Of a stretch of DNA of 44,028 nucleotides, positions 1-44,028 are shown in pieces; the first letter of the stretch is position 1; the number at the start of each line of letters is the position of its first letter. The stretch is from Acidisphaera sp. S103. Its GTDB lineage: Bacteria > Pseudomonadota > Alphaproteobacteria > Acetobacterales > Acetobacteraceae. A program made the translations under genes and the position numbers. The stretch is from the NCBI RefSeq assembly GCF_009765975.1, contig NZ_LMUJ01000024.1:155161-199188 (forward strand). Direction: 5' to 3'. The notes below the pieces were generated by a model. That model ran no database searches. It saw nothing but the letters and a program-made list of their open reading frames with translations, and was not told the origin of the DNA.

Positions 1-14
1 ATGACGGGTTGGTT

Positions 15-1163
15 TCAGTTCACCAGGTTGTAGAACTTCGCGGCATTCTCACAGGTGATCTTGTGGATCTGGTCCGCGGTCAGGCCGCGGAACTGTTCTT
101 CGATGTATTTGTCTGACTCGGGCCAGATGCCGTCGGTGTGCGGGTAATCGGACCCCCACATCAGCGTATCTTCCGTCATCAGGTTGTTGGTGTTCAGCAG
201 CTTCGGGCCAATCGGATCGAACTGGAACGTGGCCATGCACTGGCGTTGCCAATACTCGGATGGTTTCAGTTTCATCAGGTCGCGGAAGCGGTCCTCGAAC
301 TCGAAGTCCATGCGGTCTAGGGCGTACGGAATCCAGCCGATGCCGCTTTCGCCGAACGAGACCTTCAGGCGGGGGTAACGTTCGAACACGCCCGCGCCCA
401 TCATGGCTGCCAGGATATGGATCAATCCCATCTGGAACGATGATACGCCGGTGAACATGGCGGCTCGGCGCACCTGGCCGGAGGTCATTTCCCTCGCGCG
501 AGGGGGTGTGGTGGGGAAGGTGTGGAAGTGGAGGGGCAGATTGACGTCGCTGACGGCTTGCCAGAGCGGTTCCCAGCACGGGTGCCACATCGGCTCCATG
601 TCCCAGGAGCAGGACAGTTCCAGGCCGCGCAGGCCCATTTTGGCGGTGCGATAGATTTCCGCCACGGCCCATTCGACATTGCCGTAGGGCAGGCAGGCCA
701 ACCCGATGTGACGGTCAGGATAGTAGCTGCAGAAATTCTTCAGCCAATCGTTGTAGATCCTGAACATCTCCATGGCCGCCTCGCTGTCCTGCATCTTCGA
801 TGCGGACCCGAGGATGCCGAAGATCACCTCGGCGTCGACGCCGTCGCGGTCCATCTCCTTGGCGCGGAGATGCGGATCGCTGGGGCGCTGGATGCCTTTC
901 TGGCCGTCCTCGAACATGCCGGTCTTGGCCATGATGTCGACACGTCTGTTCTGGCCGGGGACCAGTTTGGCGCCGCCCGGACCAACGCCGTTCAGCAGGC
1001 CGAAGTTGGCGCCGCTTTTGGTGACCCACATTTTACCATCGGGACCGTCGGTCACGTATGGCATGCGATCGCGTAGCTCGTTGGACGCCTCGGATGTGAA
1101 GAGTTCGGGGGGCATCCAGGGCATATCGAGATGGCAATCGGCGGATATTCGTTTGTACTGCAT
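15..1163 (-). CDS. Amidohydrolase family 2 metal-dependent hydrolase
   Basis: Predicted 382-residue TIM-barrel amidohydrolase of the amidohydrolase-2 (ACMSD/decarboxylase-like) family. The N-terminus carries ADCHLDMPW, where the family usually has a DxHxH-type metal motif. The C-terminal third has WGSDYPHTDG, the typical Asp-bearing active-site strand, and mid-protein HFHTF is a likely further metal or substrate site. The frame stays open upstream to 1448, but ATG at 1163 is preferred because GAGGAA lies a few bases before it, the family's N-terminal strand starts right after it, and the upstream extension is low-complexity and runs into a repeat element. These proteins hydrolyse or decarboxylate small aromatic or cyclic acids; the substrate here cannot be read from sequence. 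It lies on the same strand as a PanE-type reductase and a PhyH dioxygenase, but about 1 kb of repeats separates them, so co-transcription is doubtful. Confidence 0.85.
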   Translation of the reverse strand: MQYKRISADCHLDMPWMPPELFTSEASNELRDRMPYVTDGPDGKMWVTKSGANFGLLNGVGPGGAKLVPGQNRRVDIMAKTGMFEDGQKGIQRPSDPHLRAKEMDRDGVDAEVIFGILGSASKMQDSEAAMEMFRIYNDWLKNFCSYYPDRHIGLACLPYGNVEWAVAEIYRTAKMGLRGLELSCSWDMEPMWHPCWEPLWQAVSDVNLPLHFHTFPTTPPRAREMTSGQVRRAAMFTGVSSFQMGLIHILAAMMGAGVFERYPRLKVSFGESGIGWIPYALDRMDFEFEDRFRDLMKLKPSEYWQRQCMATFQFDPIGPKLLNTNNLMTEDTLMWGSDYPHTDGIWPESDKYIEEQFRGLTADQIHKITCENAAKFYNLVN

Positions 1164-1323
1164 GAGCTTCCTCGTGATGTTGTTTTTCTCGAAGTCGGCA
1201 GGCAGCGCTATCCTATATCCGGGTTGGCTGAGTCTCCAAATCCCGGGGTCGCTTTCGGGTCTGTCATTGCGGTTTTGGTATGATTTCTGCGCGATGACCG
1301 TGGGGTTGTTGGCGGTTCTTTTT

Positions 1324-1600
1324 TTAAGGCGGATTAGCGGGATAAGGGGGGGATGAAGGGGATTGTTGTTGCGATGTGGGGAAGTTGGACTTTGGGTCTG
1401 GCTCAGTTGTTTGGTGGGTGTAGGGGATTGTTGGCGCCCTTTATTCATTTCGATGTTGCGGGACTGCTTGTTTACTCGGGGCGGTGACCGTTTTGTGTTC
1501 GACCATGTGTTACGTTACGGTGGTGGAGTTGGATAGCCGGGTGCCGCAGAAGAACGGCGCATCTCCTTCATTCATCTGCATCTCGCTTAATCAGCCTTAA
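1324..1600. mobile_element. MITE-like element with GxxExxY-cassette-type inverted ends
   Basis: A 277-bp non-coding segment. The left end begins TTAAGGCGGATTAGCGGGAT and continues with GGGATGAAGGGGAT. The right end, on the opposite strand, reads TTAAGGCTGATTAAGCGAGA and continues with GAATGAAGGAGATGCGC. The ends are therefore imperfect inverted repeats of about 40 bp and match the ends of the GxxExxY cassette at 43357-43819. The interior encodes nothing recognisable. It sits about 160 bp upstream of the amidohydrolase start, so it may affect that gene's promoter region. No clear target-site duplication was seen. Confidence 0.55.
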
Positions 1601-2100
1601 ATGACATGCCTCGCGCCAGTGACGACACAATTGGCGGGGGCACGAATGTCCTACCCCGCGCGTGCTGATGGAGACGGCTGATCGGGCTTGGGTTGATGGA
1701 CGTTGGCATAGGCAACTGGTTTACAGAATTTCCGAAGAAGGCGTGGATGCCGATCTGCATCGGCATGACGGGAGGGCGGTAGCTTGGCCCGGGGGGTGTC
1801 CGTTACGGCCTTGGAACATAGAGGATGGCCTGGCGGGGCTCCGGCTGCAACAACCACGAATCCCCCTGTATCCATCTGCATCCCGCTTAATCCGCCTTAC
1901 AGGACCTGCCTCGGCGTCAGTGACGACACATGACGGGGGCACGACCGTCGCTATCCCGCGCATGCTGATGGACGGTGGCATAGGCAACTGGTTTACGGAA
2001 CTCCCGAAGAACGCGTGGATGCCGATCTGCATCGGCATGACGAGAGGGCGGCGGCGTGACGGAAGGGCGGTGGCGTGACCGGGGCTGCTTTAGCATGATG
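1601..2100. repeat. Two diverged copies of a roughly 200-bp composite repeat
   Basis: This stretch has no gene. Copy 1 (about 1571-1775) and copy 2 (about 1871-2050) share, in order: a TTAAGGCGGAT-type end read in reverse, CAGTGACGACACA, a GGGGGCACGA block, a GCTGATGG block, GGCATAGGCAACTGGTTTAC, CCGAAGAA and a GCGTGGATGCC hairpin followed by GGCATGACG. Copy 1 has about 17 extra bases in the middle. Each copy ends in a perfect hairpin, 8-bp arms ATGCCGAT/ATCGGCAT around CTGC (1747-1766 and 2019-2038). A third copy lies at about 25800-25996. Short open frames across this region are by-products of the repeats. From 2051 to 2173 nothing further was recognised except degenerate GGCGTGAC-type tails. 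Confidence 0.75.
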
Positions 2101-2173
2101 TTGGGGCGATGCCTGCATCGGCAGTGCCGGGATTGGGCGGCAGTGCCGATGTCGAAGCATTTTTTCGAGAGCT

Positions 2174-3238
2174 TTAGCTGTTGACCAGAACGTTCTCCGG
2201 CCGGGGCGGAATTTCGCCGCGTTCCACGCGCAGGACCTGGCGGGTCAGCATTTCGTGGGTTGGCGCCTTGACGCCAACGCGAGCACCTTCGCTGGCGATG
2301 AAGCCGTTCATGAACTCGATTTCCGTGCGGCGGCCTTTTTCCATGTCCTGCGCCATGGACGGGCGCTGGTAGTCGCTGCGTTCGGCCTGGCCGGCACCGC
2401 CTTGGGTCATCAGACGCTCGATTTCGGCGTATGATTCGGCGTCGTTTTCCATGGCTTTCGCCAGTATCTCGAACGGCAGCGCACCGACTTTTCCAAGTTT
2501 ATAGCCCAGCTTTTGGCCAACGCGAACGGATTCGCCACCCAACTGGATGCAAACGCGACGAACCGCGGCGTGGTTGTCGCGGGCATTGCCGCCCATGCCG
2601 GTCGCGGCAGACACACCATTGCGCATGCCGTTGACGCAGAGTTTCGTCCAACGCTCGCCCCACAGATTGTCCGTTGCCTTGGAGGCGTCGATGCTGGACA
2701 TGATCTCGGCGATTTCCTGCGAGCGTTTGGTGATCTTGCCGCTGGGTTCGCCGACATAGAACGATGTGATGTCGGCCCGTTTCGCGTAGCCGCGGCGGAT
2801 GTGGCCCGGCTGGTAGAGGTCGACGCCGACCCCGCCGGTGACGATGCAGCCAAGAGTACGACCCCAGCCGACGACGCCGGCGACGCGTTCCTCATTGATG
2901 CAATTCTGCATCGAAACCACGCAGCCGGAGGCCGACAGGTATTGCCGGATCATCGTCGCGGCCCACACGGTGTCGTATGACTTAACCGAAATAAATGCGA
3001 TATCGATCGGCTTTTGCTTGGCCAGGTTCTGCACCTCGGTCAGGTGCATGGCGTTGACCTTCACGGTCATCCGTTCCTGCGGCGTCATGCCGAAGATTTC
3101 CATGCCGTGTGCCTTCAACTGCTCGACATGTTCCGGCCACGGATCGATCAGCGTGACATCGTGACCCGCCGCGGCCATGTGAGCACCCGCATAGCCGCCG
3201 ACCGCTCCGGCGCCGATTACCGCGATACGCTTAGACAT
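2174..3238 (-). CDS. 2-dehydropantoate 2-reductase family (PanE/ApbA-type) NADPH oxidoreductase
   Basis: 354 residues. The N-terminal Rossmann motif is IAVIGAGAVGGYAGAHMAAAGH (GxGxxG at about residues 8-13). A C-terminal ApbA-type helical domain contains the WTKLCVN segment that carries the family's catalytic Lys and a nearby conserved Asn. The family reduces 2-dehydropantoate to pantoate with NADPH, but many divergent paralogues act on other 2-oxo acids. This copy is about 50 residues longer than a typical PanE and is not near pantothenate genes (panB is 14 kb away), so a catabolic role with the neighbouring PhyH-type dioxygenase is at least as likely. AGAGGA lies about 9 bases before the ATG. 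It is followed on the same strand, 60 bp apart, by the dioxygenase gene upstream, suggesting a shared transcript. Confidence 0.85.
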   Translation of the reverse strand: MSKRIAVIGAGAVGGYAGAHMAAAGHDVTLIDPWPEHVEQLKAHGMEIFGMTPQERMTVKVNAMHLTEVQNLAKQKPIDIAFISVKSYDTVWAATMIRQYLSASGCVVSMQNCINEERVAGVVGWGRTLGCIVTGGVGVDLYQPGHIRRGYAKRADITSFYVGEPSGKITKRSQEIAEIMSSIDASKATDNLWGERWTKLCVNGMRNGVSAATGMGGNARDNHAAVRRVCIQLGGESVRVGQKLGYKLGKVGALPFEILAKAMENDAESYAEIERLMTQGGAGQAERSDYQRPSMAQDMEKGRRTEIEFMNGFIASEGARVGVKAPTHEMLTRQVLRVERGEIPPRPENVLVNS

Positions 3239-3298
3239 CGTTTCGTAATCCTCTTTGACTTCAAATCCGCCTTATCGCGGAATGCTCGCGTCCGGCAA

Positions 3299-4126
3299 TC
3301 AGACGCGCATCTCTTTGCCGGTTTCCCGCATCAGAATCTTCGCATGGGCGCCGGTCACTGCCGCATGAAACGCGACCGCCCGGTCCGACATGTCGGCATC
3401 GGGGCGTTCCTCAGGCTCGAAATGGCCGTAGGTGTCAATGCCGCGCACGAGGGTGGCGTGGTCGTGGGTGCCGGCGATTTGCCGCACCGTCGTCGGAATG
3501 TAGCGAATCGCGAAACCGATGCGGCGGTAAGGTGACGGATTGGGATCGGAGCCGTGGATGAGCCGCACGTGGTGCAGCGACATTTCGCCAGCCGAGAGCG
3601 GTAGCATCTGCGCCTGGTGCTCATCGACCTCGACCATGACCTCCTGCCCACGGCTGAGCAGGTTTTCCGGACTGAACGTATCGCGATGCGGCACCTGGTC
3701 CAGCTTGTGGGAGGCGGGGATGACGCGCATGGCGCCGTTTTCCGGCGTGCTGTCGGACAGTGCGACCCAGGCAGTGACCACATCGGCGGGATCGAGGCCC
3801 CAGTAGGTCGAATCCTGGTGCCAGGACACAAAGGCCGGGTTGCGTGGTTCCTTGATGAAGAAGGAACTGCCCCAGCACAGGATGTTGGGGCCGATCACGT
3901 CCTCGACCGCGTCCAGGATGCGCGGATGACGGATAAGGTCGTTCAGCCAGGTGAACAACAGGTGCGATTTGTGGCGCAGCTTGCCGGCCATGGCACCGGC
4001 GCCGGCCTCGAACGTCTCCAGCTCGCCACGCAGGGCATCGGCCTCCTGGCGTGGCATCACGCGGATCGGGGCGTAATAGCCGTCGTCCTGATATTGGCGG
4101 ATCGCCGCCTGGGTCAGCACTTTCAT
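3299..4126 (-). CDS. Phytanoyl-CoA dioxygenase (PhyH) family Fe(II)/2-oxoglutarate oxygenase
   Basis: 275 residues with a double-stranded beta-helix oxygenase pattern. The iron ligands His103 and Asp105 lie in SWHQDSTYWG and the distal His191 in LIHGSDPNPS. An Arg in PYRRIGFAIRYIP fits the 2-oxoglutarate carboxylate site. Members hydroxylate acyl-CoAs or small secondary metabolites in the cytoplasm; this substrate is unknown. ATG at 4126 is chosen over an in-frame upstream start because GGAGGAAACC directly precedes it and the family N-terminus starts here. It is divergent from the DUF218 gene (47 bp between starts) and probably co-transcribed with the PanE-type reductase downstream. Confidence 0.88.
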   Translation of the reverse strand: MKVLTQAAIRQYQDDGYYAPIRVMPRQEADALRGELETFEAGAGAMAGKLRHKSHLLFTWLNDLIRHPRILDAVEDVIGPNILCWGSSFFIKEPRNPAFVSWHQDSTYWGLDPADVVTAWVALSDSTPENGAMRVIPASHKLDQVPHRDTFSPENLLSRGQEVMVEVDEHQAQMLPLSAGEMSLHHVRLIHGSDPNPSPYRRIGFAIRYIPTTVRQIAGTHDHATLVRGIDTYGHFEPEERPDADMSDRAVAFHAAVTGAHAKILMRETGKEMRV

Positions 4127-4173
4127 GGTTTCCTCCGCTTGGCCGTCGGCGGAGAGCATGGGAAACGGTGGCG

Positions 4174-4707
4174 ATGAAAGTCAACCCATCCGACCCCGAA
4201 CCGGCCGCGCCTGACGTGGTCATCGTTATCTTCGGCGCGGCGGTGCGGCCGGATGGAGGACCGAGCCAGACGTTACGTGACCGAGTGGATGCCGGTGTTC
4301 GGTTTGGCGCTGGGTTTGTTCGGCCGCTGTTCATTCCCACGGGTGCAAAGGGCCGTTACGGCGACGCCGAGGCGACGGTGATGGCTCGGCGGTTGATGGC
4401 GGCGGGGTTTCCGGGCGAGGCGATCCATGAGGAAAAGACCGGCACCGATACGCTGTCGTCGGTTCGCGCGGTCGCGCACATGGTTTGTGGCCGGTCGCCG
4501 GTTTACGCCTGCACGAACGGGTATCACCTGCCGCGTTGCCTGGTGCTGCTGTGGATTGCGGGTATTCGCGCACGCGCGTGCCCGCCGCCGCCTGTTCCCG
4601 AGGGGGCGGACCGCTGGCGGCGGTGGTACTGGCGGCTGCGGGAGGTGCCCGCCCTGCCCTACGACGTCCTGCTGATGATGTGGCTGCGGGTTGTCGGGCG
4701 GGTTTGA
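4174..4707 (+). CDS. YdcF-like DUF218 domain protein
   Basis: 177 residues without a clear signal peptide or membrane span. The DUF218 core is visible as DVVIVIFGAAVRPDGGPSQT near the N-terminus, then FIPTGAKG, a TGTDTLSS segment and ACTNGYHLPRC. This matches the YdcF/SanA/ElyC superfamily order of an N-terminal strand, a G-rich loop, a (E)xxSxNTxxN-like segment and a late His/Arg-bearing loop. Members with a membrane anchor act in envelope metabolism (ElyC) or vancomycin exclusion (SanA); YdcF binds S-adenosylmethionine. This soluble form is closest to YdcF and its role is unknown. The ATG at 4174 has only a weak ribosome-binding site. It is transcribed divergently from the PhyH gene. Confidence 0.75.
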   Translation: MKVNPSDPEPAAPDVVIVIFGAAVRPDGGPSQTLRDRVDAGVRFGAGFVRPLFIPTGAKGRYGDAEATVMARRLMAAGFPGEAIHEEKTGTDTLSSVRAVAHMVCGRSPVYACTNGYHLPRCLVLLWIAGIRARACPPPPVPEGADRWRRWYWRLREVPALPYDVLLMMWLRVVGRV

Positions 4708-4741
4708 ACGGGGCGTTGGGGGGCCCCGTCTTCGCTCCAAC

Positions 4742-4783
4742 GGATGAAGCGCAGATGGCCGGGACTTTGCCCGGCCATGACGG
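4742..4783. repeat. Dispersed GGCCGGG palindromic repeat (copy 1)
   Basis: Starts GGATGAAGCGCAGATGGCC and contains the perfect 9-bp inverted repeat ATGGCCGGG (4755-4763) / CCCGGCCAT (4770-4778) with a 6-base loop, then GACGG. A second copy with the same flanks (GATGAAGCGCGGATGGCC ... GACGG) lies at 43184-43233. It belongs to the common intergenic repeats of alphaproteobacteria whose chance translation gives PGTSPGMT-like peptides. Its position between two converging genes (4707 end, 4852 end) allows it to act as a bidirectional transcription or mRNA-end signal. Confidence 0.65.
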
Positions 4784-4851
4784 ATAATGCGTCTACACTC
4801 GCCATTTATCGATGCCTGCGGATCGCCCGTGACGATGACGCGGCGCCGCGA

Positions 4852-5184
4852 CTACCGCTCGTTTTCGTCGGCGTCGGATTCGACCTCGATATCGCCGCCG
4901 ATGACGTCGGCGTCGTCCTCCAGGTCGTCGGCCGCCTCCAGGACGTCTTCTTCCTCGACGTCCTCCACGCCTTCGACTTCCACATCCACGTCCTCGGGCG
5001 CGGGGGTGGGCTTCTTCGGGCGCTTGTCTTCGACGACGTTGCCGCCGGTGCGCCGCGGACGCGGCTGCTCGATCGGCTGTTCGGTGCCGCATTTGGGGCA
5101 GACGGCGGAGGACTTGGTCAGGTCGTAGAATCGCGTGCCACACGCGACGCAGACCCGCTTGGTGCCGAGTTCAGGCTTAGCCAT
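4852..5184 (-). CDS. TIGR02300 family (FYDLN acid) protein
   Basis: 110 residues. The N-terminal 40 residues hold a zinc-ribbon-like pair, CVACG and CPKCG, and the family-naming segment RFYDLTKSSAVCP. The rest is a low-complexity acidic tail rich in Glu, Asp and Val (for example EVEGVEDVEEEDVLEAADDL) preceded by a basic patch PRPRRTGG. The family is typical of alphaproteobacteria and has no assigned function; the ribbon plus acidic tail suggests a nucleic-acid or RNA polymerase partner. ATG at 5184 fits the family start MAKPELGTKR. It lies divergent to aroA, an arrangement I recall as usual for this family; the tRNA-Ala often found between them elsewhere was not found. Confidence 0.9.
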   Translation of the reverse strand: MAKPELGTKRVCVACGTRFYDLTKSSAVCPKCGTEQPIEQPRPRRTGGNVVEDKRPKKPTPAPEDVDVEVEGVEDVEEEDVLEAADDLEDDADVIGGDIEVESDADENER

Positions 5185-5356
5185 GCGTCTATTAGGCCCT
5201 TCGTGACAGTCGCCGATTATGGACTTCGAACAAGAGCGGGCGCCCATGCCATTACGGCGCCGCCCTGTCAAATGGCTTATCGTGTTTCGCGGCGGTATCC
5301 GCTTCGCCCGAAAGCCGATATCAAGCGCCGAACACGCCAGCTCCGGACCCTGCCCC

Positions 5357-6700
5357 ATGGATGAAGCCGCCCCTCGCCCGCTGATCTCCGGCAAATCGCC
5401 GTCTGCCTTGAACGGGCGGATCGCCGTGCCGGGCGACAAATCGATCAGCCATCGCGCGCTGATGTTCGGCGCGCTGGCGATCGGCGAAACGCGGATTACC
5501 GGGCTGCTGACCGGGGAGGACGTGTTGCGCACCGCCGCGGCGATGCGGGCGCTGGGCGCCGAGGTGATCCGCGACGCCGATGGTACGTGGCGGGTCGCGG
5601 GACGCGGGATCGGCGGGCTGACGGAGCCGGCCGACGTCCTCGACATGGGCAATTCCGGCACCGCTGCCAGGCTGTTGTGCGGTATCCTGGCCAGCCATCC
5701 GTTTTTTTCCGTGATGACTGGGGATGCCAGCCTGCGGGGGCGGCCGATGCGCCGGGTAATCGATCCGTTGACCGCGACGGGGGCTCGTTTTTCGGCGCGC
5801 GAGGGCGGCCGTCTGCCGCTGGCGATCGAGGGCGCGCGTGAGGCCTTGCCGTTGGACTACCGTGTGCCGGTGCCCTCGGCGCAGGTGAAGTCGGCGGTGC
5901 TGCTGGCCGGGTTGAACGCGCCGGGCATTACGCGGGTCGAGGAACCGGAGGCCACGCGTGACCACAGCGAAAACATGCTGCGCCATTTCGGTGCGACCGT
6001 CCGTGTCGAGGTTGCCGGGTCCGGGCGGATCATCGAATTGCAGGGGCAACCTGAACTGCGGGCTGCCGATGTGGTCGTGCCGGGTGATCCGTCCTCGGCG
6101 GCCTTCCCGCTGGTCGCGGCGTTGTTGGTGACTGGCAGCAAGGTCACCATTCCGGCGGTCGGGTTAAATCCGCTGCGCACCGGACTTTTGCTGTGCCTGG
6201 AGGAAATGGGCGCCGATATCGTGGTGCGGAATCGGCGGCTCGAGGGTGGTGAACCGGTGGGCGACCTGGAGATAACCGGCGGTCCGTTGCGCGCAGTGGA
6301 TGTGCCGCCTGAACGGGCACCCAGCATGATCGATGAATACCCGGTGCTTGCGGTGGCGGCTGCCTGTGCCTCGGGGACGACGCGGTTGCGCGGGTTGAAG
6401 GAACTGCGCGTCAAGGAAAGCGACCGGTTGGCCGCGACGGCGGCGCTGCTGACGGTCAACGGCGCCAAGGTGGAGATCGAGGGCGACGACATGATCATTC
6501 ACGGCACCGGCACGCCGCCTGCCGGTGGCGGCATGGTCAAGACCCACATGGATCATCGTATCGCCATGTCCGCCATCGTCCTTGGGACGGCCACGACGTC
6601 ACCGGTCACAGTCGACGATGCCGGATTTATCGATACCAGTTTCCCGGGCTTCGTCGACCTGATGAACGGGCTGGGTGCCGCCATTCGTCCGGTATCGTGA
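5357..6700 (+). CDS. aroA: 3-phosphoshikimate 1-carboxyvinyltransferase (EPSP synthase)
   Basis: 447-residue enzyme of the shikimate pathway that condenses shikimate-3-phosphate with phosphoenolpyruvate to [13 protein letters not shown] at about residues 26-34 supplies the conserved Lys-Ser of the substrate site. [11 protein letters not shown] is the PEP-binding loop, RVKESDRL and [12 protein letters not shown] carry further active-site residues, and [11 protein letters not shown] is the C-terminal signature. The PEP loop keeps the Gly before Thr (GNSGTA), whereas glyphosate-tolerant class II enzymes such as CP4 have Ala there (GNAATG); tolerance cannot be inferred. ATG at 5357 is preferred to further upstream in-frame starts because the family N-terminus begins here. 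Its stop overlaps the cmk start. Confidence 0.96.
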
Positions 6701-7335
6701 TGATGAAGCCCATCATCGCTATCGACGGGCCGGCGGCGGCGGGCAAGGGCACCCTCGCCCGCCGTCTGGCCAGCACACTGGGGCTGCCTTACCTGGACAC
6801 CGGATTGCTGTATCGCGCGGTGGGGCGGCGCGTGCTGGATACCGGTGGCGATCCCGCCGATCCCGCGACGGCCGAAGACGCCGCCAGGTCATTGCGCCCC
6901 GAAGACCTGGATCGTTCCGACCTGCGTGGCCCGCAGGCCGACGCCGCCGCGGCATCGGTCGCCTCCATTCCGAACGTGCGTGCTGCGTTGCTCGCCTTCC
7001 AGCGCGATTTCGCCGCCGGGAATGGGGCCGTGCTGGATGGTCGCGATATCGGCACCGTGATCTTTCCCGATGCCTCGGCAAAACTTTTCGTGACCGCGAG
7101 CTTGACGGAACGCGCCCGGCGGCGGTGGCTGGAACTGCGTGCCAAGGACGTCGATACCGATATAGCGACAGTCGAGGAGGACATGCGGCAGCGCGATGCG
7201 AAGGATGCGGATCGTTCGGCTGCTCCACTGCGGGAAGCGCACGATGCATACCGGCTCGATACAAGTGAAATGGACGCCGAGACCGCGTTCCAGTCGGCAC
7301 TTGTCTTCGTCCGGAGCCGGATCGGCGGGGTCTGA
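6700..7335 (+). CDS. cmk: (d)CMP kinase
   Basis: 211 residues. The P-loop GPAAAGKGT is at about residues 10-18, YLDTGLLYRAVG is the nucleoside-monophosphate binding segment, and DGRDIGTVIFPDA plus a Tyr/Asp-rich LRREAHDAYRLDTSEM-like C-terminus complete the cytidylate kinase pattern. It phosphorylates CMP and dCMP. The ATG at 6700 overlaps the aroA stop by one base (TGATG), implying translational coupling. GTG at 6697 and ATG at 6703 are alternative starts. In most proteobacteria cmk is followed by rpsA (ribosomal protein S1); here it is followed by an unrelated regulator. Confidence 0.95.
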   Translation: MMKPIIAIDGPAAAGKGTLARRLASTLGLPYLDTGLLYRAVGRRVLDTGGDPADPATAEDAARSLRPEDLDRSDLRGPQADAAAASVASIPNVRAALLAFQRDFAAGNGAVLDGRDIGTVIFPDASAKLFVTASLTERARRRWLELRAKDVDTDIATVEEDMRQRDAKDADRSAAPLREAHDAYRLDTSEMDAETAFQSALVFVRSRIGGV

Positions 7336-7458
7336 CAGACCAGATTACATCCGCGGCCGATCCAACCAGCGACGTTGGCGCCCCGGTCGTGAGCCCGTCA
7401 TATGGCTATAGCGCATGGTCGTGTAACGCATTACAAACACGAACTTGGTCCCGAGGGA

Positions 7459-9630
7459 ATGATGGCAGACTCCACAACCCGGCTTCCCGCGCCGCCGTCA
7501 CCGACAAGTGCACTCGACCACGTCGTCGTCCGGTTGCGGCTGATCGGCCAGATGGAAGCCTGGACCGTGCGCAGCGAAAGCGTGTTGCCGGCCGGGCGCA
7601 AAACCCGAGCGCTGCTGGCATGCATCGCGATGGCGGCGCCGCGGCCGGTGCTGCGTGGCAGGTTGGCGGAACAGCTTTGGAGTCGGCGGCCGGAAGAGCA
7701 GGCCCGCGCATCGTTGCGGCAGGAGATCCACCGGCTGCTGGACGCGCTGTCGCCGGCGGAAACGGAAATCCTGGTCATTACCCGCGATCACCTGACGTTG
7801 CGGCCCGGCGCGGTGTGGATCGACGTCGAGGAGGTGATGCGGGCGACGACAGCAAATCCGACGTCGCTGGCGCTGCTCGATGGGGACCTGCTGGAAGACC
7901 TGGACGGGGTCGATCCGAATTTCGATGCCTGGCTGAACACGGAGCGCGAGCGGCTGCGCGACCGGGCACGCGGCATTGCCGAGGCGTTGCTGAAGGAAAA
8001 CCTGGAACCCGACGCGGCGATCGCGGCGGCGCAGCGGCTGTTGACGATCGATCGGTCGCATGAAGGCGCCTGGCGCTCGCTGATGAAGGCGCATGCCGCT
8101 CGGGGTGAACGCGGGCTGGCGGTTCAGGCGTATGACCGATGCCGAGCGGTGCTGGCGGATATGCTGGATGCGGCGCCGTCGGTCGAAACGCAGAAACTGC
8201 TGAACGAAATTCGCGGGCCGTCGCACAGCCGTCTGCCGCTCCGGCCGCCACAGGCGGCGGAATCCGCGGCGCCGACGCCGACACCACCTGCTCCGCCACC
8301 TGTCGCCGCCGAACCGGAGCCATCCCCGCCCGCAGCCGACGTGCTGCCTGCCCCGCGCAAGCGTGAGGCTTCAACGTCGCGCGGTGGTGCCCATGTCGGC
8401 GTCATGCCGTTCCGCCTGATCGGCATACCGGACGAGGACGCCCATTTGGCGCCCGGGCTCGCCGACGAAATCACCAACGCGCTTTCGCGGTTCCGCTGGA
8501 TGTTCGTTGTTTCGTCCAACTCTTTGGGACGGTTCGCGGCCGAACAGCGGGATGAGGCGGCGATAAGGCGGGAATTCGGACTGGACTTCCTGCTGGATGG
8601 ATCGGTGCAGCGGGCGGGCAACAAGATCCGCATCAGCCTGCGGCTGTTGGACCTGCGGGCGAACAATCAGATCGTCTGGGCTCGCCGCTTCGACCGCGAT
8701 GCCAACGACCTGCTGTCGCTGCAGGATGAGGTCGCCGCCGAGGTGGTCGCGCAGATCGATCCGGAAATCCTGCTGATCGAGGCGAAGCGGAGCACAAGCC
8801 GCGGACCGGTCGATGCCACGGCGTACGACCTGATGCTGCGCTCGATCCCGCTGATCGGACGGATGGAGCATGAGCCGTTCATGCAGGCGGGGCAGCATTT
8901 GGCCGATGCCATCGCGCTGGAGCCGGATTACGCGGCTGCCTACGCCTGGTATGCGTACTGGCACATCTTCCTGGTCGGGCAGGACTGGGCCGACCATCCC
9001 AAGGCGATGATGGAAAAGGCCGGCGATCTGGCCGAACGGGCGATCGTGCTGGATCCCTTCGACGCGCGCGGGCTGTCGATCAGCGGGCATGTGCGGGCGT
9101 TCCTGCACCGGCGACTGCGCGAGGCGATGGTGCTGCATGAGCGGGCGCTGTCACTGAACCCGAATTTGGCGATGGCGTGGGCGTTGTCGGCGGTCACGCA
9201 TGCCTATGCCGGGGACCCGGAGGAGGCGGAACGGCGCAACGACCGCTATAAGAAGCTGTCGCCGCTGGACCCACACGCGTTCTTTTTCGATGCGTTCTTC
9301 GTGCTGATTCACTTGATGAAGCGCGATTACGAGACCGCGGTGGAGGTTGGGCGGGCGGTCAGCCAGCTCAATCCGTCGTTCAGCGCCACCTACAAGCCCT
9401 ATCTGGCGGCACTGGGTCACCTGCGGCGGGACCAGGAAGCCACGATCATCCGCCGCCGCCTGTTGGCGCTGGAGCCGGATTTCACCATCGAGCGTTTCCT
9501 GGAAACCAACCCGATGGAGCAGGAGAGCGACAAGGTGCACTATGCCGAGGGCCTGCGCCTGGCCGGCATCCGCGAGCGCGATCCTCCGGCGGCCAACGCG
9601 CCGATCATTCTTCGGCCGGGGTTGAGTTAG
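7459..9630 (+). CDS. BTAD-domain regulator with TolB-like and TPR regions
   Basis: About 723 residues. Residues roughly 20-110 form an OmpR-like winged-helix region (RLRLIGQMEAW, RKTRALLACIAM, LAEQLWSRRPEEQARASLRQ). Residues roughly 130-250 are a bacterial transcriptional activator domain with TPR-like helices (LEDLDGVDPNFDAWLNTERE). A Pro/Ala-rich linker follows, then a TolB-N/FlgO-like region (VGVMPFRLIG, LAPGLADEITNALSRF, DFLLDGSVQRAGNKIRISL) and C-terminal TPR repeats to the end. This architecture occurs in SARP-like regulators and some adenylate-cyclase-associated proteins, but no cyclase domain is present. It probably senses something through the C-terminal part; the targets are unknown. 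GAGGGA directly precedes the tandem ATGs at 7459/7462, and a farther in-frame ATG at 7402 lacks a ribosome-binding site. The envelope genes 200 bp downstream are possible targets. Confidence 0.8.
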   Translation: MMADSTTRLPAPPSPTSALDHVVVRLRLIGQMEAWTVRSESVLPAGRKTRALLACIAMAAPRPVLRGRLAEQLWSRRPEEQARASLRQEIHRLLDALSPAETEILVITRDHLTLRPGAVWIDVEEVMRATTANPTSLALLDGDLLEDLDGVDPNFDAWLNTERERLRDRARGIAEALLKENLEPDAAIAAAQRLLTIDRSHEGAWRSLMKAHAARGERGLAVQAYDRCRAVLADMLDAAPSVETQKLLNEIRGPSHSRLPLRPPQAAESAAPTPTPPAPPPVAAEPEPSPPAADVLPAPRKREASTSRGGAHVGVMPFRLIGIPDEDAHLAPGLADEITNALSRFRWMFVVSSNSLGRFAAEQRDEAAIRREFGLDFLLDGSVQRAGNKIRISLRLLDLRANNQIVWARRFDRDANDLLSLQDEVAAEVVAQIDPEILLIEAKRSTSRGPVDATAYDLMLRSIPLIGRMEHEPFMQAGQHLADAIALEPDYAAAYAWYAYWHIFLVGQDWADHPKAMMEKAGDLAERAIVLDPFDARGLSISGHVRAFLHRRLREAMVLHERALSLNPNLAMAWALSAVTHAYAGDPEEAERRNDRYKKLSPLDPHAFFFDAFFVLIHLMKRDYETAVEVGRAVSQLNPSFSATYKPYLAALGHLRRDQEATIIRRRLLALEPDFTIERFLETNPMEQESDKVHYAEGLRLAGIRERDPPAANAPIILRPGLS

Positions 9631-9824
9631 TGTCCTGCCCCAGACGTTCGTCGTCTCTTACGGCGGACTTCTGGGATCGGCAGGCCACAGAAAACAGAGC
9701 GCTGGTTGCGTTCGTACAAAATACCCGCGAGGCATTAACCAAAAATTAGGGATCCGGACCGTATCTCTTGTCTGGCCGGAAACCTGGCGCTCTGACTGCA
9801 ACCCTAAAACAGGGTTTCTTCATC

Positions 9825-10376
9825 GTGCGACCACTCGCGTGTCTTTTGCTCTGTTTGGCGGCCGTGGCATGCGCACCCGGACACGGTTTGCCAGCGCTTC
9901 CGTCAGTCGAACCCGGCGCCTACCGGCTTGGGGTCGGCGACGTGGTTCGGCTGATCACGGTCGGCGACGATACGCTGACCGGCGAATTCCAGGTCGGCGC
10001 CAGCGGCAAGATCGCACTGCCTCTGTTGGGCGAAATGCCGGCGTCCGGGCAGACACCGGATGGATTGGCGGCCGAAGTCCGCCAGGCCCTGGTGAAGGGC
10101 AATCTTTACAATGCGCCGTCGGTGTCGGTGGAAGTGACCACCTATCGGCCGATATTCGTGCTGGGTGAGGTCAGCAAGCCGGGCCAATATCCGTATCAGC
10201 CGGGGATGACGATGGTGACCGCGGCGGCGGTGGCGGGCGGCTTCACATATCGGGCGATCGACGACTATGCTTCGGTGGTGCGGACCCGGGACGGCGTGGC
10301 CATCGAGGGGAAAGCGACTCGGCAGGCCTTTATCCAGCCAGGTGACGTCATCACGATCTACGAGCGCAGGTTTTGA
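9825..10376 (+). CDS. Wza-type polysaccharide export lipoprotein, short form
   Basis: About 183 residues. A hydrophobic leader ends in LLLCLAAVACAPG, a plausible lipoprotein signal with the Cys about 16 residues in. A Poly_export domain follows (YRLGVGDVVRLITVGDDTLT, GKIALPLLGEM), then one SLBB domain (FVLGEVSKPGQYPYQPGM, AGGFTYRA). In full-size Wza (about 380 residues) this region forms the outer-membrane export ring; short forms often lack the C-terminal pore helix. No glycosyltransferase or Wzc-type kinase is nearby, so the cargo is unclear. GTG at 9825 has AGGG upstream; TTG at 9768 is an alternative that lengthens the leader. Its stop overlaps the mepA start, implying coupling. Confidence 0.85.
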   Translation: MRPLACLLLCLAAVACAPGHGLPALPSVEPGAYRLGVGDVVRLITVGDDTLTGEFQVGASGKIALPLLGEMPASGQTPDGLAAEVRQALVKGNLYNAPSVSVEVTTYRPIFVLGEVSKPGQYPYQPGMTMVTAAAVAGGFTYRAIDDYASVVRTRDGVAIEGKATRQAFIQPGDVITIYERRF

Positions 10377-11182
10377 ATCTTTATCGCGTTGCGGCTTTCC
10401 TGGTTATGACGACGGCGGCGGCGATGGCGGGGCAGCCGGGTCCCGCATCTGGCCCGCTGCACATCGTTGGCGGCCCGAATACGGGCGGATGTATTGCCGG
10501 TGCCATCAGTCTGCCGCCTGAAGGACCGGGGTTTCAGACGATCCATCTGGATCGGAGCGCCTTCTGGGGCGCGCCTTCGACCATCGCTCACCTGGAACAG
10601 TTCGGCACGGAAGCCGCCGCCGCCGGCATGCCGACGCTGCTGGTGGAGGATATCTCTCGGGCGCGCGGGGGGCCGCTACCGGGCGGGCATGTCAGCCATC
10701 AGATCGGGCTGGACGCGGATGTCGGGCTGGATATGCGGCCTCGGCCGCCGCTGTCGGACTCGGCGCGCGAAACTATCGAGCTGCACAGCATGGTGCGGCC
10801 GGATGGACGCGGTGTCGATCCGTCGGTGTGGTCGCCGCGGGAGATCGCTCTGCTGCGGATGGCCGCCGCGCTGCCGGAGGTGGACCGCATCCTGGTCAAT
10901 CCGGCGATCAAGCAGCAGTTGTGCGGGGAGGTGACCGGCGACCGGTCGTGGCTGCATCTGATCCGGCCTTGGTATGGCCATGCGGCGCACATGCATATCC
11001 GGTTCCGTTGCCCGGCTGGGCAGGCGGATTGCGTGCAGGCAGCGCCTCCGCCGACGGGGGATGGCTGCGACGCGACGCTGCAATGGTGGTTCGATCAGTT
11101 GGACGCGCCGGCGAAACCGTCGGCGCCGTACAAGGCTCCGCCGGCACCGGCGGCGTGCAGGGCGATTTTGAGTGAGCGGTGA
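10373..11182 (+). CDS. mepA: Penicillin-insensitive murein endopeptidase
   Basis: 269 residues. A secretion signal (MNLYRVAAFLVMTTAAAMAG) precedes the MepA/M74 fold. Zinc ligands are visible in GGHVSHQIGLDADVGL (His and Asp) and in WYGHAAHMHIRFRCP (His-x-His). It cleaves the D-alanyl-meso-diaminopimelyl cross-link of peptidoglycan in the periplasm. Several Cys residues (GGCIAG, QLCGE, RCPAGQADC, GDGCDA) are spaced as in the disulfide-bearing family. The start is TTG at 10373, overlapping the export lipoprotein's TGA, with GCAGG just before it. Pairing with a Wza-type lipoprotein suggests local wall opening for an envelope assembly. Confidence 0.92.
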   Translation: MNLYRVAAFLVMTTAAAMAGQPGPASGPLHIVGGPNTGGCIAGAISLPPEGPGFQTIHLDRSAFWGAPSTIAHLEQFGTEAAAAGMPTLLVEDISRARGGPLPGGHVSHQIGLDADVGLDMRPRPPLSDSARETIELHSMVRPDGRGVDPSVWSPREIALLRMAAALPEVDRILVNPAIKQQLCGEVTGDRSWLHLIRPWYGHAAHMHIRFRCPAGQADCVQAAPPPTGDGCDATLQWWFDQLDAPAKPSAPYKAPPAPAACRAILSER

Positions 11183-11427
11183 CGTTCAGGCTGCACGGCT
11201 TTTATCGCGCTACGGGTTGGCGCGGTTCTGATTCTGTTTCGCGGGTCATGATCGCGGTGGCGGAGATTGGTCGCGGAAAGGCGAAACGCCAAGACGCCAA
11301 GAAACGCTGAGGGAGACTGTTCCGGCGACACTGCTACCTCTTGACTTACCATGCCCGGTCGACACCTTGGCGCTGGCGAGTCCACGGGCACGAACAGGAG
11401 CCCAGGGTGCGTTTCGCGGCCACTGGG

Positions 11428-12054
11428 CTACTCCATCACCCAGCCACGGTCGCGCAGCAGAACGGGTGTCCGGGTTTGGATGTCGCGTTCGGCTTCGGGC
11501 AGTGCGAGCCACCATTGCAGGCGTTCCAGCACGCGTCTTGTGGGTAGGGCTAGGCCCAATGCCAGGGCCTCGGTCAGGCCGTAGAAGCGCAGGCCTTCCA
11601 GTTCGCCGTCGCCGCCGAGTTCGCCGCTGACGTGGCGTGCTTCCACCAGCAGGAAGCGGGCGTTGAAGCGGATGGGCGATCCGGGTGGGGTGACCGCTCG
11701 CGCCAGGTAATGCAGCACATCCAGACGCGGGGGATGGCCGAGGGAGAGACCGGTTTCTTCCTGTAGTTCTCGGGCGGCGGCGATGGCCAGGGCATGAGCG
11801 AGTTTAGGGTTGGTTTTCTTGCGTAAGGAGCGTTCCGTTGCCTCGGAGAGGGATGTGGCGGAGGGCGCTGTGAGGTCGGGGCGGTCGACGCGGCCGCCGG
11901 GGAAAACCAGACGGTTGGGCATGAAACGATGTTTTGCGCCGCGCATGCCCATGAGTATGTGCGGTTCATCGTTCTGACATCGTAAGACGAGCAGGCTGGC
12001 GGCGTGTTTGGCTCGGACAGTCCGGCTTTCGATGATCAGGGCGTCGTCAGGCAA
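11428..12054 (-). CDS. NUDIX hydrolase
   Basis: 208 residues. The Nudix box is split as VFPGGRVDRPD, a polar insertion of about 30 residues, then AAARELQEETGLSLG, giving the REx2EExG metal-binding core. The N-terminal HAASLLVLRC and the GAKHRFMPNRLVFPGG segment resemble the RNU/CoA-pyrophosphatase-like subfamily often found in alphaproteobacteria. The substrate is some nucleoside-diphosphate-X compound, not predictable. The start is TTG at 12054, which overlaps the end of the nitroreductase gene by 8 bases, so the two are probably co-transcribed and coupled. No in-frame ATG exists near the N-terminus. Confidence 0.87.
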   Translation of the reverse strand: MPDDALIIESRTVRAKHAASLLVLRCQNDEPHILMGMRGAKHRFMPNRLVFPGGRVDRPDLTAPSATSLSEATERSLRKKTNPKLAHALAIAAARELQEETGLSLGHPPRLDVLHYLARAVTPPGSPIRFNARFLLVEARHVSGELGGDGELEGLRFYGLTEALALGLALPTRRVLERLQWWLALPEAERDIQTRTPVLLRDRGWVME

Positions 12055-12871
12055 GATCGAAACCCTTCGTCTTCAGGTAGGTGGAGAAACCGAAACGTTC
12101 CGGGACGGAGAGTTGGCGGGCGACGTTCTCGCTCCAGCCGACGCCGTCGCGGGGTGGGTAGACGTCGTTGTTCTTCAGGCCTGCGGCGGCGACGGGGTCT
12201 CGGGCGTTGCGGCGCTGGTCGTAGGCGGCGACTTCGGTTTCAAGGGCGCTGTCGTCGTAACGTTCGCGGTGCACGACGACGGATGGGGGCAGGCGCATCG
12301 ACACGGGGCGGCGGAACTGCGGCCAGCCTACGCTGAGGCCGGCGACCGGGTAGACTCCGGATGGGAGGCCGAGCAGTGGGGAGACTCGTTCGATGTGGCT
12401 GCGGACGTAGCTGATGGGGCATGTGCCCAATCCGATGGCCTCGGCGCCGGCCATGAAGGCACCCATCGCCAGGGTGCAGTCGACGGCGGTGTTCAGGAAG
12501 GTGTCCATGTTGTTGTTGGCGTGCGGCATGTCGTGCAGGGCGCACAGGCGTTGGCCTCGACGCATGTCGCCGCACCAGACCAGGAAGACCGGTGCGGTGG
12601 CGATCCAGTCCATCGTGCCGATCCAGTCGGCGATCTGTTTGATCCTCGGGCGGTCGCGCATCACCACCACGGAATATTGTTGCAGGTCCGATTTGGCGGG
12701 GGCGGATTGGGCGGCGGCCAGCAGGGCGTCGAGCAGCGAATCGGGGACGTCCTGGTCGGTGTAGCGGCGGGCGACTCGCCGGTCGATCAGGGGGGCGACG
12801 GCGTCCGGGACCTCGGTTCCTGGTAGGTCTATACCGAACCTTGCCCCGAGCAGAGCTTGGCTGTCGGCCAT
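12047..12871 (-). CDS. Nitroreductase family FMN-dependent oxidoreductase
   Basis: 274 residues. The FMN-binding N-terminus IDRRVARRYTDQDVPDSLLD and the APAKSDLQQYSVVVM segment are typical of nitroreductases, as is the central AVDCTLAMGAFMAGAEAIGLGTCPI helix. These enzymes use NAD(P)H to reduce nitro-compounds, quinones or enones as homodimers. ATG at 12871 is supported by GGAGGGAAACATC. It is transcribed divergently from the Ldh-type dehydrogenase across 159 bp, and its stop overlaps the NUDIX start. Confidence 0.88.
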   Translation of the reverse strand: MADSQALLGARFGIDLPGTEVPDAVAPLIDRRVARRYTDQDVPDSLLDALLAAAQSAPAKSDLQQYSVVVMRDRPRIKQIADWIGTMDWIATAPVFLVWCGDMRRGQRLCALHDMPHANNNMDTFLNTAVDCTLAMGAFMAGAEAIGLGTCPISYVRSHIERVSPLLGLPSGVYPVAGLSVGWPQFRRPVSMRLPPSVVVHRERYDDSALETEVAAYDQRRNARDPVAAAGLKNNDVYPPRDGVGWSENVARQLSVPERFGFSTYLKTKGFDLA

Positions 12872-13030
12872 GATGTTTCCCTCCGCATTGCTGGTCGTCG
12901 TCCGCCACCCTTGCCGGAACCCCGCGGACGCGCAAGGTTGGGATTGATATGTTCTTTCGCGTGATTCACGCCTTCTGGCCTTCGGCCTCAGGCGATCACG
13001 CTCCAACGCTAACCTCCGGAGGGGAATTTC

Positions 13031-14095
13031 ATGCCCGCGACTTATGACAACCATCGTGCCCAGCTTAAGGCCATCCTGATCGGGTGGGGGATGCCGGAGG
13101 ATAATGCGGAGACGACCTCGGAAATCCTATCGTGGGCGGACCTGCACGGGGTGGACAGTCATGGGATTTCGATGATCCCCGGGTATGACGGGCTGCGCCG
13201 TTCGGGGCGGGCGAAGATGGATGTGCGGCCGAAGATCATCAAGGAAACGCCGGTGTCCGCTGTTGTCGATGGCGGGGGTGGGCTGGGGCATGTGCCGGCG
13301 CATTTCGCCATGGCGGCAGCGATCGCGAAGGCGAAGAGCGTGGGTGTCGGGATCGCCGTGGTGAAGCACTCGGCGCATTTTGGTGCGGCGGGGTTCTATT
13401 CGCTGATGGCGGCGAAGGAGGGGCTGGTGGGGATGTCCTGCACGTCCGCGTCCGGCATCCAGGTGGCGCCGACGTTCGGCAAGCAGGCGCGTTTGGGGAC
13501 CGATCCGTGGTCGTTCGCGGCGCCGAGCGGAGATGGGGTGCCGTTTTTGCTGGATATGGCGACGACGACGGTGGCGGCGGGGCGGATCCGCAACAAGGCG
13601 AATGAGGGGCTGCCGACGCCGGATGGGTGGGTTTTGGACTCTGAGGGCAACGCGTCGAACGATCCGCTGGTGGCGAAGGAGAAAGGTGGATTCCTGACGT
13701 CTCTGGGCGGGTCGCCGGAGAATTCCAGCTACAAAGGGTATGGGCTGGCGGTGATGGTGAATATTTTGGCGTCATGCCTGTCGGGGGCGACGCTGATCAC
13801 CGATCCGATGCATACGAAGAAGCCGGTGGGGATGGATATCGGGCACTTCTTCATGGCGATCGATCCGGGGTTGTTCCGGGAGTCGGATGATTTCCAGACG
13901 GATGTGGCCAGCTTCATGGGGGCGTTGCGAGCGACGACTCCGGTCGATCCGGCTCGGCCGGTGATGGTGGCGGGCGATCCGCAGTGGAAGTATGCCGAGA
14001 CGCGGATGGCGAACGGGATTCCGGTGGGGCCGGGGTTGATGGGGCAGGTGCGGCAGATTGCTCAGGCGGCAGCAGCGCCTTGGTTGCTGGACTGA
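13031..14095 (+). CDS. Ldh family NAD(P)-dependent malate/L-lactate/ureidoglycolate-type dehydrogenase
   Basis: 354 residues. The family signature WADLHGVDSHGISMIPGY contains the catalytic His, and VVKHSAHFGAAGFYS, GTDPWSFAAPSG and PLVAKEKGGFLTSLGG-like segments follow. The PLVAKEKGG part stands in place of the usual GGYKG region, while SSYKGYGLAVMVNILAS supplies the YKGxGL motif. This non-Rossmann family oxidises 2-hydroxy acids or reduces 2-imino/2-oxo acids with NAD(P). GGAGGGG precedes the ATG. A GC-rich hairpin lies just after the stop. Confidence 0.9.
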   Translation: MPATYDNHRAQLKAILIGWGMPEDNAETTSEILSWADLHGVDSHGISMIPGYDGLRRSGRAKMDVRPKIIKETPVSAVVDGGGGLGHVPAHFAMAAAIAKAKSVGVGIAVVKHSAHFGAAGFYSLMAAKEGLVGMSCTSASGIQVAPTFGKQARLGTDPWSFAAPSGDGVPFLLDMATTTVAAGRIRNKANEGLPTPDGWVLDSEGNASNDPLVAKEKGGFLTSLGGSPENSSYKGYGLAVMVNILASCLSGATLITDPMHTKKPVGMDIGHFFMAIDPGLFRESDDFQTDVASFMGALRATTPVDPARPVMVAGDPQWKYAETRMANGIPVGPGLMGQVRQIAQAAAAPWLLD

Positions 14096-14109
14096 CGGGT
14101 TGGGGTTTG

Positions 14110-14139
14110 GCCCTCGGTTTGGTTGTGATTGCCGAGGGC
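14110..14139. terminator. Hairpin after the Ldh-type gene
   Basis: Perfect 8-bp inverted repeat GCCCTCGG (14110-14117) / CCGAGGGC (14132-14139) with a 14-base loop, 15 bases after the stop at 14095. There is no T-run after it, so it may be an mRNA-end stabiliser or an imperfect terminator. Confidence 0.5.
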
Positions 14140-14429
14140 TGAATTGGCGTTCCGGTCGTATTTTGAGGACTTTTCGGTCGGTTGAGCGAAAACGCGTGTT
14201 GGGGCAGGCATCCGAGCATTGTTGGAGGGTATTTCGGTTATACGTTTTGGAAATCGCAACCCATTGAAATTATTGGGTCTAACGTAGTTCTCGAAAGTCT
14301 TGAGTATCGCGAAGCAGCCCGGGCAGCGTTGCGGTATCGTCTCCTTCTCCATGGTCGGCTTTTGGCCTATCGTGCTACTATCACACGAAACGGGCGTGCA
14401 GGGTTGGTCATACGAATCGCTGTCGAACG
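14140..14429. other. AT-rich intergenic stretch without a recognised gene
   Basis: Base composition falls visibly below that of the neighbouring genes (runs such as GAAATTATTGGGTC). No coding frame here has a recognisable product or the G/C third-position bias of the region. It leads directly into a similarly AT-rich small gene, and the two probably arrived together. Confidence 0.45.
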
Positions 14430-14732
14430 ATGATGAAGTTTATGCGACGCTATGGATGGTATATTTTTCTCATCCCGGCCGTAATCTTTATACTAGATGA
14501 CTACGAAACCAACTGGCACGACCATGGGCACGAAAAGATAATATACGTAATTTTAGAGAATGTAGCTGAGGATACTGCGGCTTTTTTGTTATACTTGACT
14601 GCCCAATGGTGGCAAGATCGCGCAATTTCCCATATTCACGCTGAATGTCCGAAGTGCCATTTTAAATTTCTTATGCATCCCAAGCAGAAGATACCTTTTT
14701 GCCCTCGTTGTGGTGCGTCGGAGCCGCCGTAG
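14430..14732 (+). CDS. Small membrane protein with C-terminal zinc ribbon
   Basis: 100 residues, function unknown. Residues about 8-24 (YGWYIFLIPAVIFILDD) form one membrane span, a second hydrophobic stretch is AAFLLYLTAQWW, and the C-terminus carries ECPKCHFKFL...PFCPRCGASEPP, a CxxC-x14-16-CxxC zinc ribbon. Codons are AT-rich (for example ATAATATACGTAATTTTAG), unlike all neighbours, which suggests recent transfer. The tandem ATG at 14430/14433 lacks a strong ribosome-binding site. It is an orphan between metabolic genes. Confidence 0.55.
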   Translation: MMKFMRRYGWYIFLIPAVIFILDDYETNWHDHGHEKIIYVILENVAEDTAAFLLYLTAQWWQDRAISHIHAECPKCHFKFLMHPKQKIPFCPRCGASEPP

Positions 14733-14876
14733 GGAGGACGTGGTTCCACCACGTTTGCCGCGACTTGGTTACGGTCGTGCCTTCGGCGAAACCTGATATT
14801 CTTGAGTCAAGCACAGGATGGTTCGATTGCAGACAATCTGCGCGATTTCCACGATTCGACGATTGTAGGGGCAATC

Positions 14877-15329
14877 ATGAAACATGAAACTGAGAATGCC
14901 GGTTATGAGGACCGTATCCGAGCGAGTTTCGCCAAGCAGGGGCTCATGGCCACACTGGGGGCTGCACTCATCAAGGTCGCTCCCGGCCTTGTTGAGATTG
15001 CGATCCACCCTGCCCCAGCGATCTCACAGCAGCACGGCTTTGTTCACGGGGGCGCCGTCAGCGCCATAGCTGATTCGGCCGCCGGGTATGCCGCTCTCAG
15101 CCTGATGCCCCCGGATAGAGGTGTGTTGACGACAGAGTTCAAAATCAACCTTGTCGCGCCCGCCGCTGGAGATCGTATCATCGCCCGCGGCAGAGTGATC
15201 AAGGCAGGCCGTACGTTGACGCTCGCTCAGACAGAGGTATTCGCTGAGAGCGGAGGACAGGAGAAGTTGATCGCTCTGCTAACCGCAACGATGATGGCGG
15301 TCGAAGGCCGGGACGGCGTCAGCGATTGA
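14877..15329 (+). CDS. PaaI-family hotdog-fold thioesterase
   Basis: 150 residues with the hotdog pattern. QQHGFVHGGAVSAIADSAAGYAAL holds the HGGxxxxxxD catalytic segment of PaaI-type acyl-CoA thioesterases, and LTTEFKINLVAPAAGDRIIARGRVIKAGRTLTLAQ is the second half of the fold. It likely hydrolyses an acyl- or aryl-CoA in the cytoplasm. ATG at 14877 is preceded by AGGGG at good spacing; the frame is open a further 75 bases upstream but without a ribosome-binding site. Confidence 0.88.
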   Translation: MKHETENAGYEDRIRASFAKQGLMATLGAALIKVAPGLVEIAIHPAPAISQQHGFVHGGAVSAIADSAAGYAALSLMPPDRGVLTTEFKINLVAPAAGDRIIARGRVIKAGRTLTLAQTEVFAESGGQEKLIALLTATMMAVEGRDGVSD

Positions 15330-15470
15330 TCGGCTGGTCTTCATGCTTCCGCGCCCTGCAGGATGCGGTGCACGTTTCCTGGTAGATGCATTTGCGCGCC
15401 AGCGAATTGGCCATGCAGAATGCTGCTCGGTATTGGCTCCCTGCAAAGCATTACGACCGGGAATGGGAGA

Positions 15471-15875
15471 ATGAGTGATATGAAGCGCACGTGGACGATC
15501 ATCGGCGTGGCTGACGTGGCTCAGAGTTTTAAGTGGTACCAGTCGTTGCTTGGTCTGCCGGAAACGGCTCCCGCCCACGACTACTTTGGGCAAATCCTCG
15601 ATGTGGATGGAACGGTTCTGCTCTGTCTCCATGCGTGGGGTGCTCACGGGCATCCTTCGTTGACAAATCCGCACGCGGCCAAGCCTGGCAACGGGCTTTT
15701 GTTGTTCTTCCGGGTCGATAATTTTGACATTGCCTTGTCGATGGGGCGGAAACTGGTCGACCGACTGGAAGAGGAGCCGCATGTGAATCCCAGCACCGGA
15801 ACGCTGGAGTTTTCACTGCGTGATCCTGACGGATATTACGTCAGCATCAGCGCGCTTGATGCGACGTTTGGTTGA
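15471..15875 (+). CDS. VOC (glyoxalase/bleomycin-resistance) superfamily protein, first of a pair
   Basis: 134 residues. A single VOC unit: WTIIGVADVAQSFKWYQSLLGLPE is the N-terminal beta-alpha-beta and GTLEFSLRDPDGYYVSISA the C-terminal one, with Glu in LEFSLRDPDG as a likely metal ligand. The family covers metal-dependent isomerases, dioxygenases and drug-binding proteins; the reaction here is unknown. A GGGAGA motif lies directly before ATG 15471; ATG 15480 is an alternative. The next VOC gene follows at once. Confidence 0.8.
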   Translation: MSDMKRTWTIIGVADVAQSFKWYQSLLGLPETAPAHDYFGQILDVDGTVLLCLHAWGAHGHPSLTNPHAAKPGNGLLLFFRVDNFDIALSMGRKLVDRLEEEPHVNPSTGTLEFSLRDPDGYYVSISALDATFG

Positions 15876-15914
15876 ATGCATAGTTTGATACCTCCACCAG
15901 CAGCGGGAATTCGG

Positions 15915-16283
15915 ATGTCACGCATTGCCCCATGGGCCTTTGTGCTCGCCGTTCCGGACTTCAACCGAAGCGCAACCTACTTCCGCGATGTTCTGGGGTT
16001 TCGTGTTTTGTGGGAAGAAGCGACGGATTGGCGGCTGGTCGAGCGGGACGGTGTGCGGATCATGCTGGGAAACTGTCCGAATGCCCTGCCGCCTTCCGGA
16101 CTGGGGTCTCACAATTGGTTCGGCTATCTGAGTGTCGATGATGTCGATGCACTGCATGGCGAGCTGACAGCCCGAGGGGCTGCGTGCTCACCGCCGACCG
16201 ACACGGCATATGGGATGAGGGAAATCGTCGTCACGACGCCTGACGGGCATCGGATCGTGTTCGGGCAGGATACGCCTCGGTAG
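15915..16283 (+). CDS. VOC superfamily protein, second of a pair
   Basis: 122 residues. APWAFVLAVPDFNRSATYFRDVLGFRVLWE and YGMREIVVTTPDGHRIVFGQ are the two halves of one VOC module, with GMREIVVTTPDGH carrying the usual Glu metal ligand. It resembles glyoxalase or fosfomycin/bleomycin-resistance type proteins; no substrate can be assigned. ATG at 15915 has GGGAA upstream; an in-frame ATG at 15876, abutting the previous stop, would add 13 residues. The tandem arrangement suggests co-transcription rather than recent duplication, since the two sequences are quite different. Confidence 0.8.
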   Translation: MSRIAPWAFVLAVPDFNRSATYFRDVLGFRVLWEEATDWRLVERDGVRIMLGNCPNALPPSGLGSHNWFGYLSVDDVDALHGELTARGAACSPPTDTAYGMREIVVTTPDGHRIVFGQDTPR

Positions 16284-16480
16284 CTGGTTGGTTCAGATTT
16301 GGTCTGGGACGATACTTGCCAGGTCTGTCCCTTCGTGGAACCCACGAGGCGATTGCCGGTCCGGTGGCGTGGATCATGGCCGCCTAATCGGCCGAACGTT
16401 GCCACCGCTCCCGCTTCCTGTCAGACCGCTCCGCCCGAGGCCGGGTCGTGTCGGCCGGAGCTGGCAGAAGGAGGCATCCG

Positions 16481-17305
16481 ATGTCGAAACAGGTCGTGTC
16501 CCGCCGGGTCACCGTGCCCGACATCCTCGCGCTGAAGGGGCGGCAGAAGATCGTCAGCCTGACGGCCTATACCGCGCCGGTGGCGGCGTTGCTCGATCCG
16601 CATGTGGATTTTCTGCTGGTCGGTGATTCCGTCGGGATGGTGGTGCATGGGCTGCCGACGCCCACCGCGGTGACGCTGGAGATGATGATCCTGCATGGGC
16701 AGGCGGTGGTGCGGGGGTCGTCGCATGCTCTCGTTGTGGTCGATCTGCCGTTTGGGTCGTTTGAGGGGTCGCCCGAACAGGCATACGCGGCGGCGGTGCG
16801 GGTGATGAAGGAGACCGGCTGCCAGGCGGTGAAGATCGAGGCGGGGGAGGCGCTCGCCGGCACCGTCGCTTTCCTGGTGCAGCGTGGTGTGCCGGTGATG
16901 GGGCATGTCGGGCTGCGGCCTCAGGCGGTTCACGTCGATGGGGGGTTCAAGGCTAAGGGGCGCAATGACGACGAACGCGCTCGGGTTATCGCCGAGGCGC
17001 GTGCGGTGGATGAGGCCGGGTGTTTTGCGATTGTGCTGGAGGGTGTGTCGGAGGCGTTGGCCGCCGAGATTACCGGGTCGGTTCGGGCGCCGACGATCGG
17101 GATTGGGGCTTCGCCGAAGTGCGACGGGCAGATTCTGGTGACCGACGACATGTTGGGGGTGTTCGAGTGGACGCCGAAGTTTGTGCGGCGGTATGCGGAC
17201 CTCCGCGGGTCGATTACCGATGCGGTGTCTCGGTATGCGGCGGATGTTCGGGCGGTGGCGTTTCCGGGTGATGCGGAGGTCTACCGGTTCAAGGCGAAGG
17301 AGTGA
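16481..17305 (+). CDS. panB: 3-methyl-2-oxobutanoate hydroxymethyltransferase
   Basis: 274 residues, the usual size. KIVSLTAYTAPVAALLD, DFLLVGDSVGMVVHG (Mg-binding Asp), ETGCQAVKIEAG and a late IGIGASPKCDGQILVTDDMLG are the PanB signatures. It transfers a hydroxymethyl group from 5,10-methylene-tetrahydrofolate to 2-oxoisovalerate, the first step to pantothenate and CoA. A perfect AAGGAGG precedes the ATG by 6-7 bases. panC is not adjacent; moaD follows 38 bp later. The 197 bases before panB contain no motif I recognise. Confidence 0.95.
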   Translation: MSKQVVSRRVTVPDILALKGRQKIVSLTAYTAPVAALLDPHVDFLLVGDSVGMVVHGLPTPTAVTLEMMILHGQAVVRGSSHALVVVDLPFGSFEGSPEQAYAAAVRVMKETGCQAVKIEAGEALAGTVAFLVQRGVPVMGHVGLRPQAVHVDGGFKAKGRNDDERARVIAEARAVDEAGCFAIVLEGVSEALAAEITGSVRAPTIGIGASPKCDGQILVTDDMLGVFEWTPKFVRRYADLRGSITDAVSRYAADVRAVAFPGDAEVYRFKAKE

Positions 17306-17343
17306 CGTTTGCTTCGTTCAGACCGGGATCGGATGGGTAGGTC

Positions 17344-17607
17344 ATGAGTAAACCGCTGACGGTTTTGTATTTTGCGTGGCTGCGGGAGCGGGTTGGTTCC
17401 GGGCAGGAGGAACTGTGCGTTCCCGATGGCGTCGATACTGTCGGGGAGTTGGTGGATTATCTGGTGACGTTGGGGCCGCGGTATGCGAACGCGTTCGCGA
17501 ACCGGCGGACCGTGCGGTGTGCGGTTAACCAGGAGTTCGCCGGTCCTGATGCGGTGATCCGAGCGGGGGATGAGGTGGCGTTCTTTCCGCCGGTTACGGG
17601 GGGGTGA
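17344..17607 (+). CDS. moaD: MoaD/ThiS family sulfur carrier (molybdopterin synthase small subunit)
   Basis: 87 residues with a ubiquitin-like fold pattern and the obligatory C-terminal Gly-Gly (FFPPVTGG). LYFAWLRERVGSGQEEL and INPGDEVAFFPP-like AGDEVAFFPPVTGG are the family ends. The terminal Gly is adenylated and thiocarboxylated and gives sulfur to molybdopterin. No moaE or other cofactor gene lies in the window, so a related sulfur-carrier role cannot be excluded. GGTAGG lies just before the ATG. Confidence 0.85.
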   Translation: MSKPLTVLYFAWLRERVGSGQEELCVPDGVDTVGELVDYLVTLGPRYANAFANRRTVRCAVNQEFAGPDAVIRAGDEVAFFPPVTGG

Positions 17608-17649
17608 GGCGGGATCTGATCTGCGTTATGTGTTTGTTTTTATGTGGAT

Positions 17650-17690
17650 AAGCAGGCGTGGATGCCGACCTTCGTCGGCATGACGGAGAG
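17650..17690 (+). repeat. REP-like palindrome, family A (compensated stem)
   Basis: AGGCGTGGATGCCGACC followed by TTCGTCGGCATGACGG. The stem is TGCCGAC (17663-17669) / GTCGGCA (17674-17680). Compared with the copies at 1747, 2019 and 25967, the innermost pair changes from T-A to C-G on both arms, so pairing is kept. It lies in the 150-bp convergent gap between moaD and the WxxGxW lipoprotein gene. Confidence 0.75.
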
Positions 17691-17757
17691 AGCGTTAGAC
17701 GGGCGGTGGCGTTGCTGGGTGGGCCAGAGCGTTCCTGTGGCCCCTGCCCTTCCGGTT

Positions 17758-18072
17758 TTAGGACGTCCAGTGGGCGGGTTGCCAGGTCCAGCCAGCGTCG
17801 GTGCGGGACCACCAGCCTTGTGTCCATAGGTTGCCGTGGCCGGCGGCGGGGACGTACTCGCCCCTCGCCCAGACATAGCCGCCGCCACTCCAGTCCCAGT
17901 GGCCGGGCTGCCATAACAGTTGCTCGCCGGTGACGGGCGGTTTGGGGATGACTTCCGCGACCGGCGCCGGCACCGGCGGAAAGGGGTTGCCGTCGTAGGG
18001 CGGCTGCGTGGTGGTGCAGCCGGCGATCAGGGTGATGGCCAGCAGGGTGGCGGGGGCGGTGAATGTCCTCAT
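17758..18072 (-). CDS. WxxGxW-repeat lipoprotein
   Basis: 104 residues. A lipoprotein signal peptide ([22 protein letters not shown]) has the lipobox IAGC at about residue 19. The mature part is Pro-rich, then Trp-rich with WxxGxW-like repeats: [24 protein letters not shown] and [20 protein letters not shown]. Such proteins occur in outer-membrane or cellulose-related loci but have no assigned activity. Its ATG overlaps the ispDF stop by four bases (ATGA), so it is probably translated from the ispDF message. Confidence 0.8.
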
Positions 18073-19235
18073 GGGTTCGCGGTCTCCGGCGAGGGGGGAA
18101 GACAGTCTGGGACGAGGATGGAGACCACGGCCTGGGCGGCGATGCCCTCGCCGCGGCCGGTGAAGCCCAGGCGTTCCGTGGTCGTAGCCTTGACCGAGAT
18201 ACGGGCGGGGTCGACGCCGAGGAGGCTGGCCAGGCGTTGGATCATCGCCGGGGCGTGCGGGGTGATCTTGGGGCGCTCGCAGATCAGGGTGACGTCGGCG
18301 TTGACCAGGCGGCCGCCTCTGATGGCGATGCGTTCGGCGGCGTGGGTCAGGAAGCGGGCGCTGTCGGCGTCTTTCCAGGTGGCCTCGCTGGGGGGGAAGT
18401 GGCGGCCGATGTCGCCCTCGGCCAGGGCGCCGTAGATAGCGTCGCACAGGGCGTGGATGCCGACATCGGCGTCGGAGTGGCCGGCGAGGCCTTTGTCGTG
18501 CGGCACCTGAATGCCGCACAGGAACAGCGGCCGGCCGGCCTCCAGGACGTGGACGTCGAAGCCGGTGCCGACGCGCGGCGTTAACAGGGCACCCATGATG
18601 CGCTCCAGCCGGATCAGATCGTCCGGATAGGTCAGTTTGATGTTGTCGTCCGATCCGGGGACGACTTCCACGGTTTCTCCGGCGGCTTCCAGTAACGAAG
18701 CGTCGTCGGTGGCGCCTGTCAGGCCGGCGCGATGCGCGGCCAGCAATATCGCGAACCGGAACGCCTGCGGGGTTTGGGCTCGGAACAGGCCGCTGCGGGG
18801 CACGGTTTCGGTGATCACGCCGCGCACGACCCGCTTGAGGGTGTCGGCGACGGGGGCGGCTGGGATGGCGCCGGGGGATTCTTTTAGCGCGGCCAGGAGG
18901 GCGGGGATGGTGCCGTCCGGGATGAATGGGCGGGCGGCGTCGTGGACCAGGACGACGTCGGGGGCGTGCGGGGCGAGCGCTTCCAGGCCGGCTCGGACGC
19001 TGTCCTGGCGGGTTGCGCCGCCGGGTGCCGCGGGCAGGCAGCCGGTGATGCCGTGCAGGATCGGGTCGATGGAGGTCGGGTCGCCGACGGGTTGCAGCAG
19101 GGTCACGTGGGCGGCCAGGGCGTCCGCGGCGTGGCGGATGACCGGTTTGTTGGCGATGGTGAGGAACTGTTTGGGGGTCTCGGCACCGAAGCGGGTGCCG
19201 GAGCCGGCGGCGACGAGGATGGCGGCGATACGCAT
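18069..19235 (-). CDS. ispDF: Bifunctional IspD/IspF (MEP cytidylyltransferase / MECDP synthase)
   Basis: 388 residues from ATG 19235. The IspD domain (about 1-215) has [17 protein letters not shown] for CTP binding, [11 protein letters not shown] and a late PDDLIRLE. The IspF domain (about 220-380) has [39 protein letters not shown] with the metal-binding Asp/His, and [21 protein letters not shown]. It catalyses two steps of the methylerythritol-phosphate route to isoprenoids, the precursors for the hopanoid genes nearby. The fusion is common in alphaproteobacteria. TTG at 19247 is an alternative start. The ribosome-binding site is weak. Confidence 0.96.
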
Positions 19236-19410
19236 GGCGGGGAGCAATGCCGCTGGCCGGGGCGGTCGTCAATGCGTGGTCCGTTGTTGGGGCTGATGGT
19301 CGGGATGGCGATGTTTATTATCCGGGTTATATTTGCGGTGTGAGTTTTGACCGGTTGGTGCTGGTGCCGGCGTGGGTGGGTGGCTTTGAGTTGCGGCTTT
19401 TGTGCGGAGA

Positions 19411-19445
19411 AAGGCGTGGATTCCGACCTACGTCGGCATGACGGT
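19411..19445 (+). repeat. REP-like palindrome, family A (diverged)
   Basis: AAAGGCGTGGATTCCGACC then TACGTCGGCATGACGG. The stem is CCGAC (19423-19427) / GTCGG (19432-19436) with a 4-base loop. The outer pairs are lost (TTCC instead of TGCC) but the inner C-G compensation matches the 17663 copy. Confidence 0.65.
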
Positions 19446-19501
19446 GGGGCGAGGGCCGGCGGGGTGATGTAGCGACGACCTGGGAGATTGACGGACTTTT
19501 A

Positions 19502-19515
19502 TTATACGGGTATAA
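19502..19515. promoter_or_regulatory. Palindromic promoter/operator candidate upstream of DUF2239 gene
   Basis: TTATACGGGTATAA is a perfect 6+2+6 palindrome about 28 bases before the GTG start. TATAAAT on its right side is a good -10 candidate, so a repressor binding the dyad would cover the promoter. The AT-rich dyad stands out in a GC-rich context. Confidence 0.45.
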
Positions 19516-19542
19516 ATAGATTTGTCCTTGGGATTACCTGCC

Positions 19543-20163
19543 GTGAACGAGACATTCATAAAACCTTGCACCGCTTTCGTGGGGAGCCGCCTGCTTTCGG
19601 CTGGTCCGTTGGTTGAGGTTGCGCTTGCGGTCAGGAATGCCAGCGGCGGTTCTGGGACCGAGGCCATTCTTACCTTCGACGATGCGACGGGGCGGGTTGT
19701 CGATCTGGATCTGCGTGGCACGAAGGCCGACCTGATTGCTCGGTTGGCGGACTCCCCTGCCCCGGTCGCTGTGCAACCCAAGGTGCCTGAGATGGCGGGA
19801 TCCGGGTCGGCTGCCGTGCCGCCGGCGCGGGGCCGGCCGAAACTCGGGGTGGTGGCGCGGGAGGTTACGCTGTTGCCGCGCCATTGGGAGTGGCTCAGCG
19901 CGCAGCCCGGGGGGGCGTCGGTGGCGTTGCGCCGATTGGTGGAGGAGGCTCGGCGTGTTGGCGGCTCGCGACAGGATAGGCGCGCCGCGCAGGAGGCCGC
20001 CTACCACGTCATGTCGGCGCTGGCGGGCGATCTGCCGGGTTATGAAGAGGCGATACGCGCGCTGTTCGCCGACCACCGGGTTCGGTTTGAGGACCACACC
20101 GCCGGGTGGCCCGGCGATGTGCGGGATTATGCGGTTCGGCTTGGTTTCGTGCAGGCTCCGTGA
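19543..20163 (+). CDS. DUF2239 family protein
   Basis: 206 residues from GTG 19543. The family pattern is recognisable: CTAFVGSRLLSAGPLVEVAL at the start, LTFDDATGRVVDLDLRGT, a Pro/Gly-rich linker, then GRPKLGVVAREVTLLPRHWEWLSAQPGGASVALRRLVEEAR and YHVMSALAGDLPGYEEAIRALF. The LLPRHWEWL...GGASVALRRLV part resembles a ribbon-helix-helix-like module, so DNA binding is possible but unproven. No function is known. TTG at 19522 is an alternative start. It converges on hpnL with 16 bp between the stops. Confidence 0.85.
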   Translation: MNETFIKPCTAFVGSRLLSAGPLVEVALAVRNASGGSGTEAILTFDDATGRVVDLDLRGTKADLIARLADSPAPVAVQPKVPEMAGSGSAAVPPARGRPKLGVVAREVTLLPRHWEWLSAQPGGASVALRRLVEEARRVGGSRQDRRAAQEAAYHVMSALAGDLPGYEEAIRALFADHRVRFEDHTAGWPGDVRDYAVRLGFVQAP

Positions 20164-20179
20164 CGGGTCGCGGCAGCGT

Positions 20180-21184
20180 TCAACGGTCCTGGGTTGCTGG
20201 GATTTTGGCGTTCGGACGCTCCGCGGTTCGCAGGCGGCGCATTTCGACGAACTGCCAGATGAGGAGGATCGGCACGCCGATCACGATATCTCGAGCACGG
20301 CGCACCAGGGAGACGGCTAGCGACAATTCGGGGGGGACGCCGAAGATCGCGCCTAGGCCGGCATACCCTGCCTCCTGCACGCCGGCGTTGACTGGGACCA
20401 GGAAGGCGAGCGCGGCGGCGGCGCTCAGCAGGGCCTCGATTGCCAGTGCGTCGTCGAAGTCGATCGGCACGCCGAGCGCCCGGTAGGTGATCCAGCCGGC
20501 CACCCCGGTGCTGAGCCAGCCGATCAGGTGCACGAAACAGCCCAGCGCCAGCTTGCCGGTGTGGCCGTAGATCAGGACGAGTTGGGCCTGCAGCAGGTCG
20601 AAGCGTTCCTCGGCGTTGGAGAACCGGTTGCGGGCGATGCGGCGGCCGATGCGGGCGAACACCGGCGCGGCGCCCTTCTGCACCCAGACAAAGCCGAAGC
20701 AGGCGAGGACGGCCGCGCCGATGCCGATCTCGGCGGGCATGGCGAGGCGCGAACCGGGCTGCCGCACCAGCAGGATACCCAGGCCGATGCAGGCGAAGGC
20801 GATCTGCGCCAGGAACTCGGCGGTGACGTCCACTACGGTGGAAGCCGTGGCTGTGTGCCACTCGACGCCGTGCAGGGTGACCGCTCGGGCGCCGAAGACG
20901 AAGCCGCCGACCTGGGAGAACGGCAGGCAGTTGGCCGAGGCGTCGCGGACCATGCGGCCCCAGATCAGCACCCAGGGCCGGCGTGTGGCGCGCGAAGGTG
21001 TGATCAGATCCCAGGCCAACCCAAGGATCACGAACAGCACGAATTGCCATCCGACGATCAGGCCGAACTTCGGCCAGCCGATCCGGCCGACCGCGGAGAT
21101 GATGTTGCCGAAGCCATAGTACGACACCAGCAGCAGCGCGGTGAGCGCCCCCAGCAGGGCCAGAACGAGGGATAAGCGTCTCAT
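20180..21184 (-). CDS. hpnL: Lysylphosphatidylglycerol-synthase-TM-domain protein, HpnL type
   Basis: 334 residues with at least seven hydrophobic spans, starting MRRLSLVLALLGALTALLLVSYYGFG. Family cues are LPFSQVGGFVFGARAV, a long mid-protein VVDVTAEFLAQIAFACIGLG and the late FLVPVNAGVQEAGYAGLGAIFG, characteristic of UPF0104/flippase-like membrane proteins. Its position beside hpnABCD identifies it as HpnL, a hopanoid-associated inner-membrane protein possibly involved in hopanoid transport. It is divergent from hpnA across 155 bp. The gene stop lies 16 bp from the DUF2239 stop. Confidence 0.88.
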   Translation of the reverse strand: MRRLSLVLALLGALTALLLVSYYGFGNIISAVGRIGWPKFGLIVGWQFVLFVILGLAWDLITPSRATRRPWVLIWGRMVRDASANCLPFSQVGGFVFGARAVTLHGVEWHTATASTVVDVTAEFLAQIAFACIGLGILLVRQPGSRLAMPAEIGIGAAVLACFGFVWVQKGAAPVFARIGRRIARNRFSNAEERFDLLQAQLVLIYGHTGKLALGCFVHLIGWLSTGVAGWITYRALGVPIDFDDALAIEALLSAAAALAFLVPVNAGVQEAGYAGLGAIFGVPPELSLAVSLVRRARDIVIGVPILLIWQFVEMRRLRTAERPNAKIPATQDR

Positions 21185-21268
21185 GGTGGGCGGCTTCTGC
21201 CTTCACGAAGGCGCCGGAGCAAGGCCGGTGCTGTTCGTGTCCTGTCCAACCACTTAAATTCATGGGAT

Positions 21269-21311
21269 CAAAGGGGCCGTCGGTCCCTTTGCGGGTCCGG
21301 GCAGAGCCCGG
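21269..21311 (+). promoter_or_regulatory. Two adjacent hairpins in the hpnA upstream region
   Basis: Hairpin 1 pairs CAAAGGG (21269-21275) with CCCTTTG (21285-21291). Hairpin 2 pairs CCGGGC (21297-21302) with GCCCGG (21306-21311) over a 3-base loop. They lie 29-71 bases before the hpnA ATG and would be in its leader if transcription starts upstream of 21260. No T-run follows. They could be an mRNA leader structure or a dispersed palindromic repeat. Confidence 0.45.
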
Positions 21312-21339
21312 CCTGCTTTGGGCATGAGAAAGGCTTTGC

Positions 21340-22332
21340 ATGACGACCCTGGTCACGGGTGCTACCGGTTTCGTAGGCTCCGCCGTCGCGCGGGTGCTGG
21401 CGGCCCGCGGCCACTCGCTGCGGCTGCTGACGCGTCCCACCAGCGACCGGCGCAACCTGGCCGGTGTCGATGCCGAGATCGTGACCGGCGACCTGACCGA
21501 TCCTGAGTCGTTGATCCGGGCCGCTGCCGGGTGCCGATACGTCCTGCATGTGGCGGCGGATTACCGGTTCTGGGTGCCCGATCCCGACGCCATGTTGCGC
21601 GCCAACGTGGATGGTGCGCTGGCGATGGTGCGGGCCGCGGCGAAGGCCGGGGCCGAACGGATCGTTCATTGCAGTTCCGTCGCCACGCTGGGCCAGATTG
21701 GCGACGGCACGCCGGCCGATGAGAAAACTCCGACGCATGAGGCGGATTTTGTCGGGATCTATAAGCGTTCGAAGTACCTGGCAGAGCGGGCCGTGCTGGA
21801 ACTAGCCGAACGGGAGGGGCTGCCGGTGGTGGTGGTCAACCCTGCCGCGCCGGTAGGACCGCGCGATATCAAGCCGACTCCGACCGGGAAGATGATCCGG
21901 GATGCGGCGGCCGGACGGGTGCCTGCGTATATCGATACCGGGCTGAACATCGTCCATGTCGACGACGTCGCGGAGGGCCATGTGCTGGCGCTGGAAAAGG
22001 GCCGGATCGGGCAGCGCTATGTGCTCGGCGGCGAGAACATGCTGCTGAAGGACATCTTGGGGCTGGTCGCCGATGTAGTGCATCGCCGGCCGCCATCCAT
22101 CCAGTTGCCGGAGGCGCTGGTCTGGCCGGCGGCGCTGGTAATGGAGAAGCTGGCGAAGTTCACGGGTATCGAACCGATGATGACTCGTGACCACCTGAAG
22201 ATGGCGCGCAAGAAGATGTTCTATTCCTCGGCCAAGGCGGCGACGGAGCTGGGTTATCAGCCTCGTCCGGTGCGCCTGGCGGTGGAAGACGCGGTCGCGT
22301 GGTTCCGGGCGAATGGTATGCTGGCCGGATGA
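21340..22332 (+). CDS. hpnA: Hopanoid-associated sugar epimerase
   Basis: 330 residues. Extended SDR with the NAD-binding motif TGATGFVGSAVARVLAARGH at residues 5-24 and the catalytic YKRSKYLAE (YxxxK). HVAADYRFWVPDP and VVNPAAPVGPRDIKPTPTGKMI are typical of HpnA. It is thought to act on sugar head groups of hopanoids. AAAGG precedes the ATG. It is the first gene of hpnABCD; the stop overlaps hpnB by ATGA. Confidence 0.95.
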   Translation: MTTLVTGATGFVGSAVARVLAARGHSLRLLTRPTSDRRNLAGVDAEIVTGDLTDPESLIRAAAGCRYVLHVAADYRFWVPDPDAMLRANVDGALAMVRAAAKAGAERIVHCSSVATLGQIGDGTPADEKTPTHEADFVGIYKRSKYLAERAVLELAEREGLPVVVVNPAAPVGPRDIKPTPTGKMIRDAAAGRVPAYIDTGLNIVHVDDVAEGHVLALEKGRIGQRYVLGGENMLLKDILGLVADVVHRRPPSIQLPEALVWPAALVMEKLAKFTGIEPMMTRDHLKMARKKMFYSSAKAATELGYQPRPVRLAVEDAVAWFRANGMLAG

Positions 22333-23444
22333 CGACGCTCGCGATTCTGGCCTTGCTGATCTGGATCTACCTGGTGTTCGCACATGGCATGTTCTGGCAG
22401 GCGGGGCCGGTGCTGCCGGTGGCATATCCGGCCACCGCGCCATCCGTGGCGATCGTCGTGCCGGCACGTGATGAGGCGCCGGTGATCGAGGCGACGATGC
22501 GGTCGTTGCTGGCGCAGGATTATGCCGGCTCGTTCCGGGTGATCCTGACGGATGACAACAGCACCGACGGAACGGGTGACATCGTTCGGGGGATCGGCGA
22601 TCCTCGGGTGACCGTGATCGCCGGGGCGCCTCGACCGGCGGGGTGGAGCGGCAAGCTGTGGGCGGTCTCGCAGGGGGTGGTGGAAGCCGATGATGCGGAG
22701 CTGATTCTGCTGACCGATGCCGATATCGTCCACGAGCCGGCGCATCTGTCCTGCCTCGTTGCTCTGATAGAGCAGCATGGTCTTGATCTGGTGTCGGAAA
22801 TGGTGAAACTGGCGTGCGAAAGCCGAGCGGAACGGGGGTTGGTGCCGGCTTTTGTTTATTTCTTTCAGTTGCTTTATCCGTTCGCCTGGGTGAACGACGG
22901 CCTGAAAGGGACCGCCGCCGCGGCCGGCGGGACGATTTTGATCCGGCAGCGGGCGTTGCGGCGGATCGGTGGGGTGGAAAGCGTGAGGGGGGCGTTGATC
23001 GACGATGTTGCCTTGGCGACCGCGGTGAAGAAGGGCGGGCGGATCTGGCTGGGCCATGCGGACCTCGCCCGGTCGGTGCGGCCGTATCCGGCGGTCATTG
23101 ATATCTGGCGCATGATCACGCGGACCGCTTTCGTGCAACTGCGTTATTCGCTGCTGCTGCTGATCGCGACGACGCTGGGAATGGCGCTGGTGTGGCTGGT
23201 GCCGCCGGTGGCCGCGCTGTTTGGCCATGGGCGGGCGTTCTGGTGTGGCGTGGCGGCGTGGATGCTGCTGTCGGCGTCGTATCTTCCGACCTTGACGCGG
23301 TTCGGCCGATCGCCGCTGTGGGCGCCGTTTCTGCCGCTAGTCGCCTGCTTCTACATGGCAGCGACTATCGGTTCCGCGGTGAACCATTTCCGTGGCGCCG
23401 GCGTGGCGTGGAAGGGTCGTGCGTATCCGGGGACAACGGGATGA
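22329..23444 (+). CDS. hpnB: Hopene-associated glycosyltransferase
   Basis: 371 residues. An N-terminal membrane span (MTTLAILALLIWIYLVFAHG) precedes a GT2-fold domain: SVAIVVPARDEAPVIEATM, DDNSTDGTGD and the metal-binding LLTDADIVHEP. A later LIDDVALATAVKKGG fits the acceptor/EDxxL-like region. The C-terminus has two or three more spans. It probably adds a sugar to a hopanoid. It is coupled on both sides by ATGA overlaps with hpnA and hpnC. Confidence 0.93.
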   Translation: MTTLAILALLIWIYLVFAHGMFWQAGPVLPVAYPATAPSVAIVVPARDEAPVIEATMRSLLAQDYAGSFRVILTDDNSTDGTGDIVRGIGDPRVTVIAGAPRPAGWSGKLWAVSQGVVEADDAELILLTDADIVHEPAHLSCLVALIEQHGLDLVSEMVKLACESRAERGLVPAFVYFFQLLYPFAWVNDGLKGTAAAAGGTILIRQRALRRIGGVESVRGALIDDVALATAVKKGGRIWLGHADLARSVRPYPAVIDIWRMITRTAFVQLRYSLLLLIATTLGMALVWLVPPVAALFGHGRAFWCGVAAWMLLSASYLPTLTRFGRSPLWAPFLPLVACFYMAATIGSAVNHFRGAGVAWKGRAYPGTTG

Positions 23445-24283
23445 GCGGCGCGGGCGGTCTCGACGTCGAGAACTGGTCGGGCAAGGACCGGGGGGATGAG
23501 AATTTCCCTGTCGGGTCGGTGCTGATCGCTCGGCGGTATCGCGATCCGATCCATCGGTTCTATCGGTTCGCGCGCAACGCCGACGATATCGCCGATTCGC
23601 CGGTGCTGTCGCCGCAGGACAAGCTGGTCCGACTTGATGTCATGGAGGACGTGCTGCTGGGGCGGCGGGAGATTGGATCGCCCAGCGCGCTGGCGTTGCG
23701 GGCCAGCCTGGCGGAGACCGGGCTTTCGACTCAGCATGCGACCGACCTGTTGATCGCGTTCCGCCAGGATGCGACGAAGTCGCGTTATGCGACGATCGAT
23801 GAGCTGTATAACTACTGCCACTACTCGGCGGTGCCGGTGGGGCGCTATGTGCTGGACCTGCATGGCGAGAATCATGAGTGCTACTCGCCATCGGATGCGC
23901 TGTGCATGTCGTTGCAGATATTGAACCATATGCAGGATTGCGGGAAGGACCTGGCGGAGCTGGACCGCTGCTATCTGCCGCAGGCGCTGCTGGATCATTT
24001 CGGTGCGACCGTGGCCGATCTGAAGTTGCCGGCCGAGACGCCGGCGCTGCGCCGGGTGTTCATCACGTTGCTGGACCGGGTGGATCGGATGAACCATGCG
24101 GCGTCGGAATTGCCGGAGATCGTGCGCAATCGGCGCCTGCGGATCGAGACCGGTATTATCCATGGGTTGGCGAAACGACTGGCTCGCCGGCTGGTGCATA
24201 ACGATCCACTGGCGGGCCGGGTGAAGCTGCGCAAAACCGATGCCGTGTTCAGCAGCCTGGCCGCCGTGTTCTATCTGGTATGA
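23441..24283 (+). CDS. hpnC: Hydroxysqualene synthase
   Basis: 280 residues, squalene/phytoene-synthase fold. The first Asp-rich motif is ADDIAD at about residues 48-53 and the second region is LNHMQDCGKDL. HpnC converts presqualene diphosphate to hydroxysqualene in the three-step HpnD-HpnC-HpnE route to squalene. It starts at ATG 23441 inside the hpnB stop and is coupled to hpnD by ATGA. Confidence 0.94.
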   Translation: MSGAGGLDVENWSGKDRGDENFPVGSVLIARRYRDPIHRFYRFARNADDIADSPVLSPQDKLVRLDVMEDVLLGRREIGSPSALALRASLAETGLSTQHATDLLIAFRQDATKSRYATIDELYNYCHYSAVPVGRYVLDLHGENHECYSPSDALCMSLQILNHMQDCGKDLAELDRCYLPQALLDHFGATVADLKLPAETPALRRVFITLLDRVDRMNHAASELPEIVRNRRLRIETGIIHGLAKRLARRLVHNDPLAGRVKLRKTDAVFSSLAAVFYLV

Positions 24284-25143
24284 CGGACCGTACCACGCCG
24301 CTGGGTGCGGCCAAGGAAGATCTGGACGCGGTGGAGGCGATCGTGCGTGCCGCCGGCACGTCGTTTTATCACGGCATGCGTGTACTGCCGCCGGATCGGC
24401 GCCATGCGATGTACGCGATCTATGCGTTCTGCCGGATCGTTGACGATATCGCCGACGAGGCAGGATCGATGGAGGACAAGCGGCGTGAGCTGGCGGTGTG
24501 GCGGGACAATATCGCCGGGTTGTATGAGGGCCGAAGCGACGGGCCGGTGACGCGTGTGCTGGCGTTGGCGGTGCCTCGGTTCCAGTTGCGGGCTGAGGAT
24601 TTCATCGCGGTGATCGACGGGATGCAGACCGACGCGGAAACGGTTGTGGTGGCGCCGGATATGGCTGAGCTGGATCTTTATTGCGATCGCGTTGCGTCGG
24701 CTGTCGGACGTTTGTCTGTCCGGACGTTTGGCGATGCATCACCGGCGGCGGACCAGGTGGCGTATGCGCTGGGCCGAGCGTTACAGTTGACAAATATTTT
24801 GCGGGATATCGAGGAAGATGCGGAACGGGGGCGGATCTATCTGCCTCGGGAATATCTGCGGGATGCCGGGGTGCCGGCCGATCCGGTGGCGATCCTGACC
24901 GCCCCGGGCCTACCGGAGGTTTGCGACCGGCTGGCGACGCTGGCGCACGGGTATTTCCGTGAGGCGCGGCAGGCGATGACGCTGTGCGACCGGCGGGCGA
25001 TGAAGCCGGCTCGTTTGATGGCGGCGACGTATGACGCGATTCTGACGGTGGTGGAGAAGCGGGGGTGGACGCGGCTGGACCTGCGGGTGGGGCTGTCGAA
25101 GCGGCAGAAACTGTGGCTCGCGTGCCGCTATGGGTTGTTTTAA
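24280..25143 (+). CDS. hpnD: Presqualene diphosphate synthase
   Basis: 287 residues. The farnesyl-diphosphate-binding motifs are DDIADE at about 55-60 and the later NILRDIEEDAERGRIYLP. YAIYAFCRIVDD and LGRALQLTN are family hallmarks. It joins two farnesyl diphosphates to presqualene diphosphate, the first committed hopanoid step. It is the last gene of the operon here: hpnE and the hopene cyclase gene hpnF, often next, are not present, so they must be elsewhere or replaced. Confidence 0.95.
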   Translation: MTDRTTPLGAAKEDLDAVEAIVRAAGTSFYHGMRVLPPDRRHAMYAIYAFCRIVDDIADEAGSMEDKRRELAVWRDNIAGLYEGRSDGPVTRVLALAVPRFQLRAEDFIAVIDGMQTDAETVVVAPDMAELDLYCDRVASAVGRLSVRTFGDASPAADQVAYALGRALQLTNILRDIEEDAERGRIYLPREYLRDAGVPADPVAILTAPGLPEVCDRLATLAHGYFREARQAMTLCDRRAMKPARLMAATYDAILTVVEKRGWTRLDLRVGLSKRQKLWLACRYGLF

Positions 25144-25177
25144 TGCCACATACTCACTTTTGCGTGGTTGATTCCTA

Positions 25178-25207
25178 TTGCGTTCGCGCGGATGGGCGTT
25201 GCATAAT
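25178..25207 (+). promoter_or_regulatory. Sigma-70-like promoter candidate for the small secreted peptide
   Basis: TTGCGT (25178-25183), an 18-base spacer, then CATAAT (25202-25207). Transcription would begin near 25214, at the foot of the leader hairpin. Confidence 0.5.
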
Positions 25208-25212
25208 GATCT

Positions 25213-25245
25213 CAGTCGATTAGGGCGAGAAGTTCGCCTCGACTG
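25213..25245 (+). promoter_or_regulatory. Nested leader hairpin
   Basis: Outer arms CAGTCGA (25213-25219) / TCGACTG (25239-25245) enclose inner arms GGCGA (25224-25228) / TCGCC (25234-25238), with a 4-base bulge on the left side and a 5-base loop. It ends 45 bases before the GTG start and would form the very 5' end of the mRNA, possibly stabilising it. Confidence 0.5.
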
Positions 25246-25290
25246 TTAGCCCGACTGCGCGCCCCTTCAACCTCTCCGGAGCAACTGCTC

Positions 25291-25485
25291 GTGAATACCT
25301 CGTTCAAACGTCTGATCGCCGCGACGGCTTTCATCCTGCCTGTGGTCGCCCTTGCCGGGTCGCCGGCGATGGCCGCGACCAAGACCAAGACGGTGGTGCA
25401 CCACACGACGGCGGTCCACAAGACCAGCGTCGTACACAAGACGACGACCCATGCGAAGAAGGTCGTCAAGCCGACCGCCAGCTAG
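25291..25485 (+). CDS. Small secreted His/Lys/Thr-rich peptide
   Basis: 64 residues. A classical signal peptide (MNTSFKRLIAATAFILPVVALAGSPAMA) with an AMA cleavage site at about residue 28 leaves a mature peptide of about 36 residues made almost only of Thr, Lys, His and Val in imperfect repeats (KTVVHHTT, VHKTSVVHKTT, HAKKVVKP). It is strongly basic and could bind metal through His or a polyanion through Lys; no family is recognised. GTG at 25291 has CCGGAG upstream. It has its own promoter candidate and a strong terminator, so it is a monocistronic unit. Confidence 0.7.
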   Translation: MNTSFKRLIAATAFILPVVALAGSPAMAATKTKTVVHHTTAVHKTSVVHKTTTHAKKVVKPTAS

Positions 25486-25497
25486 GGTTTGTGGTAT

Positions 25498-25532
25498 GGG
25501 CCTCTCCCGTTCGCGGGAGGGGTCGTTTTTGT
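25498..25532 (+). terminator. Rho-independent terminator with a UUCG loop
   Basis: GGGCCTCTCCCG (25498-25509), loop TTCG (25510-25513, closed with one T shared at 25510), then CGGGAGGGGTC followed by GTTTTTG. The core stem CTCCCG/CGGGAG extends outward with G-T and G-C pairs. It closes the small peptide gene 13 bases after its stop. Confidence 0.85.
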
Positions 25533-25638
25533 TGTGGGATCGGCTGGTCGGGGGCTGTGACAAGTCTGTGTTGGTTTCGGGCCGCGAATGTCCTATCTCG
25601 CACGGGTCGTCAGGGCGGCTTGTGGTCGCTGCTTCTTT

Positions 25639-25824
25639 TTGAAGGCGGATGTAGCGGGATCGAGGGGGATGAAGGGGATTTTCTTCTCGCTCAGGACTGC
25701 GCGGCGATGCGGCGGACTTCGGTTTTGGATCGGCCGATAAGGCATAGGCTATGATCTGTTTTGGGCCCGGCTTCGACGGCTGCGCATCTCCTTTATCCCT
25801 CTACATCCCGCTTATCCGCCTTAA
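25639..25824. mobile_element. MITE-like element with GxxExxY-cassette-type inverted ends
   Basis: 186 bp, non-coding. The left end reads TTGAAGGCGGATGTAGCGGG then GGGATGAAGGGGAT. The right end on the opposite strand reads TTAAGGCGGATAAGCGGGAT then AGGGATAAAGGAGATGCG. The ends pair as imperfect inverted repeats of about 40 bp and match those of 43357-43819 and 1324-1600. The middle (about 100 bp) holds no recognisable reading frame. Right after it comes the third copy of the composite repeat seen at 1571 and 1871. Confidence 0.6.
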
Positions 25825-25829
25825 AATTT

Positions 25830-25996
25830 GACTAGTGTCCACGACGACAGTTGGCCAAGCGCGACGGTCCTGCCCGGCGCTTGTCGGCGAAGTCGGCCTC
25901 GCCTGGCTCAGGGTGGCGGACATTGGCATATACATTTTGCTTTACGGGGCTTCCGCAAAGGCGTGGATGCCGATCTGCATCGGCATGACGAGAGGA
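25830..25996. repeat. Third copy of the composite repeat, with REP-like hairpin
   Basis: Continues from the element end with CGACGACA, then GGCGGACATTGGCATA, TTTACGGGGCTTCCG and AAAGGCGTGGATGCC. The hairpin ATGCCGAT/ATCGGCAT around CTGC lies at 25967-25986. The order of parts is the same as in the copies at about 1571-1775 and 1871-2050, but the middle is longer and diverged. Confidence 0.7.
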
Positions 25997-26223
25997 CGGT
26001 GTTTGCGTTGGCACGACAACGGGGCGAGGTCTGCGTCGGCGTGACGAGAGGATGGCGTTTGCGTTGGCACGACGAAGGGGCGGGGTCTGCATCGGCATGA
26101 CGAGAGGACGGCGTTTGCGTTGGCATGACGACGGGGCGGGGTCTGCGTTGGCGTGACGACGGAGCGGCCTTTGCATCGGCATGACGACGGGGTGGGGTCT
26201 GCATTGGCGTGACGAAGGGGTGG
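25972..26223. repeat. Nine-unit tandem array of a 28-bp repeat
   Basis: Exactly nine 28-bp units (252 bp) with no length variation. Two unit types alternate: one with GGTCTGCRTCGGC (R = A or G) and one with CGTTTGCGTTGGC, each followed by a TGACGA/CGACGA-type core and a G-rich end (GAGGACGG or GGGGCGG). The alternation gives a 56-bp higher-order period for the first six units; the last three are more mixed. Unit 1 is the tail of the family A hairpin (ATCTGCATCGGCATGACG), so the array grew out of that repeat. There are no unique spacers, so this is not a CRISPR. It ends 7 bases before the hyfI-like stop codon. Confidence 0.9.
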
Positions 26224-26230
26224 CGGGTTA

Positions 26231-26728
26231 TTACTTGGCGTTTGCTTCCAGCAGGGCTCTTAGACCGGCCAGGATGCGGGCGGGGGGTGGGGGGCAGCCG
26301 CCGATGGTCAGGTCGACGGGGACGGCGAGGCCGGTGCCGCCCAGGACGGCGTAGCTGCCTTTGAAGACGCCGCCGTCTACGGCGCAGTCGCCGACGGCGA
26401 CGACCCATTTCGGGTCCGGTGTGGCGTCCCAGGCTTGCTCCAGCGCGGTGCGCAGATTGCGGGTCAGTGGGCCGGTTACCAGCAGGACGTCGGCGTGGCG
26501 GGGGCTTTCCACGAAGCGCAGGCCGAAGCGTTCCAGGTCGTACAGGACGTTGTTCAGCGCGCGCAGTTCCAGCTCGCAGCCGTTGCAGCTTCCTGTATTG
26601 ACGTGGCGTATCGCCAGGCCGCGGCCCAGGCGGGCTTGCGCGGCGGCCTCCAGGCGGGCGGCCAGGGATGCCGTGGTTTCGGGGTCCGCGGGGCCGACGG
26701 GGTCGGGGTGCGGGGTTCGAAGTATCAT
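26231..26728 (-). CDS. Hyf/NuoB-like Fe-S subunit
   Basis: 165 residues, homologous to HyfI/HycG/NuoB, the subunit that carries the N2-type [4Fe-4S] cluster next to the quinone or NiFe site. All four expected ligands are visible: SCNGCELEL (two Cys), VGDCAVDGG and IGGCPPPP. ATG 26728 overlaps the preceding gene's stop by ATGA. It is the last gene of a five-gene operon (hyfB-, hyfC-, hyfEF-, hyfG-, hyfI-like). No ferredoxin subunit (HyfA/HyfH) is encoded, so the electron donor to this cluster is not apparent. A 28-bp tandem array begins 8 bases after the stop. Confidence 0.88.
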   Translation of the reverse strand: MILRTPHPDPVGPADPETTASLAARLEAAAQARLGRGLAIRHVNTGSCNGCELELRALNNVLYDLERFGLRFVESPRHADVLLVTGPLTRNLRTALEQAWDATPDPKWVVAVGDCAVDGGVFKGSYAVLGGTGLAVPVDLTIGGCPPPPARILAGLRALLEANAK

Positions 26729-28221
26729 AAATCCATTCCGGAAGCGGGCAGTGCGAGAGAAGCACGAATCAGGCTGGCATCGTCGGCGTCGGCTCCTTCC
26801 AGCACGCGTTCGGCCAGCGGCCACAGGGCCCAGCCGGGATCGCGCGGGAAAACCGAAGCGATCTGGCCGTGATCCAGCCGCAGCCAGTGCCAGATGTCGC
26901 CGCGGATCGACTCGGCACAGCCTATTCCCTCGCCGCTAGCCTGCGGCAGGGCGACGGTCAGCGGACCGTCCGGCAGGGCGTCGAGCGCGGCGCCGATGAG
27001 GCGAAGGCTTTCCGAGATCTCGAACAGCCGCAGGTGCTGCCGAACAGCGGCGTCGCCTTCGGCGCGGGTGGCGATGCGAGGGGCGAGCGCGGCGTATCCT
27101 GGCGAAAGCATGGTGCGCACGTCGAACGCACGTCCGGATGAACGACCGACGACGCCGCCGACGCCCAGGGCGGCGACCAGTTGTTTGTCGGTCCGTCCCA
27201 GGCCGGCGAGCCGCAGGGCCAGGGCGGGACCGTCATGCAGGCGGCGAATGGAGTCCAACTGCGAGGCGATGTCGCCCAGTGCGCGCAGGATGACTTGCGG
27301 GCCGCCTTCGGCGATGTCGGTCGCCACGCCGCCGGGGACGACGCAATCCATCATCAGGCGGTGGCCGAACGCGGCGGCGGTGGCGCGCAACAGGGTCTCG
27401 CGCAGCAGGCCGCAGCGGGTTCGCACCGATTGGGAGTCGGCCAGGCGGCCGATTTCGGTGAGGTTGTCCAGGTGGCCGGCGATGCGCTCGACTTCCAGCA
27501 TGACGATCCGCAGCGCGACGGCGCGGGTGGGGGCGGCGACGTCGAGGGCGGCCTCAGTGGCTTCGGCGAAGGCGATCGAGTGGGCGACGGTGGCGTCGGC
27601 GGACAGACGGGCGGCGAAGCGGGCAGCGGCTCGGGGCGATTTGCCGCGCATCAGCGTCAGGGTGCCCTTGTGGGTGAATCCCAGCACGGCCTCCGCATGC
27701 TGAACGGTGGAACCGTTCAGGGTCAGGCGCAGATGCGCGGCTTCGTCCAGGCGGCCCCAGACTGGTCCCAGGGGCAGCATCATGGCCCCTTCCCTGTCGG
27801 GATCGGCCAGCAGCAGCGGTTCGATGGCGGTTCTCGGCTCCGGCCGCGTGGCCATGGGGCGCATCTGCGGCCAGGTGCCGTGATCCAGCCAGGGCCGAGC
27901 GTCAATGCCGTCTTGCGCCACGTGGCCCCACAGATCGTGGATCATCCGCTCGTACCAGGCGGCACCCGGCAGAACCGGGGACAAAGCGGGATAGTGGCCG
28001 GCTTCGATCGGGGTTGAGACCGGTATGATCGTCAGTGCCCGGGGATCGAGGAACAGGGCGTGGGCCTGGACGGTGTCGGCCCAGTGGGCGAGCAGTGTCC
28101 ATGGTTCGGTGACCGACGCATGGGTCAGGGCGGCCCAATCGGCGTGGGACAGGATATACCGCGGCCAGGGGCGGCAGATTTCAGCTTCCGCTGTCCGGAT
28201 GATGTCGTTCGCGGTGGTCAT
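26725..28221 (-). CDS. Hyf/NuoCD-like large subunit lacking the NiFe-binding cysteines
   Basis: 498 residues. The N-terminal third is NuoC-like, with YERMIHDLWGHVAQDGIDARP matching the NuoC signature. The rest is NuoD/HyfG-like (LGFTHKGTLTLMRGKSP, LEVERIAGHLDNL, GGVATDI). In real group 4 hydrogenases the first Cys pair lies in a RVCGICxxxHS motif; here the aligned segment is RLSADATVAHS with both Cys lost. The C-terminal DPCxxC pair is replaced as well: after DDASLIRASL comes ALPASGMDL. So no NiFe centre can bind. The HPAAHG quinone-site motif of NuoD is not evident either (LGPVWGRLDEAAHLRL). It is coupled by ATGA to the next two genes. Annotating it as a hydrogenase would be misleading. Confidence 0.88.
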   Translation of the reverse strand: MTTANDIIRTAEAEICRPWPRYILSHADWAALTHASVTEPWTLLAHWADTVQAHALFLDPRALTIIPVSTPIEAGHYPALSPVLPGAAWYERMIHDLWGHVAQDGIDARPWLDHGTWPQMRPMATRPEPRTAIEPLLLADPDREGAMMLPLGPVWGRLDEAAHLRLTLNGSTVQHAEAVLGFTHKGTLTLMRGKSPRAAARFAARLSADATVAHSIAFAEATEAALDVAAPTRAVALRIVMLEVERIAGHLDNLTEIGRLADSQSVRTRCGLLRETLLRATAAAFGHRLMMDCVVPGGVATDIAEGGPQVILRALGDIASQLDSIRRLHDGPALALRLAGLGRTDKQLVAALGVGGVVGRSSGRAFDVRTMLSPGYAALAPRIATRAEGDAAVRQHLRLFEISESLRLIGAALDALPDGPLTVALPQASGEGIGCAESIRGDIWHWLRLDHGQIASVFPRDPGWALWPLAERVLEGADADDASLIRASLALPASGMDL

Positions 28222-29795
28222 GGGGGGCCGGCCACCAGTACGTGTAGCCAGAGGACGACAGTGTCAGGGGCGAAGTAGCCCACCAGGGCGGCCAGCGCCA
28301 AGGGCAACCAGGCGATCGAGGGGACCTCCGGTCGCGGGGTAAAATCGGGAAGGTGCCGGGGAAAGCCGGCCAGCACCATCGGCACCAGGGCGATGCCCAG
28401 GGGGAGCAGCAGCCAAGGATCGTGGGCACTCAGCGCCAGCACCACCAGGACGAGGCCCGGAAACATGCCCGCCGGCGGTACGCCGCCCAGGCCAACGATT
28501 GCCAGCGTGGCGGCCAGTCCGTCCGTGATCCTGGTGGCGGCGCGGGACAGAATCAGCAGGATCAGCAGGATCAGCGCGGCGAAGCGTCCGTCGGCCTGGC
28601 CGATGCTGATGGCCAGCAAGACGATGCTGGAATGGCCGAGGAACAGCAGGGCCGCACGGTGCGACCGGGTGGGACTGGTCAGCAGGAACGCGCAGGCCAG
28701 CAGGGTGAGCACGGCTGTGCCGATACCGAGAGCGGCGATGTCCGGCGGCCAGGCGGCCTGAGTGGCGAGGCGCAGGATCAGGACGATAAAGACCGCGGCG
28801 AGATCGGGCACGATCGCCGCCATGGTGACGGAGCCGGCGAACAGGCTGAACCAGCCCAGGAGCGGCGGCGCGGCGGACAGCAATTGCATCCCGAACAGCG
28901 CCAGGCCGGCGGCGAGGCTGGCCAGGACCGCGCCATTCCAACGGCGGGACAACGCCGGCAGCAAGGCCGTCGCCAGCGCGGCCAGCACCGCCAGCCACGC
29001 TGTGGTCAAATCGGGTGCGCATACCACCAGGACGGTGAAACCGGTTTGCGCCAGGGCGGCGCCTCGGCGGGCCAGGGTCAGGGCGAAGCGGGTGCGCCGC
29101 ATGTAGGACCGCATCACGCCGTCCAGGGCGAGCAACGGAGCGAACACCGAAGCCAGCGGCCCGAGTGGGACGATCAGCGTCGCGGCGGTCATTGCCAGCG
29201 CCAGGCCCAGATCGATCCATCCAAGCCATGGGGCGGCGTAGGCAAAGCGCGGCGGGCCGCGATCCCGCCGGGATGCGATGGCCGGGATCAACATCCCGGC
29301 CGCGACCGGCAGCGGCAAAGCCAGGCAGGCGAGCGGGAACAAGAAGGCGGCGAGACCCATTGCCGGCGGGGCGATCAGGCTGCCGGCCAGCGTCAGCCCG
29401 TTTTGCAGCGCGACCAGCGCCATCACCTGCATCAACGGCTGGGACCGGGTCGCGGCGAGCAGGATCGACAACAGGACGATCGTCGTCGGCAGCGCGAGAA
29501 TGCCCAGCGACTGGCACAGAATGGCCAGAACCGCGCCGACGGCGATGCCGAGTTTGGCGCCTCCGGCCGGGGTTGTGCGGAAATCGGACGTCTCATGCCG
29601 CGCCAGTGCTATCCCGGTGGTAAGGACCAAAGGCGGGATCGCCATCAGTGGCTGGTGCAGGACCACAGCCGTCACGGCGACCGCGGCGGATTGAACGACC
29701 AGCATGATCGCCGCGGCGGTCACCTGCCCCGTCACCAGCAAGGCGAATCCCATCACCAGGGCCAGCCCGGCACTGCCTTGCGCCAGGGCGGTCAT
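28218..29795 (-). CDS. HyfE-HyfF-like fused membrane subunit
   Basis: 525 residues, almost wholly hydrophobic. Residues about 1-205 follow HyfE (six or seven spans; LPTTIVLLSILLAATRSQPL, VALQNGLTLAGSLI corresponds to the ENGxxL segment). From about residue 215 an antiporter-like HyfF/NuoN-type region begins (PPRFAYAAPWLGWIDLGLAL). In E. coli these are two genes. The conserved KRLLAYSSIEHMG-type helix is seen as HRAALLFLGHSSIVLLAISIG, with the Glu replaced by Val, so proton translocation by this module is doubtful. ATG 29795 overlaps the hyfC-like stop. Longer open frames upstream belong to another frame of the neighbour. Confidence 0.78.
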   Translation of the reverse strand: MTALAQGSAGLALVMGFALLVTGQVTAAAIMLVVQSAAVAVTAVVLHQPLMAIPPLVLTTGIALARHETSDFRTTPAGGAKLGIAVGAVLAILCQSLGILALPTTIVLLSILLAATRSQPLMQVMALVALQNGLTLAGSLIAPPAMGLAAFLFPLACLALPLPVAAGMLIPAIASRRDRGPPRFAYAAPWLGWIDLGLALAMTAATLIVPLGPLASVFAPLLALDGVMRSYMRRTRFALTLARRGAALAQTGFTVLVVCAPDLTTAWLAVLAALATALLPALSRRWNGAVLASLAAGLALFGMQLLSAAPPLLGWFSLFAGSVTMAAIVPDLAAVFIVLILRLATQAAWPPDIAALGIGTAVLTLLACAFLLTSPTRSHRAALLFLGHSSIVLLAISIGQADGRFAALILLILLILSRAATRITDGLAATLAIVGLGGVPPAGMFPGLVLVVLALSAHDPWLLLPLGIALVPMVLAGFPRHLPDFTPRPEVPSIAWLPLALAALVGYFAPDTVVLWLHVLVAGPP

Positions 29796-30709
29796 GCCGT
29801 CCCCGCGCTGGCCAGGACCATGATGGTGGCGAGCAGTGCCAACAGAGCCGCGACGCCGATCAGGTCGGGCAGGCGGCGGTGCGGGACTCGGCCCAGCGTC
29901 GTCTGGATGGCGCACAGGCCCAGGATGAAAGCGCCGAGTTTGATCCCCCACACCGCCAACCCGATCAGCCAGGCCTGCGGTGCGCTGCCGATCGCCGCCA
30001 TCCCGACCGGCAGGAACAGGCCGCCGATCAGGTCGATCCAGACCAGGCGCCGCAACCAAGCGGTCATTCGGACAATCGCCAGATCGATGCCACTGGCCAT
30101 CTCATCGAGGCCATCAGCCGGGACGCTGGCCTCGGCGAAGACCAGGGCCAGCATGGCGGTCATGACGACGGCCGAGGCAGCCGCCGGCAGCAGCAAACCC
30201 TCCCGCTGCTGGCCGATGATCTGGTCGAGATTGAGGCTGCCCCCCATCAGCGCCAGCGTCACCACGGCCAGCATCAGGGCCGGTTCGGCCAGGACCGCTC
30301 GGGCGCTGGCGGTCTGTGCGGCAAGGCCGGGCGGGGCGGCGCCGGAGTCCAGAGCGGCCAGGCCGCCGGCGAGCCGGGCCACGGTCAGCAGCGATACGAT
30401 GACCAGCACGTCGGCCAACGGGGACAGAGCCATCCCCAGGGTGAACGACGGCACCAGGGCGGCGGCCGACAGCGTCGCACCCAGACCGAGCGCCGGGGTC
30501 AGGCGGGCGACGATCGAGACGCTCTCGATGGTCATGGGGGTTTTTCGGGACAGCCGCAGCAGATCGCGCCAGGGCAGCAGGATCGGCGGTCCGGATCGTC
30601 CGCTGAACCTGGCGTCGAGCCAGTCCATCGCCCCCGCCACGGTCGGCGCGGCGGCGATCATCAGGCCGATATGCAGGATTTGTGCGAACAGCGACAGAAA
30701 CAGGGTCAT
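29792..30709 (-). CDS. HyfC/HycD/NuoH-like membrane subunit
   Basis: 305 residues with about eight spans. SGRSGPPILLPWRDLLRLSRKTPM matches the cytoplasmic GPPxLQxxxDLxRLxxK loop of HyfC, and ALVFAEASVPADGLDEMASGIDLA corresponds to the AExxRIPxDxPxxHLE loop with most acidic residues and the His changed. In complex I and hydrogenases this subunit anchors the soluble arm and forms the quinone or proton entry path. It is overlapped on both sides by ATGA junctions. Confidence 0.85.
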   Translation of the reverse strand: MTLFLSLFAQILHIGLMIAAAPTVAGAMDWLDARFSGRSGPPILLPWRDLLRLSRKTPMTIESVSIVARLTPALGLGATLSAAALVPSFTLGMALSPLADVLVIVSLLTVARLAGGLAALDSGAAPPGLAAQTASARAVLAEPALMLAVVTLALMGGSLNLDQIIGQQREGLLLPAAASAVVMTAMLALVFAEASVPADGLDEMASGIDLAIVRMTAWLRRLVWIDLIGGLFLPVGMAAIGSAPQAWLIGLAVWGIKLGAFILGLCAIQTTLGRVPHRRLPDLIGVAALLALLATIMVLASAGTA

Positions 30710-32508
30710 CCGGCCATCGCCAGTAGCAGGAGCAGTGCGGCGAACGTGACCAGGATCAGCCATGGTCCTGCCTCGGCCGAGGGCGGACGCGGGTGCATGA
30801 AGGCCGGAAGCCGCGGGCGCCGGGGCAGCGCGATGCCTGGAAGCGGCGGCAGGAAGCCCTCACCGGTGGATTGGGCGGCAGGTTCGCCGAAGGGTAAGCC
30901 GATCGGCGGTGCCATGCCGTCGGTCCAGGGACCGGTGGCTTTGGCTTCCCGGGGCGACCAGCGTGATACCAGCATCACACCGCCTGTCGTCAGTGCCAGC
31001 AGCGCGAGCACCGGAAGCGCGAGGTAGCCCTTGACGGCGGTGAAGGGCGACATCCACGCCACCCCTGTATGGGCGTTGGTCAAGGCCCGGATCGCCGGGT
31101 CGGCCAGCAGCCACAGGGTCGATCCCGGCAGCAGGCCGGGCAACAGGGATAGACCGGCCAGAGCCAGCAGGATGATCCGGGTGGGCGCTTTGCTCTCGCG
31201 CGCACCGGCGCCGCGCGGGGTGCGCGGCCGGCCGAGGATCGCGATGCCGATCAGACGGAGCGAGCCGGCGGTGGTCAGGGCGGCGGAGAGCGCGATCGCG
31301 GCGCCAGTCAGGGCGATTGGAAGCTGGAACAGCAGGCCGCCGATGCGGGGCGCGGACAAGACAGACTGAAACAACAGCCACAGGCCGGCGAAGCCGACAC
31401 CGGGTGGGATCGCGGACAAACCCAGCAAACCCACGGCCAGCGCGATCGCGGTTGCCGGCATCGCGTGAACCAGGCCGCCGAGACGGGACAGGCGGTAAGT
31501 GCCGGCGCTGCCGGCGATCGCCCGGGCGGCAAGCGATGCCAGGACGCAAGCGGCACCGCTGCCGATCGCAGCCAGGAAAGTCGAGGCCAGCGCAAACGAT
31601 GCCGCCCCGGGCAGGTCCGCCGTTCGGGCGATCAGGGCAAGGCCGATGCCTGCCGCGGCAAGGCCGGCCTGACGCCGCGCCAGGCACAGGACCGCACCGT
31701 CGATGTCCGGATGGCTGGCCGCGCACCAGCCTTCAACGATCGTGGCCGCCGCGCCGGCCAGCAGCAGGACGAACCCGCACCACACGGGTATCGCCGCGCC
31801 AGGCAGTTCGGTGATCAGGCGCAGCAGCAGGTAGGCACCGGACGGGATGATGACGCCGGCGGTCAGGGCGTCTCGGGTCCAGCAGTGTTCGGACGGGCGA
31901 CTCCAAGTCAGGCCGGCGACAGCGGCAATGGTCAGCGCGGCAGTGACGGCGGCGCGGTTCGGATCGACGGATGCGGCGCGAATGGCATCGAAATTGGGAG
32001 CGAAGCCAGCCGGGGCCAGCAGGCAGACCGCGGCCAGCATGAGCAACGGGATCAGCAGCGGGAGGCGGCTTCCCCGGGGCAGCCAGATGGCGCCGCAACT
32101 GATGGCAAGACCGATGGCCAGGAGGACTCCATCTGCCGCCAGGACCGACAATGCCGTTCCGGCGAGACAGAACGCCGTTGTCCGGACCAAGGCGACCGGG
32201 GTCAGTGGTGTTGTCGTTGCCTGGAACGCCGCGATGGCGGTCGCGGCCAGGAACAGCGTGGCCAGGAAGAACGCGGACAGTGGATCGAGGGCGAGATGCA
32301 GCGACAGGTTTGGCGGGCCGATCGGGAGGGAAAGCGTGGTCGCGGCGGTGCCCATCAGCAGCGGTGGCAGGCACAGCAGCATGCCGAGGCCACTCAGCGT
32401 GGTGGCCAGGAAGCCGCAGGCAGCGAGCGGCAAGGCGGCCGCACACATGCCCAGCAGCAGCAGGGCAATGACATCGATGGTCAGGAACAGAAGGATCGGG
32501 TCGGTCAC
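30706..32508 (-). CDS. HyfB/NuoL-M-like antiporter-type membrane subunit, degenerate
   Basis: 600 residues with about 14-16 hydrophobic spans. LHLALDPLSAFFLATLFL is the usual start of the antiporter fold. Residues expected for ion pumping are missing. The LLGWExMSL-like helix reads GVLLAIGLAISCGAI, the LLxGVMIKxxLYGLxR helix reads LTAGVIIPSGAYLLLR (Lys to Pro), and the KRLLAYSSIEN helix reads AVLCLARRQAGLAAAG. The C-terminus has a soluble Pro-rich stretch before a last span. GTG at 32508 is the first codon of the operon; its ribosome-binding site is weak. Confidence 0.82.
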   Translation of the reverse strand: MTDPILLFLTIDVIALLLLGMCAAALPLAACGFLATTLSGLGMLLCLPPLLMGTAATTLSLPIGPPNLSLHLALDPLSAFFLATLFLAATAIAAFQATTTPLTPVALVRTTAFCLAGTALSVLAADGVLLAIGLAISCGAIWLPRGSRLPLLIPLLMLAAVCLLAPAGFAPNFDAIRAASVDPNRAAVTAALTIAAVAGLTWSRPSEHCWTRDALTAGVIIPSGAYLLLRLITELPGAAIPVWCGFVLLLAGAAATIVEGWCAASHPDIDGAVLCLARRQAGLAAAGIGLALIARTADLPGAASFALASTFLAAIGSGAACVLASLAARAIAGSAGTYRLSRLGGLVHAMPATAIALAVGLLGLSAIPPGVGFAGLWLLFQSVLSAPRIGGLLFQLPIALTGAAIALSAALTTAGSLRLIGIAILGRPRTPRGAGARESKAPTRIILLALAGLSLLPGLLPGSTLWLLADPAIRALTNAHTGVAWMSPFTAVKGYLALPVLALLALTTGGVMLVSRWSPREAKATGPWTDGMAPPIGLPFGEPAAQSTGEGFLPPLPGIALPRRPRLPAFMHPRPPSAEAGPWLILVTFAALLLLLAMAG

Positions 32509-32729
32509 CCGTGACAGGATATCACCGTCGATCGGAGTCGGGTGCAGTGGTCAGCGATTGGTGAACACGCGGGATGATGTTGACGGATTCGGCCGGTCGG
32601 ACCGAGACTAGACGTATGTCAATTAGAGCAGCGTTGTTGAGGCTGCCGTTTGGGAGGCCGGGCCATGCCACCGGACGCAGCCGGTTCGCTGAACGCGCCG
32701 ATCCAGGCGCCGTTGTTCGGAGACGCGGC

Positions 32730-33023
32730 ATGAAGACGTATGAAGGTGAGCGGACGCTGCGCGGGATCAAGGTGACGGTGGATGGGGTGCCGCTGGCGCC
32801 TCGGGCGGACTTGCATTGCTTTAACAAGACAGGGTTCGAATGGACCTACGCCGGGCCGGGGCCACGACAATTGGCCCTGGCACTGCTGGCCGACCATTTG
32901 CGCGACGACGCGAGGGCGCTGGCATTGAGCGAGACCTTCATGCGCCATGTGGTGGCGTATTTGGATAACGCGTGGTGCCTGACGTCCGTGGATATCGATG
33001 AGGCGTTGATGGAGATGGGTTGA
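32730..33023 (+). CDS. DUF6166 family protein
   Basis: 97 residues. TYEGERTLRGIKVTVDGVPLAPR, TGFEWTYAGPGPRQLALALLADHLRDD and WCLTSVDIDEAL match the small DUF6166 family as I remember it. It appears cytoplasmic and is often found in accessory regions; function unknown. ATG 32730 has GGAG upstream. The frame is open to 32574, but the upstream part is Arg-rich and unlike the family. It converges with the MFS gene (26 bp between stops). Confidence 0.75.
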   Translation: MKTYEGERTLRGIKVTVDGVPLAPRADLHCFNKTGFEWTYAGPGPRQLALALLADHLRDDARALALSETFMRHVVAYLDNAWCLTSVDIDEALMEMG

Positions 33024-33049
33024 AGGAGCGACTCTCGCGGGATGATGGC

Positions 33050-34396
33050 TTACCGCCGGGCCGCCGCCTCTCGCCCTGGAATGTGTTCGAGCCTCCGGTC
33101 GTGGCCAAGGGCCAGGACGATCGATGCGGACATGATCGGGCCCAGTGCGAGGACCATCAGGGCGAAGGTGAAGCTGCCGCCGCTGGCGTCCTTGATCAGG
33201 CCGAAGATGTAGGGACCGAAGAAGCCGCCCAGGTTGCCCAGCGCGTTGATCAGGGCGATACCGCCTGCCGCCGCCGTGCCGGACAGCATGGCGGTGGGCA
33301 GGCTCCAGAACGTCGGGCCAGTGGAGGATTGGCCCATGGCGGCAATCACCAGCATCGTCATGGTCAGGATTGGATCGGTCATCAGCGCGGTTGCGATCAG
33401 GCCGGCCGCGCCGACCGAATAGGCGATGGCGACGTGCTTCGGGCGTTCGCCGGTGTGGTCGGAATGGCGGCCCCACAGGATCATCGCGGCGGCGGCGAAG
33501 ACGTAGGGGATGGCGTTGATCACGCCGGTCATGCCGTAGCCCGCGGCGAGGCGGTGCACGATCTGCGGCTGGAACAGCACGATGCCGTAGCCGGAGAAAG
33601 TGCCGCCGAAATACACCAGGCTGAGCAGCAGCACGCGCTTGTTGGTCAGGGCCTGGGTCAGGCTGTAGTGCCGGATCGACTCGCGCTGGGATTGTTCGGT
33701 GTTCAGCCGTGTGGTCAGCCAGTTTCGTTGGTCGACGGTCAGCCAGTGGGCCTCGGACGGCCAGTCGGTCATGGTGAACCAGAACGCCACGCCGAGGATG
33801 ACCGCGGGGATCGCCTCCAGGATGAACAGCCACTGCCAGCCGGCGAAACCGAACCGGCCGTCGAGGTCGAGCAGGACTCCGGAGACCAGCGAGCCCAGGA
33901 TGTTGGACAGCGGGATTGCCGCCATGAACATGCCGACGATGCGGGACCGGTAGTAGGATGGGAACCACCAGGTCAGGTACAGGATGATGCCGGGGAAGAA
34001 GCCGGCCTCGGCCAGGCCCAGCAGGAAGCGGACCGAGTAGAACGATGTCGGGCCGGAAATGAAGGCGGTGCAGGCGGAGATGATGCCCCAGGTGACCAGG
34101 ATGCGGGCGATCCAGCGGCGGGCGCCGACTTTGCTGAGCAGGATGTTGCTGGGGACCTCGAAGATGAAGTAGCCGAGGAAGAATATCCCGCCGCCGAAGC
34201 CGTAGACCGCCGAGGAGAAGCCCAGCGCCCTGTTCATGGTGAGAGAGGCGAAGCCTACGTTCACCCGGTCGAGGTAGGCGACGAAATAGCAGGCCATCAG
34301 CATCGGCAGCAGCCGGCGGGCGACGCGGCGGATGGTCTGGCGTTCGAGGTCGGTGACGTCCTGGGTCAAAGCGGGACCCGATGGCGTGTTCTCCAT
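33050..34396 (-). CDS. MFS transporter, anion:cation symporter (ACS) type
   Basis: 448 residues, 12 spans. MACYFVAYLDRVNVGFASLTMN is the N-terminal signature of the ACS/phthalate-tartrate transporter group, GFFPGIILYLTWWFPSYYRSRIVG carries the inter-helix Arg motif, and LINALGNLGGFFGPYIFG is in the C-half. It probably imports an organic acid anion by proton symport. AGGGG lies upstream of ATG 34396. The transport substrate may be related to the 2-oxo/2-hydroxy-acid enzymes in the window, but nothing links them directly. Confidence 0.9.
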   Translation of the reverse strand: MENTPSGPALTQDVTDLERQTIRRVARRLLPMLMACYFVAYLDRVNVGFASLTMNRALGFSSAVYGFGGGIFFLGYFIFEVPSNILLSKVGARRWIARILVTWGIISACTAFISGPTSFYSVRFLLGLAEAGFFPGIILYLTWWFPSYYRSRIVGMFMAAIPLSNILGSLVSGVLLDLDGRFGFAGWQWLFILEAIPAVILGVAFWFTMTDWPSEAHWLTVDQRNWLTTRLNTEQSQRESIRHYSLTQALTNKRVLLLSLVYFGGTFSGYGIVLFQPQIVHRLAAGYGMTGVINAIPYVFAAAAMILWGRHSDHTGERPKHVAIAYSVGAAGLIATALMTDPILTMTMLVIAAMGQSSTGPTFWSLPTAMLSGTAAAGGIALINALGNLGGFFGPYIFGLIKDASGGSFTFALMVLALGPIMSASIVLALGHDRRLEHIPGREAAARR

Positions 34397-34600
34397 GGTC
34401 GCAATCCCCTGTTCCGGCCGGGAAGTGGGCTTCCCTGGCGATTGGATCTGAGCCTAGTGCGCTTTCAAGCTGACCGTAAACGGTCGGCGCGCTATTGCCA
34501 TTGCAATTTGATATCGAATCTGACTAGATCGACGGGATTCAATTTTTCCCGACTGGCAGGATGCCGAGCCTGCCTCGGAGGTTGCGGAAAGGACCGTGTG

Positions 34601-35767
34601 ATGCCGGATTGGTTCCGTGCTCAGCCGAAAACGATGCCGCCCCTGCCCCAACTGCCGGATCCAAAGGTGCCGGCCGGCGGAATGCCCGCGCTTCCCGCGA
34701 CGCCTCCGCCCAAGCCGACGGGCTGGGCGAAAGCGGCCATGCCGACGCAACTGCCTGACAGCCAGCAGGGCATTTCGGCCGCCGTGGTGATGCAGCATTT
34801 TGCACGGGGCGAGATACGCTCTCTCAATACCGGTGCCGACGCGCTCTATGCGCGGCTTTTCGCTCGGCTGAAAGCACGCAATGAATTCCGCAAGTTCAAG
34901 GACAAGCAGATACGGGAAGTCATAAAGAACGTTACCTTTATGTTGCAGATGGCGGATCTCACGATCAATTTCAAGGCGCAATCGTACTTCACGGTGGAGA
35001 ATACGTGGAAAACCTACGCCCAGATGTACGATCTGGCTCTGCGCGACGTTACGCAGGCAGACGGCACCACGAAACGTGAGATGCGACTGGCCGACGGCGC
35101 CATGAATCCGGCGCTGGCGCGCGATGCCGCGGATACGCGGGTGACATTCGGGAGCAATATCAACAATCCAGGGATGCAGGGTGTTTCCCGGTTCATGCAG
35201 ACAGGTGGCCTGACCGCGGTCGGTACCAATGCGTCCGGGCAAACCGAATACGCAGCCAACAATGCGCATTTCAATCCCAAGGCACGACAGCAATTCGCTG
35301 CGTTAAACTATGGGCGCCGTCCGCATGGGGGTATTCAGGGGTACGGAGGAAGTCATTTTGTCCTGCGCGACTCGCTCAAGGACAACGCGATCTACTATGT
35401 CGGCGACACATTCACGGTGGCGGATGCGAATTCGCGAGTAACCTACGGCACGCTGTTCGCCGTTGCAGTCTATGCATCGGACGCTCTCTTGGACGATATT
35501 CTCAATTCGTGTTACCGGCAGATGACCTTGTGCGATGTCGACTTTACCGATCTTCTGATCGAAGGCCACATCTTCGAACAGGTCGCGTTCGCCAAGGATA
35601 TCAAAGAGATGCGGATATCGGAGAAAGATATTATCGGGACCACAGGGAACCTGCTCCTGGCTGGCAGCATAGACCTTGCGGGCCTCACCGCACTGAGGAA
35701 AACCATCAAGGACAACGCCCGTAAATTTGCCTCACGCAACGGAATCAAACTGGTGTGGATGGACTAG
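34601..35767 (+). CDS. Probable ADP-ribosyltransferase-like (DUF3626-like) protein
   Basis: 388 residues, no membrane span or signal peptide. Residues 1-55 are Pro-rich (MPPLPQLPDPKVPAGG, ALPATPPPKP). An alpha-helical part follows (about 60-150). The C-terminal half has FAALNYGRRPHGGIQGYGGSHFVLRDSLKDNAIYYVGDTF and LLIEGHIFEQVAFAKDIKEMRI. These resemble the YGAL...FGSxxxVL...RxTFTxGDS and YxEAQxHGxVxLxxDV segments of DUF3626 and other ADP-ribosyltransferase-fold toxins, with the Glu of LIEGHI as the catalytic-Glu candidate. The match is from memory and remote. AAAGGA precedes ATG 34601. No immunity gene is adjacent. A perfect inverted repeat ends the gene. Confidence 0.6.
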   Translation: MPDWFRAQPKTMPPLPQLPDPKVPAGGMPALPATPPPKPTGWAKAAMPTQLPDSQQGISAAVVMQHFARGEIRSLNTGADALYARLFARLKARNEFRKFKDKQIREVIKNVTFMLQMADLTINFKAQSYFTVENTWKTYAQMYDLALRDVTQADGTTKREMRLADGAMNPALARDAADTRVTFGSNINNPGMQGVSRFMQTGGLTAVGTNASGQTEYAANNAHFNPKARQQFAALNYGRRPHGGIQGYGGSHFVLRDSLKDNAIYYVGDTFTVADANSRVTYGTLFAVAVYASDALLDDILNSCYRQMTLCDVDFTDLLIEGHIFEQVAFAKDIKEMRISEKDIIGTTGNLLLAGSIDLAGLTALRKTIKDNARKFASRNGIKLVWMD

Positions 35768-35770
35768 GCG

Positions 35771-35799
35771 CGTATCGCGCCTCATAGAAGCGCGATACG
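35771..35799. terminator. Bidirectional hairpin between convergent genes
   Basis: Perfect 10-bp arms CGTATCGCGC (35771-35780) / GCGCGATACG (35790-35799) with a 9-base loop, between the stop at 35767 and the decarboxylase stop at 35809. There is no long T-run on either side, so termination efficiency is uncertain. Confidence 0.65.
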
Positions 35800-35808
35800 A
35801 TCTGACTG

Positions 35809-38142
35809 CTATCGGGTCACATATGTGAATATCCGTATCGATCCGTCCGGCTGCTTCTCGCGGTAGACGCCTTGGATTTCGCTTTCGAAGCCGGGGAAAA
35901 GGTTGCTGCCGCGTTCGAACACTTTCAGGTAGTCGATCATCGGCTGGGCGCGTTCGTCGAGGCGCTCGCCGGGGACGATGGTGGCGATGCCGGGGGGATA
36001 GACCACCCACAGTGTCGTCGCGATGCGGCCGGAGATTTCGTCGATCGGCAAATAATCGACATCGTTCTTCACCAGGCGGCGCACCGCTTCCTGCGGACGC
36101 ATGGCCAGGGTGGGGAAATGCCGCGAGCGGAACTGGAGGCGCTGCAGGGTGCTGGTATTCTGGTCGCGGTAGAATGCGTGCATCTGGCGGCACAGGTCGC
36201 GCAGGCGCATGCCGCCATAGCGGTCCGCGCGTTTGCGGACGAATTCGGGAATGACTTCCTCCAACGGCACGTTGTCGTCGTGCAGGCGTTTGAAGAAGAC
36301 CAGGGCGCTGAGCAGTGTGCCGGCTTTGCTGGATTCTACGCCGGGCGTCAGCAGGAACAGGATGCTGTTGAGGTCGTTCTTTTCGGCGACGATCCGGTTT
36401 TCCCGCAGATACTGCGCCAGCACCGGGGCCGGCACGCCGTATTCGGTGTAGGTCCCGGTTTGCCGGTCGAAGCCTGGAGTCAGAAGGGTCAGTTTGTTGG
36501 GATCGGTCATCGCGTAGCCGGGGGCGATGTGGCGGTAGCCGTGCCAGGCGGCGCCGGGCGTCAGTTCCCAGTAGGTTGGGTCGGACGCCAGGTCGTCGGT
36601 CGGCAGGTTCTCCCACTTCGTTGTCGTCCCGTTGTATTCGACCGTATCGGGGACGAACGGATCGAAGAACCATGCCCGCTCCGGATCGGTTTCCTTTTCG
36701 GCGAATTCGTGGGCGATGGCTCGGAGTTTCTTGCGGAGTTCGATGCCCAGGCGGATCGTGTCGTCCCACAGGACCTCGCCCTGGCGGCCTTTCATCATCT
36801 GGGCGCCGACGTCGAGCGAGGCGAACAGCGGATAGAACGGCGAGGTGGAGGCGTGCATCATGAACATCTCATTGAAGCGGCGATGTTCGACGCGGCGGCG
36901 CTGGCCGGCGATGTGCGAGTCCTTGATATGGATCTGGCTGGCCTGACTGAGGCTGGCCAGTTGCTTGTGGCTGGACTGGGTGGCGATGATGCCGGGGTGG
37001 CCGGCGCCCAGCCCGTCCAATCCCATGGCGAAACGGCCGCGATAGATCGGGTGGAACTTCATGAAGCCGGCCCATGCTTCGTCGAACAGGATATAGTCGC
37101 ATAGCGGACCGAGTTTCTCGATGATGGTCTGGGCGCTGTAGATGGTGCCGTCGTAGCTGCATTGTTCGATGACGGCGGCGCGGAATGGGCGTTCACGCCG
37201 CCATGCGTCGGGGTCGGTGATCAGCGGATGGGTGCGGATCTGCTCGCGGATTTTTTCTTCGTCGAGCGCTTCGTAGTCGATCGGGCCGATCAGACCGTGC
37301 GCGTTACGGTCGGTTTCCAGGAAGACCGGGATGCCGCCGCCGAGGTACAGGGCGCCGTGATGGGCCGCTTTGTGGTTGTTGCGGTCGAAAAGAACCAGGT
37401 CGTCGTCGGCGATCAGCGATTGCAGCACGACCTTGTTGGACGACGATGTACCGTTCAGCACGAAATAGGTCCGTTCGGCGCCGAAGATCTTTGCGGCCTC
37501 TTCCTGGGCGGCAAGCGCGGGGCCTTCGTGGGTCAGCAGGTCGCCCAGGTCCAGCACCGAGTTGTCGAGGTCGTCTCGAAACACGGCTTCGCCGAGGTGC
37601 TGGAAGAAGATGCGGCCGATCGGGCTGCGGGCGTAGAACACGCCGCCGTTGTGGCCGGGGCAGGTCCAGAGCTGGTTACCTTCCTCGGCGTAGTCCACCA
37701 GGGCGCCGAAGAACGGGGTCTTCAGGGTCTCGGCGTATTGGCGCAGGCGGCTGATCAGGTTCTTGGCGATGAAATCGGGGGTTTCCTCGGCCAGGAAGAC
37801 GTAGCCGTCAGCTTCGCGGAGGACGTCGACGGGGATGTCCTCCAAGCGGTGGTGGCGGACCAGGATGATGATCGGCATGTCCAGGCCGCGCTTGCGGATT
37901 AGCGTGACGAGGCCGGCCATCTTGCCCTGCGGGCCGCGCTTGCCCCAGTCCAGCAGGACGCAGCCGACGGCGGCGTCGGTCTGGATCACCAGTTCGGCGT
38001 CATCGACGTTGCGGGCTTTCATCACGGCATAGCCGTCGCGCTCGATTTCCTCGGAGATCGCCTGCAGCCGCTGGCCTTCCAGGTCGGCGGGGTCGAAGGC
38101 GGGGGCGCAGATCAGGAATTTGAAATGGCGCGAGTATTCCAC
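35809..38142 (-). CDS. Ornithine decarboxylase (Orn/Lys/Arg decarboxylase, bacterial fold III)
   Basis: 777 residues. An N-terminal receiver-like wing domain (KFLICAPAFDPADLEG...VGCVLLDWGKRG) precedes the PLP domain. The PLP Lys is in ATQSSHKQLASLSQASQIHIKD, and HASTSPFYPLFASLDVGA follows. This wording is closer to E. coli SpeC/SpeF than to lysine or arginine decarboxylases, so conversion of ornithine to putrescine is likely. GTG at 38142 is chosen: CGGAGACCTC lies just before it and the longer frame would run into the divergent desaturase gene. Putrescine feeds polyamine synthesis; no antiporter (PotE) is adjacent. Confidence 0.9.
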   Translation of the reverse strand: MEYSRHFKFLICAPAFDPADLEGQRLQAISEEIERDGYAVMKARNVDDAELVIQTDAAVGCVLLDWGKRGPQGKMAGLVTLIRKRGLDMPIIILVRHHRLEDIPVDVLREADGYVFLAEETPDFIAKNLISRLRQYAETLKTPFFGALVDYAEEGNQLWTCPGHNGGVFYARSPIGRIFFQHLGEAVFRDDLDNSVLDLGDLLTHEGPALAAQEEAAKIFGAERTYFVLNGTSSSNKVVLQSLIADDDLVLFDRNNHKAAHHGALYLGGGIPVFLETDRNAHGLIGPIDYEALDEEKIREQIRTHPLITDPDAWRRERPFRAAVIEQCSYDGTIYSAQTIIEKLGPLCDYILFDEAWAGFMKFHPIYRGRFAMGLDGLGAGHPGIIATQSSHKQLASLSQASQIHIKDSHIAGQRRRVEHRRFNEMFMMHASTSPFYPLFASLDVGAQMMKGRQGEVLWDDTIRLGIELRKKLRAIAHEFAEKETDPERAWFFDPFVPDTVEYNGTTTKWENLPTDDLASDPTYWELTPGAAWHGYRHIAPGYAMTDPNKLTLLTPGFDRQTGTYTEYGVPAPVLAQYLRENRIVAEKNDLNSILFLLTPGVESSKAGTLLSALVFFKRLHDDNVPLEEVIPEFVRKRADRYGGMRLRDLCRQMHAFYRDQNTSTLQRLQFRSRHFPTLAMRPQEAVRRLVKNDVDYLPIDEISGRIATTLWVVYPPGIATIVPGERLDERAQPMIDYLKVFERGSNLFPGFESEIQGVYREKQPDGSIRIFTYVTR

Positions 38143-38244
38143 GTTGAGGTCTCCGGTGCGGGCGGTCGGCGGCACATAGCATCGGCGGTGGCGGATGGCT
38201 TCGGGGTGGCGTGTGAAGGTCCTGTGACGCCGGGGGTGGCTTGA

Positions 38245-38263
38245 AACATACGACTGATATGTT
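38245..38263. promoter_or_regulatory. Inverted repeat in the divergent decarboxylase/desaturase region
   Basis: AACATA (38245-38250), 7 bases, TATGTT (38258-38263), overlapping a TTGAAA -35-like hexamer at 38241. It lies 26 bases before the desaturase ATG and is a candidate operator for that gene; the regulator is unknown. Confidence 0.4.
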
Positions 38264-38288
38264 AGTTTCTGGTCAAAGGAGACGCGCC

Positions 38289-39035
38289 ATGATGTCAGCC
38301 CGCCAGGAAGCCTTTCGCGCCGCATATCGTGCCCAGATCGCGCCGGCCTATCATGGGTTGGTGCATGTTGCGCTGATCTACCTGATCGGTGGGGCCACGC
38401 TCTGGTATGCCGCGCAGCACATCCATGCGGCCACGTTGGGGGAAATCGCCATCATCCCTGTCGTGGTGATCCTGGCCAATATCTTCGAGTGGTTCCTGCA
38501 TGCCCAGGTGATGCACCGCCCGCGTCCGGGGCTGATGGGCATCTACAATCGCCATACGCTGGCGCATCATCAGTTCTTCACGCAGGACGCGCCTTTTCAC
38601 GATACGGTGCGGGACTATCGGATCGTGTTCTTTCCGCCCTATGCGCTGATTGCCTTCCTGGTGATGGCCTCGGTGGGCGGGTTGGTGTTGGCTGCGGTCT
38701 GGTCGGCCAATGCCGGTTGGTTCACGGTCTGCACGGCGGCGGGCATGTATATGAACTATGAGTTCTTCCACTGGTGCTGCCATGTCCACGACGACCGGAT
38801 CGTGCGGCATCTGCCGTTCGTCAACACGATCAGGCGGCATCACATCGCCCACCACAACACGGCGATCATGATGAATCACAACATGAACCTGACCTATCCG
38901 TTCGCCGACTGGCTGTTCGGCACCAGCGACCTGAACCGGAGGCTGCTGGGTCATCTGTTCAATGGTTACGATACTCGTTTCATCCGGGACGACTTGCCGA
39001 AGGTGCGCCGGCCGGCTGCGATGGCGGGGGAATAG
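38289..39035 (+). CDS. Fatty acid hydroxylase / sterol desaturase family membrane protein
   Basis: 248 residues with four spans and the His-box pattern of di-iron membrane hydroxylases: FLHAQVMH, HTLAHHQFF, FFHWCCHVH and RRHHIAHHN. The acceptor may be a fatty acid, hopanoid or carotenoid. Hopanoid genes are 14 kb away, so a hopanoid link is only speculation. AAGGAG lies 8 bases before ATG 38289, which is preferred to the longer frame. It appears to lead a small operon with a tiny membrane protein and a GntR regulator. Confidence 0.88.
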   Translation: MMSARQEAFRAAYRAQIAPAYHGLVHVALIYLIGGATLWYAAQHIHAATLGEIAIIPVVVILANIFEWFLHAQVMHRPRPGLMGIYNRHTLAHHQFFTQDAPFHDTVRDYRIVFFPPYALIAFLVMASVGGLVLAAVWSANAGWFTVCTAAGMYMNYEFFHWCCHVHDDRIVRHLPFVNTIRRHHIAHHNTAIMMNHNMNLTYPFADWLFGTSDLNRRLLGHLFNGYDTRFIRDDLPKVRRPAAMAGE

Positions 39036-39039
39036 AGGC

Positions 39040-39246
39040 GTGGCCATTACCATTCGGGGCGCTGAACCGCGTAAGCGCAATATTGCGTCGCTGGTTGGCG
39101 GCATCGTCATCGCGGTGGGCTGCTTCGTGTTGTGGGTGCTGGTCGCCAGTAAGTTGACTCGGTTTCCGCCCAGCTTGCCGGTGATCGTGTCCGGACTGGT
39201 CGTGGCACTGGCGGTCGGGTTCTGGATCCGGCTGGCCGATTTGTAG
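39040..39246 (+). CDS. Small two-span membrane protein
   Basis: 68 residues from GTG 39040. IASLVGGIVIAVGCFVLWVLVASKL and LPVIVSGLVVALAVGFWIRLADL are two membrane spans separated by a short polar loop, after a basic N-terminus (RGAEPRKRN). No family is recognised. It starts 4 bases after the desaturase stop and ends 5 bases before the GntR gene, so all three are probably co-transcribed. Confidence 0.65.
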   Translation: MAITIRGAEPRKRNIASLVGGIVIAVGCFVLWVLVASKLTRFPPSLPVIVSGLVVALAVGFWIRLADL

Positions 39247-39251
39247 ACGAC

Positions 39252-39917
39252 ATGGACAGCCTGTCGAACGACGATTTCCCGCACAGTGACACGCTGACCG
39301 ACAAAGCCTATCGGGCGCTCGAGGAAGAGATCGTTACGCTGCGTATTCCGCCTGGGACCGTCGTGTCGGAGGCGATCCTGAGCCGTCGCCTGGGGGTTGG
39401 GCGGACCCCTGTGCGGGAGGCGCTGCAACGGCTGGCGCGGGAATGGCTGGTCGTGATCATGCCGCGGCGGGGCATCGTGGTGTCCGACATTGATCCGGTG
39501 CGGCAATTGCGGCTGCTGGAGGCTCGGCGGGAGATCGAGCGGCTTTTGGCGCGGTCGGCGGCCAGGCGGGCCTCGGCCGTGCAGCGGGTTCAGTTCCGGG
39601 AGATCGCGTCGGGAATGGATCAGGCCGCCGTGCTGAACGACGATATCGCGTTCATGCGGCTGGATCGGGCGTTCAATCTGCTGGTGCTGGATGCGTCGGG
39701 TAATGAGTTTGCGGCCTCGGCGATGAGCCAGATGAACGGGCTGTCTCGGCGCTTCTGGTATGTGCATTACAAGCAGGCGGCCGACTTGCCGTTGTCCGCC
39801 CGGCTGCATGCGACGATCGCTCGGGCCATTGCGGATGGCGAGCCGGAGGCCGCGGCGTGCGGGTCCGATGCGCTGGTGGATTATATCCAGGCGTTCGCTC
39901 GGGCCACCATCGGCTGA
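39252..39917 (+). CDS. GntR/FadR (FCD) family transcriptional regulator
   Basis: 221 residues. The winged helix is visible as DKAYRALEEEIVTLRIPPGTVVSEAILSRRLGVGRTPVREALQRLAREWLV; the C-terminal FCD domain has LLEARREIERLLARSAARR, DIAFMRLDRAFNLLVLDASGN and LHATIARAIADGEPE with likely metal or carboxylate-binding Asp/His. Such proteins are ligand-responsive repressors of organic-acid genes. It is followed 79 bp later by an MFS transporter, the most likely target. Confidence 0.93.
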   Translation: MDSLSNDDFPHSDTLTDKAYRALEEEIVTLRIPPGTVVSEAILSRRLGVGRTPVREALQRLAREWLVVIMPRRGIVVSDIDPVRQLRLLEARREIERLLARSAARRASAVQRVQFREIASGMDQAAVLNDDIAFMRLDRAFNLLVLDASGNEFAASAMSQMNGLSRRFWYVHYKQAADLPLSARLHATIARAIADGEPEAAACGSDALVDYIQAFARATIG

Positions 39918-39996
39918 TCGCGATTCGACTCGGGGAGATGGTCTGCTACGGTGGGCTGTTGGCCAATCAGAAGCCATGACAGGGGAAGCCGAGACG

Positions 39997-41286
39997 ATGA
40001 CGCGACGCCGCTACTGGGTGTATTTTCTGCTCTTTGTGTTCAATGTGATCTGCTATCTGGACCGCATCAACATGTCGGTCGCGGGCCGTTCGATCGCTCA
40101 GGATTTCGGTTTGTCACCGGTCCAACTTGGTTACCTTTTCTCATCGTTTCTCTGGGCCTATGTCGTGATGATGCTGCCCAGCGGGCGGCTGGTGGACGGG
40201 CTGGGGGCGCATCGGCTGGCGGCGATCGGGGCCGCGTTCTGGTCCGTGGCGCAGATGCTGACCGGCGCCACGACCGGCTTCGTCACCATGATCATCGCTC
40301 GGCTTGGTTTAGGGGCCGGCGAGGCGCCGACATTCCCGGTCAGCTACCGCGCCGTTCGGGATTGGGCGCCTTACACCGAACGCGGGCTGGCGGTCGGGCT
40401 GATCCAGGCGGGCACGCTGTTCGGGCCGGCGCTGAGCGCGCCTGTGGTGGCGTGGCTGATCGCCGAGACGTCGTGGCGCTGGTCATTCCTGATCACCGGC
40501 GCGGTTGGGTTGCTTTGGGTGGCGGTGTGGATCGCGCTGGTTTCCACGCCGGAGAAGACACGCTGGATCCCGGAGCCGGAGCGGCGGCGCATCCTGGCGG
40601 AGCGGCATGAGGGCGAGCCGGCTCGGTCGGGCGGTGGCGTCGGTTATCGGGGTCTGTTGCGGTCGCCATCGATGTGGGGGTTGGCGATCTCCCAGGGTTG
40701 TGCGGTGTATTCGGTCTATTTGTATCTGAGCTGGCTGCCGAACTATCTGCAGACCGTGCGTGGGCTGTCGATCGTGAACTCCGGGTTGTTCACCTCAGTG
40801 CCGTTCCTTGTGGGCGGGGTGGTGATCATCGTGACGAACTGGATCAGCGATCGGATCCTGACCCCGCAGACCATGCGCAATGGGGCTCGGCGCAACGTGG
40901 TGGTGGTGTGCCTGCTGCTGTGTTCGGCCGGTCTGGCGATTCCGTTCGTGGATTCGCTGACGGTGGTGGTGATCCTGACGATCTTCCCGATCAGCTTCGG
41001 CGGGACAGCCACGGCGACCAACGCGGCGCTGACCAACGATCTATTGCGGTCTCAGGGGGATAGCGGACGGGCGTTTGCGTTCATGGTGCTGGGCGGGAAT
41101 GTGTTCGGGCTGCTGGCGCCGATCGTTACGGGTTACATCGTGCAGGCGACGGGCAGTTTTTCCTCGGCGTTCGTGCTGGCGGGGGCGTTGTCGCTGATCG
41201 GCGCGGTGGTGTCGTTCGCGCTGACCCGGTACACGCTGGGGGAGGAGACGCCGCTGGCGGTGGGGTTTGCTCGGGGGGCGGGTTAG
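39997..41286 (+). CDS. MFS transporter, ACS type
   Basis: 429 residues from ATG 39997, 12 spans. FNVICYLDRINMSVAGRSIAQDFGLSP is the ACS signature, GLGAGEAPTFPVSYRAVRDWAP the second. It resembles hexuronate/glucarate-type importers. ATG 39997 has AGGGGAAG at good distance; ATG 39976 is an alternative. Its position just behind a GntR-FCD gene suggests substrate-induced uptake of a sugar acid or similar anion. Confidence 0.9.
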   Translation: MTRRRYWVYFLLFVFNVICYLDRINMSVAGRSIAQDFGLSPVQLGYLFSSFLWAYVVMMLPSGRLVDGLGAHRLAAIGAAFWSVAQMLTGATTGFVTMIIARLGLGAGEAPTFPVSYRAVRDWAPYTERGLAVGLIQAGTLFGPALSAPVVAWLIAETSWRWSFLITGAVGLLWVAVWIALVSTPEKTRWIPEPERRRILAERHEGEPARSGGGVGYRGLLRSPSMWGLAISQGCAVYSVYLYLSWLPNYLQTVRGLSIVNSGLFTSVPFLVGGVVIIVTNWISDRILTPQTMRNGARRNVVVVCLLLCSAGLAIPFVDSLTVVVILTIFPISFGGTATATNAALTNDLLRSQGDSGRAFAFMVLGGNVFGLLAPIVTGYIVQATGSFSSAFVLAGALSLIGAVVSFALTRYTLGEETPLAVGFARGAG

Positions 41287-41302
41287 AGTGTCGACCCACC
41301 GT

Positions 41303-41323
41303 CGGTAGGAAATGTTGCTACCG
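41303..41323. promoter_or_regulatory. Inverted repeat upstream of parDE-like genes
   Basis: CGGTAG (41303-41308), 9 bases, CTACCG (41318-41323), ending 26 bases before the antitoxin ATG. ParD-type antitoxins bind palindromes in their own promoters, so this is the natural operator candidate. Confidence 0.5.
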
Positions 41324-41349
41324 TCCATTCCCCATGGCATCATACGGGC

Positions 41350-41619
41350 ATGGCCAATGTGGAAAAACTCAGTGTTGCCTTGACTCCCGACATGGCGGCC
41401 GAGGTGCGAGCCGCCGTTGAAGGCGGCGACTACGGTAGCGTCAGTGAAGTGGTGCGCGATGCCCTGCGTGATTGGCGTTTGCGCCGCAAGATCGAGGCCT
41501 TGGAGACCGAGGAACTGCGCCGCCTGGTGCGAGAGGGTATCGACAGTGGGCCGAGCCTGGAGGCTGACGCTGTGTTTGCCCGACTGCGCGCCCGGTTTGG
41601 CCGGCCGCCGGCCGCGTGA
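41350..41619 (+). CDS. ParD-like type II antitoxin
   Basis: 89 residues. The N-terminal ribbon-helix-helix EKLSVALTPDMAAEVRAAVEGGDYGSVSEVVRDALRDW is the CopG/ParD DNA-binding dimer; the C-terminal helix (LRRLVREGIDSGPSLEADAVFARLRARF) would wrap the toxin. Its stop overlaps the toxin GTG (GTGA). It should repress its own promoter and neutralise the ParE-like partner. Confidence 0.92.
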   Translation: MANVEKLSVALTPDMAAEVRAAVEGGDYGSVSEVVRDALRDWRLRRKIEALETEELRRLVREGIDSGPSLEADAVFARLRARFGRPPAA

Positions 41620-41918
41620 CAGCGCCGCGCCGGCTGCTTCTCTCGCCACGCGCGGCGATCGATCTGGAGGAGATCGCCGAGTACATTGCACGCGACAACC
41701 CGGTCCGGGCTGCTAGTTTTATTGCCGAGCTGGAAGCGACGTGCCGGGCGATTGGTGAGACGCCGGGGCTGTATCCGGCTCGCACCGATCTTGGACCTGG
41801 GTTGCGCATGGCGGTGCACGGCCGGTATCTCGTGCTGTATCGCGATCTGCCGGACGAGAACGCCGTGCGCATCGAGCGCTTGGTGCACAGTTCCCGCAAT
41901 CTGCCGAGGCTGGTCTAA
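41616..41918 (+). CDS. ParE/RelE-like type II toxin
   Basis: 100 residues. LLLSPRAAIDLEEIAEYIARDNPVRAASFIAELEATCRAIGETPGLYPAR and LRMAVHGRYLVLYRDLPDENAVRIERLVHSSRNLPRL follow the ParE fold, ending as usual with a basic strand and HxxRxxxxL. The target (gyrase or other) cannot be read. GTG 41616 overlaps the antitoxin stop. The pair is inserted between two MFS genes. Confidence 0.92.
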   Translation: MTAPRRLLLSPRAAIDLEEIAEYIARDNPVRAASFIAELEATCRAIGETPGLYPARTDLGPGLRMAVHGRYLVLYRDLPDENAVRIERLVHSSRNLPRLV

Positions 41919-41926
41919 CCGCCGTC

Positions 41927-43129
41927 ATGTCTACGTCTCTGATCCGTCACCAGCCGTTCCTGCAGTATCTCCTGGGACGGGGTTTTGCCGAATTTTCGTA
42001 TCAGATCGCGACCGTGGCGGTGGGGTGGCAGGTTTATGCTCTGACCGGGAGTGCGTTCGATCTGGGCATGGTGGGGTTGGCGCAGTTCGTCCCCACGGTG
42101 CTGCTGACGTTCGTCGCCGGACATGTCGCGGATCGGTATGACCGCAGGCGCATCGTGATGGTCTGTCAGATCGTGGACGGTTCGATCGCGGCGTTTCTGG
42201 CGTGGGGCAGTTTTGCCGGATGGCTGCAGGTGCATGAGATTTTTGCCGCTGTCGTGATATTCGGCACCACGATCGCGTTTGAGGGGCCGGCGGCGGGGGC
42301 TCTGCTGCCTGGGGTTTCGCCGGACGGGATGCTGCAGAAAGCCACCGCGCTGTCGACAGGTGTGATGCAAGCGGCAACGATCAGTGGTCCGGCGCTCGGC
42401 GGGGTGGCCTATGCGGTGTCACCCGGCGTGCCCTACGCGGTGATGGCGGTCTTCTCTGTGCTGGCGGGGATGCTGAGCGGGACTATCAAAATCGATCGGC
42501 GGATCACGGCGAGTGAGCGGCCGACACTCGGCGCGTTATTCGCCGGCGTGGCGTTCGTGCGGCGTAATCCGGCGATATTGGGGACCATCTCGCTCGATCT
42601 GTTCGCCGTGCTGCTGGGTGGGGCGACGGCGCTGATGCCGATCTATGCCAGTGACATCCTGCATACCGGGCCGTGGGGGCTGGGCGTGCTGCGCGGCGCG
42701 CCGGCGGTGGGTGCGCTGGTGATGACAGGCGTGCTGGCCCGCTATGCGATCAACCGCCGAGCGGGGATGCGGATGTTCCAGGCGGTGATCGTTTTCGGCG
42801 TGGCGACGATCGTGTTCGCGTTGTCGCATTCGTTGTGGCTGTCGATCGGCGCGCTGGCCGTCATGGGGGCGGCCGATACGATCAGTATGGTGATCCGTAT
42901 TTCCCTGGTTCAGTCGGCTACGCCGGACGAGATGCGCGGGCGGGTCGGCGCGGTGAATTACCTGTTTGTCAACACGTCTTACCAGCTTGGCGAATTCGAG
43001 AGTGGTATGACCGCCGCGTTGTTCGGTGCGATGCCGGCGGCAGTGCTGGGTGGCGTGGGGACCATCGCCGTGGCGTTGTTGTGGATGAAACTGTTTCCGA
43101 CACTGCGGCGGGTGGAGCGGGTGGAGTAG
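41927..43129 (+). CDS. MFS exporter, MFS_3 (EntS-like) type
   Basis: 400 residues, 12 spans. FLQYLLGRGFAEFSYQIATVAVGWQVYALTGSAFDLGMVGLAQFVP and GHVADRYDRRRIVMVCQ (motif A) are typical of the MFS_3 family, which includes enterobactin exporter EntS and many efflux pumps. RISLVQSATPDEMRGRVGAVNYLFVNTSYQLGEFESG is the conserved late segment. It starts 9 bases after the toxin stop and is probably on the same message. No siderophore genes are near, so the cargo is unknown. Confidence 0.9.
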   Translation: MSTSLIRHQPFLQYLLGRGFAEFSYQIATVAVGWQVYALTGSAFDLGMVGLAQFVPTVLLTFVAGHVADRYDRRRIVMVCQIVDGSIAAFLAWGSFAGWLQVHEIFAAVVIFGTTIAFEGPAAGALLPGVSPDGMLQKATALSTGVMQAATISGPALGGVAYAVSPGVPYAVMAVFSVLAGMLSGTIKIDRRITASERPTLGALFAGVAFVRRNPAILGTISLDLFAVLLGGATALMPIYASDILHTGPWGLGVLRGAPAVGALVMTGVLARYAINRRAGMRMFQAVIVFGVATIVFALSHSLWLSIGALAVMGAADTISMVIRISLVQSATPDEMRGRVGAVNYLFVNTSYQLGEFESGMTAALFGAMPAAVLGGVGTIAVALLWMKLFPTLRRVERVE

Positions 43130-43164
43130 GTGTGGGATGGGCAGACACCTGCTTCGGGCGTCCT

Positions 43165-43229
43165 GGCCATCCGCGCACCAGCCGATGAAGCGCGGATGGC
43201 CGGGACACGCACAGCGCGCGCCCGGCCAT
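43165..43229. repeat. GGCCGGG palindromic repeat (copy 2) with alternative hairpins
   Basis: Same family as 4742-4783. ATGGCCGGG (43196-43204) can pair with CCCGGCCAT (43221-43229), as in copy 1. Part of the same arm also belongs to a perfect 11-bp pairing GGCCATCCGCG (43165-43175) / CGCGGATGGCC (43191-43201). The two hairpins share bases 43196-43201 and cannot form together. It lies 36 bases after the MFS exporter stop. Confidence 0.65.
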
Positions 43230-43356
43230 GACGGCACCTAAATAGAAACGCTCCATGGGTTGTCCACGCCCGGAGGGGTTCATGGTGCGTTAATACAAGC
43301 GGCGTACGACCTTCGCGCGCCCTTCAGGCGTCAGCACGGACGCCAAGGCAGGTTTC

Positions 43357-43819
43357 TTAAGGCGGATTAGCGGGATGAAGATGGATGAAAGGGATGCGCG
43401 ACTGTGGGAGCCGGTCACCGAACGGATCATTGGGTGAGCTTTTCGGGTTGCTAATGCGTTCGGTCACGGATTCATTGAAAAGGTCTACGAGAAAACCCTT
43501 GCGCATGAGATGCGAAAGTCCGGACTCGGCGTTTTGCAGCAGCGGGGAATCGTAGTCTTTTACGACGACGTGCTTGTCGGCGAATATACCGCCAACCTCG
43601 TAGTCGAGGATCAGCTCATCATCGAACTCAAGTTCGTCGGCGCGCTGAGCGACGCGCATGTCCCGCAACGCCGAAACCATCCATGGGCGCCCGGCAAGCT
43701 GTTTCGCCTCCCGATCAACTTTGGCCGACCCAAATTCGAAATCCGCCGCATCACCGCCCAAGCCTGATCGCGAGCGCCATCCCCTTCATCCCCTCCTTAT
43801 CCCGCGTCATCCGCCTTAA
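43357..43819 (+). mobile_element. GxxExxY cassette bounded by inverted repeats
   Basis: 463 bp. The left end reads TTAAGGCGGATTAGCGGGAT then GGATGAAAGGGATG. The right end, opposite strand, reads TTAAGGCGGATGACGCGGGA then GGGATGAAGGGGATG. The first 11 bases are identical and the rest matches with small indels over about 40 bp. The only gene inside is the GxxExxY reading frame, which begins within the left repeat and ends a few bases before the right one. No transposase is encoded, so movement would need help in trans. Flanking duplications are not evident. Confidence 0.65.
43375..43767 (+). pseudogene. GxxExxY family (PDDEXK-like) protein interrupted by an in-frame TGA
   Basis: ATG 43375 opens a frame reading KMDERDARLWEPVTERIIG, a TGA at 43435-43437, then AFRVANAFGHGFIEKVYEKTLAHEMRKSGLGVLQ. 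The family's VTERIIGAAxxVxxxLGxGFxExxYxxALxxEL continues straight through the stop. GHGFIEKVY is the GxxExxY motif. QQRGIVVFYDDVLVGEYTANLVVEDQLIIELKFV carries the D...ExK core of a PDDEXK nuclease fold. Near the end QRRNHPWAPGKLFRLPINFG replaces the usual QCxNYLxATGLxLxLLINFG, with many substitutions but an unbroken frame. It is probably a recently inactivated gene; an ATG at 43510 could make only a fragment. The family has no proven function. Confidence 0.8.
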
Positions 43820-43938
43820 AAAGGGAAAAGCCATGGCCATGACTCCCGCGGGCTGGGTTTCATTCATGGCGGGTCGGACTGCCGGTGGAAACTAATACCA
43901 GCAGCCGTTGACGTCGACTCTTTGGCAACGGTCGCCCG

Positions 43939-44028
43939 ATAGGGGTCGGGAAGTTTCCTCCCCGCCCTCCGAACCGTGCGTGCGGTTTTCCCGCACACGG
44001 CTCTCCAGTCGCTGGTTTCCTCATCGGG
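43939..44028 (-). mobile_element. Group II intron, 3' end (domains V and VI)
   Basis: Read on the minus strand, 44003-43971 is a canonical 33-nt domain V. The lower stem is 8 bp starting GAGCCGUG/CACGGUUC, the 2-nt CG bulge is at 43979-43980, the upper stem is 5 bp, and the loop is GAAAA; the catalytic AGC triad is at 44002-44000. Domain VI follows (43967-43942), with a GGGG/CCCC outer stem and an unpaired A at 43946, seven bases before the predicted 3' splice end CCCCTAT at 43939. The body and any maturase lie beyond the window end. The 3' exon is non-coding sequence downstream of the GxxExxY cassette. Confidence 0.85.

Follow-up and report, generated by a model that had tools for sequence, protein, structure and literature searches.

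GxxExxY proteins carry merely a descriptive name, and the locus at the far end of the 44,028-nucleotide stretch of Acidisphaera sp. S103 DNA analysed here (the window) raises the question of what such a gene does between two inverted repeats. The initial annotation had seen in gene and repeats a transposable or recombination cassette lacking its own transposase, an interpretation which, taken as a whole, is partly supported by the analysis below. The repeats, or arms, are real and general, and the unit that they mark occurs in multiple copies, is present or absent at a given site and is exchanged with edges near the arms. The best reading of these observations is that GxxExxY would be the DNA-acting enzyme of an undescribed mobile unit of ~0.5 kb, with the arrays that make up the arms serving as its cis sites; the enzymatic step is one that we infer.

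Arms and broken gene in the window

Imperfect inverted arms surround the GxxExxY gene, as had been proposed. Their local alignment (match 1, mismatch -1.5, gap -3/-1) has a score of 22. When arms of this geometry were placed at random in the window 3000 times, the score never rose above 17.5, which rules out a chance origin, and an inverted-repeat search of the window finds a 14-bp core at 43354-43367 and 43809-43822 with 93% identity. The frame between the arms (C72:198574-198912 in the profile search) matches PF13366 above the curated cut-off with an E-value of 1.1e-23. The assignment of the reading frame to the family thus holds, but the gene is broken: the ATG at 43375 is followed by an in-frame TGA at 43435 ahead of the final stop at 43765-43767, and the conserved Q-xxx-Y is lost and reads QRRNH. 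The description of the repeats as abutting the start and stop does not apply to the left arm, which contains the ATG, and the inner repeats of this arm therefore encode the first residues. The same overlap is seen in other copies, where it gives rise to protein starts such as MNADKR or MHAEHADE.

The sequence shared by the copies continues beyond the arms, for up to ~120 bp on the left and ~100 bp on the right (window ~43235-43918), the widest stretch common to the window end (L020) and other copies in blastn being query 1396-2079. The arms are thus not the outermost ends of the subfamily of the window copy, here called type A, the boundaries of which appear in the alignment as CTAAATAGAAACG ... 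GGAAACTAATACC and are not reached by all copies. Two further copies in the window are gene-less (Table 1). The copy near the window start contains an exact TTAAGGCGGAT, the core of the ends, at 1324, and locus L037 matches both of its arms; two interior frames have no Pfam match. An Rfam search of the window returns a group II intron only, with no rRNA match and none inside the element; domain V of the intron adjoins the element at the contig end (43939-44005, minus strand, 58.4 bits). On balance, the window feature is probably a decayed copy in a Rhodopila-like subfamily of small mobile DNA units, on the arrays of which a putative GxxExxY enzyme would act.

Table 1 Features of the unit and of its gene-less copies in the window
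Feature	Position	Strand	Evidence
Whole type A unit common to same-genome paralogues, boundaries approximate	43235..43918	+	blastn and boundary alignment
Left arm, array of GGAT-containing units, holds the start codon	43354..43396	+	local alignment score 22
GxxExxY (PDDEXK_3) gene, broken, QxxxY lost	43375..43767	+	PF13366 E 1.1e-23 with one TGA; translation
Right arm, inverted version of the left arm	43778..43822	-	repeat search and local alignment
Gene-less copy, arms 25638-25679 and 25786-25826 around a gene 3'-end remnant	25638..25826	-	arm score 20.5; type A 3'-end similarity (L038)
Gene-less copy, good arm from 1323, decayed arm 1580-1601	1323..1601	.	arm score only 13

Copies in the genome and genus

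The genome of the window (8.37 Mb, 116 contigs) contains 27 PF13366 matches at ~25 places, many of them intact and many broken, with flanks that are mostly unrelated; L010 and L014 have flanks in common, the pattern of a segmental duplication. TTAAGGCGGAT occurs at 26 exact sites against 0+1 for the reversed control. Fourteen of these lie beside GxxExxY matches and the other 12 fall in 11 regions without one; the copies inside the ends may be intact, decayed or without the gene. Inspection by eye and blastn shows pieces of the type A unit in most of the 11 regions, and little besides arms in L043 and L037. The sites inspected in this way contain GxxExxY, a piece of this gene, or nothing recognised as a gene; in the gene-less copies, nine interior frames have no Pfam match. 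In L041 a type A GxxExxY gene is split by an IS1595-type transposase gene (PF12762, PF12760), and the other half of the split gene seems by eye to lie in L026 (L041 and L026: C85, ~230500-233050). Next to the right end of type A copies there is often another dispersed repeat (ATACCAGCNGCCGTTGACG...), as in the flanks of L023, L027, L028 and L035.

A second end, GGAACCGCNNATGAACGC, is found with at most one mismatch at 15 sites in the same genome against none for the control. The sites form six gene-less inverted pairs of 115-541 bp; at one further site (C110) the end forms the left arm beside a GxxExxY gene, and the right arm of that gene departs from the pattern; two sites are unpaired. In blastn between the six pairs mainly the arms are alike (16-36 bp) and the interiors are mostly unrelated, with a common interior stretch of ~41 bp in L337 and L340. 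One pair has a weak protein match (27% over 63 residues), which may represent a gene remnant.

Within the genus, 19 of 23 genomes have 2-14 PF13366 matches, compared to three of 16 more distant genomes of the class, and among the 120 homologues listed, two carry the name Rhodopila, Acetobacteraceae. At one type A site, four genus relatives lack the unit and have only unrelated spacer between the same genes; the relatives are too diverged for any junction of the window-genome copies to be placed to the base. Other GxxExxY arms in the genome and genus differ in sequence, with examples built from CGCAGATGAACGCGGATGAA, CACGGAG units or CCCAGAGGTCCCAGAGG. The TTAAGGCGGAT-type ends pointed out initially are real, and they are a local form of an array motif that is much more general. 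With 300-bp flanks, 14 of 38 genome and genus loci have an arm score of at least 17.5, as opposed to two of 456 mismatched pairs, and 24 of the 38 have no clear arms at this cut-off. Some arms of L072, L009 and L271 form inverted pairs within themselves, which places a hairpin-like unit on a side of the gene. Dispersal of the unit is well supported.

Arrays and the protein between them

The arms are found far beyond the genus. The main sample, drawn from many phyla with one genome per species and one peptide pattern, comprises the best 80 of 573 matches listed, of which 78 are testable with 250-bp flanks and two are too short. Arms score at least 14 in 56 of the 78 loci against six of 269 same-locus shifted controls, and at least 20 in 40 of the 78 against one of 269. 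When the left flank of one locus is paired with the right flank of another, the respective thresholds are reached in 59 and six of 780 combinations, which exceeds the shifted control owing to the motif common to the loci. Among neighbouring ORFs six of 110 score at least 14, of which four are GxxExxY genes, leaving two of 106. These two look by eye like nuoE and trpG (L188:542-1009 and L178:1382-1951) and lie between two CRCNRAG arrays, one of which possibly comes from a neighbouring GxxExxY unit. In a second sample, limited to the phylum of the Planctomycetaceae record L160 and to 200-bp flanks, 30 loci were taken from 30 of the 36 matching genomes among 79, one of which (that of L160) had already supplied another locus; inverted arms are present in 25 of the 30 loci and in one of 112 controls. 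Clear arms are lacking in 22 of the 78 main-sample loci and five of the 30 second-sample loci. Such ends are carried by related genes in the same genome, in the genus and in other phyla.

The arms are arrays: of 112 arms, 58 have a best lag of 8, 21 a best lag of 9 and nine a best lag of 10, and the 8-10 bp unit has the common core CRCNRAK. In 42 of 53 loci the arms contain the core at least four times, as does none of 366 control windows; the motif for this count was drawn from the same loci, the arms of which had been selected beforehand by arm score. The second sample has two or more units per side in the expected direction in 20 of 30 loci against three of 112 controls, and with the motif reversed in direction six of the 30 pass. 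The type of array follows the GxxExxY tree, with 12 changes compared to a shuffled mean of 17.4 (3 of 300 as low), and for the CAC/CGC type 10 compared to 17.1 (1 of 300 as low), on a quick tree in which 30 of 57 inner branches have support below 80 and which was built with seven more rows than the array test. For the tree and motif set three loci with stops were dropped, and three of the remaining 53 have no clear array type. The link between array and protein could reflect shared descent of one linked unit.

Arms are not restricted to GxxExxY. Among the 30 best loci of PF05635 four-helix genes (L203-L232), taken from the same set of genomes with 250-bp flanks, 23 have arms against none of 103 controls. 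Here the unit is strictly 7 bp, with matches of 0.53, 0.48 and 0.46 at lags 7, 14 and 21 compared to ~0.30 in shuffled arms, so that the array unit depends on the protein family. Genes of PF05635 (23S_rRNA_IVP) number up to 22 per genome and are present in 38 of the 50 genomes of the GxxExxY locus set. A PF05635 four-helix partner acting in trans on the copies in the genus was considered and set aside, with matches in none of 29 genus genomes by a search that is also silent in control genomes and hence no proof of absence. It is quite possible, if still tentative, that both the GxxExxY proteins and the unrelated PF05635 proteins serve as mobility factors in an undescribed class of ~0.5-kb elements that spans phyla and has family-specific inverted arrays (8-10 bp CRCNRAK and strictly 7 bp, respectively), and that many dispersed intergenic repeats in bacterial genomes are gene-less derivatives of these.

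What the GxxExxY protein might do is suggested by its conserved residues. All 11 relatives searched match both TIGR04256 and PF13366, and one query has 6049 clustered homologues at an E-value of 1e-10 or better. G30, G32, E35, Y38 and K86 are invariant in 73 relatives, D74, E84, Q98 and Y102 are found in at least 90% of them, and a Q-xxx-Y occurs anywhere in 71 of 76 sequences. The order D ... ExK ... QxxxY is that of RecB/Cas4-like PD-(D/E)XK nucleases, and GxxExxY proteins share it. Five of the 11 relatives have weak Cas4 profile matches (best 7.8e-4), and no relative was found in the PDB by sequence; in one study (PMC8934634), the same place was given as a GxxExxY domain by the pipeline and as cas4 by another tool. 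GxxExxY is thus predicted to be a PD-(D/E)XK nuclease with RecB/Cas4-like motifs, and dN/dS of 0.05-0.17 in 12 overlapping pairs shows that purifying selection acts on it.

The cassette of the initial annotation is supported by both checks that the annotation itself had set as possible refutations, namely the ends on related genes and the existence of filled and empty site pairs, in none of which the insertion junction is placed to the base. The claim that the cassette lacks its own transposase fared worse: GxxExxY itself is the best candidate enzyme, since no other intact gene family is recognised as regular content of the ends, and since array type goes with protein clade and the protein is kept by purifying selection. 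The full unit would consist of a single GxxExxY gene between two inverted CRCNRAK arrays with a repeat every 8-10 bp. The protein would bind the arrays and nick or cut DNA either there or at the target, and the unit would then be copied into intergenic sites by repair or recombination in a homing- or REPIN-like manner, without target duplication. The protein might also act in trans on gene-less copies. Among the loci compared no transposition event was seen. Direct repeats of at least 3 bp flank 22 of 56 loci compared to 18.5 expected, which is no signal of a target-site duplication and discounts DDE transposition with such a duplication.

Alternatively, the unit could be a non-autonomous passenger, with the arrays recognised by another host or mobile enzyme and GxxExxY carried as cargo, which we regard as unlikely. 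Cargo status would agree with the six gene-less pairs, alike mainly in their arms, and with the nuoE-like and trpG-like genes that also lie between arrays. The genome-wide search for an outside enzyme covered the Y1 transposase family (PF01797), which has no match in the window's genome (97% complete) and matches in just five of 29 genus genomes; RAYT mobilisation of the window-genome copies was accordingly dropped. A DDE-type transposase is likewise not seen as regular content of the ends, given what the inspected TTAAGGCGGAT sites hold and the nine interior frames without Pfam matches, and in L041 the IS1595-type transposase interrupts the GxxExxY gene. Nor does cargo status sit well with an array unit that changes from one protein family to the other and an array type that tracks the GxxExxY tree.

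Exchange at one site and relation to known systems

The gap between radA and the gene for a FAD-dependent protein in Bacteroides offers a view of filled and empty states at a single site. Of the 30 best loci from 149 genomes together with L233, 29 of 31 are alignable; 21 contain the unit and eight a 37-81 bp unrelated spacer, proportions which are not a frequency given how the loci were chosen. The flanks of the empty L257 and the filled L237 are 96-97% identical. In L238 and L239 the element is 97% identical and the flanks 90% and 82%, a case repeated by L239 and L240 which is in effect one event, and these are the only two among 210 pairs in which the element is clearly more alike than the flanks. 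Conversely, L239 and L244 have flanks with 90% and 92% identity and elements that are just 62% identical and of a different array type. Cassettes at this site are thus present, absent or swapped near the arms. The fit of left and right arms within loci, when summed, has a mean of 25.9 compared to 19.3, unmatched in 20,000 permutations, although, as many arrays are alike, only six of 21 loci find their best partner, ties included, in their own right arm. Protein distances of element and flank correlate only in part in a Mantel test (r 0.49, n=20, 0 of 5000 permutations), from which L242 was left out as it has no usable frame.

The exchange at this site could be ordinary homologous recombination, and it has been weighed whether the whole phenomenon is a nuclease locus, selfish or regulatory, that owes its spread to such recombination and to segmental duplication, with the arrays as operator or protection sites. 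The alleles exchanged between conserved genes in Bacteroides and the flanking sequence common to L010 and L014 would fit such a locus. The ~25 places with mostly unrelated flanks in one genome and the mostly unrelated interiors of the gene-less pairs, however, require an ectopic dispersal step, which makes this reading rather improbable. Least plausible is that the arms pair in the transcript, as in a 23S rRNA intervening sequence, and that the arrays are kept as an RNA stem: the agreement of left and right arms within each Bacteroides locus and the arms of PF05635, a protein named after rRNA intervening sequences, would suit it, but no Rfam match lies inside the element, a stem has no need of a tandem unit, and the arm mismatches in the sense transcript are symmetric (111 G-U and 111 A-C for GxxExxY, 26 and 29 for PF05635), so that, with no G-U bias, the arms look maintained as DNA.

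A small DNA-acting enzyme of a mobile unit thus remains the preferred reading of GxxExxY. If the arrays are its sites, a large orphan family gains a substrate, a testable activity and a biology. Minimal mobile units would then exist that have one PD-(D/E)XK gene but no known transposase, and this would account for a class of short repeats scattered through bacterial genomes. The enzyme on offer would be small, would act on DNA and would have a target motif that can be read and that varies with the clade. The initial annotation knew of no description of such ends, and none was found in the full-text literature searched, the scope of which excludes bioRxiv and most subscription papers and, for long lists, covers the top 10-12 entries; the array strings occur in no relevant paper of that literature, and the passages that name GxxExxY in the two papers found (PMC8934634 among them) are not about ends.

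Among the known systems, ordinary insertion sequences differ in their carriage, since at E 1e-5 GxxExxY is found in only eight of 72,556 plasmid records and in none of 50,697 phage records, which counts against plasmid or phage carriage as an explanation. MITEs are gene-less insertion-sequence derivatives bounded by inverted ends and in this respect resemble the gene-less derivatives described here, which differ in their tandem-array ends, the lack of a target-duplication signal and the lack of a DDE-type parent as regular content. PD-(D/E)XK homing endonucleases such as I-Ssp6803I are encoded by a small nuclease gene that is copied into an allelic site, to which the filled/empty and filled/filled exchange at the Bacteroides site may be compared, whereas GxxExxY units have inverted arrays at both ends and occupy many unrelated sites, with no intron or intein host seen. 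The intervening sequences with S23p (PMC4990558) reside in 23S rRNA and are excised by RNase III. They are likewise selfish-looking elements of ~0.4-0.5 kb with one small gene, and PF05635 genes are also armed here, but GxxExxY units lie between genes and their arms have no RNA-stem signature. REPINs (Bertels and Rainey 2011, PMC3116915) are short inverted units in extragenic DNA for which a dedicated enzyme, RAYT, has been proposed. RAYT is a tyrosine (Y1) transposase, whereas here a PD-(D/E)XK gene lies between the ends of full units, in a genome with no Y1 match, and the arms are arrays of an 8-10 bp unit; the likeness is in the extragenic dispersal of short inverted units with many gene-less copies, here exemplified by the six gene-less pairs.
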